From positions 10,001-74,000 of the forward strand of contig CACNVG010000001.1 of NCBI GenBank assembly GCA_902623785.1: a stretch of 64,000 nucleotides of DNA. Direction: 5' to 3'. The stretch's first letter is position 1. Each line of letters opens with the position of its first letter. The translations under genes were made by a program, and so were the position numbers. This DNA comes from an uncultured Pelagibacteraceae bacterium (GTDB taxonomy: Bacteria; Pseudomonadota; Alphaproteobacteria; Pelagibacterales; Pelagibacteraceae). Below the pieces are notes generated by a model. That model saw only the letters and a program-made list of their open reading frames with translations, did not search any database and was not told the DNA's origin. This document shows, in pieces, positions 1 through 64,000 of this stretch.

Positions 1-722
1 TGATCCTCTGGATAAATTGCCCACTCTAAATCTTTTTTACCTAATCCCATTTTCAAATGACCTTTACCTTTTTTCTCCAAAACATCGTCTGTAAAATCAT
101 ACCAATCAAAACCCCTAAGATCGTGTTCTTTTCGATTCTTTTTAGTAAACTCAACGAAATCATCATAAGAAAACATTCCTGATCGATCCATATAACCATG
201 CTCACCCCAAAAAATTATTTTTATATTATGTTTGATGGCCTGTTGTATTGGGTAAGTATAAATACCACAATGGTTGTGCCAATTCATGTCCCCTTGAAGA
301 TAAAAACCTAAAACATTAAGTTTTACTAAAGTTTCTGTTGGTGGTTTAAAAATAATGTGGTCACAATTAAAAACAGATTTCATTCTCCTTAAATTGTATT
401 CTCCATCTTTAGTGTAATTATTCCCATAGTAAGTAACTAAAAGCGGATTGAGACCTAAAACATTTTTACATAGATGAGTTTGAAAATAACTATCTTTGCC
501 CCCACTTACACCAATTAAAACATCATATTTTGAATCAGGATTTTTGTTCTCATTAAAGAGCTTCTTAAGCATTTCTAGCCTTAAATCCCAATTCACTTTA
601 TTTTTTGCAAATTCTGCATTTTGACACCCTGTGCAAATACCCGCTTCATCAAAAAATAAGTTCATATCGGTTTTCGATATGTATAAGCACTTCTTACAAT
701 TAAAACTATTTTTACCTGACAT
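1..722 (-). CDS. N-acetyl sugar amidotransferase (PseA/WbpG-like), 3' end cut by window edge
   Basis: Own translation from ATG at 722 (minus): MSGKNSFNCKKCLYISKTDMNLFFDEAGICTGCQNAE...DVLIGVSGGKDSYFQTHLC; N-terminal Cys pairs and SGGKDS PP-loop motif; adjacent to hisF/hisH-like genes. Confidence 0.88.
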   Translation of the reverse strand, partial: MSGKNSFNCKKCLYISKTDMNLFFDEAGICTGCQNAEFAKNKVNWDLRLEMLKKLFNENKNPDSKYDVLIGVSGGKDSYFQTHLCKNVLGLNPLLVTYYGNNYTKDGEYNLRRMKSVFNCDHIIFKPPTETLVKLNVLGFYLQGDMNWHNHCGIYTYPIQQAIKHNIKIIFWGEHGYMDRSGMFSYDDFVEFTKKNRKEHDLRGFDWYDFTDDVLEKKGKGHLKMGLGKKDLEWAIYPED

Positions 723-1494
723 TGATATTATTTTTTTTTAATATTTTCTTAACATTTAAATCAACCAGTTCCTTATAATGCCAAATATTAGCAGCTGCTA
801 ATCCATTTGCTCCATTTTTTACAGCATCTATAAAGTCTTCATATTTTCCAACACCTCCTAAGAAAATTATTTTTGATTTTGAGATTTTTTTTATTTTTTT
901 TAACAATTCTATGTCATATCCTTTGCCAGATCCATCTCTATCAATACTTTGTATTAAAACTTCACCTACATTTAGATCATTTACTTTTTTTATCCAATCT
1001 TCAATATTTAATTTTGTATTTTTTTTACCGTTATTGGAAAAAACAATATAATTATTATCTATTTTCTTTACATCAGCAGAAGCAACAATTACTTGTGACC
1101 CGAATCTTTTAATTGCCTCTTTTATTGCGTTTGTATCCTCTATAACCATTGTATTTAATGATACTTTATCTGCACCAGACATTAAAATTTCCTCTATTTC
1201 ACCAAGGGATCTAATTCCACCTCCCCAGGTAAGTGGCATAAAACAATTTTTGTTTATTAATTTTATCAACTCAATGTATGATATTTTTCTGTCAATGTTT
1301 GAATCTCCCCTGAAAGTGAATTCTTTTTTTTTGGAGGAAATATTTAGATATATTAATTCATCCACTTCCCATTGATTGAATCTTTCAACTTCTTCAATTG
1401 GATTACCTGTTGATTGATAATCTTTAAATAAATTAGATTTCACTAAATAGCCATCTTTTAAAAGAAGTACAGGTATCAATCTAACTTTTAACAT
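712..1494 (-). CDS. hisF: HisF-like cyclase subunit of the amidotransferase system (glycan-associated HisF paralog)
   Basis: ORF 260 aa, HisF signatures (IPVLLLKDGYLVKS, GGGIRSLGEIEEILMSGADKVSLNT, ASADVK); next to HisH- and PseA-like genes rather than his genes. Confidence 0.9.
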   Translation of the reverse strand: MLKVRLIPVLLLKDGYLVKSNLFKDYQSTGNPIEEVERFNQWEVDELIYLNISSKKKEFTFRGDSNIDRKISYIELIKLINKNCFMPLTWGGGIRSLGEIEEILMSGADKVSLNTMVIEDTNAIKEAIKRFGSQVIVASADVKKIDNNYIVFSNNGKKNTKLNIEDWIKKVNDLNVGEVLIQSIDRDGSGKGYDIELLKKIKKISKSKIIFLGGVGKYEDFIDAVKNGANGLAAANIWHYKELVDLNVKKILKKNNINVR

Positions 1495-2119
1495 AATTGT
1501 TTAACCAATTTTTCAAAATTTTTACACCATTTTTATGACTTTTTTCAGGGTGAAACTGCAGACCTACAATATTTTTTTTTTCTGCGATTGATATAAATTT
1601 TTCACCGTATGAAGTAATCGCTACACAATTTTTATTATTAAAATCATTACATGCATAACTATGAAGAAAATAAAAGGAGGAATTATCAGGAATATCTTTT
1701 AATAATGGAGTATTTTTATAAATTTTAATTTCATTCCATCCTATATGTGGTAATGAAAAATCATCAAAACCTTCTTTGTTAGATAACATTCCGACATTTC
1801 CATTTAAAAGACCAAGACCATTTGAATTTACATCATTTTCATTACCACTCTCAAATAAGACTTGTAGACCAATGCATATCCCTAAAAAAGGTTTTTTTTT
1901 TACATTAATCAAATCTAGAAGTTTATTTTTGTTTCTTTTATCTATTTCTTTTGAGATGTGTTCAAAATTTCCATTGCCTGGTATTACGAGTCCTTCAGCT
2001 TCTTCAAGATTATCAAAATTATCTTTTATAGAAACATTGCAATCTAAAAAATTTAAAATATTTTTTACAGAACTAATATTTCCACAGTTTAAATTTAAGA
2101 TAAATATTTTTTTTTTCAT
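1481..2119 (-). CDS. hisH: HisH-like glutamine amidotransferase
   Basis: ORF 212 aa; class I GATase motif FLGICIGLQVLFE, ...QFHPEKS. Confidence 0.9.
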   Translation of the reverse strand: MKKKIFILNLNCGNISSVKNILNFLDCNVSIKDNFDNLEEAEGLVIPGNGNFEHISKEIDKRNKNKLLDLINVKKKPFLGICIGLQVLFESGNENDVNSNGLGLLNGNVGMLSNKEGFDDFSLPHIGWNEIKIYKNTPLLKDIPDNSSFYFLHSYACNDFNNKNCVAITSYGEKFISIAEKKNIVGLQFHPEKSHKNGVKILKNWLNNYVKS

Positions 2120-2134
2120 TTGATGAAGAAAAGC

Positions 2135-3193
2135 TTATAACTTTATATGACTGTATAAAATAGGCTCATCCTTTTCTAAATCCGCTAAAACTTTTTTACC
2201 AATTATTGAACTAATTTTATCAGCAGGTATATTTGTTTCTTCACATGGCCTTAAAACAACTAGATCCTCTCTTTTTAAAATTGTACCTTTAGAAATCTTG
2301 TATTTAGTTTTAATACCTCTTTTCATACTTACATATTGATCTTCTTCTTCGTCGTAAACCCTTTTACTCTCTGATCCCAAAATTTTTTCCATATGTCTTA
2401 TGTCTTCAATCATTTTTTTGAAATCACTAGCATCCATCGCAAATGAATGATCTGGACCAGGTAAATTTTTATCATCTGTAAAATGTTTTTCAATTATACA
2501 ACCTCCTAGCGCTACTGTGCCTATCGCTACGGAAGAACCAGGGGTATGGTCAGAGTAACCAACCAGACAATTAAATTTTTCCTTAAATAGATTTAAAACT
2601 TTTAAATTTATATTTTCAAAACTAGCTGGATAATTCGTTACACATTGAAGCAAAATTACCTCATTATTTCCGGTTTTTTTTATCGTGTTTACTGCAGCTT
2701 CAATTTGTTCAAAGGAACTAGCTCCTGTAGCTAAAATAATTGGCTTATTCTTTTTTGCAATATACTCTATGTTTTCAAGCCAAGTAATATCACCAGATCC
2801 AATTTTGTATACATTGACACCTAATTTTTCAAGATAATCAACTGACTCTCTATCGTAGGGTGCTGAAAAAAATTCGATATTCTTTGACTTGCAGTATTCA
2901 AAAACTTTAGCATGCATATCAATTGGAAACTCAGCATTTTGATATACATCAAAAACTGATTTATCCCATTGTGCTTGATAGCCAATCTTTAATTTTTTGA
3001 AACCTTTATCACTAACAAGGTTTTTTGCACTAAATGATTGAAATTTTACGGCGTCCGCACCACACTTTTTTGCTAAATCGATAAGTTGAAAGGCTTTATT
3101 CAAAGATCTATCAAAATTTGAGCCAATCTCAGCAATAGTATAAAATGGACACCCATCACCAACAAATTTATTACCAATTCTGATTTTTTTCAT
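2135..3193 (-). CDS. neuB: N-acetylneuraminate/pseudaminate/legionaminate synthase family (NeuB/PseI/LegI)
   Basis: 352 aa with NeuB fold (AEIGSNFDRSLNKA, KFQSF, GYSDHTPG, EKHFTDD) and C-terminal SAF domain. Confidence 0.92.
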   Translation of the reverse strand: MKKIRIGNKFVGDGCPFYTIAEIGSNFDRSLNKAFQLIDLAKKCGADAVKFQSFSAKNLVSDKGFKKLKIGYQAQWDKSVFDVYQNAEFPIDMHAKVFEYCKSKNIEFFSAPYDRESVDYLEKLGVNVYKIGSGDITWLENIEYIAKKNKPIILATGASSFEQIEAAVNTIKKTGNNEVILLQCVTNYPASFENINLKVLNLFKEKFNCLVGYSDHTPGSSVAIGTVALGGCIIEKHFTDDKNLPGPDHSFAMDASDFKKMIEDIRHMEKILGSESKRVYDEEEDQYVSMKRGIKTKYKISKGTILKREDLVVLRPCEETNIPADKISSIIGKKVLADLEKDEPILYSHIKL

Positions 3194-3849
3194 TTTGTAA
3201 ATATATCATTGTAAAACATTCTTATCAAACTACCTAAAATTTTAAAGTTCGACTTTATTGTTCCCCCAATCCTTGGATTATCTTCTCGTAAATTTACTCG
3301 AATTGGAATTGAAATTAATTTAAACCCTTTTTTTTTGGCATTAAACAAAACCTGAGAAGTCATGGCCTCAATTTTATCAAAATAACCAATTTCTTTTATA
3401 ACTTCACCTTTAATAGCTTTAAATCCATTAAGTGGATCTTTAACTCCAATTCTTTTAGTTGAGTAATATGAAAATAGATATTCAGAAAACCTTGGAAATT
3501 TGTCTCTACAAGCAACTACTATATCGCCCTCATTTTTTCTGAGTTTTTCTAAAAAAACTGGGATTTGATCGTATGGATGTTGTCCATCGGCATCAATTGT
3601 TACTAGATATTTAAATCCTAATTCAATTGCTTTCTGAATACCTTTTTCAGTAGCCAAAGCAGGACCAAGGTTTTTCTTATTTTCAATCACTAACACATTA
3701 TTACTTTTTGATTTTTTTACTGTATTGTCGCTACTGCCGTCACTAACTACAATAATCTTATTCACATATACAAGAGTATTTTTAATTACATTTTCTATAG
3801 TTTTTTCTTCATTAAATGCGGGTATTATTGCTACAGTCTCATTTTTCAT
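3190..3849 (-). CDS. Family 2 glycosyltransferase (DPM/polyprenol-type)
   Basis: AIIPAFNEEKTIENVI...VVSDGSSDNT...TIDADGQHP. Confidence 0.88.
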   Translation of the reverse strand: MKNETVAIIPAFNEEKTIENVIKNTLVYVNKIIVVSDGSSDNTVKKSKSNNVLVIENKKNLGPALATEKGIQKAIELGFKYLVTIDADGQHPYDQIPVFLEKLRKNEGDIVVACRDKFPRFSEYLFSYYSTKRIGVKDPLNGFKAIKGEVIKEIGYFDKIEAMTSQVLFNAKKKGFKLISIPIRVNLREDNPRIGGTIKSNFKILGSLIRMFYNDIFTK

Positions 3850-4729
3850 TTCTTCTAATTTCTGTTAAATCTTTTTCAATACTGTTAATTTTAATATTAA
3901 AAGTTTTTTTAAATTTCATATTTGAAAGAGATGTATCCAATGGTTTATTAATTTTTTTTCTTGGAAAATATTTTGTTTTAACTAAAAAGTCTTTGTCTAA
4001 TTTAAATACATTTGACACTATTTTGGCAAATTCGTATCTGGATAATCTTTCATTTGAAACAATGTTATAAGTCCCAGTTTTTCTAGATCTTATTAAGATA
4101 TCAATAAACCTTATTAAGCTTTTAACACCAATTGGTGTTGAAAATAAATTATCGTAACAATATATTTTTTGTTTTTTCTTTAATTTATATAAAATTTGCT
4201 CAAGAAAATTTTTTTCTTTTTTAACATTATTTAAGCCAAAAAATCTAGTTCTTATAATAACTGAATTTTTGTATTTTTCATTAATATAATTTTCACATAA
4301 AATTTTTATTTTTGAATAAAAATTTACCGGAGACGTTTTTTGTTTTTCATTACTGAATTTTTTCTTTGAAAAAAGGGAGTCCGTTGAAATATATATTAAA
4401 TAAGAATTATTTTCTTTTGCAAAATTTAATATTTTTTTACAACTTTCATAATTTACTATTTTTGTAATTTTTTTATTTTTTTCACAAAAATCAACATCTG
4501 ATATGCCAGCAAAATTTATTACAATATCTGGATTAATATTAGATAATTTTTTTTTAATACTAGAGTAGGAGTTTGATAAGTTTATTTTCATTATCTTTAC
4601 AGCTTCTCTTTTAAAAGAAGGTTTTTTTTGGTTATAAACACCATAAATTTTATATTTTCTATTCATCATCTTTATAAAATTTGACCCTAAGAGGCCACTT
4701 GCACCAAATAATACTATTGTTTTTTTCAT
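3839..4729 (-). CDS. RmlD-like NAD(P)-dependent sugar reductase/epimerase
   Basis: Rossmann GASGLLGSNF, ISTDSLFS, SDR extended-like architecture. Confidence 0.8.
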   Translation of the reverse strand: MKKTIVLFGASGLLGSNFIKMMNRKYKIYGVYNQKKPSFKREAVKIMKINLSNSYSSIKKKLSNINPDIVINFAGISDVDFCEKNKKITKIVNYESCKKILNFAKENNSYLIYISTDSLFSKKKFSNEKQKTSPVNFYSKIKILCENYINEKYKNSVIIRTRFFGLNNVKKEKNFLEQILYKLKKKQKIYCYDNLFSTPIGVKSLIRFIDILIRSRKTGTYNIVSNERLSRYEFAKIVSNVFKLDKDFLVKTKYFPRKKINKPLDTSLSNMKFKKTFNIKINSIEKDLTEIRRNEK

Positions 4730-4758
4730 TTTAGAGTTTTATGTTTAATATCAATATG

Positions 4759-4786
4759 TGTTCAAATTTTGAACATATATTGAACA
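4759..4786. promoter_or_regulatory. Predicted operator: TGTTCA-N5-TGAACA-N5-TGAACA (three half-sites, 11-bp period)
   Basis: Read directly: TGTTCAAATTTTGAACATATATTGAACA between divergent genes; same inverted repeat overlaps the start of the MarR-type regulator at 6587. Confidence 0.7.
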
Positions 4787-4850
4787 TAATATGTAGAATT
4801 AATAACTGTTTTATATTAAATAAATGATAAAAAGGGAATTACTTTATTAA

Positions 4851-5852
4851 ATGAATAAATTTGCAAATAAAACTATTCTTGTAACAGGTGGTACTGGCTC
4901 ATTTGGTAAAAGCTTTGTTAATTATGTTTTAAAAAATATTAAGAACATAAAAAAAATCATAGTTTTTAGCAGAGATGAATTAAAACAATTTGAGTTCAAT
5001 AATGAAATAGATAATAAATTTAAAAAAAAAATTAGGTTTTTTCTTGGCGATATAAGAGACAAAGAAAGATTGATTTATGCTTTCCAAGACGTAGATATAG
5101 TAATTCATGCAGCAGCATTAAAGCAAGTACCTGCAGCTGAATATAATCCTATAGAATTCGTAAAAACAAATGTTTTGGGTTCCCAAAATATTGTTGAGGC
5201 AGCCATAGCTCAAAAAGTGGAAAGAGTTGTCGCATTATCTACAGATAAAGCAGTTGCCCCTGTTAATTTGTATGGCGCTACTAAATTATGCGCTGATAAA
5301 CTTTTTGTTGCAGCAAACAGTATAACTGGTTTTCAAAAAACCTCTTTTTCAGTAGTGAGATATGGAAATGTTTTGGGAAGTAGAGGCTCAATATTACATG
5401 AATTTATTAAGTCAAATAAAATGAATAAAGCTTTTAAAGTAACGGATAAGTCTATGACACGGTTTAACATTATATTAGATGACGCAATAAAATTGATCAT
5501 TTGGAGTATAAATAATTGCAGAGGTGGAGAAATAATAGTTCCAAAATTAAAATCTTTTAAAATTACCGATTTAGCAAAATCTATAAATCAAAAAAGGCCC
5601 CTAAAAATTGTTGGAATAAGACCTGGCGAAAAAATACATGAGGAGTTAATAAGCACAGCAGAAAGTTCCAATACTTACGATGTAAAGGACAAGTATTTTG
5701 TTTTAAACGATGTAATGAAAAAAAGATTTTATAAAAATAAGAAATTAAAATTGATAAAGAATTTTGAGTCTTACAATTCAAAGAATAATAAATATTTATC
5801 GGTTAAAGATATAAAATCGTTGATAAATAAATATTTTAAAAAAGATAAATAA
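4851..5852 (+). CDS. UDP-GlcNAc 4,6-dehydratase/CapD-like polysaccharide biosynthesis protein (PseB/LegB type)
   Basis: ILVTGGTGSFGKSFV, HAAALKQVPAAEYNP, 333 aa. Confidence 0.9.
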   Translation: MNKFANKTILVTGGTGSFGKSFVNYVLKNIKNIKKIIVFSRDELKQFEFNNEIDNKFKKKIRFFLGDIRDKERLIYAFQDVDIVIHAAALKQVPAAEYNPIEFVKTNVLGSQNIVEAAIAQKVERVVALSTDKAVAPVNLYGATKLCADKLFVAANSITGFQKTSFSVVRYGNVLGSRGSILHEFIKSNKMNKAFKVTDKSMTRFNIILDDAIKLIIWSINNCRGGEIIVPKLKSFKITDLAKSINQKRPLKIVGIRPGEKIHEELISTAESSNTYDVKDKYFVLNDVMKKRFYKNKKLKLIKNFESYNSKNNKYLSVKDIKSLINKYFKKDK

Positions 5853-6553
5853 TGAAAAATATTGCGATTATTCCTGCTCGAGGCGGAAGTAAAAGGCTAC
5901 CTAATAAAAATATAAAATCTTTTTTTGGAAAAAAAATTTTAGAAAGAACTTTTTTAATAACAAAAAAATCGCGTTTATTTCATAAAATTGTCCTTAGCAC
6001 TGAAGATAATAAAATAAAAAAAATTGGTAAAAAGATTGGTTTTGATGTTATTTGGAGTAGACCTAAAAAACTATCGAATGATAAAACAAAAACTATAGAT
6101 GTAATAAAAGATTTTGTAAAAAAAAATAACCTATCACCACTAGATAACATTTGTTGTATTTATCCTTGTAATCCATTTCTCGATATTAGAGATTTAAAAA
6201 AATGTTTGAAGATTTTAAAATCGAATAAAGAAAATTTTATTTTTCCCATCACAAATTATACACATCCTATTCAGAGGTCCTTTACACTTAAATTAAAAAA
6301 TAAAGTGAAATTTGATTATCCTAAAAATGTAAACAAAAATACACAGCTTTTTAAAAAAAGATACCATGATGCAGGACAGTTCTATTGGGGAAAATCAAAA
6401 GAATGGAAGAAGAAAAAAAGCATTCAAGATAATGGTATAGGTCATATCATTCCACTCTACAGAGCTGTTGATATTGACGATCATGATGATTGGATTAAAG
6501 CAAAATATTTGTTCCTTGGAAAAAAAAAATTAGATAAAAGCGTTTTACAATGA
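5852..6553 (+). CDS. CMP-nonulosonate (sialic/pseudaminic acid) cytidylyltransferase (NeuA/PseF-like)
   Basis: IIPARGGSKRLPNKNIKSFFGK N-terminal CMP-NeuAc synthetase signature. Confidence 0.92.
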   Translation: MKNIAIIPARGGSKRLPNKNIKSFFGKKILERTFLITKKSRLFHKIVLSTEDNKIKKIGKKIGFDVIWSRPKKLSNDKTKTIDVIKDFVKKNNLSPLDNICCIYPCNPFLDIRDLKKCLKILKSNKENFIFPITNYTHPIQRSFTLKLKNKVKFDYPKNVNKNTQLFKKRYHDAGQFYWGKSKEWKKKKSIQDNGIGHIIPLYRAVDIDDHDDWIKAKYLFLGKKKLDKSVLQ

Positions 6554-6586
6554 GAAAGGTCACAATTGCGCCAACTTTAATTCTTA

Positions 6587-6603
6587 TGTTCAAAAAATGA
6601 ACA
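6587..6603. promoter_or_regulatory. Predicted autoregulatory operator TGTTCA-N5-TGAACA overlapping the MarR start codon
   Basis: TGTTCAAAAAATGAACA; ATG at 6597 lies inside it; identical half-sites and spacing to 4759-4775. Confidence 0.7.
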
Positions 6604-6905
6604 TAGATCCCAAAAAGCAAGAACTTTTTCAAATATTAAGAATTTTATATAAGAAAAATCTTTCTCAAAGAAAATTAGCGAAAGAGATGTCAATAAGTTT
6701 AGGAAAAGTAAATTATTGTTTAAAAGCGCTTCAAAAAAAGGGTTTTATAAAATTAACAAATTTTAGAAATAATAAAAATAAAGCACAATATCTTTATCTC
6801 TTAACACCCAAAGGTATAAGTGAAAAAACAAAATTAACAATTAATTTTTTAAAACAACAATCAAGAGAATATAATAAATTAAAAAAAGAAATTGATGATG
6901 TTTAA
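6597..6905 (+). CDS. MarR-family EPS-associated transcriptional regulator
   Basis: 102 aa wHTH (ELFQILRILYKKNLSQRKLAKEMSISLGKVNYCLKALQKKGFIKL), in glycan locus. Confidence 0.85.
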   Translation: MNIDPKKQELFQILRILYKKNLSQRKLAKEMSISLGKVNYCLKALQKKGFIKLTNFRNNKNKAQYLYLLTPKGISEKTKLTINFLKQQSREYNKLKKEIDDV

Positions 6906-6989
6906 AACTATAATTGGAGAGATAAACTGAGATATCAAGAAAAATTACTCAAATTAAAAGTTCCATTTTTTAAAAATAAGAAGCATAAG

Positions 6990-8486
6990 ATGGTTTCATT
7001 AATTTGTAACAGAAATAGATTTGATCCAACTTTTAGAACCATAATGGCGGGTGAACTGATAAATAAAGAATTTGGTGATGAAATTATTTTAATAACATCT
7101 AAAAAATATAAATATTTTAATCAAATTTATAAAAATTTTGGCATTGAAAATCACAAATATGTAAATGTTCAAAAATTTATTTACAATAATTTTATTAAAA
7201 GTATTTATTATTTTTTTCAATCTTTAAAAGATATTTTAGTTTATAGTTTTTCGGACATAGAAAGTTTTTTTTATAAATATAAAATAAAAAATATTAACAT
7301 TGGGAAACTTATTTATGAAGATATCCATAGGTTTAACTTTAAATTTACTGGCAAAAAAAAGTTGATTTCATTTAATTTTTTTAAAAAAATTTTAACATCT
7401 TACATTTTGATAGATATTTTAGAAAAACTAATAAGAGAAAAAAAAATTAGGTACTTAATTATGAGCGATAGTTATACTTATGTAAGCCCAAATAGCATTA
7501 TTTTTCAACTTGCTAAAAAACTTAATATAAAAACCATACTGTTAAATCAAGAAAATATAAGATTATTTAAAAAAAAAAAAGATTTCGATAAAATATATAA
7601 ATCTTTAGATCAATTAAATTTAAATGAGAGCGCGTCATTAAAGGAAGTAAATAATTATCTTTCAAAAAGGTTTAAAGGAATTGTAAAAGAAAACATATTT
7701 AAAAAATCCTTCTATAAAAAAACAAAGGTAAAAAAGAATTTTATCAAAAAATTTTTTCATTTACAAAATTCTAATTATAGAAAAAAAATATTATTCTGTC
7801 CTCATGCTTTTACTGACACAGCTCAAGCAAAAGGCAAATTTATATTTATGGATTATTATGAATTTTTTTGTGAGTCAATTAAACAAATGTCAAAAATAGG
7901 TGATATTTTATGGCTGGTTAAACTTCACCCACATCGCTTCAGATATGAGCAAGAAATTGGAGTAGGGGAAAAATTCATTAAAAAAATTAATAGAAAGAAT
8001 ATTTTAATTTGTCCTGATAGATTCCATTCATTATCAATTGCAAAAGAGGTTGATGGAATTGTTACTGGAAGGGGTACGATAACCTTAGAAGCAGCATCAA
8101 TAGGCAGAGAAGTCTTGGCATACGAGTTTGGGCAGTTTCAAAATTTAAATTTTATTACAAAGTATAAAAGTAAAAAAGATTACTTCAAAAAACTTAAATT
8201 TAATCATCAACCTCCAAAAATTGATGAAAAAAAAAAATTTTTAGCAAAAAAGGCTATGTTTATAATGAATAAATCTTTGAATACAACGCACGACAAAATT
8301 TTTTCAAACATTAAACACTCTCAATATCATTCGAATCTATACACTTCTGAATTAAATTCAAAAAATGTAAAGGAAAATATTTATTGGAAATCTTATTTAA
8401 ATCCAATTATTCGATCTTTTAGTGGCGATTTAAAGAAAGTTTATTCTTCTTATTATTATAAAAAACTTAAAAAAGAAATTATATAA
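6990..8486 (+). CDS. Surface carbohydrate biosynthesis protein (capsule synthesis/CDP-glycerophosphotransferase-like fold)
   Basis: 498 aa; ...ILWLVKLHPHRFRYE...DGIVTGRGTITLEAASIGREVLAYEF; frame stays open upstream to the MarR stop, so a non-ATG start upstream is possible. Confidence 0.65.
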   Translation: MVSLICNRNRFDPTFRTIMAGELINKEFGDEIILITSKKYKYFNQIYKNFGIENHKYVNVQKFIYNNFIKSIYYFFQSLKDILVYSFSDIESFFYKYKIKNINIGKLIYEDIHRFNFKFTGKKKLISFNFFKKILTSYILIDILEKLIREKKIRYLIMSDSYTYVSPNSIIFQLAKKLNIKTILLNQENIRLFKKKKDFDKIYKSLDQLNLNESASLKEVNNYLSKRFKGIVKENIFKKSFYKKTKVKKNFIKKFFHLQNSNYRKKILFCPHAFTDTAQAKGKFIFMDYYEFFCESIKQMSKIGDILWLVKLHPHRFRYEQEIGVGEKFIKKINRKNILICPDRFHSLSIAKEVDGIVTGRGTITLEAASIGREVLAYEFGQFQNLNFITKYKSKKDYFKKLKFNHQPPKIDEKKKFLAKKAMFIMNKSLNTTHDKIFSNIKHSQYHSNLYTSELNSKNVKENIYWKSYLNPIIRSFSGDLKKVYSSYYYKKLKKEII

Positions 8487-8487
8487 A

Positions 8488-10260
8488 ATGATAAAAAAAG
8501 TCATAAATATTCTTCCAGAAATTTTAAGATCTTTAGACAAAAAACCAAGATTTTTGATAATAATATTAATCTTAAACCTGGTTTTAGTTTCTTTCTTAGA
8601 CGTCATAAGTATTGGTATGTTGGCAGGTTTTGTTGGTTTTTTAACTTCACCAGAAGTATTTATTAATAAAATTCCCATTAAATTTGTACAGGATACTTTT
8701 TTAAGTACGGGCTTTATGGATTTAATTTTATATTTTTCAATTCTTATCGTCATTTTATTAATTATAAAGAATTTTATAATGTTATTAATCCTTAAATTTG
8801 AAAATTATTTAAGAGTAAAAATTACAAAAATAAATGGAGTAAAATCTTTTAAATCTATTTTAAATAGGAGCTATATTTACTTCACAAAATTTAATTTAGG
8901 AAATATCAAAAATGAAATTTACGAAGAAAGTGAAAGAGCAACTGGATATGTTTTTTATGGAATAAATTTAATCAAAGAAGTTATTTTAGCTTTTTTTATT
9001 ATTTTTGCATTAATCTTTATTAATTTCAAAATAACATTTTCGATTTTATCAATATTGATATTTTTTTCTTATCTGACAATTTTTTTAATAAGAAAAAAGA
9101 TTATAAATTTTAGTGACCTAAAAAAAAAATATACCGGAGAGGCTTTTAAAATTATAATTGAAACAATCCAAAATATTCAATTTATTAAGTTGTCTGGAAA
9201 ATCAGATTATTTTGTGGCTAGTTATGGAAACAACTTAGAAAAAGGAATTTACAACTCACAAATAATGAAGGTAATTAATTTTGTTCCTAAATCTATTTTA
9301 GAGATTTCTTCAGTTACTTTTCTCTTGATATTTTCTTATTTGTTATTTTTAAAAGGATTTGAAATTGGTTTTATAGTAACGACCTTAAGTTTTTTAGTTT
9401 TATCCGTTATTAGGTTAATGCCTTCTATAAATAATTTTAATACTTGTCTCAATGGACTAATTTACTGCAGAAAATCATTTTTGAATTTTAATGAATTAGT
9501 GAAATCCAACAAAAAGATTGAAAATGAGGTAAATTTAGAAAGCATAGAGTCGATAAAATTAAGAGATGTTGAATTTTCCTATACCGATGGCAAATTTAAA
9601 CTTTCAAATTTAAATATATCATTAGAAAAAAATAAAATATTCGGAATTGCTGGAAAAAACGGCTCAGGTAAAAGTACGCTTATTAATTTAGTTTTAGGTT
9701 TGATAACACCTTCTAAAGGAAAGATTATTCTTAATGATAAATTTGAGCTAAGTAGTAGTAAATTAAGCTTGCATCGAAAAGTAGGTTTAATCCCTCAAAA
9801 TATTTTTTTAATTGATGACACAATTTCAAGAAACGTGGCTTTTGGAATTCCTCAAGATCAAATAGATTATCAAAAAGTAAAAGATGTTTTAAAAATTTCT
9901 CTAGCAGAAGAATTAATTGAACACATAAAAAAAAATGAAAATTATTTTATTGGGGACAAAGGTAATAAATTATCTGGCGGACAAAAACAAAGAGTTGCTA
10001 TAGCAAGAGCTCTTTACAGTAATCCAAGTATAATTATATTTGATGAACCAACGAGTGCGTTAGACGCAAACTCAAAAAATCTATTTTTTTCAATTTTGAA
10101 CAAAATCCAAAAAGATAGAATCATTTTGATAATAAGCCATGACCATAAAATTCTAAATTTATGCTCGAAATTAATAGTTTTAAAAAATGGAAAATTTCAG
10201 AATATTGATGAACAAAGTATTAAAACTTTTAATGAGGAAAATCTTAAAGGATTAATTTGA
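8488..10260 (+). CDS. ABC transporter, fused TMD-NBD (MsbA/PglK-type glycan/lipid flippase)
   Basis: Walker A GKNGSGKSTL, signature LSGGQKQRVAIARAL, Walker B IIIFDEPTSALD. Confidence 0.93.
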   Translation: MIKKVINILPEILRSLDKKPRFLIIILILNLVLVSFLDVISIGMLAGFVGFLTSPEVFINKIPIKFVQDTFLSTGFMDLILYFSILIVILLIIKNFIMLLILKFENYLRVKITKINGVKSFKSILNRSYIYFTKFNLGNIKNEIYEESERATGYVFYGINLIKEVILAFFIIFALIFINFKITFSILSILIFFSYLTIFLIRKKIINFSDLKKKYTGEAFKIIIETIQNIQFIKLSGKSDYFVASYGNNLEKGIYNSQIMKVINFVPKSILEISSVTFLLIFSYLLFLKGFEIGFIVTTLSFLVLSVIRLMPSINNFNTCLNGLIYCRKSFLNFNELVKSNKKIENEVNLESIESIKLRDVEFSYTDGKFKLSNLNISLEKNKIFGIAGKNGSGKSTLINLVLGLITPSKGKIILNDKFELSSSKLSLHRKVGLIPQNIFLIDDTISRNVAFGIPQDQIDYQKVKDVLKISLAEELIEHIKKNENYFIGDKGNKLSGGQKQRVAIARALYSNPSIIIFDEPTSALDANSKNLFFSILNKIQKDRIILIISHDHKILNLCSKLIVLKNGKFQNIDEQSIKTFNEENLKGLI

Positions 10261-10293
10261 TTATATCTTTAAAAAATATACTAATAGTAAAAA

Positions 10294-11265
10294 ATGGATT
10301 CAATAAACAACTTTATTAATTACAAAAATAAAAGAAAAGTCCTCTTTACTCCTGGACCAAGTAGCTTGAGTAAAGAAAATATTATTGGACTAGGCCCCTT
10401 TTTTGGAAGAGGTGATAATGACTACCTGTCTTTAGAAAAGAAGGTCCTAAATAAATTAAAAAAAATATCAGGACAGAATAGAGTTGTACCTTTGCAGGGT
10501 TCAGGATCTTTAGCTATCGAAATAATGTGTTACAATTTTTTAAAAGGTAAAATTCTAATAATACAAACTGGCGTTTATTCAAAAAGAATAGAAGGTATTT
10601 GTAAAAACTTGAAAAAGATAGGAAGAATTTCATCAATCGAAACAATTTCTTGGAAAAAAATGTCCAGTATTAAAGGGAAATATAACTGGATAATTTGTTG
10701 TCCTACAGAAACAAGTATTGGATTATATATTCCGATCTTAGAAATTAAAAAAATATCAAAAAAAATAAAAGCCAAGATAATGTTAGATGCCACAGCTTCT
10801 TTTGGTCTCGAAAAAGATCATAAACTTGCAGATGTTTTATCATTTAGTTCTTGCAAAGGTTTGTTTGGGTTAACGGGAGGAAGTTTTATATCTTTTAGTG
10901 CTCGTCCTAATTATTACAAAAATTCGTTTTACTTAAATTTAAAAAATCACGAAAATAAAAAAATGACAGGCCCATATCACATACTTGGTTCGTTAGTAAA
11001 CGTATTGGATAATTACTCATCCTTCAAAAAATCTGTTGTAGAAAATAAAAAAGTATTTATGAAAAAATTTGAAAAATTCATTGTACATCCTAAAAAAAAT
11101 CAGCCATTAATTTGTACATATATTTCAAAAAAAGTTCGTTCAAAAAATAAAAAAGTAGTACTTTATAAATCAAGAGGTAATATCAAGGGGAGTGTAGTTT
11201 CTCATTTAGGAGAAACGCATCTAAAATCTAACGCGAATGGAAAAATAATAAATTTTTTAAAATAA
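10294..11265 (+). CDS. 2-aminoethylphosphonate:pyruvate transaminase-like class V aminotransferase (PhnW-like)
   Basis: KVLFTPGPSSLS, CCPTETSIG, LDATASFG, FSSCKGLFGLTGG (PLP-Lys context); adjacent to PepM/Ppd. Confidence 0.85.
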   Translation: MDSINNFINYKNKRKVLFTPGPSSLSKENIIGLGPFFGRGDNDYLSLEKKVLNKLKKISGQNRVVPLQGSGSLAIEIMCYNFLKGKILIIQTGVYSKRIEGICKNLKKIGRISSIETISWKKMSSIKGKYNWIICCPTETSIGLYIPILEIKKISKKIKAKIMLDATASFGLEKDHKLADVLSFSSCKGLFGLTGGSFISFSARPNYYKNSFYLNLKNHENKKMTGPYHILGSLVNVLDNYSSFKKSVVENKKVFMKKFEKFIVHPKKNQPLICTYISKKVRSKNKKVVLYKSRGNIKGSVVSHLGETHLKSNANGKIINFLK

Positions 11266-11268
11266 TTT

Positions 11269-11673
11269 ATGAAAAAAAAAGTTTTAGTTGACATGTCTTC
11301 AACTCTTATTCATCACGGTCATATTAATCTACTTAAGAAAGCTAGCAAAATAGGTAATGTTTTTGTTGCGCTAACCACAGACAAAGAAATTAAAAAAAAA
11401 AAAGGATATTTTCCAGAATTAAATTATTACAACAGATCTAGAATTTTAAAATCAATAAAATATGTTCATAAAGTTATCCCGTCAAAATGGAATATAGACA
11501 ATAAATTTATAAAAAGATTTAAAATAAATGTATTGGTTCATGGTGGCGATAATAATAATACAGCTGATAATGTTAAATTGAAAATTTTTAAGAGAACAAA
11601 AGGGATAAGTTCATCTCAACTACGATCTAAAGTGTACAAAAATTATATAAAACTTTATGAAAAAAAAAAATAA
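11269..11673 (+). CDS. Stand-alone TagD/PntC-type cytidylyltransferase
   Basis: 134 aa with intact HxGH (HHGH) and RTKGISSSQLR motifs. Confidence 0.85.
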   Translation: MKKKVLVDMSSTLIHHGHINLLKKASKIGNVFVALTTDKEIKKKKGYFPELNYYNRSRILKSIKYVHKVIPSKWNIDNKFIKRFKINVLVHGGDNNNTADNVKLKIFKRTKGISSSQLRSKVYKNYIKLYEKKK

Positions 11674-12961
11674 AACTATTTACCTTACTTTAGTTGGGGA
11701 TAACTTTAACCTGGGACATGCAAATATTATCAATAATGCAAAAAAGTATGGAAAGATTATAATTGGAATTATGACAGATAGTGCTTGTGTGGAATATACA
11801 TCACTGCCTCACTTTAGTTATGAATATAGGAAGAATTTAATATTAAAGAGTTGTAGAAATATTTATAAAATAATCCCTCAAAAAACTTTAGATTACACCT
11901 ATAATTTAAATAAATTTAAACCAAATTATGTAATTCACGGGGATGATTGGAAAATAGGCTATCAAAAAAAAATTAGAACAAAAGTTATCAAGCAACTTAA
12001 AAAATGGGGAGGAAAGCTTATTGAAATTCCTTACACAAAAAATATTCCTTTTTCAGAAAACAGAAAACAATTTTTACAAAGTAACACAACTGCAGATGTA
12101 AGAAAAACAAAACTTAAGCGATTACTTAACTGTAAAAAAATTGTTAAAATTTTAGAAGCCCATAATCCAATAGGTGGTTTGATAATTGATAATCTATCAA
12201 ATAACAGTGAAAAAAAATATGATGAATTTGACGGTGTTTGGTGTTCAAGTTTAACCGACTCGTCCTCTAGAGGAAAGCCAGATAATCAATCACTCGATTT
12301 AACTACAAGAGTAAATTGGCTCTCTGAAATGTTTGAGGTTACTTCTAAGCCATTAATATTTGATGCAGATAATGGGGGGTCAGTGGAGCATATAAAGTTT
12401 CTTATTAGAAGACTTGAAAAAATAGGTGTTTCAGCTGTCATTTTGGAAGATAAGATTGGAATAAAGCAAAATTCACTTTTTCAAGATCAATCAAAAACTA
12501 AGTTGGATACAATAAATAATTTTTCAAAAAAAATTAAGATTGCAACAAAAAATCGAGTGTCTGATGACTTTCTTATTATTGCAAGATTAGAATCTTTAAT
12601 AGTTGGTCAAGGTATTAATGAAGCCATTAAAAGAGCAAATAAATACTCAAAAGCCGGAGCTGATATGATACTAGTACACAGCAAAAAGAATACTCCAAAT
12701 GAAATATTTAAATTTGCCAAGAAATTCAAAAAATCAAAGTTCTTTAAGCCACTTGTAGCTGTTCCCTCTGCCTATCCCTCTGTAAAAGAAGCGCAATTAG
12801 TAAAAAATGGTTTTAAACTAGTAATTTACGCTAACCACTTGCTTAGAGCATCTTATCTCTCAATGTTCGAAACAGCTAAAAATATTTTGAAAAATAAAAG
12901 GGCGAAAGAATCTGAAAAGAAAATGATATCTATAAAAAAAATAATTGAATTAATCGAATGA
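11657..12961 (+). CDS. pepM: Phosphoenolpyruvate phosphomutase with N-terminal cytidylyltransferase-like domain
   Basis: C-terminal PepM signature LEDKIGIKQNS, FDADNGG; N-terminal nucleotidyltransferase fold with altered catalytic motifs. Confidence 0.92.
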   Translation: MKKKNKTIYLTLVGDNFNLGHANIINNAKKYGKIIIGIMTDSACVEYTSLPHFSYEYRKNLILKSCRNIYKIIPQKTLDYTYNLNKFKPNYVIHGDDWKIGYQKKIRTKVIKQLKKWGGKLIEIPYTKNIPFSENRKQFLQSNTTADVRKTKLKRLLNCKKIVKILEAHNPIGGLIIDNLSNNSEKKYDEFDGVWCSSLTDSSSRGKPDNQSLDLTTRVNWLSEMFEVTSKPLIFDADNGGSVEHIKFLIRRLEKIGVSAVILEDKIGIKQNSLFQDQSKTKLDTINNFSKKIKIATKNRVSDDFLIIARLESLIVGQGINEAIKRANKYSKAGADMILVHSKKNTPNEIFKFAKKFKKSKFFKPLVAVPSAYPSVKEAQLVKNGFKLVIYANHLLRASYLSMFETAKNILKNKRAKESEKKMISIKKIIELIE

Positions 12962-14058
12962 TAACAGCCGATATATTATTTTCATTTCTAAAAAAAAGAA
13001 AAATAAATTTTTTTACTGGAGTTCCTGACAGTGTTTTAAAAGATACTAATAAGATTTTAAAAAATTATAATAACGATAAACATGTAATTACCCATAATGA
13101 AGGCGGTTCAATAGCTTTGGGCGCTGGTTATTTTCTTAAAACTAAAAAAATTGCCTGCGTATATTTCCAAAATTCTGGTCTTGGTAATGCAATAAACCCT
13201 CTTATATCTATGGCACATAAAAATATTTATTCTATCCCAATGTTGCTATTGATAGGTTGGAGAGGTGCTCCAAAAGAAAAAAAAGATGAACCGCAACATA
13301 TACACCAAGGAAAAATTACAGAAAAAATGCTTAAATTATTAGAGATAGACTACTGTATATTGGAAAACAAAAAAGATTTAAAAAAACTTGAAAAAATAAT
13401 AATTATCTCAAAAAAAAAACAAAAACCCGTTGCATGTTTGATTAAAAAAAATGTACTAAGTTTTAATAAAAATATTTTTTATAAAAAAAGAGACAACAAG
13501 GGTCTCAAACGTCATGATGTAATTAATTTTATTATTGATAAAAAAATAAATAATCTTAAAATTTTTTCCACCACAGGTTACACTTCTAGAGAGCTTTATC
13601 AATTGCGAAAATTAAAAAAAGATAAAACTAAAGATTTTTATAATGTTGGTGCTATGGGTCATACCAGTATGATTGCCTTAGGTTATGCGTTAAAAGACAA
13701 AAACAAAAAAGTTTTATGTTTAGATGGGGACGGGTCTCTGATTATGCATATGGGATCTCTCCCAGTAATTGGTGAAAATACTGCAAGAAATTTCAAACAT
13801 ATCATTTTTAATAATAATCAACATGAGTCAGTTGGTGGTCAAAAAACACCAATAAAAAGTACAAATTTTAAAAAGTTGAGTTTATCATGTGGTTATAAGA
13901 AATATTTTTTTGCTAAAACTTTAAAACAATTTAAATCAAAATATTCATTCTTTCTAAATTCAAGAGGTCCGAGTTTTTTTGAAGTACAAATTCTTCCTGG
14001 ATCCGTTAAAAATCTAACTCGTCCAAAAGAATTTTTAAAAATTAGAAAAAATTTTTAA
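12958..14058 (+). CDS. ppd: Phosphonopyruvate decarboxylase
   Basis: TPP enzyme: FFTGVPDSVLK, HITHNEGGSIALGAGYFL, GDGSLIMHMGSLPVIG...NNNQHESVGGQKT. Confidence 0.92.
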   Translation: MITADILFSFLKKRKINFFTGVPDSVLKDTNKILKNYNNDKHVITHNEGGSIALGAGYFLKTKKIACVYFQNSGLGNAINPLISMAHKNIYSIPMLLLIGWRGAPKEKKDEPQHIHQGKITEKMLKLLEIDYCILENKKDLKKLEKIIIISKKKQKPVACLIKKNVLSFNKNIFYKKRDNKGLKRHDVINFIIDKKINNLKIFSTTGYTSRELYQLRKLKKDKTKDFYNVGAMGHTSMIALGYALKDKNKKVLCLDGDGSLIMHMGSLPVIGENTARNFKHIIFNNNQHESVGGQKTPIKSTNFKKLSLSCGYKKYFFAKTLKQFKSKYSFFLNSRGPSFFEVQILPGSVKNLTRPKEFLKIRKNF

Positions 14059-14063
14059 TTTTT

Positions 14064-15182
14064 ATGTTTGAAAAAAAAAGAAAAGTAACATTCTTTTATT
14101 CAAGGATTGAAGAAAAACAAATTTTTTTTTCACTTGAAAATGAATTAAAGAAATCAAATTTTGATGTAGAGTATTCAAAAAATTTGAAAAAAAAAGCAGA
14201 TATTGGATTTTACTGCGAATGTAACTCTGACCCATCAAACTCCAAAATATCAGCAATATTTTTAGGTGGTCTGGACCAAGGAAGGGTCACTTGGCCAAAC
14301 ATTTGGTATGATCAACCTTGGAATAAATTTGATCTTGGCTTTTTACCAGGTAATAACTGGGCAAATAGATGGAAATCTTGCAGTGAAAATAAATCCTCAA
14401 ATACAAAGTTTGGAGTTTATAAAGTAGGATGGCCAAAATCAGATTTTTTATTTAATAAAAAAAACTCTAAGATAAAAAAAAAATTAATTAAAAAATATAA
14501 AATTAATACAAAAAAAATTAATATTTTATACGCCCCCTCATTTGAGTGCTTTAACCAACAATTAGAAGTAGCGAAAGTAGCAAAAAACAACAATTATGGA
14601 TTGATAATCAAACATTGGCTTACAAAAAAAGAGAAAAAATATCAGGATTTATGGAATAATATTAAAAAATCAAACTTAGAAACTCAAAAAATTTATAAAA
14701 AAAATACTAAAATAATTGACCCCAGTGAAAACTTTCTGTCTGTTTTAGATCTTTCAGATTTAATAATTACCGATGAGTCAAGCGTTGCATATGAGGGATT
14801 AATAAGAAATGTTCCAACTTTGTCTGTTAAAGATTGGTTTATAGCAAGACATAATAAAGGTGTTGCAAGGTTGGTAAAACCATCAAACGTCACTTTTAAA
14901 ACAACTAGAAAAGATTTAAACAAAAAAATTATAGAAATTTTAGGCAATAGTTCGTACAAAAAGAAGATTAAAGTAAATCTTAAGAAAGAAATTTCATACT
15001 TAGGAAGTTCTTCGAGAATAATAGTCAAACTGTTGAAACAATTTTTAATTGATAGAAAATTACCTCAAAAAACTAAGTATTTTATAAAACCTAAAGTTAA
15101 AAAAAAAATTTCAAAAAATTCAATAACGTTAAGCTTCTATAAAAGAATATTCTTTAATTATTTTAGAAGATTTTTAAATTGA
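14064..15182 (+). CDS. CDP-glycerol glycerophosphotransferase-like (TagF-type) protein; candidate CMP-phosphonate transferase
   Basis: LYAPSFE..., LIIKHWLTKK, LDLSDLIITDESSVAYEGLI; last gene of the phosphonate operon. Confidence 0.7.
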   Translation: MFEKKRKVTFFYSRIEEKQIFFSLENELKKSNFDVEYSKNLKKKADIGFYCECNSDPSNSKISAIFLGGLDQGRVTWPNIWYDQPWNKFDLGFLPGNNWANRWKSCSENKSSNTKFGVYKVGWPKSDFLFNKKNSKIKKKLIKKYKINTKKINILYAPSFECFNQQLEVAKVAKNNNYGLIIKHWLTKKEKKYQDLWNNIKKSNLETQKIYKKNTKIIDPSENFLSVLDLSDLIITDESSVAYEGLIRNVPTLSVKDWFIARHNKGVARLVKPSNVTFKTTRKDLNKKIIEILGNSSYKKKIKVNLKKEISYLGSSSRIIVKLLKQFLIDRKLPQKTKYFIKPKVKKKISKNSITLSFYKRIFFNYFRRFLN

Positions 15183-15283
15183 AATAGAGTTATAAAAATA
15201 TCTTTTTTTTAAAAAAAATTATTTAAATAGATATTAATGAATACAGCATTGGCAGTCTACACAAATAAATAAAAATCCATTTA

Positions 15284-16039
15284 TCAAAAATATTTTAAAA
15301 AATTCGAATTGTTGAAATTTTTCATATGATCGTTTTTGTAATTAATGCACTTATGAGAAATTATTTTTTTTATTTTTTTATTCAAGTAAATTATTTTTTC
15401 TATTGTTCTTTTATCGATTGACTTCCTATCTTTACTAAGTCTTCGTCTCTCATTAACTTCATAAATATTATTCTTTGGTGCATAAATATAAACAATCTTA
15501 TCGCAAAAAATTTTGTTTTTAAGATATTTTTTTATCAATTTAAGCTTAATTTTTTTCTTTGAAAAAGCTAATAACATAAGTCTTTGTAAGAATCCTTCAT
15601 CAGGAAAATAAATGACATTTTCATTATCTCTCCTTATTTTTTGAAATAACATTGATGCTATAATAAGTTCATCTAACCAAATATCTTTAGTTGATTGGTT
15701 AATTAAGATGTTTTTATTATTAAGAAAATTTACTTTATTTCTGTAATTATAAAATTTTTTTAGATTATTATTTTTATAAATATTGCAAATACGATTTAAT
15801 GACTTGTTCCATAGTGAAGTTTTTATATTAACTAATAACAATAAATTAAATAAAACCAAGCAAATCTTTTGACTCATCTTCAATGTAACATATCTACCAA
15901 TAAATGAGACAATAATTTCCCTGGTATTAAATACTTTATAGCCTTTTATTTTTAAGTTTGTTTTAATTTTTTTTCTTAAAAATGATTTTCCACTACCAGG
16001 AACACCAAAAAATTCTATAGATCTATATTTTATTTTCAC
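15284..16039 (-). CDS. P-loop NTPase/small-molecule kinase-like protein
   Basis: Walker A FFGVPGSGKSFLRKKI; DEGFLQR...DKIVYIYAPKN...ERRRLSKDRKS resembling nucleoside/sugar-kinase lids. Confidence 0.6.
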   Translation of the reverse strand: MKIKYRSIEFFGVPGSGKSFLRKKIKTNLKIKGYKVFNTREIIVSFIGRYVTLKMSQKICLVLFNLLLLVNIKTSLWNKSLNRICNIYKNNNLKKFYNYRNKVNFLNNKNILINQSTKDIWLDELIIASMLFQKIRRDNENVIYFPDEGFLQRLMLLAFSKKKIKLKLIKKYLKNKIFCDKIVYIYAPKNNIYEVNERRRLSKDRKSIDKRTIEKIIYLNKKIKKIISHKCINYKNDHMKNFNNSNFLKYF

Positions 16040-16166
16040 TTAGTTTGCAGATTTATCATGTTTTTAAATTTAAAATAGAGTGTTACAAGTTGTTAGTTTT
16101 GTAATATATAAATAATACTTTTTTTTAATAAAAATAAACAAATTTTAAATTTAAGTAAACTAATTT

Positions 16167-17126
16167 ATGAACATATTAATTACAGGTTGTGCAGGATTTA
16201 TAGGTTTTCATTTAAGTAAAAAAATTCTTCAAGACTCAAATCATAAAGTTTTGGGAATTGACAACTTAAATAATTATTATTCCACAAAAATTAAAAAAGA
16301 TAGATTGATACAATTAAAAAAACACAAAAAATTTTATTTTAAAAAAGTTGATATATCTAACTATGATGAGCTGAGAAAAATATTCCTTAAGAATAAAGTT
16401 AACGTAATTTTTAATTTTGCCGCTCAGGCTGGTGTCAGATATTCTCTAGTAAACCCAGATAGTTATATAAAAAGTAATTTAAAAGGTTTTCTAAATTTAT
16501 TGGAACTTGCAAAAATTAATAGAACTAAATTAATTTATGCGTCATCAAGCTCAGTTTATGGTGAACAAAAAAAATTTCCAGTTTTAGAAAAATATTCGGG
16601 AGTCCAAAAAAATTTATATGCCTCAACGAAGTTAATGAACGAAAAACTCGCAAATATATATCATCAGAATTTTAAAATTCCTTTAATAGGTTTAAGATTT
16701 TTTACAGTCTATGGTGAGTGGGGTAGACCTGATATGATGTATTTAAAATATATGGATGCAATAAAAAGAGGAAAAACAATAAATCTTTACAATTTTGGAA
16801 AACACACTAGAGATTTTACTTATATTGATGATGTGGTCGAGATATTATTTAAGATTCTCAAAATTAAAAAAAAACAAGTTTTTGAAAATGGAATTTATAA
16901 TATTTGTTCTAGTAATCCTGTAAACTTAACGAATTTTTTAGATTATATTGAAAAAATTTATGGAAAAAAATGTAAAATAAAAAAATTACCTAAACAAAAA
17001 ATTGAAATTTTAAAGACACATGGAAGCAATTCTAAAATCAAAAATTTAGTCAAAAAATATAAATTTATAAGTTACAAAATTGGATTAAAAAATACTATTA
17101 AATGGTTTAAAAATTACTATCGTTAA
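16167..17126 (+). CDS. NAD-dependent epimerase (UDP-glucuronate 4-epimerase-like)
   Basis: ILITGCAGFIGFHLSKKIL, YASSSSVYG, YASTKLMNE (YxxxK). Confidence 0.9.
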   Translation: MNILITGCAGFIGFHLSKKILQDSNHKVLGIDNLNNYYSTKIKKDRLIQLKKHKKFYFKKVDISNYDELRKIFLKNKVNVIFNFAAQAGVRYSLVNPDSYIKSNLKGFLNLLELAKINRTKLIYASSSSVYGEQKKFPVLEKYSGVQKNLYASTKLMNEKLANIYHQNFKIPLIGLRFFTVYGEWGRPDMMYLKYMDAIKRGKTINLYNFGKHTRDFTYIDDVVEILFKILKIKKKQVFENGIYNICSSNPVNLTNFLDYIEKIYGKKCKIKKLPKQKIEILKTHGSNSKIKNLVKKYKFISYKIGLKNTIKWFKNYYR

Positions 17127-17866
17127 TAAAAAATTTTATAACAATTTCTAATTAATCTTAAAATCAAAAGTAATATTACAAAAAATTTATTTTGTTTATT
17201 ATGGTATCTAATTAAAGTTTCCTCCCAAATATGTTTAAACACCCCATATCTTGCAGAAAAACCTCCACCCTTGAACACACTAATAACTTCATTCTTTTTT
17301 GTCGAAATTCCCTTTGATTTATTATTTTTAATTAACCTCCAAAAGAAATCATAGTCGGATGAACATGGGAACTTTAAATTATATAAACCAATTTTTTCAT
17401 GAATCTTTCTCTTTACAAAAAAACCTCCTGAATGTGCAGGATAAAAATTAAAGGTCCAGTACATTTTTTTAGGATTATAATTATGATGAATTTTTTTTTT
17501 TTCTACAGCACCGAAAATAAAGTCCACATCATTTTTGTTGAAATATTCATCTATTATGGATAGAGAGTTTTCTGAACGATAAATATCCCCAGCATTAATT
17601 GTATTGATGTATTTTCCATTTGATATTTTGATACCCTTGTTAATGCCATCATAAATGCCCTCATCCTTTTCAGATATCCAAAAATCTATTTGTTTAGAAT
17701 CTTTAATAAACTGCAATGTACCATCTGTAGAGCCACCATCTACGACAATATACTCAAAATCTCTTAGTCTTTGGATTTTTAAACTTTCTATTGTTTGAAT
17801 TAATCCTAGCTTGTCATTTAAAACTGGAGTTATTATAGAAAAAAGAGGTGAATTTTTTTTAGCCAT
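17123..17866 (-). CDS. Family 2 glycosyltransferase
   Basis: FSIITPVLNDKLGLIQTIESL...YIVVDGGSTDGT. Confidence 0.92.
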   Translation of the reverse strand: MAKKNSPLFSIITPVLNDKLGLIQTIESLKIQRLRDFEYIVVDGGSTDGTLQFIKDSKQIDFWISEKDEGIYDGINKGIKISNGKYINTINAGDIYRSENSLSIIDEYFNKNDVDFIFGAVEKKKIHHNYNPKKMYWTFNFYPAHSGGFFVKRKIHEKIGLYNLKFPCSSDYDFFWRLIKNNKSKGISTKKNEVISVFKGGGFSARYGVFKHIWEETLIRYHNKQNKFFVILLLILRLIRNCYKIFY

Positions 17867-17926
17867 ATTTTAATTATAAATTATAAACAATTAAATATCT
17901 TTAATGTATAAATAATTATTAAACGA

Positions 17927-19084
17927 ATGAAAGATAAAATTAGCATTTATTATTGGTCTCCATTTATAAATCATGTAGCAACAGTTAACGCTGTACTTAA
18001 TTCAGCATCATCGTTTAGTAGATATTCGAAAAAAAAATTTAATACATCATTGATAAATGTAGCCGGTGAATGGGATCAGTACAAAGATATTCTAAAAGAA
18101 AAAAACATCAATCTAATAAAGCTCACTAACTCAAAAATTATAAATAATTCTAATTTCACTGGATATTTTAAAAGCAGAGTAATTTATTTGTATATTTCGA
18201 TAATATCTTTCCTGCCACTAATGAATCTATTAAGAAAAAATCCACCTGCTTTTTTTGTTATTCATCTAATTACACCTTTACCGTTGATAGTAAACTTTCT
18301 TTTTAATTTAAAAACAAAATTTATATTAAGAATTTCTGGTTTACCGAGATTTAATATAATCAGAAAAATTTTTTGGAAAATTGCATTAAAAAAAATGCAT
18401 CATATTACTTGCCCAACAAACTCAACCAAGGTGTTCATGCAAAAATTAGGAATAATAGATGTTAACAAAATTTCAGTGTTGTATGATCCAATAATAAATT
18501 CAAAGGACATTATGCTGAAAAGAAAAGAAAAAATCGATAATTCAACTTTCGGCACTAACTATTATATTGCTATAGGTAGGCTTACAAAACAAAAGAATTT
18601 TGAATTTTTAATTCGTGTTTTTAAAGACTTTTCGAAACTTAACAATAATAAACTGATAATTTTAGGAGATGGAGAGGAAAAGAATAATTTATCATCATTT
18701 ATAAAGAAAAATAAGTTAGATAATAAAATTTTCCTCTTAGGTTTTAAAAAAAATGTTTTTAAATATCTTAAAAATAGCAAATGTTTTATTTTATCTTCTT
18801 TGTGGGAAGATCCAGGATTTGTGTTAATTGAATCGGCTTACATGAATATACCAATAATTTCTAGCGATTGCGAAAATGGACCAAAAGAGATACTCAATAA
18901 TGGTGAATATGGAATACTTTTTAAATCAAATGACAAAAAAAGCTTAATGCAATCATTAGTAAGGTTTGAAAAAATGAAAAAAGATGAAATCTTTTTAAAT
19001 AAAGTTAATAGTAAAAAAAATACTAAAAAGTTTTCACATTTAAGACATTACAATGCTTTTTCAAATCTTATTAATAAAATATAA
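17927..19084 (+). CDS. Family 4 glycosyltransferase
   Basis: GRLTKQKNFEFLIRVF...LIILGDGEEKNNL...ILSSLWEDPGFVLIESAYMNIPIISSDCENGPKEIL. Confidence 0.92.
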   Translation: MKDKISIYYWSPFINHVATVNAVLNSASSFSRYSKKKFNTSLINVAGEWDQYKDILKEKNINLIKLTNSKIINNSNFTGYFKSRVIYLYISIISFLPLMNLLRKNPPAFFVIHLITPLPLIVNFLFNLKTKFILRISGLPRFNIIRKIFWKIALKKMHHITCPTNSTKVFMQKLGIIDVNKISVLYDPIINSKDIMLKRKEKIDNSTFGTNYYIAIGRLTKQKNFEFLIRVFKDFSKLNNNKLIILGDGEEKNNLSSFIKKNKLDNKIFLLGFKKNVFKYLKNSKCFILSSLWEDPGFVLIESAYMNIPIISSDCENGPKEILNNGEYGILFKSNDKKSLMQSLVRFEKMKKDEIFLNKVNSKKNTKKFSHLRHYNAFSNLINKI

Positions 19085-19204
19085 AAATTTTTAGTCGTAA
19101 AACCAAATGTTATTTAATTAATATAATTACTGATACAAATATTTAATGGCTTTAAAGGGTAATATAATTAGTTTAATATGTCTTATAAATCTGTATAATA
19201 AAAC

Positions 19205-19819
19205 ATGATTGAAAATATTTTTTTTTTAATAATTTCCGGCTTAATTTTACGGTTTTCTCTAAGTTTTACTGGTCAAAATTGGGTGAAAACTTATCAACAA
19301 ACAATTGCTTTTTTAGTTTTGCCAGTCGTTACATTCGTAATTACAAAAACTATCACTGGTAATATTGCTTTGTCTTTGGGAATGATAGGGGCGTTATCAA
19401 TTGTACGATTTCGTAATCCAGTAAAAAGTGCTCTTGAATTAGTAATGTATTTTGTTCTTATAACTTTAGGTATAGCTGCTAGTGTTAATATTGAATTCGC
19501 CTACATCTTGCTAGCAACTTGTATTATAATTATAAGTGGCACAAGGTTTATTCAATTTTTTTTGAAAAAATTTTTCAAGCAACCTTTCTACAACGTTTCT
19601 TTCAATGAAGGTATGTCACTCAATACGATAGAAATCTATTCATCGAAGACAATAGAGGAAATTGAAAAAAATAAGAATATTAAAAATATTGTCGTTATGA
19701 AAAATACTAATGAAATAATTTACAGACTATCGTTTGAAAACTCTAAAGAACTAAATTTATTCAAAGATTCAATTATAAACAAAAATGGTGTAAACAAAAT
19801 TGATGTTTCATATGTTTAA
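19205..19819 (+). CDS. DUF4956-type membrane protein
   Basis: 204 aa with several TM helices and GNIALSLGMIGALSIVRFRNPVKSALELVMYF; followed by CotH-like and VTC genes. Confidence 0.8.
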   Translation: MIENIFFLIISGLILRFSLSFTGQNWVKTYQQTIAFLVLPVVTFVITKTITGNIALSLGMIGALSIVRFRNPVKSALELVMYFVLITLGIAASVNIEFAYILLATCIIIISGTRFIQFFLKKFFKQPFYNVSFNEGMSLNTIEIYSSKTIEEIEKNKNIKNIVVMKNTNEIIYRLSFENSKELNLFKDSIINKNGVNKIDVSYV

Positions 19820-22141
19820 TTGATGTTAAAAAAAAAAATATACTTCTTAATATTACTATTCATTGCATTAGCAATAAATCCTGCGAAATCCTCAGTAGAT
19901 AACTGTTATTCTAAAATATCAAATTTTGAAGCTCAAGATATTTTCAATTCAACCCCATCACAAATTACAATCGAAGTCAATAATTCAAGATCTTGGTATA
20001 CTAATATTTTAGAGGTTTTGGTTGAGAGAGAAAACAAAGTAAACCAGTATGCAAACAATAGCTCGGTTCCAAAAAAAAACAAAAAAAGATTTAGATCAAT
20101 TGTTAAAGCAAAATATAAAAATGGTTTGGAATGTAAATTTAATTCAAGAATCAGACTAAGCGGTGATTTAAAAGATCACATTCAAATAGTGGATGGAAAT
20201 TTTTTTACGTCTGTAGATGTAAAGCTGGATGATGGTAATATAAATGGAATCGTAGACTTTAAATTACTTATACCGGAAACTAGAAAAAATCCTAATTATG
20301 AAATACTTTTTACTCAGATGATGAGTGAACTGGACATATTGGCACCAAGGACTTTTCTTACTGACGTAAAAATTAACAATCTTAATAAAAGGATGTTATT
20401 TCAAGAAAAAATAAGAAAGGAAATGTTAGAATTCAATAACAGAGTAGAGGGACCATTATTAGAGGGAAGTGAAAGATACATGTTTAATTTCTTTAAAGAT
20501 AACAACCCCTTTTTTAATGCAGGATTAAGCAACCAGATTTCCAGAATTACAAACTCCAATTGGGCCAGTAAATCAAAAAATCATTTATACATATCAAATT
20601 TGGCTCTCACAAAGCTGAATAAGATTTATTTAAAATGGATTTATGAAATTAAATACGGCAATGTTAATCTTTCTCACTATAATTTAAATAATGATATCTT
20701 AAGCAATAGTGACGAAAAAGTCTCAGAAAAATTTGGCATATTCAACTCGTTGATGTTTGGTGCTGGTGCTAGACATGGCATGTCACCACATAATAGAAAG
20801 TTTTATTGGAATTCAATAAGAAAATATTTTGAGCCGATATATTATGATGGTGATATTGAAATTTATAAAGCTAAAGATCAAATCAAAATTTTTGAAGATG
20901 AATTAGTTGAGTATACAATAATGAGCATTAAAGACATTGAGACAACGTTATCAGAGATTCAAAAAATAGATAAAAATAGACTTTATAAAAAATTTAAAAG
21001 TGCAAAAGGCACTCTTAGTAAAAAAGACTACGAAAATTTTTATAAAGAATTAACCAATAATCTTCTATCAATTAAAAAAAAAATTATTAATAAGAAAATA
21101 CCATCAAACAATATTAAAAAAGAAATATTAAAAAATTATTATAATAACTTAGAAAAAACAAAAACTACTAATGATGACATAAAGGCTGTTTTTACTGACT
21201 TGAATGGCAAATATTTATCATGTGAAATTAAAAAAAATAATTGTGCAGAAATATTTTTTAACAAAGAAGAAGTCTTTAAATTGATTTCAGACGAACTAGA
21301 AAAAGATGGAACAACATATCAATATATTGGAATTTACGAGGCATTTGAAGGAAAAATAAAATCAACAAATTATAATAGTATAAAAATTCAAAACTCAAAT
21401 TTTTTTTTCGATGAAAATACAAGTATTGATTATAAAGAAGAAGATAATATTTTGAATATTTATCAAATAAATCCAGATGCAAGAGCCTATTTTATGGATG
21501 GAGACATTAAAAATCTAAACATCAAATTTGTAGGTTTAGAACCTATTAAAAACGATGATAACTTTAAAAATCCAATTATTAATGAGAATGGTTTAACTGG
21601 CTGTTTATCATTTATTAATATGAGTATAAATTTAATAAGTATACAAGCATCGAAAGGAAGCTGTGAGGATTCAATAAATTTGATAAATACAAATGGCAGC
21701 ATGAAATCCGTTCAAGTAAAAGATGCCTACAGTGACGGAATAGACTTTGATTTTTCTGACATCAATTTAATAAATCTTAAAATAAAATCATCTAACAATG
21801 ATTGTGCAGATTTTTCATATGGAAATTATAGTATAGAAAAAGTTGATTTAAATAATTGTGGAGATAAAGCAATTTCAGTTGGAGAAAAATCAAATTTAAA
21901 GATTAATGAAATAACAGTATTGAATTCTGATACTGGTGTAGCATCGAAAGATGGATCAATAGTAAATATTAAAAAAAATAATTTTAAAAACTTAAACACA
22001 TGTTTGTCTGCTTATAATAAAAAACAAGAATTTTTTGGAGGTTACATTAAAGTTGAAAACTTTTTGTGTCAAAACTTTACAAAGAAAATTGAAGTAGATA
22101 ACTTCTCTCAAATAGTCCAATCTACCTCAAGCTTGGAGTAA
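19820..22141 (+). CDS. Secreted CotH kinase-like protein with C-terminal beta-helix-like repeats
   Basis: Signal peptide-like N-terminus; SRIRLSGDLKDH...FKLLIPETRKNPNYEILFTQMMSELDILAPRT, HGMSPHNRKFYWNSIRKYFEPIYYDGDIEIYK; Asn/Gly/Ile repeats from ~residue 590. Start may be TTG 19820 or ATG 19823. Confidence 0.65.
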   Translation: MMLKKKIYFLILLFIALAINPAKSSVDNCYSKISNFEAQDIFNSTPSQITIEVNNSRSWYTNILEVLVERENKVNQYANNSSVPKKNKKRFRSIVKAKYKNGLECKFNSRIRLSGDLKDHIQIVDGNFFTSVDVKLDDGNINGIVDFKLLIPETRKNPNYEILFTQMMSELDILAPRTFLTDVKINNLNKRMLFQEKIRKEMLEFNNRVEGPLLEGSERYMFNFFKDNNPFFNAGLSNQISRITNSNWASKSKNHLYISNLALTKLNKIYLKWIYEIKYGNVNLSHYNLNNDILSNSDEKVSEKFGIFNSLMFGAGARHGMSPHNRKFYWNSIRKYFEPIYYDGDIEIYKAKDQIKIFEDELVEYTIMSIKDIETTLSEIQKIDKNRLYKKFKSAKGTLSKKDYENFYKELTNNLLSIKKKIINKKIPSNNIKKEILKNYYNNLEKTKTTNDDIKAVFTDLNGKYLSCEIKKNNCAEIFFNKEEVFKLISDELEKDGTTYQYIGIYEAFEGKIKSTNYNSIKIQNSNFFFDENTSIDYKEEDNILNIYQINPDARAYFMDGDIKNLNIKFVGLEPIKNDDNFKNPIINENGLTGCLSFINMSINLISIQASKGSCEDSINLINTNGSMKSVQVKDAYSDGIDFDFSDINLINLKIKSSNNDCADFSYGNYSIEKVDLNNCGDKAISVGEKSNLKINEITVLNSDTGVASKDGSIVNIKKNNFKNLNTCLSAYNKKQEFFGGYIKVENFLCQNFTKKIEVDNFSQIVQSTSSLE

Positions 22142-22146
22142 TTTTT

Positions 22147-22731
22147 ATGAGTTTTAGAATTGAAGAAAAAATATTAATTAATAAATATCAACTTTCAGAG
22201 TTTAAAGAGTATCTCGTTTCAAAGGGTGTTGAACAACTTTACAATACCAGAAAGATAAATAATTTATATTTTGATAACACCCAGTTTCAAATGTACAATG
22301 ACTCAATTGAAGGCTGTCTTCCAAGGAAAAAAATTAGACTTAGAAACTATACTGACCAAAAAAGTTTTTTGGAAATCAAAATATCAAGTACTGAAGGAAG
22401 GTTTAAAACAAGTAATGAAATTAGCGAGGAAAAAACTCATCATATGAAAAATGTTGGCTTTTTTGATAAGGATTATGGCCCATGTAAAGCAGTTCTTTAT
22501 GTAGAATATTTTAGAAGCTATTATAAATTTAATGACATCAGAATTACTATAGATAAAGATATAAATTATTTTTCAAAAGATAGAAAATTTCTAGGAATTG
22601 ACAGAAATCAAATTATTGAACTAAAAGCACCAATACAAAAAAATTTAAACGAATTACTAAGAGACTTTCCTATACCAAGGTCAAGATTCTCTAAATACAC
22701 AAACGGTCTTGAAAAGTTATTAGAGCATTAG
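22147..22731 (+). CDS. VTC (polyphosphate polymerase) domain protein
   Basis: FRIEEKILINKYQLSEF...NNLYFDNTQFQMYND...KKIRLRNYTDQKSFLEIKISSTEGRFK...SRFSKYTNGLEKLL. Confidence 0.85.
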   Translation: MSFRIEEKILINKYQLSEFKEYLVSKGVEQLYNTRKINNLYFDNTQFQMYNDSIEGCLPRKKIRLRNYTDQKSFLEIKISSTEGRFKTSNEISEEKTHHMKNVGFFDKDYGPCKAVLYVEYFRSYYKFNDIRITIDKDINYFSKDRKFLGIDRNQIIELKAPIQKNLNELLRDFPIPRSRFSKYTNGLEKLLEH

Positions 22732-22781
22732 GTCAGATTTAATCTATATAATATTTATTTTTATCTTATATTGATATAATC

Positions 22782-23483
22782 ATGTATCTTATGAAACCAT
22801 TTATTTTAAATAGAAATTTGGCTCAACTAGCATTGTTACAAAGAATAGAGCTAGCAGACTTGAAATTAAAAAAAATAAGAAAGTTATTTGGAAGATATCT
22901 ATTTTCGAAAATATTTTCTAAGTACCTAGTAAATGTAAAACAATTATCAGAAAATTATACAAATATAATGAATGACGAATTTAAAACTATTCAGAATTTT
23001 ATTAAAGATAAAAAAAATTTTTTAAGTATCGGGGCAGGAATTGGTGGCTTGGAACTTTTAATACTAAAAAGTCTTAATGATGCCAATATTTCATTTATAG
23101 AAAAAAATTATATATCAAATAAAATTAGGTACGGTTGGGATAATTTAAATAAAGAGGGATACAATGATTTAAATCAACTAGATCAATTTCTCCAAATCAA
23201 TGAAATTTCAAAAAAAAGGTATCAAATATTTGATTTCGATGAACAGAAATTTCCAATATGTGATTTCGATGTTCTTATATCTATATATTCTTTAGATTAT
23301 CATTATAGTTTTGACATATATTCTACCTATCTTAAAAAAGTAATGAGAAACAACTCTCTGCTAATATTTGATACTATAAGACCAGAATATTTTAAAAGAA
23401 TATTTAAAGGTGTAGAAATCATTAAAGAGGACACAAGGACTGTACATAAATCAAAAAGAATAGTTTGTAAAAATTTTTTATAA
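22782..23483 (+). CDS. Class I SAM-dependent methyltransferase-like protein
   Basis: NFLSIGAGIGGLELLILKSL. Confidence 0.65.
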   Translation: MYLMKPFILNRNLAQLALLQRIELADLKLKKIRKLFGRYLFSKIFSKYLVNVKQLSENYTNIMNDEFKTIQNFIKDKKNFLSIGAGIGGLELLILKSLNDANISFIEKNYISNKIRYGWDNLNKEGYNDLNQLDQFLQINEISKKRYQIFDFDEQKFPICDFDVLISIYSLDYHYSFDIYSTYLKKVMRNNSLLIFDTIRPEYFKRIFKGVEIIKEDTRTVHKSKRIVCKNFL

Positions 23484-23486
23484 ATT

Positions 23487-24758
23487 ATGACAAAAGATAT
23501 TAAAAAAAATTTATTCATTTTTTTTTTCTCAATGATTCCCTTTTCGATTATTTTAGGGCCTGCTATTTCACTGATAAATACTGTCTTAATTTGCTTGACT
23601 TACTGTATTTATAATTTTGATAAATATGACTTAAAAATATTTAAATCAGAAGTAATTTTAGGTCTCACTTTTTTTTATATTTATTTAATTTTTAACTCAC
23701 TAATTTCAGTCGATTTTAACTCAGGAATATATAGGAATTTTGGTTTTATTAGGTTTGTTATTTATTTTTTAGCGTTTAACTATCTCTTTTATCATTTCAA
23801 GGATTCTAAAAAAATATTTAAGTTTTGGTTTCTCATTTTGATAATATTTGTGATTGATGTTTATATAGAACGATTTACTGGAAGCAACATTTTAGGGTTT
23901 GGTAAAGTTGAAATTAACGGAGTGCCACAACCCGATGGAAAAAGAGTTGTTAGTTTTTTCAAAGATGAAGCAATTGCAGGAGCTTATATTTCTGGATTTA
24001 TATTTTTGATAAGTGGGTATATTTTAATGCTCTTTAAAAAAAAGAACTTATCCAAAATTTATGCATTTTTGATAATAACTCTATTAATAGTTGGTGTTGT
24101 ATTAACTGGAGAGAGGTCAAACTCAATAAAAGTTTTTTTAGGGTTTTTTATTTTTATTTATTTGATTGATTACGTAAATTTAAAAGTAAAACTACTAATA
24201 CTAACTGCGTTTATTTTTATTTTTTTATTATCAATTATTTCTTCAGATTATCTTAAAGTAAGATATTATGGCCAAGTTATAAAACCATTAGTTAATAAGG
24301 AGGAAAGAGCCTCTTTATTTAACCATTTTTATTTTAAACTTTATAAATCAGGATATAACGTATTTGAAAATCATCCATTATTCGGTGTAGGCAACAAGAA
24401 CTACCGAATAGAAACATGCAACTCAGAAAATAATGAAAAATATCCAAAATATGATTGCAATACACATCCTCATCAGATTTACTTTGAACTATTAGCTGAA
24501 CATGGAATAGTTGGTATGATTATCATACTATCTATAATATTTTATTTAACTTTTAGACTTTTAAAATTAATATCGTTATCAAAAAATTACATTCAATGTG
24601 GTGCATTTGTTTATATTATAATCAATTTTATGCCACTTTTACCTAGTGGAGCTTTTTTCAATGATTTTAATATTACTTTATTTATGGTTAATTTTTCATT
24701 GATGTATGCAATTAACAATGAAAGTAATATATTTTCAAAGAAAAAACTTTTAAAATAA
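23487..24758 (+). CDS. O-antigen ligase/Wzy-family membrane protein
   Basis: Multi-TM; ENHPLFGVGNKNYR...THPHQIYFELLAEHGIVGM (Wzy_C pattern). Confidence 0.88.
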   Translation: MTKDIKKNLFIFFFSMIPFSIILGPAISLINTVLICLTYCIYNFDKYDLKIFKSEVILGLTFFYIYLIFNSLISVDFNSGIYRNFGFIRFVIYFLAFNYLFYHFKDSKKIFKFWFLILIIFVIDVYIERFTGSNILGFGKVEINGVPQPDGKRVVSFFKDEAIAGAYISGFIFLISGYILMLFKKKNLSKIYAFLIITLLIVGVVLTGERSNSIKVFLGFFIFIYLIDYVNLKVKLLILTAFIFIFLLSIISSDYLKVRYYGQVIKPLVNKEERASLFNHFYFKLYKSGYNVFENHPLFGVGNKNYRIETCNSENNEKYPKYDCNTHPHQIYFELLAEHGIVGMIIILSIIFYLTFRLLKLISLSKNYIQCGAFVYIIINFMPLLPSGAFFNDFNITLFMVNFSLMYAINNESNIFSKKKLLK

Positions 24759-24784
24759 AAAAAATTGATTTATTTTTAAAATTG

Positions 24785-24859
24785 GGGCCGTTAGCTCAAT
24801 AGTAGAGTACTGCATTGACATTGCAGGGGTAGTTGGAGCGTAACCAACACGGCCCACCA
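24785..24859 (+). tRNA. tRNA-Val (anticodon GAC)
   Basis: Cloverleaf folded by hand: GGGCCGT/ACGGCCC acceptor, CTGCA-TTGACAT-TGCAG anticodon arm, GTTGG-AGCGTAA-CCAAC T arm, encoded CCA. Confidence 0.9.
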
Positions 24860-24879
24860 TCTAACTACCAAATTTTTTA

Positions 24880-25773
24880 TTAATATTTTGAAGCTAAAAT
24901 ACCTTTTTCATTTTTTAAAATGGGTATGGTACCTAAAATAGGAAATGCTAAACCAGTATCTTTTGAATAATAACAATCTTCTTTAAGCTCCAATGAATAA
25001 TCCGTACCTGGAACTGTGAAGCTGTCATATTCATCAGAGGAGATCGCACCAGAAGGTGGTTTAATCACAAAACATGCTGTTGGGTTCAGCTTATTTATCG
25101 AGTTAGTAATTTGAATAACTTCCTCCACTTTACCTCCTAGTTTGTCGACCACACTGGCAACATCTTTAATGTAACCAAGTCTGTCCATTCTCTGCTGTCC
25201 TTCTTTAGAGCAAAGCTCATAACAAGGTTCAAAAAGAACACACTTATCTCTCCCAACCCTAAAAAGTTCGGCAAGAACTTTTTCTAGTTGACTTCCGTTT
25301 GGTTCCAATCCGTGGCTAGAAGTCACTATATCAACTGATTTTGACAAAAGAGGGATTGCCAACATATCTGCCACAAAAGGTTTCATAGTAATAGTGTTGC
25401 CATGAATACTATTCCAAAACTTGCTACCTTTATGAAGCCTGGACCAACTAATCTCTAAATTATAAAGTTTTTTTGGTTTTACTGCTGATTTTTCGAGCAT
25501 CAATGATATTGTCCATAGTTCACCAGCTCCAACATTTAAAATTATGCTATCTTTGTTAATGTATCGCTCAAGGAGGCTTCCTACTTCATTCGTATAAAAT
25601 CTCTTTATGTCTTGATTTTGGTAAAAATCTTTAATGTAAGATCCTGCTTGCAGATCATAAGCTATCTCTATTGCTAAAGATCTATTATCAGGATTCTTTT
25701 TTTTTACCAAATCCATAATGTTTTGGTTGTTCTCATAGGCTTTTTTACAATCTAAATATAGCTTATAGTTCAT
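24880..25773 (-). CDS. Class I SAM-dependent methyltransferase with Trm112p-like C-terminal segment
   Basis: SIILNVGAGELWTISLML...SVDIVTSSHGLE...LAELFRVGRDKCVLFEPCYE...TGLAFPILGTIPILKNEKGILASKY. Confidence 0.75.
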   Translation of the reverse strand: MNYKLYLDCKKAYENNQNIMDLVKKKNPDNRSLAIEIAYDLQAGSYIKDFYQNQDIKRFYTNEVGSLLERYINKDSIILNVGAGELWTISLMLEKSAVKPKKLYNLEISWSRLHKGSKFWNSIHGNTITMKPFVADMLAIPLLSKSVDIVTSSHGLEPNGSQLEKVLAELFRVGRDKCVLFEPCYELCSKEGQQRMDRLGYIKDVASVVDKLGGKVEEVIQITNSINKLNPTACFVIKPPSGAISSDEYDSFTVPGTDYSLELKEDCYYSKDTGLAFPILGTIPILKNEKGILASKY

Positions 25774-25809
25774 TTTTTAATCAATCCTTCATTAATTTTT
25801 AATCTAACA

Positions 25810-25962
25810 TCATCTTCTTAAATAAAAAAGTGTTAATTTATTGAAACTTTTATCATTTGATTTTCCTTTACCCTGATATTCGATTTGATATTGAAGCTTC
25901 TGCATTGAGAAATCAAAAGTAGGTGCAGTTATTTTTTCTTGTTTGTTATATTGTCTTCTCAT
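25810..25962 (-). CDS. Small ORF (50 aa) upstream of the methyltransferase, unknown function
   Basis: Own translation: MRRQYNKQEKITAPTFDFSMQKLQYQIEYQGKGKSNDKSFNKLTLFYLRR*; same strand, 37 nt upstream of the 25773 start. Confidence 0.45.
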   Translation of the reverse strand: MRRQYNKQEKITAPTFDFSMQKLQYQIEYQGKGKSNDKSFNKLTLFYLRR

Positions 25963-26164
25963 TAATAGTTTCTTTTCTTGTTGGAACTGATTTTAAGAAA
26001 GAAAAATGTTATTAATAAATTCCTAACTACTCGGGAAGAGTGAAATTTCATGCCAACGAATATACCAATGAATTCCTAAAAGACAGGAACACAAAAGCAA
26101 CAAGCCACGAACAGCTGTTCTTGCCTATTAAATAAAATTGTTGTAAAACCTAATTTATTTAGTA

Positions 26165-26241
26165 GGGCCTGTAGCTCAGTTGGTTAGAGCAGTACACTCA
26201 TAATGTATTGGTCCCAGGTTCGAGTCCTGGCGGGCCCACCA
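26165..26241 (+). tRNA. tRNA with CAT anticodon (Met, or Ile2 if lysidine-modified)
   Basis: GGGCCTG/CGGGCCC acceptor, loop CTCATAA, canonical T arm CCAGG-TTCGAGT-CCTGG, encoded CCA. Confidence 0.95.
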
Positions 26242-26259
26242 TAATTTTTTAAATCTTTT

Positions 26260-26853
26260 TTAGTTATTTGCAAATACAGATAATGTGTCAAATAATGCCT
26301 GAACATTTCCACCATTATTTTCAATAATTGAATGGAACTCTTCTTTTTGTGTACGAGCTAAACTTAAGCCTTCTATTACTAAATCTCTGATTAATGGATT
26401 TTCTGGATTTTTGGTATATACTCTCCAATCAATTTTTACCTCAGGTCTATCTGAATTTCCTAAAAGTTTACTATAAACAATTGTATATTTTTCGTTTTTT
26501 ACTTCCTCATTTATCACTATTATTTTTGCATCTTTATAAGATACCAATCTTCCAGAGAAGCTCTTTAAAAAGTAATCTTTAAAGAGTTTTTTATATTCAG
26601 CTTTCTGATTTTCTGTTAGAGTTTTTCTGTATTTGCCTAGGGTATATAATCCTACTCCATTAATATCGACAGAGCTTTCTCCAATTTTTTTTAATTTTAC
26701 TATTTTTTCGTCATCTGTAATTTTACTCGATAGAATTTCTGATGTCTTTAAAGATAAATCAGATATAAATTCACTTGGATTACTCGCAGAAACATTTGTT
26801 GTTATTAGAATAAAAAAAATAGCAGAAAATAATGATCTTTTTAATAATTTCAT
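26260..26853 (-). CDS. mlaC: MlaC/Ttg2D-family phospholipid transport protein
   Basis: Signal peptide; LGKYRKTLTENQKAEYKKLFKDYFLKSF; next to MlaA. Confidence 0.88.
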   Translation of the reverse strand: MKLLKRSLFSAIFFILITTNVSASNPSEFISDLSLKTSEILSSKITDDEKIVKLKKIGESSVDINGVGLYTLGKYRKTLTENQKAEYKKLFKDYFLKSFSGRLVSYKDAKIIVINEEVKNEKYTIVYSKLLGNSDRPEVKIDWRVYTKNPENPLIRDLVIEGLSLARTQKEEFHSIIENNGGNVQALFDTLSVFANN

Positions 26854-26867
26854 TTATAACTAAATTA

Positions 26868-27626
26868 TTATTTTTCTATTGAGTCCCAATCGCTGTCGTC
26901 CATTGTCTCAATAATTTCTTTAGAATTTTTAATTTTCCTTTTTCTGTCCTGCAAATATATACTTCGAATTGTAGCATATAAATCTACTGAATTTCTCTCT
27001 ACACTTTCAAATGCTTCAAGATTTTTTGCTCTAAAATCAACTCCAGAAACTCCTTTGGAAAAATAATAGTCAGACTCATTAACATATTGAGTGTCATTTT
27101 TAACAGTAATGTTATACCAGGCATCTCCTCCGCTAAAAGATATCATTGATCCTACGGTATCTCTAATCGTTGATGGTCCTAAAACTGGTAGAACTATATA
27201 ACATCCTTCACCAACCCCCATCACACCTAGTGTTTGACCAAAGTCCTCTTTTTCTTTTCTTTCTAGACCAAATGAATTTGCAGGATCAAATATTCCGACA
27301 ATTCCTAGAGTAGAGTTTATCAAAAATCTTGTAGTGTTATGAAGTGCAGAACTAAAATCGCCCTGTAAAATATTGTTAGGAACAGTTATCAAGTTTGAGA
27401 GATTGTTAAGTGCGTTGCTTGTCCCAGTTCTAATAGGTGATGGCAATTTTCTATAACCTTTTGAAACTGGCTTAAATATTGCTTTGTCTAAACCCATATT
27501 AAATGCAAAAGTGGCTCTATTAATTTTTTCAAAACAATCTTTTGCTCCTTCATCGGCTGAGGTTTGAAATACAACTGATAATTGAAGCATGTTCAACACA
27601 GTAAAAATTATTAAAAATCTCTTCAT
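26868..27626 (-). CDS. mlaA: MlaA/VacJ-like outer-membrane lipid asymmetry protein
   Basis: DCFEKINRATFAFNMGLDKAIFKPVSKGYR...NNLSNLITVPNNILQGDF...EDFGQTLGVMGVGEGCYIVLPVLGPSTIRDTVG. Confidence 0.92.
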   Translation of the reverse strand: MKRFLIIFTVLNMLQLSVVFQTSADEGAKDCFEKINRATFAFNMGLDKAIFKPVSKGYRKLPSPIRTGTSNALNNLSNLITVPNNILQGDFSSALHNTTRFLINSTLGIVGIFDPANSFGLERKEKEDFGQTLGVMGVGEGCYIVLPVLGPSTIRDTVGSMISFSGGDAWYNITVKNDTQYVNESDYYFSKGVSGVDFRAKNLEAFESVERNSVDLYATIRSIYLQDRKRKIKNSKEIIETMDDSDWDSIEK

Positions 27627-27687
27627 ATAAGGATTTGTATAATGTATCTTTTACCAAAGTAAATCAGAAATTTGCTATAGATTTCCA

Positions 27688-28419
27688 ATGATTATGAGAA
27701 ATTTTCCAAAATATTCACCAAATTTTGATCAAAAAAAGAGAAGAAAAAAAGACATAAAATTTGTTATTTTTCATTATACTGGAATGAAATCAGAACAAAA
27801 AGCTATTCAAAAACTATGTAGCGAAAAATCAAAAGTTAGTAGCCATTTTTTTATAAAAACTAATGGTGAAATACTAAATCTTATTCCTGAAAGATATATT
27901 GCTTGGCATGCAGGATTATCATGTTGGAAAAAAAAAGTGTCATTAAACAAAAAATCAATTGGTATCGAAATCCAAAACCCTGGGCACTCTTTCGATTATC
28001 CCAAATTTACAAAAAAACAGGTCATGAGTGTAATTAAATTGTCTAAGTACTTAAAAAAGGAATTTGGTATATTAAGTAAAAATTTTTTGGGTCACTCTGA
28101 TATCTCACCATTAAGAAAAAAAGATCCTGGCGAAAAGTTTCCATGGCAATATCTATCTAAATTTAAAATAGGCATTTGGGCTTATAAAAATGGGGTAAAG
28201 AAGGTAAAGGAAATAAATAAAATTACTAAAAAAAATGAGCAATTATTTTTTAAATTACTTTATAATATTGGGTATTGTAAAATTAAAAAAAACCCTAAAA
28301 ATTTAAAAAAAATAATTATTGCTTTCCAAAGAAGGTTTAGACCAGAAAATGTTGATGGAAAAATTGATAATCAATGTTTAAATATAGCTAAAAACCTAGT
28401 TAAACAAGGTTTAAATTAG
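27688..28419 (+). CDS. N-acetylmuramoyl-L-alanine amidase (AmiD/AmpD type)
   Basis: FVIFHYTGMKSEQKAIQKLCSEKSKVSSHFFIKTNGEI...AWHAG...IGIEIQN...GHSDISPLRKKDPGEKFPW. Confidence 0.92.
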   Translation: MIMRNFPKYSPNFDQKKRRKKDIKFVIFHYTGMKSEQKAIQKLCSEKSKVSSHFFIKTNGEILNLIPERYIAWHAGLSCWKKKVSLNKKSIGIEIQNPGHSFDYPKFTKKQVMSVIKLSKYLKKEFGILSKNFLGHSDISPLRKKDPGEKFPWQYLSKFKIGIWAYKNGVKKVKEINKITKKNEQLFFKLLYNIGYCKIKKNPKNLKKIIIAFQRRFRPENVDGKIDNQCLNIAKNLVKQGLN

Positions 28420-28453
28420 CATTGAAAAAAATATTTATTCATATAATTATGAA

Positions 28454-28807
28454 TTGCTAGATAAGCGACTTATCGCTTTAATTTTTAAAGAGGAAAGTCC
28501 GGGCTCTACAAAGACACGGTGCCAGTTAATTGCTGGCGGGGGAAACCCCAGGGACAGTGCCACAGAAAATAAACCGCCTCATCAAGGCAAGGGTGAAAAG
28601 GTGTGGTAAGAGCACACCGGTTATTTGGTAACAGATAGCGCATGGAAAACCCCACCGAGAGCAAGACCAAGTAGAGATGACATTGTGCAAACTAAAAGCG
28701 GTCTTTGGCTAGTCATCAGGGTTGGTTGCTTGAGCTTTAGGGTGACCTAAAGCCTAGAGAAATGATAAGTTTAAATGACAGAACCCGGCTTATAGCTTAT
28801 CTAGCAA
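28454..28807 (+). ncRNA. rnpB: RNase P RNA (bacterial class A)
   Basis: TTGCTAGATAAGC...GAGGAAAGTCCGGGCTC...ACAGAAAATAAACCGCC...GGTAAGAGCACACCGG...AGACAGAACCCGGCTTATAGCTTATCTAGCAA; terminal P1 helix pairs. Confidence 0.95.
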
Positions 28808-28868
28808 ATCATCAAAAAAATTTTGTTTATCAAATGTTCTTTACCAATAAGAAGCTTAAATATAGGTA

Positions 28869-28917
28869 TTGACGGTTGCATTAAAAACCCATATATTCCC
28901 ATAAATACCCAAATGGG
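28869..28917 (+). promoter_or_regulatory. dcw promoter (TTGACG-N17-TATATT) overlapped by MraZ-box repeats
   Basis: -35 at 28869-28874, -10 at 28892-28897; CCCA at 28888, 28898, 28908 (minus strand TGGG-N6-TGGG-N6-TGGG), plus TGGG at 28914 on the plus strand. Confidence 0.75.
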
Positions 28918-28930
28918 TTAATTATGAATT

Positions 28931-29383
28931 ATGTTTTTATCGACGTACGAAAACAATATAGACAAAAAAGGAAGGGTATCTGTGCCTGCGCAATTTAGAT
29001 CACATTTGTCCAGCTTGGGTTTTAATAGTATTATTTGTTTCCCATCTTTTAATCAACAATGTTTAGAAGCTTGGCCTCAAGATAGAATTGAAAAAATATC
29101 AGATGCAATTGATAATCTAAATCCTTTTGAGGAAAAAAAAGATTATTTTGCTACCTCAATTTTATCAGAGAGTGTAAATTTAATTTTTGACACAGAGGGT
29201 AGAATTTCTCTAACAAAAAAACTTCTTCAACATTCAAAAATAAAAACAAGGATTTTATTTGTTGGTTTAGGCAAAACTTTCCAAATTTGGGAACCAATAT
29301 TATTTGAAAAATTTAAGGCAAAAGCTATCAAAAAATCAAACTTAAACAGGGCAAGTCTTAAATGGGAAAAAAAGATAAATTAA
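28931..29383 (+). CDS. mraZ: Division/cell-wall cluster transcriptional regulator MraZ
   Basis: 150 aa; FLSTYENNIDKKGRVSVPAQFRSHL. Confidence 0.95.
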   Translation: MFLSTYENNIDKKGRVSVPAQFRSHLSSLGFNSIICFPSFNQQCLEAWPQDRIEKISDAIDNLNPFEEKKDYFATSILSESVNLIFDTEGRISLTKKLLQHSKIKTRILFVGLGKTFQIWEPILFEKFKAKAIKKSNLNRASLKWEKKIN

Positions 29384-29399
29384 TAAAGAGGGGGGAATA

Positions 29400-30842
29400 A
29401 TGACAATTAATTTTAAAACACCAGAGATTAAAGAGCTCAAACCTAGAATACTGGTTTTAGGTGTAGGTGGAGCTGGAGGAAATGCAATTAACAAAATGAT
29501 TGAGAGTGGACTTCAAGGAGTTGAATTTGTAGCAGTTAATACAGACGCACAAGATTTAATCCACAGTAAAGCAAAGGCAAAAATACAAATTGGTTTAAAT
29601 TTAACAAAGGGTCTAGGCGCTGGATCAAAAATTGATATTGGTCAAGCTGCTGCTGACGAGTCGTTAAATGAAATAGTAAATTGTTTACAAGGAGCAAACA
29701 TGGTTTTCATAACTGCAGGAATGGGTGGTGGAACAGGAACTGGATCTGCACATGTAATTGCTCGAGCTGCAAAGGAACTTAATATTCTAACAGTAGGTGT
29801 TGTCACTTTACCTTTTTTATATGAGGGCTCATCCAGAATGAGAAGAGCTCAACAAGGTTTAGAGGAATTAAGAAAACATGTCGATACTATTATAGTAGTT
29901 CCTAATCAAAATTTATTTAAGATTGCAAATGAGAAGACAACTTTTGAAGAGTCTTTTGAACTTTCAAACGATGTACTTCTACAAGGTGTTCAAAGTGTAA
30001 CTGATTTAATGGTACGTCCTGGTTTAGTCAATTTAGACTTCGCCGACGTGGAGTCTATAATGAGCTCAATGGGTAAAGCGATGATGGGTACTGGTGAAGC
30101 TGAAGGTGAAAATAGAGCTATTAACGCTGCTGAACAAGCTATAAGCAATCCTCTTATCGATGACTATTCTTTAAAAGGTGCTAAAGGTTTGTTAATAAAT
30201 ATTACTGGTGGTAAAGATTTAACACTTTTTGAAGTTGATGAAGTTGTAAAAAAAATTACCTCTGAGGTAGATCCTGAGGTGGAATTCATAAAAGGGTGCA
30301 TAATTGATCCATCTCTAGAAGGTAGATTAAGAGTTTCAATTGTTGCAACTTCGTTAGATGGACAGCAACCTGAGTCAAAATCAGTTATCAATATGGTTCA
30401 TAGAATTCAAAACCGAAATCCAGGCTATTCAGACTTTTCAAATTTGAAACCAAATTATTCTTATGAAATGAATCAAGGATTATCAACTAGTGGTGCCAAT
30501 GCATTAAAAATAGAAACTAACGATATCAAAGTTTCAGAAAATGACTTGATCTCATCTATGGTAGATGAAAAAATGGCAGTTGAAAATCCTACAACAAGTG
30601 AAGGTGTTAATGATGAAAGTTCTCTTGAGGAAAAACTGATACTTAGCGATAATGCTGTAGATACCACAGGCGACGAATCTAATGGACTTGAAAACTTTAA
30701 TTTAGATGTACAGGATCCTCAATTATTTGACGAGAGTCAAAATATAAACTCTGATCACGAAACAAATATAAATGAGGATAGTGATACAGATGAAGAAGAT
30801 GAACTAGAAATACCAGCATTTTTAAGAAGACAAAAAAATTAA
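29400..30842 (+). CDS. ftsZ: Cell division GTPase FtsZ
   Basis: GVGGAGGNAINKMI, GMGGGTGTGSAHVIA, C-terminal peptide EIPAFLRRQ; strong SD GAGGGGGG. Confidence 0.98.
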   Translation: MTINFKTPEIKELKPRILVLGVGGAGGNAINKMIESGLQGVEFVAVNTDAQDLIHSKAKAKIQIGLNLTKGLGAGSKIDIGQAAADESLNEIVNCLQGANMVFITAGMGGGTGTGSAHVIARAAKELNILTVGVVTLPFLYEGSSRMRRAQQGLEELRKHVDTIIVVPNQNLFKIANEKTTFEESFELSNDVLLQGVQSVTDLMVRPGLVNLDFADVESIMSSMGKAMMGTGEAEGENRAINAAEQAISNPLIDDYSLKGAKGLLINITGGKDLTLFEVDEVVKKITSEVDPEVEFIKGCIIDPSLEGRLRVSIVATSLDGQQPESKSVINMVHRIQNRNPGYSDFSNLKPNYSYEMNQGLSTSGANALKIETNDIKVSENDLISSMVDEKMAVENPTTSEGVNDESSLEEKLILSDNAVDTTGDESNGLENFNLDVQDPQLFDESQNINSDHETNINEDSDTDEEDELEIPAFLRRQKN

Positions 30843-30860
30843 TGGTCTTCGAAAAAATAA

Positions 30861-31865
30861 ATGAGTGCCACTATTTTACCGGAAAAAAACTTGCATTATC
30901 CGGTTCTTCTAAATGAAGTAATAGATATTATAACCCCTCAAAATGGTGGCACTTTTATAGATTGTACATTTGGTCAAGGTGGTTACTCAAAAAAAATATT
31001 AGAATATCCAAACACTAAAGTAATAGCTATTGATAGAGATAAAAACTCTCAACACATTGCATCAGACTTCAAAAAAAAGTTTGAGGATAGATTTTCTTTT
31101 CATAATATTAAGTTTAGCCAAATAAAGGACTTAAATATCAAAAATGAAATTAAAGGTATAATTTTTGATTTAGGTTATTCTATAAATCAAATCAAAAATC
31201 TCTCAACAGGCTTGTCATTTGATAGCAAAGGCGAACTTAATATGAAGATGGGGCTAAATGATTTTTCTGCCAAAGACGTAATAAACAAGTTAGATCAAAA
31301 AGAATTAGAGCAAATTTTTAGATATTTTGGTGAAGAAAAAAATTCAAAACTTATATCCAAAAAAATTGTACTTGAGCGACAAAAAAAAAATTTAGATACT
31401 CAGGATTTGGTTAATATAGTAAAAAGAGTAAAAAAAAAGCATTATACAAAAACTAATCCAGCAACAAAAGTTTTCCAAGCTTTAAGAATTTTTGTAAACA
31501 AAGAAATAAGTGAACTCTCAAAGAGTTTAGAGGCATCTGCAAGTATTGTTAGTCAAAATGGAATAGTATTAACAGTATCGTTTCATTCGCTAGAAGACAA
31601 GATTTGTAAATTTTTTTTTAACCATCTTTCAAAACAAGACAAGGTTTCTAGATATTTACCAGAGAAAAAAACTACAAAAAAATCGTTTAGTCTTATAACA
31701 AAAAAACCTGTCACGCCCGATCCTCAGGAATTGAAATTAAATCCACCATCTAGATCTGCAAAATTAAGAGCGATAAAAAAAATTGGTCTATATGAAAATA
31801 ATATGAATGTATTTGAAAAATACGAAAGTTTATTAAAAATTGAAAACCTTTCCAAAAAACTATGA
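30861..31865 (+). CDS. rsmH: 16S rRNA m4C1402 methyltransferase RsmH (MraW)
   Basis: HYPVLLNEVIDIITPQNGGTFIDCTFGQGGYSKKIL...FDLGYS. Confidence 0.97.
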   Translation: MSATILPEKNLHYPVLLNEVIDIITPQNGGTFIDCTFGQGGYSKKILEYPNTKVIAIDRDKNSQHIASDFKKKFEDRFSFHNIKFSQIKDLNIKNEIKGIIFDLGYSINQIKNLSTGLSFDSKGELNMKMGLNDFSAKDVINKLDQKELEQIFRYFGEEKNSKLISKKIVLERQKKNLDTQDLVNIVKRVKKKHYTKTNPATKVFQALRIFVNKEISELSKSLEASASIVSQNGIVLTVSFHSLEDKICKFFFNHLSKQDKVSRYLPEKKTTKKSFSLITKKPVTPDPQELKLNPPSRSAKLRAIKKIGLYENNMNVFEKYESLLKIENLSKKL

Positions 31866-32128
31866 AAAAATATATAATTTTTTTTTCTATTGTTTCCCTT
31901 ATTATCACCACATCAATTGTTAAATCGTCCACTAGACAATTAGAAAAAAATATTTTTACACTCGAAGAGGAAGTGAAAATTTTAGAAGAGAAATTTAATT
32001 TTTTAATTTTGGAAAACGATTATTTAACCACACCAGAAAGATTAATTAGATTAAAAGAAAAAATATTTAAAGATCAATTTTTTCCTATAGATCCTAGGGA
32101 TATAAAAAAGATAGATAATAATGAATAA
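31862..32128 (+). CDS. ftsL: FtsL-like division protein
   Basis: 88 aa, N-terminal TM plus coiled coil, between rsmH and ftsI. Confidence 0.75.
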   Translation: MKKYIIFFSIVSLIITTSIVKSSTRQLEKNIFTLEEEVKILEEKFNFLILENDYLTTPERLIRLKEKIFKDQFFPIDPRDIKKIDNNE

Positions 32129-33779
32129 AAATAAAAAAAGATTGTATATAACAGAAAATGAAGATGGTTTTAAATTTTCAGAAAAAAAAAGAATAGTTTC
32201 TTTTAATAGAATCGCATTTTTGTTTTTTTTTATTCTTTTTATATTTTTACTCTATTCAACTAAGATCGTATATTTAGGATCCAGTGGCCCAAAACAAAAA
32301 TATCAAGTAACAAATAAAATTAAGAATTATCGCGCTGATATTATTGATTTCGATGGTAGTTTTATTGCTAAATCAGTAACTACTTACAATGTTGGAATTA
32401 AACCAAATTTAATTAATGACAAAAAAAAATTTTTATTAAAATTAAAATATTCATTTCCTGAATTAGACTTTAGAAAAATTGAAAATAATCTTAATAAGAA
32501 AAAGTTCTTTTATCTAAAAAAAAAACTTACACCTAAAAAGTCAGAAGAAATTAAATTATTAGGTGAAAAGTCTATAATTCTTGAACCAAAAATTACAAGA
32601 ATTTATCCCGATAATAATTTATTTTCTCATACGATTGGCCAGATAGATGATGAAAACTTTGGAGTATCAGGTATTGAAAAAAGCTTCGATAATTATCTCA
32701 AAACAAGTACCAAACCACTTACAATTACTTTAGACAAAGAAATTCAATTTATTATTAGACAAGAACTTCTAGATTTTGAAAAAATTTTCAAGAATGTTGG
32801 AAGTGCAGGTATCTTAATGAATATTAATAGTGGAGAGATACTATCATTAGTATCCTTACCTGACTTTGACATTAATAAACGTAATAATATTTCTGATAAA
32901 ATGTATATTAACAGAGCAACTAAAGGAGTTTATGAATTTGGATCAGTTTTTAAAACATTTACAATAGCTGCTGGATTTAATGAAAAATTAATTAAACCAA
33001 ATGACATGTTCAATAATCTTGAAAAAAAAATTAAATGTGGTGGCAGAACGATTTCAGAGTATGATGAAAATTTATCACAAAATTTATCAGTTGAAGAAAT
33101 TTTAATTAAATCGGGAAATATAGGATCTGTCAAAATAGGTCAAAAGTTAGGCGTTGATAAGATTAGAAATTTTTTAAATAAAATTGGAATTATTGGGGAT
33201 ATAAAATTTGACATAACAGAGATCGGAACACCGATCCCTTTTAATTGGGGAAAGTGTAAACTTTTAACTGTCTCCTTTGGTCATGGTATTACAACTACAC
33301 TTTTACAGCTTGCTAAAGGTTACGCAATAATATCAAACGGTGGGTTTAATATTACACCAACTTTAGTCAAAAATGACAATATCAAATTAGAAAAAGGAAG
33401 AAGAGTTTTAAACAGAGATGTAAGTTTAAAGATAAATCAAATTTTGAGAAGAGTCGTAACTGAAGGCACTGCAAGTTTAGCAGATGTAAAAGGATATAAT
33501 ATCGGGGGAAAAACAGGTACTGCACTTATTGTAGAAAACGGAAAATATACTAAAAAAAAAATTAATACTTTTGCATCAATTTTTCCAACAAATGAGCCAG
33601 AGTATGTTTTGATTATTATGTTGGAAGATACAAAATTATCAAAAGATTATGTTTATAAATATCGAAATAAACCAGGTTCATTTGTAGGCACTCCTTTTAA
33701 TACTGCTGGGTGGACTTCTGTAGAAGTAGCAGCAAAAATAATAGAAAAAATAGGACCTATTTTAGCCACAAAATACTAA
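32121..33779 (+). CDS. ftsI: Peptidoglycan transpeptidase FtsI/PBP3
   Basis: GVYEFGSVFKTFTI (SxxK), SGN motif (KSGNIGSVK), KTGTA. Confidence 0.95.
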   Translation: MNKNKKRLYITENEDGFKFSEKKRIVSFNRIAFLFFFILFIFLLYSTKIVYLGSSGPKQKYQVTNKIKNYRADIIDFDGSFIAKSVTTYNVGIKPNLINDKKKFLLKLKYSFPELDFRKIENNLNKKKFFYLKKKLTPKKSEEIKLLGEKSIILEPKITRIYPDNNLFSHTIGQIDDENFGVSGIEKSFDNYLKTSTKPLTITLDKEIQFIIRQELLDFEKIFKNVGSAGILMNINSGEILSLVSLPDFDINKRNNISDKMYINRATKGVYEFGSVFKTFTIAAGFNEKLIKPNDMFNNLEKKIKCGGRTISEYDENLSQNLSVEEILIKSGNIGSVKIGQKLGVDKIRNFLNKIGIIGDIKFDITEIGTPIPFNWGKCKLLTVSFGHGITTTLLQLAKGYAIISNGGFNITPTLVKNDNIKLEKGRRVLNRDVSLKINQILRRVVTEGTASLADVKGYNIGGKTGTALIVENGKYTKKKINTFASIFPTNEPEYVLIIMLEDTKLSKDYVYKYRNKPGSFVGTPFNTAGWTSVEVAAKIIEKIGPILATKY

Positions 33780-33791
33780 GAATTTAAAAAA

Positions 33792-36614
33792 ATGTTATTG
33801 GGTGAATTAATTAAAAATATTAAACCAGCTTATAAATCTGTTAAGTTTAACAATATTAGATTTAACAGCAAAGATTGTAAAACGAACGATATTTTTTTTT
33901 CAATCCAAGGAAATAAATTAAAAGGAAATAATTATATTAAAGACGCTATAAAAAACGGCTCAAAAATTATTATCTCAAACCTAAATTTTGAGGGGTTTAA
34001 TAAAGAAAAAATTTTATTTATTAAAAATAAAAATCCAAGAAAAGCATTAGCAGACGCTGCAAGCAATTTTTATAAAAAAAAACCTAAAAATATTATCGCC
34101 TTAACTGGCACGAATGGCAAAACCTCAATCTCAAACTTTTTTTATCAAATATTGTCTTTAAGTAAAAAAAAGGTTGCTGCAATAGGAACTTTAGGCGTTT
34201 TATCAAAAAAAATTAAATTAAAGACAAATAACACAACAATAGATCCTATTAAAATACATCAAATTTTACAGAAATTGAAAAATTCAAATATTGATAACGT
34301 AATTATAGAAGCATCAAGTCATGGCTTAAAACAACATAGATTGGATGGATTAAATTTAAAAACCGCATTGTTTACAAACTTGACAAGGGATCATTTAGAT
34401 TATCATAAAACATTTAAAGATTATTTGAATTCTAAACTTATTCTTTTTAATAAATTATTGCTTAATAAAGGAAATATAATTTTTGAAAATGGAATATCAC
34501 AAGAAAAAGAACTTAATAAGATTTCAAAAAAAAAGAAATTAAAGACTTATAAAATAGGTAACGAAAATTCTTTCATTAATTTAAAAAAAATTCAAAAAAT
34601 CAATGATAAAAAGAGAATTTATTTTAGTCTTTTAAAAAAAGATTATTCTTTCAATACTTATCTGATTGGTAGAATTCAGATAAAAAATTTACTTTTTGCA
34701 GTTTTGGCTGCATATTTATCAGGCATTAAAATTGACACCATTTTAAGGAATATAAGTAAGGTTAAACCTGTCAATGGAAGACTAGAGCAAATTGGTAAAC
34801 TAAAAAATAAATCACGAGTAATACTTGATTATGCACATACCCCAGATGCTTTAAAAACAGTTATATCAAATATAAAAGAAGATTACCCTTTAAGTAAAAT
34901 TTCATTAGTATTTGGATGTGGGGGGAATAGAGATAAAAGTAAAAGACCTTTAATGGGAGATATTGCAAACAAGTATTGTGATAAAATATATTTAACTGAC
35001 GACAATCCAAGGTTTGAAAACCCTAAGGTAATAAGAGACCAGATAAAGAGGAAAATTAAGAAAAAAAAATATATTGAAATTTCCTCACGGTCTGTGGCTA
35101 TTTCAAAAGCTGTTAGTGAATTAAATTCAGGTGATATTTTAATTGTTGCTGGAAAGGGACACGAAAATTATCAAGAATATAAAAAAAGACTTTTTTTCTC
35201 AGATAAATTAGAGATTATTAAAGCTATTAGAAAGAAGAATAACTTATTATCGAATTCTCTTAAAACAAATATCTTAACTGAAACTTTCAATAATAAAATT
35301 TTAAATAAAAGAACTCTAATAAACTCAGTGTCTTTAAACTCTAAAGATGTTAAAAAAAATTCAGTATTTTTTGGGGTGAAGGGTCAAAAATTTGATGGAA
35401 ATAAATTTGGAATTGAGGCGATAAAAAATAATGCAATTTTAGCAATCACAAATAAAAAATCTAAAAATTCCAGAAATATATTTAGTAAAAATCCTTTCGA
35501 GAAACTAAATAAATTTAGCTCAATTTACAGGAAGTCTTTAGACAGCAATTATATTGCAATAACCGGATCTGCTGGAAAAACATCAGTTAAAGACTTAACT
35601 GGATTTTGTTTAGATAAATTAGACAAAACATTTTATTCAAAAAATTCCTTTAATAATAAATACGGTGTGCCTTTAAGTATTATAAATTCACCTCAATCGA
35701 CAAAGTTCTCAGTTTTAGAAGTTGGAATGGATAAAAAAGGAGAAATAGACACTTTAACAAAACTAATAAGACCCAATCTTGGTTTAATAACAAATATCTC
35801 ATATGCTCATATTAAGAATTTTAAGAATCTAGATGAGATCGCAAAAGCTAAGGGTGAAATAATAAATAATATTTCTCCCTCTGGAGTAATGATTATAAAT
35901 AAGGACGATAAATACTGTAACTATTTTATTTCAAAAGCAAAAATGAGAAATTTAAATATTATTACTTTCAGTAAAAAAAATAAATTAGCTGATGTCGTTT
36001 ACCTAGGGGAAAGAAAAAACAGAAATAAATTTTTATGTAAATTTTTAATAAATGGGAAAATAAAATTTTTTCTAATTCCTGATTATTTGATAGATTTTAA
36101 AGAAAACATTTTATCTACACTGAGTATTATTGTTAATTATTTTCATATTGATGCATTACCTACAAATTTATTTTTAAATTTCAAAATTTCCCAGAGCAGA
36201 GGCAATATAATAAGGTATAAAAATGGAAAAAAAAGCTTAACTATTATTGATGAAAGTTATAATTCAAATCCTCTTTCATTTAAATTTGCATTAGATAGAT
36301 TTGACAAAAACTATAAGGATAGTAAAAAAAAATTTATTTTGATTGGAAATATGCTTGAATTAGGAAAATTTTCAAAAAAACTTCATATTAAAATTGCGAA
36401 ATATATTAATAAATCTAAAATAAATAAAACTCATGTTTATGGCAACTATACAAAACATACATTTAACAAACTAAAACCACAAATGAGAGGCAAAATATTA
36501 AACAATAAATTAGATATTTTGAATTTGATAAAGAAACAATTACCTAATAACAGTTTTTTAATGATAAAAGGATCTAACTCAACTGGATTAAATAAGATAA
36601 TAAAAAATTTGTAA
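33792..36614 (+). CDS. murE-murF: Fused MurE-MurF ligase (940 aa)
   Basis: First half: LTGTNGKTSISNF and DDNPRFE (DNPR meso-DAP motif); second half: ITGSAGKTSVKDLTG, NSFNNKYGVPLS, DESYNSNP; single uninterrupted ORF. Confidence 0.95.
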   Translation: MLLGELIKNIKPAYKSVKFNNIRFNSKDCKTNDIFFSIQGNKLKGNNYIKDAIKNGSKIIISNLNFEGFNKEKILFIKNKNPRKALADAASNFYKKKPKNIIALTGTNGKTSISNFFYQILSLSKKKVAAIGTLGVLSKKIKLKTNNTTIDPIKIHQILQKLKNSNIDNVIIEASSHGLKQHRLDGLNLKTALFTNLTRDHLDYHKTFKDYLNSKLILFNKLLLNKGNIIFENGISQEKELNKISKKKKLKTYKIGNENSFINLKKIQKINDKKRIYFSLLKKDYSFNTYLIGRIQIKNLLFAVLAAYLSGIKIDTILRNISKVKPVNGRLEQIGKLKNKSRVILDYAHTPDALKTVISNIKEDYPLSKISLVFGCGGNRDKSKRPLMGDIANKYCDKIYLTDDNPRFENPKVIRDQIKRKIKKKKYIEISSRSVAISKAVSELNSGDILIVAGKGHENYQEYKKRLFFSDKLEIIKAIRKKNNLLSNSLKTNILTETFNNKILNKRTLINSVSLNSKDVKKNSVFFGVKGQKFDGNKFGIEAIKNNAILAITNKKSKNSRNIFSKNPFEKLNKFSSIYRKSLDSNYIAITGSAGKTSVKDLTGFCLDKLDKTFYSKNSFNNKYGVPLSIINSPQSTKFSVLEVGMDKKGEIDTLTKLIRPNLGLITNISYAHIKNFKNLDEIAKAKGEIINNISPSGVMIINKDDKYCNYFISKAKMRNLNIITFSKKNKLADVVYLGERKNRNKFLCKFLINGKIKFFLIPDYLIDFKENILSTLSIIVNYFHIDALPTNLFLNFKISQSRGNIIRYKNGKKSLTIIDESYNSNPLSFKFALDRFDKNYKDSKKKFILIGNMLELGKFSKKLHIKIAKYINKSKINKTHVYGNYTKHTFNKLKPQMRGKILNNKLDILNLIKKQLPNNSFLMIKGSNSTGLNKIIKNL

Positions 36615-36616
36615 CA

Positions 36617-37702
36617 ATGTTATATAATATACTTACAAGCTATTCGGATACATATTCTTTTCTTAATTTTTTCAATTTTTTAACTGTGAGAACAGGTTTG
36701 GCTGTGATTACTGCAATGATCATAGTTTTTTTAATAGGGGATAGGTTTATAAATTTTTTTTCATCAAAACAAATTACAAATCCTATTCGCTCTGATGGGC
36801 CAGAAGATCATTTGATCAAAAAAATTGGAACACCCACTATGGGTGGAGTTTTAATATTAATAGGTTTATTCACAGGTGTTTTTTTGTGGGCTGATTTATT
36901 AAATCCATATAATTGGTTGTTAATATTCATCACTTTATCCTTTGGAATTTTAGGAGCATTTGATGATTATAAAAAAATTAAGAATAATAACTCAAATGGG
37001 ATTTCTTCAAAATTAAAAATATTAATTCAAATTTTTCTTTGTCTAATTTCGTTAATAATTTTTTATAAATTTATAGACTCTGATATTAAAACTAATTTGT
37101 ATTTTCCATTTTTTAAAAATTTAGTAATTAACTTAGGATGGTTTTTTATACCTTTTTATTTGTTTGTTATTGTTGGATCTTCTAATGCAGTAAATCTAAC
37201 AGACGGTTTGGATGGATTAGCCACCGTTCCCGTTATACTTGTTGCTGGGTGTTTTGGTTTTATAAGTTATGTGTCAGGAAACGTAATTTTTGCAGACTAT
37301 TTATTAATTCCTTATATAGAGGGTGTTGGAGAAGTTGCGGTTTTTTGTGGAGCAATCATCGGAGCATCAATTGGTTTTTTATGGTTTAACGCGCCACCTG
37401 CTAAAATATTTATGGGGGACACAGGTTCATTGGCTTTGGGCGGTTCTTTAGGTGCAATTGGCGTAACAACAAAACACGAGATAGTGTTAGCTATTACCGG
37501 TGGACTATTTGTATTAGAAGCAATTTCTGTAATTGTACAAGTTGTTTCCTTCAAACTAACAGGTAAAAGAATTTTTATGATGGCACCAATTCATCATCAC
37601 TTTGAAAAAAAAGGTTGGGCTGAGTCTACAATAGTCATAAGATTTTGGATTATATCTATTATTTTGGCAATGATTGGTTTAGCCACTTTAAAACTAAGAT
37701 GA
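36617..37702 (+). CDS. mraY: Phospho-MurNAc-pentapeptide transferase MraY
   Basis: GTPTMGG, NLTDGLDGLA, FMGDTGSLALGG, APIHHHFEKKGW. Confidence 0.98.
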   Translation: MLYNILTSYSDTYSFLNFFNFLTVRTGLAVITAMIIVFLIGDRFINFFSSKQITNPIRSDGPEDHLIKKIGTPTMGGVLILIGLFTGVFLWADLLNPYNWLLIFITLSFGILGAFDDYKKIKNNNSNGISSKLKILIQIFLCLISLIIFYKFIDSDIKTNLYFPFFKNLVINLGWFFIPFYLFVIVGSSNAVNLTDGLDGLATVPVILVAGCFGFISYVSGNVIFADYLLIPYIEGVGEVAVFCGAIIGASIGFLWFNAPPAKIFMGDTGSLALGGSLGAIGVTTKHEIVLAITGGLFVLEAISVIVQVVSFKLTGKRIFMMAPIHHHFEKKGWAESTIVIRFWIISIILAMIGLATLKLR

Positions 37703-39006
37703 AATCTACAAAGGAATTCTTCCAGAATAAAAAAATTCTAATTTATGGATATGGCAAAACAGGCAAGTCCGCCTTTAATTTTTTGAAAACAAAAAATAAT
37801 TTAAAAGTTTTTGATGATAATTTACCTTTAACAAATCTTCCTTATAACAAAAAGTTTACCAGAGGAAGTGATAGAGTAAGGGATTTTGACTACGTTTTAT
37901 TAAGCCCTGGGATAAATTACAGAAAATGTTTATTATCGAATGAAATAATAAAAAATAAAGAAAAGATCATCTCTGATTTGGATGTGTTTTATAAAAGTTT
38001 CCCAGAAAATTTTTTTATCACAATCACGGGAACAAATGGAAAATCAACAACTTGCAAACTTCTATATCAAGTTCTTAAGTCTCAAGGAATTCATACAAAA
38101 TTAGTTGGTAATATCGGAAAATCTATTTTATCAAATTATCATTTTACCGAAAAAACATTATTTGTTGTTGAAGCTTCTTCTTATCAAATCGAATATAGCA
38201 AATACTATAAAACTAATTTCGCAGCGATTTTAAATGTTTCGGTCGATCATCTAGAAAGACATGGCAATTTCAAAAATTACGTCAAAAGTAAAATTAAACT
38301 TATTTTAATGCAAAATAAAAGTTCCTACGCTTTTATAGAAAATAAAAATAAGATTATTGATAAAATATTAAATAAAAAAAAGATTAATTCAAAAGTTTTA
38401 AGAGTTGATAAGAAGATTTATTTGAAATTTCAAAAATTAATTAAAAATAATTACCTAAATAATAATGTTAATCAAAAAAATCTTATCTTCGTTTTCAATA
38501 TTTGTAATTTTTTAAAAATTAATTTGAAAAAGATTATACCTACTTTAAATAAATTTAAGGGTTTAAGATTTAGAAATGAAATTGTGATAAATAGTAAAAA
38601 AATTAAGGTAATTAATGACTCAAAATCGACATCATTTTCTTCCACTCAAGAGCTTATAGACACCAAGAAGAAAACTTTCTGGATTTTAGGAGGATTACCA
38701 AAAAAACGGGATAAATTTACATTAAGTAAAAAAGATTGTTTTAATTTAAGAGCCTATATATTTGGGAAAAATGCTGAATTTTTTGTAAAAAGACTAAAGG
38801 ATAAAGTTCATTATCAGAAGTTTAACAATATGATTTCTGCAATAAAGAAAATTAAAATTGACTTTAAAAAAGAACAGATGTCGAATGAAAAAATTATTCT
38901 TTTTAGTCCTGCTTCAGCTTCTTTTGATGATTTCAAAAATTTCGAGGATAGAGGAAAATATTTTAATTATCAGTTAAGAAAAATTGGCATTAATGGAAAA
39001 AAATAA
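37699..39006 (+). CDS. murD: UDP-MurNAc-L-Ala:D-Glu ligase MurD
   Basis: ITGTNGKSTTCKLL; ATG at 37699 overlapping mraY stop (ATGA) preferred over track start 37645. Confidence 0.94.
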   Translation: MKSTKEFFQNKKILIYGYGKTGKSAFNFLKTKNNLKVFDDNLPLTNLPYNKKFTRGSDRVRDFDYVLLSPGINYRKCLLSNEIIKNKEKIISDLDVFYKSFPENFFITITGTNGKSTTCKLLYQVLKSQGIHTKLVGNIGKSILSNYHFTEKTLFVVEASSYQIEYSKYYKTNFAAILNVSVDHLERHGNFKNYVKSKIKLILMQNKSSYAFIENKNKIIDKILNKKKINSKVLRVDKKIYLKFQKLIKNNYLNNNVNQKNLIFVFNICNFLKINLKKIIPTLNKFKGLRFRNEIVINSKKIKVINDSKSTSFSSTQELIDTKKKTFWILGGLPKKRDKFTLSKKDCFNLRAYIFGKNAEFFVKRLKDKVHYQKFNNMISAIKKIKIDFKKEQMSNEKIILFSPASASFDDFKNFEDRGKYFNYQLRKIGINGKK

Positions 39007-39009
39007 GAT

Positions 39010-40116
39010 ATGAATTTTTCTTTATATAATTGGTGGAAAGATATTGATAAATTTTTATTTTTTTTAATAATCTTGTTAATTTCATTAGGTATTTTTTTTT
39101 CACTTGTTTCAACTTCTTTAATTGCATCTACCAAACTTGAGACAACAAGTTATTACTTTTTTTTTAAACAATTTATTTATACTCTGTTAGGAATTTTAAC
39201 AATTTTCTTTTTTTCTTTACTTGAAGAAAAAACTTTTTATAAACTGTCACTAGTTTCTTTTTTGACAATATTTTGTGCCTTAATTTTAGTCCCAATTATT
39301 GGTGTGGAGGTTAAAGGCTCTAAAAGATGGTTAGATATATTTTTTTTTCCGAGGTTCCAACCAATCGAAATACTTAAACCATTTTTAATAATCATACTAT
39401 CAATGATACTTACATCTGAAAAATATTCTAATAAGTATGCAAGATATCTTTTAAGTTTGATTGCAATCATTCCAATTATCCTTTTACTGTTTTTGCAGCC
39501 AGATATTGGTCAAACATTATTAGTATTATCTCTTTGGTTAAGTCTCATATTTGTTTCAGGTATAAATCTTATATTTTTAATTCTTTTTATATTAATTGGT
39601 TTGTGCACTTTGTTTCTGATGATTAACTTTATCCCGAAATTAAGCTACATAAAATTTAGGATTGATTCATTTTTTGATTTAACTTCAAAAGGAAATTATC
39701 AGTCTGAGAGAGCATCAGAAGCAATTATGAATGGAGGTTTTTTTGGGAAAGGTATCGGAGAAGGTACTTTGAATGTTAGAGTGCCAGAGGCCCATACAGA
39801 TTATGTTATTGCCGTAATAGCTGAAGAATTCGGAATAATATCAATAATAGGAATTATTTTAATATTTCTATGTCTTATTTTTAGAGTTTTCAAAAAAGTA
39901 TCAACTATAGAAGATGAATGTTTCAAATTAATACTTGTTGGCTCTGTAATGTTAATTCTTTTTCAAGTTTTAGTTCATATTGGAGTAAATATAAGATTTT
40001 TACCTACAACAGGAATGACTTTGCCATTTCTTAGTTATGGAGGTTCCTCTATAATTGGTTCTTCAATATTAATAGGAATAATTCTAAATTTAACAAAGAG
40101 AAAAATAAATAAATGA
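39010..40116 (+). CDS. ftsW: Peptidoglycan glycosyltransferase FtsW
   Basis: Multi-TM SEDS protein; GNYQSERASEAIMNGGFFGKGIGEG, PEAHTDYVIAVIAEEFG, FLPTTGMTLPFLSYGGSS. Confidence 0.96.
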   Translation: MNFSLYNWWKDIDKFLFFLIILLISLGIFFSLVSTSLIASTKLETTSYYFFFKQFIYTLLGILTIFFFSLLEEKTFYKLSLVSFLTIFCALILVPIIGVEVKGSKRWLDIFFFPRFQPIEILKPFLIIILSMILTSEKYSNKYARYLLSLIAIIPIILLLFLQPDIGQTLLVLSLWLSLIFVSGINLIFLILFILIGLCTLFLMINFIPKLSYIKFRIDSFFDLTSKGNYQSERASEAIMNGGFFGKGIGEGTLNVRVPEAHTDYVIAVIAEEFGIISIIGIILIFLCLIFRVFKKVSTIEDECFKLILVGSVMLILFQVLVHIGVNIRFLPTTGMTLPFLSYGGSSIIGSSILIGIILNLTKRKINK

Positions 40117-41177
40117 ACTCCATGATAATAAGCACTGGCGGGACGGGAGGGCACGTTATACCAGCTAAGGTATTTTATGATTATTTTAAGGAAAAATTTA
40201 ATGTAAAAATAATTTCAGATAAAAGGGGTTTAAATTTCATTGAAAAAGAAAATTATAATGTAAAAGAAATTCATATCCCACAATTTAAAAAAAATTTTAG
40301 TATTCTAATATTCCCTTTTTTTTTAATTGTTTCATTTTTAAAATCCTTATTTTTCTTAAAAAAAGAAGATCCAAAATTGCTTTTATCTACAGGTGGATAT
40401 ATGAGTATTCCACACTGCCTTGCAGCAAGAATTTTAAATATTAAAATATTTCTTTTTGAACCCAATTTAGTAATTGGGAGATCTAATTTATTATTATTAG
40501 GATTTTGCAAAAAAATATTTGCGTATGAAACTAATTTAAAAAATTTACCCTCAAAATTTTTATATAAACTTAAAGTAATCAAACCCATAGTTAGAAAAGA
40601 ATTTTTGAAACAAAAAAAAACCTCACCATCTGATAAAGAGTTAAAAATTTTAATAATTGGAGGAAGTCAAACAGCAAAAAAATTAGACACTATTTTTCTT
40701 AAAGATATTTTAAGAATCTCAAAGATGATAGACCTAACTATATATCACCAAACTAGTGAGTCTAACCAAGAATATCTAAAAAACTTTTATGAACAAAATG
40801 GTATTGCAAATAAAGTTTTTACTTTTGATGATAGATTAAGTGAAATTATGTCGTTATGTAATTTTGCAATTACACGTGCTGGAGCATCTACTTTGTCAGA
40901 ATTAGTCTCCTTAAAGATCCCATTTCTAGCAATTCCTTTTCCCTTTTCAAAAGATGAGCACCAATATTTTAATGCAAAATTTTATGTGGATAAAAATTTT
41001 GGTTGGCTTATTAATGAACATGAGATTTTTGAAAACTATTTCTATCAGTTTTATGAAACAAATATTCATAAAAAAAAAATGCTAGATAAAAAAGTAGAAA
41101 AAATGAATAATTTTATTTTTGAGGAATCATGGTCTGAAAACCTTAATATGATAGAACAAACTTTTTATGAAAATTAA
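40113..41177 (+). CDS. murG: UDP-GlcNAc:lipid I transferase MurG
   Basis: STGGTGGHVIPAKVF, STGGYMSIP, ITRAGASTLSELVSLKIPFLAIPFP. Confidence 0.96.
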   Translation: MNSMIISTGGTGGHVIPAKVFYDYFKEKFNVKIISDKRGLNFIEKENYNVKEIHIPQFKKNFSILIFPFFLIVSFLKSLFFLKKEDPKLLLSTGGYMSIPHCLAARILNIKIFLFEPNLVIGRSNLLLLGFCKKIFAYETNLKNLPSKFLYKLKVIKPIVRKEFLKQKKTSPSDKELKILIIGGSQTAKKLDTIFLKDILRISKMIDLTIYHQTSESNQEYLKNFYEQNGIANKVFTFDDRLSEIMSLCNFAITRAGASTLSELVSLKIPFLAIPFPFSKDEHQYFNAKFYVDKNFGWLINEHEIFENYFYQFYETNIHKKKMLDKKVEKMNNFIFEESWSENLNMIEQTFYEN

Positions 41178-42582
41178 TCTAGGAAAAAAAGAAATAATCC
41201 ATTTCATTGGCATAGGAGGCATTGGTATGAGTGGATTGGCATTAATAATGAAACAACTTGGTTTTAAAATACAAGGAAGTGATATTTCAGTAAATAAAAA
41301 CATTGAAAGACTTAAAAAAAGTAATATTAAAATTTTTACAAAACACAAAATTTCCAATCTAAACAAGGCTAATATTGTTGTCATATCCTCAGCAATAAAA
41401 AATAATAATATTGAGTTAAAAGTAGCTAAGAAAAAAGATTTACCAATTTATAAAAGAGGAGACATGCTTGCACACATGACCTCATTAAAAAAAAATATTG
41501 TTGTTGCAGGTTCACATGGAAAAACTACTACAACCTCATTGATTGCAAATGTTTTTTCAAAAGCCAAATTAGATCCTACAATAATAAATGGAGGTGTGAT
41601 AAATTCAATTAACAACTCAGCTAAGTTAGGTAAAAGCGAATGGTGTGTGCTTGAGTCTGATGAGTCTGATGGTAGTTTTATTAAAGTCCCATTCACTTAT
41701 TCAATTATTACTAATATCGATAGAGAGCATATGGATTTTTATAAATCTGAAGATAATTTAAAAAAGTATTTTGAAAAATTTATTTCAAACGTTCCCTCTT
41801 TCGGCAAAGCATTTTTGTGTATTGATGATGTCAATAATAGAAGTTTACTTAAAAAAAATCTTGTTAAGAACTATTTTACTTATGGTGTAAATAAAGATTC
41901 TAATTTTAGAATTACAAATATAAAGTATAAATTAAATAGATCAATTTTTGATTTGATTATAAAAATACCCAATAAAAAAAAGATAAGTGTCAACAATATA
42001 GAAATCCCTTTAATTGGATTTCATAATATAAGTAATGCGGCTGCAACATTTGCATTAACCTCACATTTAGGGATATCTACAAGTTTAATAAAAAAAAGTC
42101 TTAAAGATTTTCAAGGGGTCGAAAGAAGGTTTAATAAAGTTTTTGAATTTAATGGTGTAACTTTTTTTGATGATTATGCTCATCATCCAACTGAAATTAA
42201 AGAAGTTTTAAATGGTGTAAAAAAAAGCTTTTTAAATAAAAAAGTCATATCTATTTTTCAACCACATAGAATTTCAAGACTAAATGATTTAAGTACTGAC
42301 TTTAGCAAATCATTTAAAAATTCAGATCAAGTGTTGTTATGCCCTGTTTTCAAAGCAGGTGAAAAAATTAAACTGAAATTTAAATATGAAAAATTTGCTA
42401 AAGATATATCAAAAAATTCAAAAGTGTTAGTAATTATGGTTAATCAAAAACATGACCTTGTAAATTTCTTCAAAAATAATTTAAAAGGAAATGAAATTGT
42501 AATTGGAATGGGTGCTGGATCAATATCAGGCTGGTTAAAAGAACTTAAAATTTTTTTAAATAATGGATACACAGGAATTTAA
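41167..42582 (+). CDS. murC: UDP-MurNAc:L-Ala ligase MurC
   Basis: FIGIGGIGMSGLA, GSHGKTTTTSL, DDYAHHPTEI. Confidence 0.97.
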   Translation: MKINLGKKEIIHFIGIGGIGMSGLALIMKQLGFKIQGSDISVNKNIERLKKSNIKIFTKHKISNLNKANIVVISSAIKNNNIELKVAKKKDLPIYKRGDMLAHMTSLKKNIVVAGSHGKTTTTSLIANVFSKAKLDPTIINGGVINSINNSAKLGKSEWCVLESDESDGSFIKVPFTYSIITNIDREHMDFYKSEDNLKKYFEKFISNVPSFGKAFLCIDDVNNRSLLKKNLVKNYFTYGVNKDSNFRITNIKYKLNRSIFDLIIKIPNKKKISVNNIEIPLIGFHNISNAAATFALTSHLGISTSLIKKSLKDFQGVERRFNKVFEFNGVTFFDDYAHHPTEIKEVLNGVKKSFLNKKVISIFQPHRISRLNDLSTDFSKSFKNSDQVLLCPVFKAGEKIKLKFKYEKFAKDISKNSKVLVIMVNQKHDLVNFFKNNLKGNEIVIGMGAGSISGWLKELKIFLNNGYTGI

Positions 42583-43468
42583 AATCTTTAAAGATCAAAA
42601 CAATTCTAATTTAAAATTTGATTTCTCTCTAAAAAATTTGAATTGGATGAATATTGGTGGGTCAGCGAAGGTTTTTTTTAAACCAGAAAATTTAAAAGAG
42701 CTTATAAGCTTTCTAAAAATAGCTCCAAAATATAAAAAACATATTTTGGGAGCAGGATCTAATCTTTTAATCAGTGAAAATTTGGGGGAAAAAATTTTTA
42801 TTAAGTTAGGCAAAAATTTTAACAATATATCTTTGATTGATGATAACAAATTAATTGCTGGTTGTTCATCTTTAGATAAAAATGTTTCTGACTTTGCATG
42901 TGAAAATGGTTTATCTGGTTTAGAATTTTTGTCCTGTATACCAGGCTCTGTGGGAGGTGGAATTAGAATGAATTCTGGATGTTTTGGATCTGAATTCAAA
43001 GACTTTTTAGTCTCAATTCAGGTAGTAGATTTTGAAGGAAAGGTAAGTTCGATTAGAACAAAGGACATTATTTTTGGTTATAGAGAGTGCAATTTGCCTG
43101 ATGACTTAATCTTCTTAAGTGCAACATTTGAATGTAAAAAAAGTAATAAGGAATTAATAAGAAAAGAAATTGAAAGATTAAAAAAACTAAAAGAATCATC
43201 TCAACCTTTAAAAGTCAAAACTGGAGGGAGCACTTTTAAAAATCCAGTCAAAAGTACTAAAAGGAAAGTTTGGGAACTTATTCGTGAAAGTGTACCTGAA
43301 GATATTAGTTTTGGAGATGCTAAGATTTCATCTAAACATTGCAATTTCTTTGTTAATTCAAAAAATGCCACTTTTTCTGAAATGAACAAGCTGATCAATT
43401 TTGTAAAAGATGAGGTTAAAAAAAAAACAGGCATATCTTTAGATCTTGAGATAGAAATAATAGAATAG
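42563..43468 (+). CDS. murB: UDP-MurNAc dehydrogenase MurB
   Basis: LGAGSNLLI, GLEFLSCIPGSVGGGIRMNSGCFG, GGSTFKNP. Confidence 0.96.
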   Translation: MDTQEFKIFKDQNNSNLKFDFSLKNLNWMNIGGSAKVFFKPENLKELISFLKIAPKYKKHILGAGSNLLISENLGEKIFIKLGKNFNNISLIDDNKLIAGCSSLDKNVSDFACENGLSGLEFLSCIPGSVGGGIRMNSGCFGSEFKDFLVSIQVVDFEGKVSSIRTKDIIFGYRECNLPDDLIFLSATFECKKSNKELIRKEIERLKKLKESSQPLKVKTGGSTFKNPVKSTKRKVWELIRESVPEDISFGDAKISSKHCNFFVNSKNATFSEMNKLINFVKDEVKKKTGISLDLEIEIIE

Positions 43469-44380
43469 ATGAAAAAAAGAATTCTTATTCTTGGAGGCGG
43501 TATCTCAGGAGAAAGATCTATTAGTCTCAAAACTGCAAAAGCAGTGAAGAATTGCATTAAAAAAAAATACAATTGTAGAATAGTTGAACCTGATGAGAAT
43601 TTAACAAAAAATATTGAAAGATTTTCTCCACATGTTGTTTTTAATGCTTTACATGGAAGATTTGGTGAAGATGGTTTCATTCAATCTTATTTAGAAAGTA
43701 AAGGGGTAAGTTACACCCATTCAGGCGTTTTGTCTTCTATGATGTCAATGGATAAAGAAATTTCAAAAAAATTATTTATTAAAAATAAAATTTTAACACC
43801 AAAATTTAAAAAAATAAGAACAAATTTAAATAAAAAAGAAGTAATTAAATTATTAAAAAAAAAAATTAAGTTTCCTGTAGTTATTAAACCTTTAAACGAG
43901 GGATCAAGTTTGGGTGTTTATATTTGTAATGAAAAAAATATTATTCAAAATTTAAAAAAACTTAAAACTTATGATGAAATTTTAGTAGAAGAATTTATTC
44001 CAGGAAGAGAAATTCAAGTTGCAATTCTCGGTAAAAAAAAGTTAGGAGCAATAGAGTTAAAACCCAAAAGAAAGTTTTACGACTATAAGGCTAAATACAG
44101 CTTAAGGGCAAAAACAAAACATATTATTCCAGTAAATATTAAAACAAAAGAATATCAAAATGTGATGAATATTGCCTTAAAAGCCCACAAAGTTTTAAAG
44201 TGTAGAGGGGTTACCAGATCTGATTTTAAATTTAATAATGGAAAGTTTTACCTATTAGAACTTAACACTCAACCAGGAATGACAAATCTTTCATTAGTTC
44301 CAGAAATAGCTTTACATCATGGAATAAATTTCTTTTCATTAATAGACTGGATTATAAAAGATGCATCAAAAAATAGATAA
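43469..44380 (+). CDS. ddl: D-Ala-D-Ala ligase
   Basis: GGGISGERSISLKTAK, HGRFGEDG, PLNEGSSLGV, ELNTQPGMT. Confidence 0.96.
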   Translation: MKKRILILGGGISGERSISLKTAKAVKNCIKKKYNCRIVEPDENLTKNIERFSPHVVFNALHGRFGEDGFIQSYLESKGVSYTHSGVLSSMMSMDKEISKKLFIKNKILTPKFKKIRTNLNKKEVIKLLKKKIKFPVVIKPLNEGSSLGVYICNEKNIIQNLKKLKTYDEILVEEFIPGREIQVAILGKKKLGAIELKPKRKFYDYKAKYSLRAKTKHIIPVNIKTKEYQNVMNIALKAHKVLKCRGVTRSDFKFNNGKFYLLELNTQPGMTNLSLVPEIALHHGINFFSLIDWIIKDASKNR

Positions 44381-45032
44381 AAAATTTAATTTCTTTTTTT
44401 ATATTATTGTAATTTTTTTTTTATCATCGATTCATAATATTGAATTAAAACAACTAAATTTTTTTAAGATAAAAAAAATTTATGTAAATAGTGAAGACAG
44501 TAAACTTAATTTCATTGTAAAAAATAATTATAAAGATTTGATAGGTCAGAATATTTTTTTTTTAGAGAAAACATCATTTAGCATTCTTGATGATATGAAC
44601 AACATACATGAATATTCTGTTAAAAAAAGATTTCCTAATAAAATTTCTATTGAAATAGTCCCAACCAAACCAATTGCTAACGTAATAAGACCTGAAAAAA
44701 ATTTTTTTATAGGAAATAACGGTAAAAAAATAAAACCCTCATCAAAACAAGAAAATTTATTGAAAGTATATGGCTCAAATAATACTGGAAAAATTTTTCA
44801 AACATTAGGAATGATCCAAAAATCAGAAATAGAATTTTCTAATATAAAAAGCATCAAATTTTATCCAAGTGAAAGAATTGACATTATTCTTAAAAAAAAT
44901 CTTAAAATTAAATATCCAATAAATTTAGATTTAAAAATATTAAACTTAAGTAACAAAATTTTAGAAGACGATAAATTTAAAAACGCAAAAGAAATTGATT
45001 TAAGAGTAAAAAATCAGATAATTAAAAAATGA
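44361..45032 (+). CDS. ftsQ: FtsQ-like POTRA division protein
   Basis: N-terminal TM, POTRA-like (VKKRFPNKISIEIVPTKPIANV), position between ddl and ftsA locus. Confidence 0.82.
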   Translation: MHQKIDKKFNFFFYIIVIFFLSSIHNIELKQLNFFKIKKIYVNSEDSKLNFIVKNNYKDLIGQNIFFLEKTSFSILDDMNNIHEYSVKKRFPNKISIEIVPTKPIANVIRPEKNFFIGNNGKKIKPSSKQENLLKVYGSNNTGKIFQTLGMIQKSEIEFSNIKSIKFYPSERIDIILKKNLKIKYPINLDLKILNLSNKILEDDKFKNAKEIDLRVKNQIIKK

Positions 45033-45733
45033 AAAAAGCTAAAAATAAAGAATTTTTTTTTAGTATTGTGGAAAATATTTTTTGCATTAGTTATTTCGAT
45101 ACCAATAAAAATAAATTAATCAATTATCATAATTTTGAATTACCAGATAATTTTGAAAATGAACTCAATTTTGAAATATTGATTAAATTTTTTGCAGAAA
45201 AAATAAAAAAAATCGAAAAAGAAAACAGTTTTTTTATTGAAAGTGCAAATATTTTGGTAGACTTTGAGTCTCATTTATTGTCATTATCAATTAAAAATTT
45301 GGTAGATAAGAAAATCTCTGAAGAAAAAGATGTTATAAGGTTGATAAAAGATGCAAAACAATTAATAACAAAGTCTAATAGTTCTGAAACAATTTTACAT
45401 ATTTTGATAAATAAATATTTATTCGATAAAATCGAATACTTAAATTTTCCAGAAAATTTGTCTTACTCAGAACTTATCTTAGACTTAAGTTTTATTACTT
45501 TAAAAAATGATAGGATAAAGAAAACTCAAGACATATTTAAAAATTGTGATGTAATGTTAAACAAGTTCATTGCATACGATTATTCCAAAAATTTTATTAA
45601 AGAAGGTGATGTTAATAATTGCATTGCCGCAAAGAGAATTAATGATGGAGAAAACCCTTCAGAAGTAAAAATCCTAAGCATTATTAAGAAAGACCAAGGT
45701 TTTTTTGAAAAATTGTTCAATTTAATGGGATAA
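45029..45733 (+). CDS. Truncated/divergent FtsA-like protein at the ftsA position
   Basis: 234 aa; central segment VDKKISEEKDVIRLIKDAKQLITKSNSSETILHILINKYLFDKIEYLNFPENLSYSELILDLSFITLKNDRI aligns by eye with the FtsA 1C (SHS2) subdomain; C-terminal GFFEKLFNLMG resembles the FtsA amphipathic tail; no phosphate-binding DIGGGT-type motif. Confidence 0.65.
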   Translation: MKKAKNKEFFFSIVENIFCISYFDTNKNKLINYHNFELPDNFENELNFEILIKFFAEKIKKIEKENSFFIESANILVDFESHLLSLSIKNLVDKKISEEKDVIRLIKDAKQLITKSNSSETILHILINKYLFDKIEYLNFPENLSYSELILDLSFITLKNDRIKKTQDIFKNCDVMLNKFIAYDYSKNFIKEGDVNNCIAAKRINDGENPSEVKILSIIKKDQGFFEKLFNLMG

Positions 45734-45800
45734 AACCTGTATTGTTTTGTAATATAACTTGTTTTTCATGTTTATTTTGATCAGTTTATAAGTCTTTCCC

Positions 45801-46721
45801 ATGTCAATCTTAAAACAAAAAACAATTAAAAAACCGATAACTCTTTCTGGGATAGGTCTGCACTCAGGAAAAGAAGCTAATATTAAGCTTTTACCTGGCT
45901 CTCCAAATTCAGGCATAATATTTAAAAGATGCGATTTAAAAAATAATAATCTCATTTATCCAAGTGTTTTCAACGTAACAAGTGCTTCTTATTGTACTAA
46001 AATCACAAATGAAAGTGGGGCATCAGTTTCTACCGTAGAACATCTTATGGCAGCATTATGCGGTAAGGGAATTGATAATATAATAATCGAGATTGACTCT
46101 GAGGAAATTCCGATTTTAGATGGTTCAGCAAAAGTATTCACAAGTGAAATTGATAAAGTTGGTTTAGATGTTAGTGATTATCCAATAAAAATAATTACTA
46201 TTAATAAAAAAGTAACATTCAAAGATGGAGAAAAATTTATAACGTTTGAACCAAATAGTATTAGTCTCGAAATAGACTTTGAAATTAAGTTTGCAAATAG
46301 TTTAATTGGTAATCAAAAAAATAAAATTAATATATACATGGATGATTTAACTAATATGTATAATTCAAGAACATTCTGCTTATTCGAAGATATTGAAAAA
46401 TTGAAAAAAATGAACTTGGCAAAAGGTGGAAGTTTAGATAATGCAATTGTGGTTAAAAAAGATAAAATATTAAATAAGGAAAATTTACGGAATGACAAGG
46501 AATTTGTGAATCATAAAATCCTTGATTGTTTAGGTGATATATATCTTACAGGGTACAAACTAGTTGGCAAAGTTACATCAAGCCAAGGTGGACATAATAT
46601 CACCAATTTAGGATTAAGAAAATTACTGAGTGAAAACGATAATTTTTCAGTGTTAGAACTTAAAGAAAAAAATATACCTCATTCCTTCCTTAATAAGAAT
46701 ATTTTAAAATCTATTGCATAA
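45801..46721 (+). CDS. lpxC: UDP-3-O-acyl-GlcNAc deacetylase LpxC
   Basis: ITLSGIGLHSGKEANIKLLP, VSTVEHLMAAL, LDGSAKVF, GGSLDNAIV. Confidence 0.97.
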   Translation: MSILKQKTIKKPITLSGIGLHSGKEANIKLLPGSPNSGIIFKRCDLKNNNLIYPSVFNVTSASYCTKITNESGASVSTVEHLMAALCGKGIDNIIIEIDSEEIPILDGSAKVFTSEIDKVGLDVSDYPIKIITINKKVTFKDGEKFITFEPNSISLEIDFEIKFANSLIGNQKNKINIYMDDLTNMYNSRTFCLFEDIEKLKKMNLAKGGSLDNAIVVKKDKILNKENLRNDKEFVNHKILDCLGDIYLTGYKLVGKVTSSQGGHNITNLGLRKLLSENDNFSVLELKEKNIPHSFLNKNILKSIA

Positions 46722-46761
46722 ATATTAATTTTTTCTAAATTAGTAAAAAACCTAAATAAAT

Positions 46762-47589
46762 ATGTTTTATAGAATTTTAAATATTTTGATATTCTGCCTC
46801 CTTACTATTGGATGTTCAAAAAAAGAAAAAGTTTCAATAATAGAAGAAAAAGATTTTGAACTTCAAATGATTTCAGCTTTTAGAGAGGGATACAAAGAGT
46901 TTCAAGAAGGTGACTCCCTTTATGCTGCAAAAAAATTCAACGAGGCAGAATTGTTATATCCTCAATCAGAATGGGCGCCCAAAGCAGCTTTAATGGCAGC
47001 TTACGTTTATTATGCACAAGATTATTATTATGATGCAGAATTTGAATTAAACAGATTTATAAAAACATATCCAAACGATAAAAATATTTCTTATGCTCAT
47101 TTTTTGTTAGCAATATGTTATTATGAAAAAATTGTTGATGAAAAGAAAGATCTTGCACCATTATTAAAAGCTCAAAATAAATTTAACTTTATCGTTAAGG
47201 AGTATCCAAATTCAGATTTTGCACTTGATGCAAAATACAAACTTGATCTTATACAAGATTACTTAGCGCAAAAAGAAATGTACATTGCTTATCACTATAT
47301 TAAAAAAAAAAAATGGATAGCAGCAATTAATAGATATAAAACAGTAATTGAGAAATATGAAAAAACCATATTTGTTGAAGAGGCACTACATAGATTAGTC
47401 GAACTTCACTATAAAATAGGTTTAGTAGCAGAGTCTAAAAAGTACGCCTCAATTTTAGGTTATAATTATGACTCAAGCCTATGGTATGAAAAATCATATA
47501 AGATATTTAATACACAATACAAATCTCAATTGGACATTAAAAAAGAAAAAAAAAGTGTTTTCAAAAAATTTATGAAAATATTTAATTAG
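46762..47589 (+). CDS. bamD: Outer-membrane assembly lipoprotein BamD
   Basis: Lipobox CLLTIGCS; TPR-like repeats. Confidence 0.9.
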   Translation: MFYRILNILIFCLLTIGCSKKEKVSIIEEKDFELQMISAFREGYKEFQEGDSLYAAKKFNEAELLYPQSEWAPKAALMAAYVYYAQDYYYDAEFELNRFIKTYPNDKNISYAHFLLAICYYEKIVDEKKDLAPLLKAQNKFNFIVKEYPNSDFALDAKYKLDLIQDYLAQKEMYIAYHYIKKKKWIAAINRYKTVIEKYEKTIFVEEALHRLVELHYKIGLVAESKKYASILGYNYDSSLWYEKSYKIFNTQYKSQLDIKKEKKSVFKKFMKIFN

Positions 47590-47590
47590 T

Positions 47591-49612
47591 ATGAAAAAAT
47601 CTTTTTCAAATAAAGATAAATATTTAAAAAAGATTAAACAAATACAGAAATATAATAAATTTTATTTTCAAGGAAATTCACCAAAAATTACTGATCAAGA
47701 ATATGATAAATTAAAAAAAGAAATTGAAAATTTAGAAAAAGAATTTAATTTTTCTCATCAAGACTCCCCATCAAATTCTGTTGGATACACGCCTGCCAAA
47801 AACTTCAAAAAATTTCCGCATAGAGTTAAAATGCTTTCATTGTCTAATGCTTTTAATAAAGATGATTTAAAAAATTTTGAGAAAAGAGTTGTTAATTATC
47901 TTAATCTCCAAAAAAACCATCAATTTGAATATAGTGTTGAACCTAAGATTGATGGTATTTCGGCATCTTTAACATATAAGTCTGGAAAATTTGAAAAAGG
48001 TTTATCAAGAGGAAATGGTGAAGAGGGAGAAGATATAACGGAAAATTTAAGAACTATCGGAGACATTCCTTTAGAAATAAAAAATCCAGATTTTCCAGAG
48101 GATATAGACATAAGAGGTGAAGTGTTTATTCAAAATGATGATTTTGAGAATATTAAATCGGAATTTGCTAATCCAAGAAATGCAGCGTCAGGCTCCTTAA
48201 GACAAAAAGACCCCAAGAAAACATCTCTAATTCCATTAAAATTTATCGCATATACCTTTGGCTTTATTTCAAAAAATAAAATTAAAAACCAGTCTGAGTA
48301 CTTAGAAAAATTAAAAATATGGGGATTTAAAACATCAGACCTAAATAAAAAAATTTCTAAAATTGATGAATTAATTGCTTATCACTCCGAAATTGAAAAA
48401 ATAAGATATCAATTAAAATATGATTTAGATGGTATTGTTTATAAGATAAACGACTTAAATTTACAAAAGAGATTGGGTAACGTAGCTAATGCACCCAGAT
48501 GGGCAATAGCTCATAAATTTTCTGCTAGTAGTTCTGTTTCAATAATTAAAGATATTGAAATTCAAGTTGGAAGAACTGGAGCATTAACACCTGTAGCTAA
48601 AATTAAACCTGTCAATATTGGAGGTGTCGTAGTTTCAAATGCAACTTTACACAATGAGGAAGAGATTATTAGAAAGGATATACGAATTGGCGACACTGTA
48701 AAAATCGAAAGAGCAGGAGATGTAATTCCACATGTAATTTCAGTAGATATTAAAAAAAGAGAAAAAAAATCAAAAAAATTTATTTTCCCAAAAAAATGTC
48801 CCTCATGTGGATCAAATACAGCAAAAGAATTTAACCAACAAACCAAAAAATATGACGCTGTAAGACGCTGCACTAGCGAAGGTTTTGTTTGCGATAAAAT
48901 AGCAATTGAGAAATTAAAACATTTTGTGTCTAAAGATGCATTAAATATAGAGGGTTTAGGTAAAAAAGTAATAGAGCAATTCTGGGAATTAAAATTTATT
49001 AAATACCCTTTTGACGTATTTAATTTAGATTATAAAAAAATATCAAATTTGGATGGCTGGGGAGACTTATCAGTTAAAAATCTTAGAAACTCAATTGAAA
49101 AAGCAAAATTTATAAAATTAGAAAAATTCGTATTTTCTTTAGGGATAAGACATATAGGTCAAGAAAATGCTAAATTAATTGCAGAGAATGTTAAAAAAGC
49201 AAATAGTTTTTTTGACTTAAAAAATAAAAATTTAATCAAGGAACTTATTTCAATTGATGGGATTGGAGAAACACAAATTAATTCATTATTAAATTTTTTT
49301 AGTAATAATATAAATCTAATGGTAATAGAAAAACTGATAAAGGTTTTAAATATTCAAGATTATAATCGTACAAACACCAAGGGAAAATTAAATAAAAAAA
49401 CTTTTATGTTTACTGGCAAACTAGAGAATATATCAAGAGCTGAAGCTAAAAATTTAGTTGAGAATAATGGTGGAAAAGTTATTAGCAGTATTTCAAAAAA
49501 ATTGAATTTTCTTATAATTGGAGAAAAACCCACAAATAGAAAAGTTGAATTAGCAAAAAAAAATAATATTAAATTAATAAAGCTTGATGATTTTAAAAAA
49601 ATGTTAAATTGA
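47591..49612 (+). CDS. ligA: NAD+-dependent DNA ligase LigA
   Basis: EPKIDGISASLTY (KxDG), Zn-finger CPSCGSN...CTSEGFVC, HhH and BRCT regions. Confidence 0.97.
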   Translation: MKKSFSNKDKYLKKIKQIQKYNKFYFQGNSPKITDQEYDKLKKEIENLEKEFNFSHQDSPSNSVGYTPAKNFKKFPHRVKMLSLSNAFNKDDLKNFEKRVVNYLNLQKNHQFEYSVEPKIDGISASLTYKSGKFEKGLSRGNGEEGEDITENLRTIGDIPLEIKNPDFPEDIDIRGEVFIQNDDFENIKSEFANPRNAASGSLRQKDPKKTSLIPLKFIAYTFGFISKNKIKNQSEYLEKLKIWGFKTSDLNKKISKIDELIAYHSEIEKIRYQLKYDLDGIVYKINDLNLQKRLGNVANAPRWAIAHKFSASSSVSIIKDIEIQVGRTGALTPVAKIKPVNIGGVVVSNATLHNEEEIIRKDIRIGDTVKIERAGDVIPHVISVDIKKREKKSKKFIFPKKCPSCGSNTAKEFNQQTKKYDAVRRCTSEGFVCDKIAIEKLKHFVSKDALNIEGLGKKVIEQFWELKFIKYPFDVFNLDYKKISNLDGWGDLSVKNLRNSIEKAKFIKLEKFVFSLGIRHIGQENAKLIAENVKKANSFFDLKNKNLIKELISIDGIGETQINSLLNFFSNNINLMVIEKLIKVLNIQDYNRTNTKGKLNKKTFMFTGKLENISRAEAKNLVENNGGKVISSISKKLNFLIIGEKPTNRKVELAKKNNIKLIKLDDFKKMLN

Positions 49613-51298
49613 AGAACGTAACCATTTTTTTTCATTAAAGCTTAAATATTTATTCAATTTACTATAAACTTCTAGATGATATTGAGATAGGTAATTTTTT
49701 TCATTTTCATTTAGTAACTTAAAATTTACCAAATCATAATCTATTGGTGCTAAAGTTAGGTTTCTAAAACTCAATTTATTTTTTTTCTTTTTAACATAAA
49801 GAAGATTTTCAATTCTTATTCCAAATTTTCCATCTTTATAGTAACCAGGTTCATTACTTAATATCATTCCCTCTTGGATTTTTACTTTATTGTTCTTTGA
49901 AATAGATTGTGGTCCCTCATGAACGTTTAAAAAAAACCCAATTCCGTGACCAGTCCCATGGGCATAGTCCATATTATCCTTTTTTAAAAACTGTCTCGCT
50001 AGCTTATCTATAGCACCTCCATTTTTTAATTTTGAAATATCAGCATTCACAACAGCTAAATGTCCCTTTAAAACTTTGGTAAAAATATTTTTAATTTTAT
50101 TAGATTGACTGCCAAAAGAAATCGTTCTTGTTACATCAGTGGTCCCATATTTATATTGCCCACCTGAATCACAAAGATAAATTTCTTTTCTGTTTAGTTT
50201 TCTTGATGTTTTTTTTGTAGCTCTATAATGAATTATAGATCCATTTCCACCACTTGCTGATATTGTATCAAAACTCGGAAATAAATAATTCTTACTTTTT
50301 TTCCTAAAGTTTTCCAATTTTTTTTGGGCATCAATTTCGGTTATTCTTAATTTTTTGATATTCTTAATCCAGTATAAAAACTTTGTTAATGCTACCCCAT
50401 CTTCAATATGGGCATCTATCATATTTTTTATTTCATATCTGTTTTTTATCGATTTCATGTAATAAATAGGATCACTTATTTTAGATATTGTTGAATTAAT
50501 CTTTAAAAACTTTTCTAGTAAAACTGAACATGTGGTATTATCTATGATAACCTTATTCATCTTAATCTTTTTAATAACATTAAACATTTCTTTTTCTTCA
50601 AAAAAGTTATTTTTATTTATAGTTTTTTTTGAAAGTAAGTTTGAAATTTTTTTTTTTTCTGAAAAAAAATACATTCCACCCCTTTTATTAAGAATTAATC
50701 TACAATTTGGTATTGGACTATAAGGATTATCCTTACCTCTTATGTTAAGTAACCATGCAACATTTTCAGGCGCCGTTATAAAAATATGATCAGATTTATC
50801 TTTTTTCAAAATTTTAATTAACCTTTTTATTTTATTTTTAGATGCCTCTCCTGTTATTGCATGACCTAAGGTATAAAATTTATTTAAATAAGCCGACTTC
50901 TCTTGGACATTAACTAAATCTTTTTCGATTGGGATAAAATCTAAATTTTTTCGGAAATAAAAATTTAATTTCCTATTTGTAAATATTAGCGGGTTATATC
51001 CAATTTTGAGTTTTTGCTTGAAGTATTTATATGGAAGCCCCTTACCAACATCAATTATTCTAAAATATTTTCCAGATTGATTTTTTGCTTGTTGGGTATA
51101 ACGTCCATCTACAAAAAGAAAACTTTTTTTTCTTAGCACTAATGCCATGCCCGCTGAACCATCAAAACCAGAAATGTATTTCAGTCGATCTCGAGACGAG
51201 TATTCAGAGAAATATTCATCGTTTTTTGGTATTAAATACCCGTCTAGATTAAGCTCAATTACTTTTTTTCTTAAAATTTGAATCTTTTTTAAACTCAT
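49604..51298 (-). CDS. pepP: Xaa-Pro aminopeptidase (M24)
   Basis: LCDSGGQYKYGTTDVTRTI, HGTGHGIGFFLNVHEGPQ, SNEPGYY; 9-nt convergent overlap with ligA. Confidence 0.94.
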   Translation of the reverse strand: MSLKKIQILRKKVIELNLDGYLIPKNDEYFSEYSSRDRLKYISGFDGSAGMALVLRKKSFLFVDGRYTQQAKNQSGKYFRIIDVGKGLPYKYFKQKLKIGYNPLIFTNRKLNFYFRKNLDFIPIEKDLVNVQEKSAYLNKFYTLGHAITGEASKNKIKRLIKILKKDKSDHIFITAPENVAWLLNIRGKDNPYSPIPNCRLILNKRGGMYFFSEKKKISNLLSKKTINKNNFFEEKEMFNVIKKIKMNKVIIDNTTCSVLLEKFLKINSTISKISDPIYYMKSIKNRYEIKNMIDAHIEDGVALTKFLYWIKNIKKLRITEIDAQKKLENFRKKSKNYLFPSFDTISASGGNGSIIHYRATKKTSRKLNRKEIYLCDSGGQYKYGTTDVTRTISFGSQSNKIKNIFTKVLKGHLAVVNADISKLKNGGAIDKLARQFLKKDNMDYAHGTGHGIGFFLNVHEGPQSISKNNKVKIQEGMILSNEPGYYKDGKFGIRIENLLYVKKKKNKLSFRNLTLAPIDYDLVNFKLLNENEKNYLSQYHLEVYSKLNKYLSFNEKKWLRSSI

Positions 51299-53325
51299 TT
51301 AATTCTTTTTTGATAGCGTATCCATCCTGGACTTCTTATTTCTTGACTTTCATTTTCAATATCCTGATTGAACTCAAAGTCTTGATCATTATCTTCAAAG
51401 TTGTTATTTTTCTCTAAAAACTTTTCGGGTAATTCGTCAACGAAGCGAGAAGATAAACTATCAATCCAATCACCCTGATAAAATCTATTTAGAGAAAAGG
51501 AGATATAAGCCCGTTCCTTTGCTCTTGTAATACCAACGTAGGCTAATCTTCTCTCTTCCTCAAGTCCACTTTGTCCTTTTTCATCTATGGATCTTTGATG
51601 GGGGAATATTCCCTCCTCCCAACAAGGCAAAAAGACTATGTCAAATTCTAACCCTTTAGAGGCATGCATTGTCATAAGATTAATTTTTTCTCCTTCCCAC
51701 TGTTGATCAATCGATGTTGCTAATGAAACATGTTCCAAAAAACTTTCTAAACTATCAAATTCTTTCATGGCACTTAAAAGTTCTTTAATATTTTCAAGTC
51801 TGTTTTCATTTTCTAAATCTTTTTTATTTTTTAGAACTTCAGAGTAACCCGACTCATCTAAAATTAATTGCAAAATTTTAATGTGATCAAATTTTTTTCT
51901 AAAATAATCGTTTCTCCATTTTTCAATCGAGTTTATAAAAGATAAAAGACCAATTTTTGTTTTTGGTTTAATTAAATTTAATTCGATCATTTTTTTTGAA
52001 GCTTTTTCAAGAGAAAGCACATTTTTTTTTGCAAAGTCATTAATTTGTTTAAAAGATGTTTCACCAATAGACCTTTTAGGTACGTTAACTACCCTCTCAA
52101 AGGCTAAATCATCTTTTTCTTGATGAACTAACCTTAGATACGCAACACAATCTTTAATTTCAGCGCGTTCATAAAATTTTGTACCACCTAAAATTCTATA
52201 AGGTAAACCAATCTTCAAAAATCTCTCTTCGAATTCTCTAGTTTGATAAATGGCTCTCACTAAAATAGCAATATTGTTAAAAGAAAACTTTTTATTAAGT
52301 TTTTTTTCTATGATATCTGAAACACCTATTGCCTCATCTTTTCCATTTCTAAAACAGTTTAATTTAATCTTCTCTCCCTCTTCTTTGTTTGAGTTAAGAT
52401 TTTTACCAAGCCTGTTCTCGTTATTAGAAATTAGGTGTGAAGCAACATTTAATATATTTTGTGTTGATCTGTAGTTGTCTTCAAGTCTAATAATCTTAGA
52501 TCCCTCATAAACTTTATCAAATTCTAAAAAATTTTTTATTTCCGCACCTCTCCAACTATATATAGACTGATCGTCATCCCCTACACAACAAATATTTTTA
52601 TGTGTTGAAGTTAGCAACTGCAGCCATTTACTTTGAATAAAATTTGTATCTTGATATTCATCCACCAAAATGTACTTAAATTTTTTTGAATACATTTCAT
52701 TCAAATCTTTATTTTCTTCTAACATTTTAACACAGTGCAGTATTAAGTCTCCAAAATCACAAGCATTCAGATTTAATATTTTATTTTGATAAAGCTGATA
52801 AATCTTTAAAAGATTCTTCTCTAAGGTTTCATTTTTTTTTAACTTTACGTCCTCTGGATACCATCCATTATTTTTCCATTTGTTTATTAAAGATATAATA
52901 AAATTTGGTGAAATTTTTTTTGTATCAATATTTTCGCTTTTACATAAACTTTTTATCAATCTTTGCTGGTCATCTTGATCCAGTATCGTAAAGTTTTGAT
53001 TTAATTTTACAGCGGAGGCATGTTTTCTCAGTATCTTAGCGCAAATTGAGTGAAAAGTTCCTAACCAAGGGAAGCCCACTGCTTTCTTGTTTAAAATTTT
53101 TTCAATTCTAGTTTGCATTTCTTTTGCAGCCTTATTTGTGAAAGTAACTGCTAAAACTTGACTTGGAAAAGCAAGGTTGTTCTCAACAATATTTGCTATT
53201 CTTGATGTTAAAACTCGAGTTTTTCCTGAGCCTGCACCAGCAACAATTAATAGAGGCCCAGATGTATGTAAAACAGCCTCTTTTTGATTATTATTTAAAT
53301 TTTTTAAATATTCAGAGTTTATCAT
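51295..53325 (-). CDS. uvrD: UvrD/PcrA-type superfamily 1 helicase
   Basis: VAGAGSGKTRVLTSRI, VDEYQDTN, GDDDQSIYSWRGA, MTMHASKGLEF, EERRLAYVGITRAKE. Confidence 0.96.
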   Translation of the reverse strand: MINSEYLKNLNNNQKEAVLHTSGPLLIVAGAGSGKTRVLTSRIANIVENNLAFPSQVLAVTFTNKAAKEMQTRIEKILNKKAVGFPWLGTFHSICAKILRKHASAVKLNQNFTILDQDDQQRLIKSLCKSENIDTKKISPNFIISLINKWKNNGWYPEDVKLKKNETLEKNLLKIYQLYQNKILNLNACDFGDLILHCVKMLEENKDLNEMYSKKFKYILVDEYQDTNFIQSKWLQLLTSTHKNICCVGDDDQSIYSWRGAEIKNFLEFDKVYEGSKIIRLEDNYRSTQNILNVASHLISNNENRLGKNLNSNKEEGEKIKLNCFRNGKDEAIGVSDIIEKKLNKKFSFNNIAILVRAIYQTREFEERFLKIGLPYRILGGTKFYERAEIKDCVAYLRLVHQEKDDLAFERVVNVPKRSIGETSFKQINDFAKKNVLSLEKASKKMIELNLIKPKTKIGLLSFINSIEKWRNDYFRKKFDHIKILQLILDESGYSEVLKNKKDLENENRLENIKELLSAMKEFDSLESFLEHVSLATSIDQQWEGEKINLMTMHASKGLEFDIVFLPCWEEGIFPHQRSIDEKGQSGLEEERRLAYVGITRAKERAYISFSLNRFYQGDWIDSLSSRFVDELPEKFLEKNNNFEDNDQDFEFNQDIENESQEIRSPGWIRYQKRIK

Positions 53326-53381
53326 TTATATTAAATCACTATAAACCATCTTATAAAGCAATGAAAAATTTTTAAAATTTA

Positions 53382-54923
53382 ATGTCATTCACTAAAAATA
53401 TAAAAAAATTTAATAGGATATTTAAAAACTTTAGTAAATTTTTTATAATTATCAATGAGCAAATCAACAAATTAAAAGTAAAATTAAGTCCAATAAGGTT
53501 AAAAAAAACTAGTAGTAATTTTTATGAGAAAATTACTGCCAATTATTTGCTTTTCTTTTTTAGTATCTTCATATTTTTTTACTTATTATACTTATCAATC
53601 CCAGGTTTAGTTAAACAGGATTATTTGCAAAATGAGCTAAGAAAAAAACTTAAAAATGAATACAACTTAGAATTTGCATTGTCCCCAGACATTAATTACT
53701 CAATACTTCCAAAGCCACATTATTTTATTAAAGATGTTAAATTATTTACATTTAAAGACGGATATCAGAAGGAATTCACTCAAATAAAATCTTTAAAAAT
53801 ATTCATATATCAAAACAATTTTTTTAAAAACAAATCAATGATTAAAAAAATTGAATTGAAAGAAGCAAACTTTTTTGTTGAAAAAACAGACTTTGATTTT
53901 TTGAATGAGTTTTTGTCAAATAAATTTTCAACACATCCTATAAAAATTTTTAAAAGTAATTTTTTTTATAAAGATGTTGGAAATCAAATAGTGTCATTAT
54001 CAAAAATAAAAGAGGTATCAATTTTTTATGATGAGATAAATAAAGATAATAAAATTTTATCACAGGGAAAAATTTTTAATATACCTTTTACTTTAGAATG
54101 GAATAAAGACAAAAATAATACAAGTTTATTGAAAGTAAGGTTTAATACTTTAAAGTTTATTTTAACTAATGAATCTAAAGATGGCGATCAAATAAAAAAT
54201 CTTACATTGAAGATTAAACGTTCAAAACTTATTTCAGACTATCAAATAAAAGAAAAAAAAATCGATATTTCCTCTAATAATTCTTTTATTGGAACGAATA
54301 AATTTTCATACAAAGGATCAATTAATTTCGAACCATTTGATTTTAATATCAATTCTAAAATTGATAAAATAGACTTAAGACATGCGATAACTAAATTAAA
54401 ATTTTTTGATGAAATTTTAAATAAAGAATTTTTATTAAATAATAATTTAAATGGCAGATTTTCTATTTATAGCGAAAATCTCTTAAATAATAAATTTTTT
54501 GATGAATTATTGATAAACATGAATTTTGTTGGAGAAAAAGTTGAATTTAATAATTCAAGGTTTTTAAATAAAAAAGTTGGGAAATTAACTATTCCATTTG
54601 GAAATATTCTTGAAGAAAATGATGATTTAGTTTTTAAAGGACAATTTATATTTGATATTTTTGACTCAAATAAATTCTATAGAAAGTTCCTTGTTTCCAG
54701 AAAAAATCAAAAAGACGTAAGTAAAATATTATTTGGTGTAAAAGTAAGTTTAACTAATTACGAAACAAAAATTTTTAATATCTCAGTTAATGATGAAAAA
54801 AATGAGAATAACGAAATACTTGATAACTTAATCTATGATTTTAACAACAAATCTATTAAAGTTAATAACTGGATAAGTCTCAAAAGCTTTGTGAATAAAA
54901 TTTTATCAAGTTATTCTGGCTGA
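53382..54923 (+). CDS. AsmA-like envelope protein
   Basis: N-terminal TM then FALSPDINYSILPKPHYFIKDVKLFT (AsmA-like start). Confidence 0.6.
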   Translation: MSFTKNIKKFNRIFKNFSKFFIIINEQINKLKVKLSPIRLKKTSSNFYEKITANYLLFFFSIFIFFYLLYLSIPGLVKQDYLQNELRKKLKNEYNLEFALSPDINYSILPKPHYFIKDVKLFTFKDGYQKEFTQIKSLKIFIYQNNFFKNKSMIKKIELKEANFFVEKTDFDFLNEFLSNKFSTHPIKIFKSNFFYKDVGNQIVSLSKIKEVSIFYDEINKDNKILSQGKIFNIPFTLEWNKDKNNTSLLKVRFNTLKFILTNESKDGDQIKNLTLKIKRSKLISDYQIKEKKIDISSNNSFIGTNKFSYKGSINFEPFDFNINSKIDKIDLRHAITKLKFFDEILNKEFLLNNNLNGRFSIYSENLLNNKFFDELLINMNFVGEKVEFNNSRFLNKKVGKLTIPFGNILEENDDLVFKGQFIFDIFDSNKFYRKFLVSRKNQKDVSKILFGVKVSLTNYETKIFNISVNDEKNENNEILDNLIYDFNNKSIKVNNWISLKSFVNKILSSYSG

Positions 54924-56299
54924 GTCATTTTTCGCGGATCTACAATTTGATCAAATTCTTTATCATTTATTAATCCAGTCTTGATAGCTTCAAATTTTAA
55001 AGTTGTATTATTTTTTAGTGCTCTTTTTGCAATTTTTGCAGCATTATCATAACCTATTTTAGGTGCTAAAGCCGTGACTAACATCAGTGAATTATTTAAA
55101 TCCTCACTAATTTTATTTAAATCTGCCTTAATACCTTTAATACAAAATTGTGAAAAATTATTAGAACTGTCTGACAAAAGATCTATAGACTGAAGAATAT
55201 TGTGAGCGATAAGAGGTTTAAAAACATTTAATTCGAACTGCCCTTGAGAACCCGCTAAAGTGATACCTGTATGATTACCAATTACTTTTACACAAACCAT
55301 TGTGACAGCCTCACACTGTGTTGGATTAACTTTTCCTGGCATTATTGATGAACCTGGTTCATTTGCAGGTAATATTAATTCCCCGTAACCAGCTCTAGGA
55401 CCTGAACCTAAAAAACGAATATCATTTGCAATTTTCATTAAGCAAACTGCTGTTGTATTTAAAGTACCTGAGAAATTTACAATTGCATCATGTGCAGCTA
55501 GAGCTGCAAATTTATTCTTTGCAGGATAGAATTTTATTTTTGTTAATTTGCTTATTTCTTTGCAAATTTTTACATCAAAATTTTTTTTTGAATTAATCCC
55601 TGTTCCAACCGCTGTTCCACCTTGAGCAAGATAGAAAATTTCTTTCAAAGATGTTTCAACTCTTAAAATACAATCATTTAATTGAGAGTAATATCCTGAA
55701 AATTCTTGACCTAAAGTAAGTGGTGTTGCGTCTTGAAGATGTGTTCTACCAACTTTGACAATATTCTTAAATTTGCTTATCTTTTTTTTTAATTCTTTGG
55801 TAAGATTTTTTAAAGATGGAAGTAATTTTTTTTTAGTTTCCATAGCAATAGCAATATGCATTGCTGTGGGAAAAACATCATTTGTTGATTGAGACTTATT
55901 TACGTGATCATTTGGATGAACTGGTTTTTTTGAACCCTTTTTTCCACCCAAAATTTGAATTGCTCTATTAGCAACTACTTCATTAACATTCATATTAGTT
56001 TGAGTTCCAGATCCAGTTTGCCATACTTTTAATGGAAAATTCCCATCAAGCTTGCCTGAAATTATTTCTTTAGATGCAGTTACAATTGCATTGCAGATTT
56101 TAGCGTCAATTTGTTTGTCATTTTTGTGAACTTTTGCAGCAGCAAGCTTTATAACAGCAATTGCATTTATTAATGTTTTACTTACTAATATTTTCCCTAT
56201 ATCAAAAAACTTCTTAGATCTTTCAGTTGATGCTCCCCAATATTTATCATCATCAACATTGATGGTGCCCATGCTATCTGTCTCTTTTCTAAATTTCAT
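54911..56299 (-). CDS. fumC: Class II fumarate hydratase
   Basis: ETDSMGTINVDDDKYWGASTERSKKFF, GSSIMPGKVNPTQCEA. Confidence 0.98.
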   Translation of the reverse strand: MKFRKETDSMGTINVDDDKYWGASTERSKKFFDIGKILVSKTLINAIAVIKLAAAKVHKNDKQIDAKICNAIVTASKEIISGKLDGNFPLKVWQTGSGTQTNMNVNEVVANRAIQILGGKKGSKKPVHPNDHVNKSQSTNDVFPTAMHIAIAMETKKKLLPSLKNLTKELKKKISKFKNIVKVGRTHLQDATPLTLGQEFSGYYSQLNDCILRVETSLKEIFYLAQGGTAVGTGINSKKNFDVKICKEISKLTKIKFYPAKNKFAALAAHDAIVNFSGTLNTTAVCLMKIANDIRFLGSGPRAGYGELILPANEPGSSIMPGKVNPTQCEAVTMVCVKVIGNHTGITLAGSQGQFELNVFKPLIAHNILQSIDLLSDSSNNFSQFCIKGIKADLNKISEDLNNSLMLVTALAPKIGYDNAAKIAKRALKNNTTLKFEAIKTGLINDKEFDQIVDPRKMTQPE

Positions 56300-56356
56300 T
56301 TGGATAATGTATTATATATTATACATTAAAAGTTATTAGAATCATATAGGAGCATT

Positions 56357-56728
56357 ATGACAAATTTTGAAAAAGTAGGTTTATTTATGAAAACATTTGG
56401 CCAAGAGGTAAAAACAAATGCCAGTTTTTCATCTGACAAAATTAACAAATTGAGAATTGATCTTATCGAGGAAGAACTTGAAGAACTTAAGGACGCAATT
56501 AGCAAGAAAGACCTGAAAGAAACAATAGATGCTCTAACTGACATTCTTTACGTCACGTATGGCGCGGGACATGCATTTGGAGTAAATTTAGATAAATGTT
56601 TTGAGGAAGTTCAAAATTCAAACATGAGTAAATTAGGTGCGGATGGAAAACCTATTTACAACGAGAATGGTAAAGTGATGAAAGGACCTAATTATTTCAA
56701 ACCAAATTTAAATCAATTTCTAAAATAA
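56357..56728 (+). CDS. MazG/HisE-like nucleotide pyrophosphohydrolase
   Basis: LIEEELEELKDAISKKDLKETIDALTDILYVTYGAGHAFG. Confidence 0.85.
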   Translation: MTNFEKVGLFMKTFGQEVKTNASFSSDKINKLRIDLIEEELEELKDAISKKDLKETIDALTDILYVTYGAGHAFGVNLDKCFEEVQNSNMSKLGADGKPIYNENGKVMKGPNYFKPNLNQFLK

Positions 56729-56729
56729 A

Positions 56730-57407
56730 CTAAATCTTTTTAAACAATACGTCTTGATAATGCAGTGTTGGAAAAACAAATTTTTTACAAATTTTGAAAT
56801 TTTGTTTTAAAAGTAATTTAGTTATATCCTCAAAGTTATTATTTTTATAGTGATTTCCAAATTGATTTTCGAGTAAGACAAATGGAATCTCCTTTAGTTT
56901 AATCTTTGATCCCTCAATAACATTTTTTTCAAAACCTTCTACATCAATTTTTAGGAGTGCTTTTTTTAAACTTATATTCTCAAAAGTTTTGTCTACAGTG
57001 TTGGTTTGAACATCGTATTCATCTTCAAAATTTGATTTTGAAAATGTCAAAAAATTTTTAACTTTGAGATATAATGATTTTTCGTTAATTTCAGCTAAAG
57101 ATGATGTCATACTGAGCTTATTTATCTTTAATTTTTTATGTGATATCTCTTTATCTATTGCATAATTAAACAGAGTTACTTTTTGATTATCAGAGAATTT
57201 TTCATTTAAACTTTTAAAGATATTTTTTTGAGGCTCGAACGCATAAAAAGAATTTACCTTTTCTATCTTAAGCATGTTTTCAAGAAATTCACCTTTATGA
57301 GCACCAATATCAATAATCTTTTCAATATCTAGCTTACTTAAATATCTAGAAATTCTTTTATGATGGAAAGAGCTAAGGGGATTAAATATTTTTTCAATTA
57401 AAGCCAT
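56730..57407 (-). CDS. FkbM-family methyltransferase
   Basis: IIDIGAHKGEFLENML...FYAFEPQKN...LLKIDVEGFEKNVIEG. Confidence 0.88.
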   Translation of the reverse strand: MALIEKIFNPLSSFHHKRISRYLSKLDIEKIIDIGAHKGEFLENMLKIEKVNSFYAFEPQKNIFKSLNEKFSDNQKVTLFNYAIDKEISHKKLKINKLSMTSSLAEINEKSLYLKVKNFLTFSKSNFEDEYDVQTNTVDKTFENISLKKALLKIDVEGFEKNVIEGSKIKLKEIPFVLLENQFGNHYKNNNFEDITKLLLKQNFKICKKFVFPTLHYQDVLFKKI

Positions 57408-57415
57408 ATTTAAAA

Positions 57416-57660
57416 GGGGCGTTCTGTTGCCAGGTGCCCCAAAACCCCGTTACTTAATTAATAAATTAATTAAGCAGCAAGAGCAAATTTATCATTTGCA
57501 ATTATAAATAGCCCGTTACGGTGGAACAATTCCGAACGAAAAAATAGCCTTTAGACATCCGTCGATCCTAGTTCACCCCCGTAAGTTGTAAATGGTGGAG
57601 GTGGTGGGTACTGCCCCCACGTCCGCAATGTTTATTACGAAATTCGTTTATCGTCATAGT
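57416..57660 (-). ncRNA. ssrA: Circularly permuted (two-piece) tmRNA; acceptor piece ~57593-57660, coding piece 57416-57580 (5' limit of the acceptor piece approximate)
   Basis: Minus strand: ...GTGGG-GGCAGTA-CCCAC-CACCTCC-ACCA, spacer, GGGGGTGAACTAGGATCGACGG..., tag GCAAATGATAAATTTGCTCTTGCTGCTTAA = ANDKFALAA; GGGGGTG pairs CACCTCC. Confidence 0.93.
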
Positions 57661-57714
57661 TGGAAAACCAACGCTATTAATATAAAAGTTATATTTAAAG
57701 ATTCAATAAAATTC

Positions 57715-58665
57715 ATGAAACTTACAAAAGAACAAAGCAAAGAAATTAAAGATTTACAATCTCAAGTCAACAAAACTAAAAGAGTAACTTCTCCAGACTT
57801 AGAAAAAGTTTTATATGAAGCTATACCAGTTTTAGATCATGGATTTATAAGAGTTATTGATTATATGGGAAATGATAATTCGATAGTTCAAGCTGCGAGA
57901 GTCTCCTATGGAAAAGGAACTAAAAAAGTTTCTACAGACAGTGGCCTTATAAAGTATTTGATGAGGCATTGGCACAGCACACCTTTTGAAATGTGTGAAA
58001 TAAAATATCATGTAAAACTTCCAATCTTTATTGCTAGGCAATGGATAAGACACAGAACAGCAAATGTTAATGAATATTCTGCTAGATACTCTATTTTAGA
58101 TAAGGAATTTTACTTACCAAAAAATGAGCATCTTGCAGCACAGTCTTTAAGTAATCGACAAGGCAGAGGCGAAGTTCTTAAGGGAGAACAGGCAGAAAAA
58201 GTTTTAAAAATTTTGAAAGGAGACGCGGAAAGGACATATGAAAACTATGAGTCTATGCTCAATGAAAAATATGATGGCTCAAGAATTAATGAAAACCAAG
58301 CAGGTTTAGCTAGAGAACTAGCAAGAATGAATTTGACTTTAAATACATATACGCAGTGGTATTGGAAAACGGATTTATTAAATTTAATGAACTTTCTAAG
58401 GTTGAGAGCCGATCATCATGCTCAATATGAGATAAGAGCTTACGCAGACGTAATGTTAGATACATTAAAAAAATGGGTACCAACTACTTATGATGCTTTT
58501 ATGGATTATAGGGTTGGAGGAACAGAAGTATCGTCTAAAGGAAAGATTGTTTTACAAAAACTAATTAATGGTGAAAAAACAAGCATTGAAGACTCTGGTC
58601 TCTCTAAAAGGGAATGGAATGAATTGATGGAGTCTTTTGGATTAAAAGAGTATATTGTAGATTAA
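57715..58665 (+). CDS. thyX: FAD-dependent thymidylate synthase ThyX
   Basis: [14 protein letters not shown] (ThyX motif); start placed at internal ATG 57715 since the track N-terminus overlaps tmRNA antisense. Confidence 0.94.
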
Positions 58666-58676
58666 TATTTTGAATA

Positions 58677-60056
58677 ATGATTGATACAATAATATTCGAT
58701 CTGGATGGTGTTTTAATTAATTCCAAAAATTTGCATTTTGAAGCACTTAACAGAGCATTAAGCGATAATAAAATCAAATATCAAATAAGTTATGAAGATC
58801 ATTTAAAAACATATGATGGTCTACCAACAATCAATAAGCTAAATATTTTAAACAAAAAAAAGCACGTTCCAAAAAAACTAAATAAAAAAATTAAACTCTT
58901 AAAAAACAAATATACTAGAAAACTTTTGGAGCAAAATCTTAGCTACGATAAAGAAATATTTAGTACGTTTAAAAAGTTGTCAAAAAAATACAAAATAGGT
59001 ATAGCCACAAATGCTATAGAGGAGACATTAAATATTGCTATTAAAAAATTAAAAATTAAAAATTTTGTTGATTATAGTATATCAACTAAAAACATCAAAA
59101 ATTCAAAACCTCATCCAGAAATATATTTAAGGTGCATGGTCAACTTATCAAGCAAACCTAAAAATACGTTAATTTTAGAAGACTCTCATAACGGAAGAAT
59201 TTCAGCTAAAGAGTCTGGTGCCAAACTAATGCCAATCAAATCTCTAGAGGATGTTACATACAAAAATATTATAAATTTTATAAATAATAAAAAAGTAGAA
59301 TTTTCTCAAAAAATAGACAGCTGGGATGATGATGAATTAAATATTGTAATTCCAATGGCCGGTGAAGGTAGTAGGTTTACTAAGGCTGGATATACTTTTC
59401 CCAAACCGATGATCGAGGTTCACAAAAAACCAATGATCCAACTTATTGTAGAAAGCCTTGGTTTAAAGGGAAATTTTATATTTATTGTTAGAAAAGAACA
59501 TTTAGAAAAATATAACATTAAAGGATTATTAAATATAATTGCACCAAATTGTAAAATTATAGTAATTGATAAATTAACTGAGGGTGCAGCTTGTACTGTT
59601 TTACTAGCAAAAGAATTTATAAATAATAATAAACCGCTTGTAATAGCTAATTCAGATCAATTTATAGAATGGAGTCCATCTGAAACTATGTATAACTTTT
59701 CCACAAAAAAAATTGATGGAGGAATTCTTACTTTTGATGCAATTCATCCTAAGTGGTCATACGCAAAAGTTGATAAAAATAAGGTTGTTACTGAAGTTGC
59801 AGAAAAAAAAGTAATTTCAAATCATGCAACTGTTGGCGTTTACTATTGGAAAAAAGGAAACGATTTTGTAAAATATGCAGAAAAAATGATCCAACAAAAC
59901 ATAAGAGTAAATAATGAATTTTACGTTTGCCCAGTTTTCAATGAGGCTATCAAAGATAAAAAAATTATAAAGATATCTGATGTAGATAGCATGTGGGGAT
60001 TAGGAACACCTGAAGATTTAGATTACTATTTAAAATACTATGAAAGAAAAGATTAA
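58677..60056 (+). CDS. Fused HAD-family phosphatase and sugar-phosphate nucleotidyltransferase
   Basis: N: IIFDLDGVLINSKNLHFEALN; C: NIVIPMAGEGSRFTKAGYTFPKPMIEVHKKPMI. Confidence 0.88.
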   Translation: MIDTIIFDLDGVLINSKNLHFEALNRALSDNKIKYQISYEDHLKTYDGLPTINKLNILNKKKHVPKKLNKKIKLLKNKYTRKLLEQNLSYDKEIFSTFKKLSKKYKIGIATNAIEETLNIAIKKLKIKNFVDYSISTKNIKNSKPHPEIYLRCMVNLSSKPKNTLILEDSHNGRISAKESGAKLMPIKSLEDVTYKNIINFINNKKVEFSQKIDSWDDDELNIVIPMAGEGSRFTKAGYTFPKPMIEVHKKPMIQLIVESLGLKGNFIFIVRKEHLEKYNIKGLLNIIAPNCKIIVIDKLTEGAACTVLLAKEFINNNKPLVIANSDQFIEWSPSETMYNFSTKKIDGGILTFDAIHPKWSYAKVDKNKVVTEVAEKKVISNHATVGVYYWKKGNDFVKYAEKMIQQNIRVNNEFYVCPVFNEAIKDKKIIKISDVDSMWGLGTPEDLDYYLKYYERKD

Positions 60057-60090
60057 TTTAAATTATTATATTCCAAAAAATTAGACTATT

Positions 60091-60783
60091 TTATTCATCT
60101 ATTTCAAAATATTCATTTAACTTAAAAATGGAATAACCATTTCTTAATCTCGTGTTTATTTTTAAAACTGAATAATCTTTGTTTTCCATAAGAGTTTTAT
60201 GGCTAAAATAGTTTTTATAAGTTTTTATATCATCCAAAGCAATAAATTTTGATCCAATAACTTTTGAAAGTTCAACCTCACCAGTAAATTCAGACCCGTC
60301 AATTAAAACAAAATCAAAGTTTTGAATTTTTGAATTTTTTTTGATATTTTCAATTTCGTTGGTTTTTATATTATTTTGAATTATGTAATTTTTATCGTCA
60401 TTTAACCAGGATATTATAGTTTGTTCAGAAAATTTGTTCAAATTCGTCTTAATATTTTTATAAAAATTTTTTATCTTTTCATCAGAGGGAAACTCCTCTA
60501 ACTTTATCGAAGATGAATTAAAGCATTTAACAAAACTAAAATCTTGAAATCTTTTTTTTAAGGACTTAAATCTTTCTACAGAAGCTTCAAGACAGAAAAG
60601 ATTTACATCTGAAAAAAAAGACCTATTTAAAATAGCTTTCACAATTACAGTTGTAGAACCTTCACCGTTTGATGATCCAATTTCTAAAATATGATTCAAA
60701 TCATTATTTTTAATTATCTTAATAAGGTCCTCTGAAAATTCATCATTATAAATTTCAGGAGGAATTATATTATTATTTGTCAT
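60091..60783 (-). CDS. Class I methyltransferase-like protein
   Basis: HILEIGSSNGEGSTTVIVKAIL...FVLIDGSEFTGEVELSKVIGSKFIALDD. Confidence 0.6.
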   Translation of the reverse strand: MTNNNIIPPEIYNDEFSEDLIKIIKNNDLNHILEIGSSNGEGSTTVIVKAILNRSFFSDVNLFCLEASVERFKSLKKRFQDFSFVKCFNSSSIKLEEFPSDEKIKNFYKNIKTNLNKFSEQTIISWLNDDKNYIIQNNIKTNEIENIKKNSKIQNFDFVLIDGSEFTGEVELSKVIGSKFIALDDIKTYKNYFSHKTLMENKDYSVLKINTRLRNGYSIFKLNEYFEIDE

Positions 60784-60790
60784 TTGAAAG

Positions 60791-61738
60791 TTAATTATCC
60801 AGCCAAAATTTTTGGTTGAAAGATTTATTAATTTTGTTTGAAGTTGTCAAAGGTCTAAATTTATCATACCATTTTCTTAAATTTTCAACATCGTTTAGCT
60901 CTTTCCAATCTTTTACTATAACAACAGGTAAGCCATTAAACATTTTGTCGAGAACTGATGATTTCATTAAAACTATACAACCTAAATATAAAAGTTCCCA
61001 AGTTCTGTGAGAATCTAAACCGTTACCACTACCAGAAATAGCAAATGTATAATCTGAATACTTTTTATAAGTATTTAATATATTCAATCTATCTGCAGTA
61101 AAATCGACAAATTTCAGTCTATCTTTCAAAGAAAATATTTCGGCTCTATCGTTGGGAAACCTTTTATGTTGATAGATAGTATTATGGAAATCGCAAAATA
61201 TTCTTAAAATTTTTTTATTATTTTGATGTAATTCTTTTTCATTCCTCAGTTTATTCAAATACTCTAAAACTTTATCTGAACTTTTAAACAAACTATCTCT
61301 TATTGTGTGCAAATCTAAACCAATTGGATAATGTTTAAATTTCTTATGACTTTGAGAGCCATCCAAATTTTGAGTATACCAATTTTTAATTTTATCTGAT
61401 TTTAATATATTATTCACTGAAACTGATGAAAGTTCACTTGGTACTAATGTGTCCCCATCTCCAGTGATAAGATCAATTGGTTTTTTTAAATATTTTATGT
61501 TTTCTGAAAAGATATCAATATCTCTTTTTAAATTTTTGTTTACATATGTTGTTCCTAGTCTTAGCCAAATATGATCTTTTGAATTCTCAATTATTTTTTT
61601 AATGATATGTTCTGATGCTACTTCTTCAGTATGATAATTTTCGTAATCTTTAAGAATATTATAAAAACCTCTACTCCAAATTATTGATTTTTCTAAACTA
61701 TTTTTTTTGGTTTTATTAAAAATTTTAATTTTACTCAC
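60791..61738 (-). CDS. Glycosyltransferase-like (exostosin-like C-terminus) protein
   Basis: FAISGSGNGLDSHRTWELLYLGCIVLMKSSVLDKMFNGLPVVIVKDWKEL. Confidence 0.5.
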   Translation of the reverse strand: MSKIKIFNKTKKNSLEKSIIWSRGFYNILKDYENYHTEEVASEHIIKKIIENSKDHIWLRLGTTYVNKNLKRDIDIFSENIKYLKKPIDLITGDGDTLVPSELSSVSVNNILKSDKIKNWYTQNLDGSQSHKKFKHYPIGLDLHTIRDSLFKSSDKVLEYLNKLRNEKELHQNNKKILRIFCDFHNTIYQHKRFPNDRAEIFSLKDRLKFVDFTADRLNILNTYKKYSDYTFAISGSGNGLDSHRTWELLYLGCIVLMKSSVLDKMFNGLPVVIVKDWKELNDVENLRKWYDKFRPLTTSNKINKSFNQKFWLDN

Positions 61739-62535
61739 TGATCTTCAAAATAGGTTTTTTTAACCTTATTAGCTAAATCTAAATAAATCTTTGAGATATC
61801 ATGATCAGGTAAGCTTTCTACTATTGGTGTTCCCTCATCTCCTTGCTTTCCTATCTCGGGATTAATTGGTATTTGCCCCAATAAATCTTTTCCAAACTCT
61901 TCCGCAGTTTTTTTAACTCCACCTTCTCCAAATATTGAATATTTTTTACCATCATCTCCTTTAAAAAAACTCATGTTATCAATTAATCCAATTATTTTTA
62001 TTCCAAGTTTATCAAACATTTTAATACCTCTCTGCACATCTTGAAGAGCAAGCTCTTGAGGTGTAGAAATAATAATAACTCCATCCATTTTAACTTCTTG
62101 AGAGAAAGTCAATTGAGTATCTCCAGTACCAGGTGGCATATCAATAACTATGAAATCTAAATCTTTCCAAGCAACTTTTTGAGTAAAAGTTTTAATTGCA
62201 CTTGTTACCATAGGACCCCTCCAGATCATCGGAGTTTTTTCGTCTGTTAAAAAACCGATAGACATACATTGAATCCCATATTTCATAATAGGTTTTAAAA
62301 ATTGTCCATCACTTTCAGGTTTTTCTTTAATATTAAATAGCTTAGGTAATGAAGGTCCATAAATATCTGCGTCCAATAAACCAACCTTGCATCCTAAGTT
62401 TTTAAGAGCTAATGCAAAATTTGATGCAAAGGTAGATTTTCCAACCCCACCTTTTGCACTTGAAACTGCTATGGTATATTTTGTCCCAATTATTGGGTTT
62501 TTCACGAAGTTTTTTTGTCTTGGTTTGTTTAGCAT
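61735..62535 (-). CDS. mrp: Mrp/ApbC-family P-loop ATPase
   Basis: VSSAKGGVGKSTFASNFALAL (deviant Walker A), DADIYGPSLPKLF, IDMPPGTGDTQLT. Confidence 0.94.
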   Translation of the reverse strand: MLNKPRQKNFVKNPIIGTKYTIAVSSAKGGVGKSTFASNFALALKNLGCKVGLLDADIYGPSLPKLFNIKEKPESDGQFLKPIMKYGIQCMSIGFLTDEKTPMIWRGPMVTSAIKTFTQKVAWKDLDFIVIDMPPGTGDTQLTFSQEVKMDGVIIISTPQELALQDVQRGIKMFDKLGIKIIGLIDNMSFFKGDDGKKYSIFGEGGVKKTAEEFGKDLLGQIPINPEIGKQGDEGTPIVESLPDHDISKIYLDLANKVKKTYFEDQ

Positions 62536-62617
62536 TGCTTCATTAAGTCCTTTAAATTGTGATATGTTTTAGCATACTTAACTTGTTTTTCACACATAAG
62601 ACATTATATAGAGTGTC

Positions 62618-63715
62618 ATGGTTGATGATTTTAGAAGTAGAGGCGGAAGCCCATGGGGATCACCCCCAGGAGGGTCTGGAAATGGATCTGGGAGAAGAGG
62701 TCCAACTCCACCAAACATAGATGAATTAATTAAAAATCTCCAAGACAAAATAAATAAATTTCTTCCTGGAGGAGCTTCAGGCGGAGGTAAACCAATCATT
62801 TTAGGTTTAACTATATTAGTTATAGTATGGGCGCTTAGCGGACTTTATAGAGTTTTACCAGATGAACAAGGTGTAGTTTTAAGATTTGGAAAATTTGTTT
62901 CAACAACTCAACCTGGATTGAATTATCATATTCCTTTTCCGGTAGAGAGCGTTTTAACGCCAAAAGTGACTAAAGTTAACAGAATTGATATCGGTTTTAG
63001 ATCCGAAAGAGATAGCGGTTTTACATCTAGTGGTGTAGCTGATGTACCAGAGGAAAGCCTAATGCTTACTGGTGATGAAAACATTGTGAACATAGATTTT
63101 TCTGTTTTTTGGGTAATAAAAGATGCTGGAAACTTTTTATTTAAAATTCAAGATCCTGAAGGCACCGTGAAGGCTGCTGCAGAAACAGCAATGAGAGAAG
63201 TAATTGCCAGAAGTGATATTCAACCAATTTTGACAGAAGGTAGATCACAAATAGAAATCGATGCAAGTGAGATTATTCAAAACATTTTAGACGAATATCA
63301 GAGCGGAATACAAATAACGCAAGTTCAAACACAAAAAGCTGACCCACCAGACCAAGTAATCGATGCTTTTAGAGATGTTCAAGCTGCTAGAGCTGACATG
63401 GAAAGATCAAAAAACGAAGCTGAGGCCTACGCCAATGATGTAATTCCAAGAGCTCGGGGTGAAGCTGAAAAAATTTTACAAGCAGCTGAAGCATATAAAA
63501 AAGAAGTTGTCGCCAAAGCAGAGGGTGAAGCGAGCAGATTTACCGCAATTTTTAACGAGTACAAAAATGCAAAACAAGTTACACAAGAACGTATGTATCT
63601 TGAAACGATGGAAAAAGTTTTAGCAGATATAGACAAAGTAATAATAGAGAAGAATGCAGGATCGGGAGTTGTTCCTTACTTGCCGCTTCCAGAATTAAAA
63701 AAGAAAACGAACTAA
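62618..63715 (+). CDS. hflK: Membrane protease regulator HflK
   Basis: Gly-rich N-terminus, TM, SPFH domain, VPYLPLPEL tail. Confidence 0.95.
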   Translation: MVDDFRSRGGSPWGSPPGGSGNGSGRRGPTPPNIDELIKNLQDKINKFLPGGASGGGKPIILGLTILVIVWALSGLYRVLPDEQGVVLRFGKFVSTTQPGLNYHIPFPVESVLTPKVTKVNRIDIGFRSERDSGFTSSGVADVPEESLMLTGDENIVNIDFSVFWVIKDAGNFLFKIQDPEGTVKAAAETAMREVIARSDIQPILTEGRSQIEIDASEIIQNILDEYQSGIQITQVQTQKADPPDQVIDAFRDVQAARADMERSKNEAEAYANDVIPRARGEAEKILQAAEAYKKEVVAKAEGEASRFTAIFNEYKNAKQVTQERMYLETMEKVLADIDKVIIEKNAGSGVVPYLPLPELKKKTN

Positions 63716-64000
63716 ATGAGAAAAATTATACTTCCAATAATTGGTGTTCTTGCTTTAACAGCTTTCTTTTCAATTTTCATTGTTAAAGAAGTAAATCAGG
63801 CGATAGTACTTCAGTTTGGTGATCCAAAAAGAATTATACTTAAACCAGGATTAAATTTTAAACTACCATTCATACAAAATGTTGTATTTTTAGATAAGAG
63901 AATTTTAAACCTTGATGCTCCACCCGAAGAGGTAATTGCATCAGATCAAAAAAGACTGATTGTTGATGCATTTGCAAGGTTCCAAATTGTGGATCCATTA
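63716..64000 (+). CDS. hflC: Membrane protease regulator HflC, truncated by window end
   Basis: MRKIILPIIGVLALTAFFSIFIVKEVNQAIVLQFGDPKRIILKPGLNFKLPFIQNV, own translation. Confidence 0.92.
   Translation, partial: MRKIILPIIGVLALTAFFSIFIVKEVNQAIVLQFGDPKRIILKPGLNFKLPFIQNVVFLDKRILNLDAPPEEVIASDQKRLIVDAFARFQIVDPL

Follow-up and report, generated by a model that had tools for sequence, protein, structure and literature searches.

The ATPase cycle and the polymerization of FtsA are treated as central to both the attachment of the Z-ring and the constriction switch. Within the FtsA protein, subdomain 1C recruits FtsN, subdomain 2B binds FtsZ, and the ATP pocket is located between 1A, 2A, and 2B (PMC8998562). 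FtsN occupies the IA-IC cleft, the longitudinal contacts of the filaments are made by IIA and IIB, and the lateral contacts of the double filaments are formed between IC subdomains (PMC7613929). FtsA* with a free 1C recruits FtsN early (PMC9426451), and the ATP-site mutants E14R and D210A of E. coli FtsA do not support growth (PMC10213515). In Caulobacter, FtsA arrives late, while other FtsZ-binding proteins arrive early (PMC8429850). Our search of the open-access literature yielded no paper on the FtsA of SAR11; in two papers, both terms occur, but no more than incidentally.

The ftsQ-lpxC Interval Carries a Short ftsA Gene

The window, i.e., the whole stretch of 64,000 nucleotides of SAR11 (Pelagibacteraceae) DNA analyzed here, possesses a dcw cluster comprising mraZ, ftsZ, mraW, a gene for an FtsI-type transpeptidase, additional mur genes, murC, murB, ddl, ftsQ, mini-ftsA, and lpxC, in which those genes not covered by a profile scan were named by position and sequence (Table 1). 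The preliminary description of this DNA had reported a protein of only 234 amino acids between ftsQ and lpxC, and both slot and length are as described there (ORF 45029-45733). It had also considered a 2A/2B region hidden by a frameshift to be unlikely; indeed, the start of mini-ftsA lies inside the final ftsQ codons and the 67-nt gap that separates its stop from lpxC is too small for 2A/2B in any frame. The position of mini-ftsA in the division cluster, next to ftsQ, is that of a canonical ftsA gene. The order ddl-ftsQ-[mini-ftsA]-lpxC was found in the loci examined, and congeners carry a full-length ftsA in the identical slot.

Table 1. Features of the mini-ftsA locus and of mini-FtsA, in window coordinates.
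Feature	Position	Strand	Basis or remark
mini-ftsA (domain-1-only FtsA)	45029..45733	+	234 aa; ATG 45029, stop ends 45733
ftsQ, upstream neighbor	44361..45032	+	PF03799; 4-nt overlap with mini-ftsA
lpxC, downstream neighbor	45801..46721	+	PF03331, E 1e-90
ftsZ, conserved C-terminal peptide EIPAFLRRQ intact	29400..30842	+	
N-terminal part of subdomain 1A, codons 7-78	45047..45262	+	secondary structure versus full-length congener; three strands, long helix, strand
Subdomain 1C (SHS2), codons 82-159	45272..45505	+	PF02491/TIGR01174 matches; model
1A after 1C, codons 160-189	45506..45595	+	helix, strand, helix; two models compared
2A+2B deletion junction, codons 190-196	45596..45616	+	most variable stretch
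C-terminal 1A helix, retained, codons 197-205	45617..45643	+	two models compared
Amphipathic membrane-targeting helix FFEKLFNLMG (predicted), codons 225-234	45701..45730	+	most conserved part

Two further properties of the region were observed. The ftsZ gene is situated between mraZ and mraW (window 28931-31865), about 14 kb away from ftsA instead of directly 3' of it, and the distance is similar in those congeners that have both genes on one contig. The gap between ftsA and lpxC (window 45734-45800; 61-68 nt in the corresponding interval of 63 named loci) contains a strongly conserved element that reads roughly GTATTTTnnTGTAAYATTnSTTGTTTTT, with GTAAYA present in 63 of 63 loci, and a TATAAG-like box often precedes lpxC. 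The conserved element is perhaps a regulatory site or the promoter of lpxC.

The Short Protein Is an FtsA by Descent

The ORF at 45029-45733 is a real, selected derivative of FtsA. Its product matches TIGR01174 (ftsA) with an E-value of 8e-6, residues 89-183 being collinear with profile positions 89-180. The score of 25.1 bits does not reach the NCBI equivalog cut-off (175.85 bits), and the full-length FtsAs of congeners likewise score under it. At E<0.01, the same profile is matched by 29 of 40 short homologues, the best of them reaching 2e-13. Comparison of 13 short forms with seven full-length congeneric proteins by hhalign gave a probability of 99.9% (E 1e-35) over residues 5-190, and a PDB profile search with mini-FtsA returned the FtsA proteins of E. 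coli, Xenorhabdus, and Vibrio as first matches. These data bear out the earlier assignment of the middle of the protein to FtsA subdomain 1C. An AlphaFold model, proposed earlier as a check, was built with 40 homologues (pLDDT 88.7, pTM 0.81), and when it was compared by Foldseek with the PDB, the best 19 matches were all FtsA chains, with PilM and GspL next in rank. The match, with a query TM of 0.71 to the FtsA:FtsN complex 7q6i, is strong for 1A-1C. A search of a viral structure library returned no meaningful match.

Domain 1 Is Retained and Domain 2 Is Missing

As a reference for the anatomy of mini-FtsA, we used the model of L142, a congeneric protein of full length (398 aa), the best PDB matches of which are FtsA over its whole extent. 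In the mini-FtsA model, 1A begins with strands 7-14, 17-24, and 29-37, helix 45-66, and strand 72-77; 1C consists of strand 82-96, helix 99-116, and strands 120-132, 135-137, and 145-159; and 1A resumes with helix 160-172, strand 176-182, and helix 183-189. All 13 elements up to this last helix (ending at residue 189 in mini-FtsA and 196 in L142) are common to both models and occur in the same order. What follows in L142, from strand 201-207 to strand 348-353, is the entire 2A + 2B block, and it is this block of about 155 residues (~201-353) that is missing at the junction of the short form. Within this block lie FLDIGYEKT, the phosphate-2 motif, and LIGQGS, a motif of the adenosine type. Beyond the junction, the two models again share the last 1A helix (197-205 in mini-FtsA, 358-369 in L142) and the C-terminal amphipathic helix (225-233 and 389-397, respectively). 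Since the elements are collinear between the models, mini-FtsA is, judged from sequence and predicted structure, a protein from which a single internal module (2A+2B) has been excised and in which domain 1 (1A with 1C inserted) has been rejoined. The preliminary description was therefore right that 2A/2B is absent and that 1C and the tail GFFEKLFNLMG are kept, but these are not the only parts kept, as the N-terminal ~78 residues and residues 160-205 also belong to FtsA (1A).

The retained part of the ATP site has decayed. The phosphate-1 Asp is present in 10 of 10 long forms and in none of 54 short forms, and the phosphate-1 Gly in 10 of 10 and one of 54, respectively; in the long helix of the N-terminal 1A part, E63 is invariant and K64 near-invariant. 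With phosphate-2 and adenosine motifs gone together with 2A, none of the canonical ATP-binding motifs is intact. The 1C (SHS2) subdomain inserted into 1A and the C-terminal amphipathic helix (by sequence and hydrophobic moment) of canonical FtsA are present, while 2A and 2B, which would complete a two-domain actin fold, are absent, and with 2B the canonical binding site of the FtsZ peptide. Because the ATP-binding and FtsZ-binding features for which we tested are lacking, mini-FtsA is not a canonical FtsA by function. Across the short forms, column entropy is lowest in the membrane helix (0.95, versus 1.7-2.8 elsewhere), and the list of conserved positions is short (E63/K64, K89, the tail motif, and few others). 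Several full-length Pelagibacter FtsAs keep the tail motif G-x-N-x-x-E-V that is common to the short forms. The full-length proteins of this genus are highly divergent (L010, L015, L017, L019, L020, L022, L023, L135, L137, L142, L148, L154, L165, L166, L168, L169, L170).

Occurrence, Distribution, and Number of Origins

The mini-FtsA protein served as query against relatives, and its profile as query against the genus, where 282 of 399 genomes matched (both forms counted). Well over 130 congeneric genomes have an open frame of the short kind, 220-246 aa in length. Eighty named loci were fetched through lpxC, and hence independently of the state of ftsA; 53 of them carry an uninterrupted short form, of constant length and always at the same locus, and 10 an uninterrupted long one (369-398 aa), with none between 246 and 369 aa. 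Finished single-contig genomes are found on both sides: G106, G321, G408, and G424 have the short form, and G427 and G428, as well as the three-contig G179, the long one. A full-length ftsA elsewhere in the genome had been named as a point to be checked. None was found in the genome of the window (75% complete, 26 contigs), for which the MreB sequence was inspected, and in the finished Pelagibacter genomes, those with the short form included, a TIGR01174 search for a second FtsA otherwise returned only frames with the size and position of MreB and DnaK.

A survey across SAR11, likewise suggested earlier for the ftsQ-lpxC interval, revealed the short form in many Pelagibacter genomes and full-length proteins in other congeners and in the other sampled genera. 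In the sister family and in the remaining genera of the family (g5-g10), FtsA is full-length, mostly with 396-420 aa (about 370-420 aa when congeners are included). No short FtsA was seen in these other sampled SAR11 genera, apart from a few frames of only 216-326 aa, which may be cut by contig ends. A survey of 395 alphaproteobacteria yielded none among the matches listed, from which weak matches could be missing; they include one frame of 228 aa near a contig end. The short form thus looks restricted to the genus Pelagibacter among SAR11.

In a tree of the neighboring genes (LpxC, Ddl, MurB, MurC, BamD, LigA), the long-form loci L135, L137, and L138 branch as sisters to a large clade of short forms (99-100% support), and the long L142 groups loosely with the short L124. 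An AU test on this tree rejected a single short clade (p 2e-5; 0.003 without L124). On the tree of ftsA domain 1, a single short clade was not rejected (p 0.32), and the grouping of the neighboring genes was disfavored (p 0.026). The spacing between the conserved Tyr and the EV motif is 29-30 residues across the short clades. The two trees are compatible with loss of the module at least twice at the same boundary, or with a single loss and exchange of short and long alleles by recombination. The L124 protein (L124:9221-9931) is a short form with a long-like tail (NKQEV...KKKGFFEKLFHFFK) and possibly represents an independent, more recent 2A-2B deletion.

FtsZ and Candidate Partners

The FtsZ protein encoded in the window ends with LEIPAFLRRQKN, and it still carries EIPAFLRRQ, as had been stated before. 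In 16 species with the short form and 11 with the long one, this core is the same, and we found no change of the FtsZ tail accompanying the loss of 2B in a comparison of the two sets. Since the loss of 2B did not relax the FtsZ tail, the peptide would either have another receptor or be bound by mini-FtsA in a new way. That any contact with FtsZ must differ from the canonical one, as already proposed, follows from the absence of 2B.

With the SPOR model, no bitopic SPOR-type FtsN was detected, even in finished Pelagibacter genomes. FtsN was consequently set aside as a partner of 1C, the search having given only RlpA-like lipoproteins (L202-L207; 248-284 aa). Several long-form species have no SPOR match at all. 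No replacement FtsZ anchor was found among the candidates considered; ZapA is present in all, and ZapA is not a membrane anchor.

Proposed Role and Alternative Explanations

We regard mini-FtsA as probably a non-ATPase, non-polymerizing membrane adaptor of the divisome with a permanently exposed 1C, FtsZ being tethered otherwise. With 2A/2B missing and phosphate-1 decayed, and given the established structure of FtsA, the protein cannot build the ATP pocket between the domains, make the longitudinal contact of 2A with 2B, or offer the FtsZ tail its site in 2B; the earlier proposal of a non-ATPase is supported by the same sequence features. Mini-FtsA would most likely reside at the midcell membrane as the recruiting half of FtsA, where its 1A-1C cleft would hold a bitopic divisome protein by its cytoplasmic tail and thereby signal to FtsWI/FtsQLB. 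The IA-IC cleft is the FtsN site in gammaproteobacteria. Subdomain 1C may self-associate laterally, and mini-FtsA would, by analogy, correspond to an FtsA locked in the non-polymerized signaling state, like the self-interaction-defective FtsA*. The tethering of FtsZ may have been taken over by a different protein that binds the tail, or by mini-FtsA itself through a new site. Against the adaptor reading stand the lack of a recognizable FtsN and of an identified replacement anchor, and the invariant FtsZ tail fits equally well with a mini-FtsA that still binds it.

This last point leads to the alternative that mini-FtsA is a minimal FtsZ anchor, whose domain 1 came to bind the FtsZ tail at a new site and which keeps the membrane link without 2B or ATP. 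We consider this to be rather unlikely, although the strict conservation of EIPAFLRRQ in both kinds of species, the status of the membrane helix as the best conserved part of the protein, and the failure to find another anchor all speak for it. The known FtsZ-tail site resides in the lost 2B, there are few conserved positions to form a new one, and the FtsZ tail serves as a hub on which other proteins converge, which means that its conservation needs no FtsA. A cut at a natural domain boundary would also suit a split FtsA, in which a 2A-2B half encoded elsewhere assembles in trans with mini-FtsA. However, six-frame searches with TIGR01174 and PF14450 of the genome of the window and of finished short-form genomes returned only MreB (about 344 aa), DnaK, and mini-FtsA itself, and an ATPase assembled in trans would need the phosphate-1 residues that the retained 1A has lost; a split protein is thus very improbable.

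We judge it to be just as improbable that the gene is a decaying remnant heading for loss in a streamlined genome. In favor of decay, its dN/dS exceeds that of lpxC, the full-length congeneric FtsAs that all fall under the TIGR01174 cut-off are divergent as well, and in the finished genome G012 mini-ftsA is frameshifted within a T/A homopolymer (L018:1500-1545). The frame downstream of this break is intact to the membrane helix, and the break may reflect a sequencing slip, transcriptional slippage, or a real lesion. A pseudogene is, however, at odds with the dN/dS of 0.10-0.30 in ten close pairs, the open frame of constant length in the named short-form loci, the conserved membrane helix, and the confident fold. 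Complete loss of ftsA from the 20 genomes without a match was likewise rejected for 19, as lpxC is missing there too and the locus was simply not assembled; in the twentieth (G097), the contig (L201) stops a short way 5' of lpxC, and the interval lies outside its coverage. An assembly or sequencing deletion, suggested by the incomplete and fragmented genome of the window and named earlier as a point to be checked, is refuted by the same architecture in the more than 130 independent congeneric genomes, finished single-contig chromosomes among them, and carries next to no weight. The tests led us to reject a pseudogene, an assembly error, a split gene, and a second FtsA alike.

With the adaptor reading, we lean, with some hesitation, to a wider view: part of Pelagibacter would have discarded the actin-like half of the divisome and would divide with FtsZ and an ATP-independent, non-filamentous FtsA domain-1 adaptor, a change that on the chromosomal tree happened more than once, by repeated deletion or by allele exchange. 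Because the ATP- and FtsZ-binding half was lost and the membrane anchor and partner-binding half were kept, canonical FtsA function cannot be required for the division of many Pelagibacter, which are among the most abundant bacteria of the ocean. A natural, conserved FtsA without its ATP/FtsZ-binding half separates the functions of FtsA by evolution and argues that the membrane-bound domain 1 is the irreducible part. Close relatives with and without domain 2 offer a ready comparison in the search for a replacement FtsZ anchor and for the question of whether the signaling form of FtsA is the non-polymerized one.

Comparison With Known Systems

Among the actin-fold adaptors that operate at the membrane, PilM and the cytoplasmic domain of GspL/EpsL resemble mini-FtsA, but they rank next after FtsA in Foldseek (query TM 0.37-0.48, a weaker match) and serve different systems, in different gene contexts. 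With its 1C-like subdomain, PilM is similar to mini-FtsA; it binds the tail of the bitopic PilN and, unlike mini-FtsA, keeps both halves of the actin fold. Mini-FtsA is not a PilM: the FtsA matches stand above all PilM matches, and the gene context is that of a division cluster, not of a pil locus. With canonical FtsA (TIGR01174; PDB 7q6d from E. coli, 7q6i from V. maritimus with FtsN, 4a2a from T. maritima with the FtsZ peptide), mini-FtsA shares the dcw locus after ftsQ, the order of 1A and 1C, and the C-terminal amphipathic helix. It differs in lacking 2A, 2B, and phosphate-1, and with them the ATP pocket, the 2A-2B filament contact, and the known FtsZ-peptide site. The FtsA* and other self-interaction-defective alleles of E. 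coli are point mutants of a complete protein in which the FtsZ-binding 2B is still present, but their non-polymerized state with an exposed 1C is the one that we would expect of mini-FtsA.
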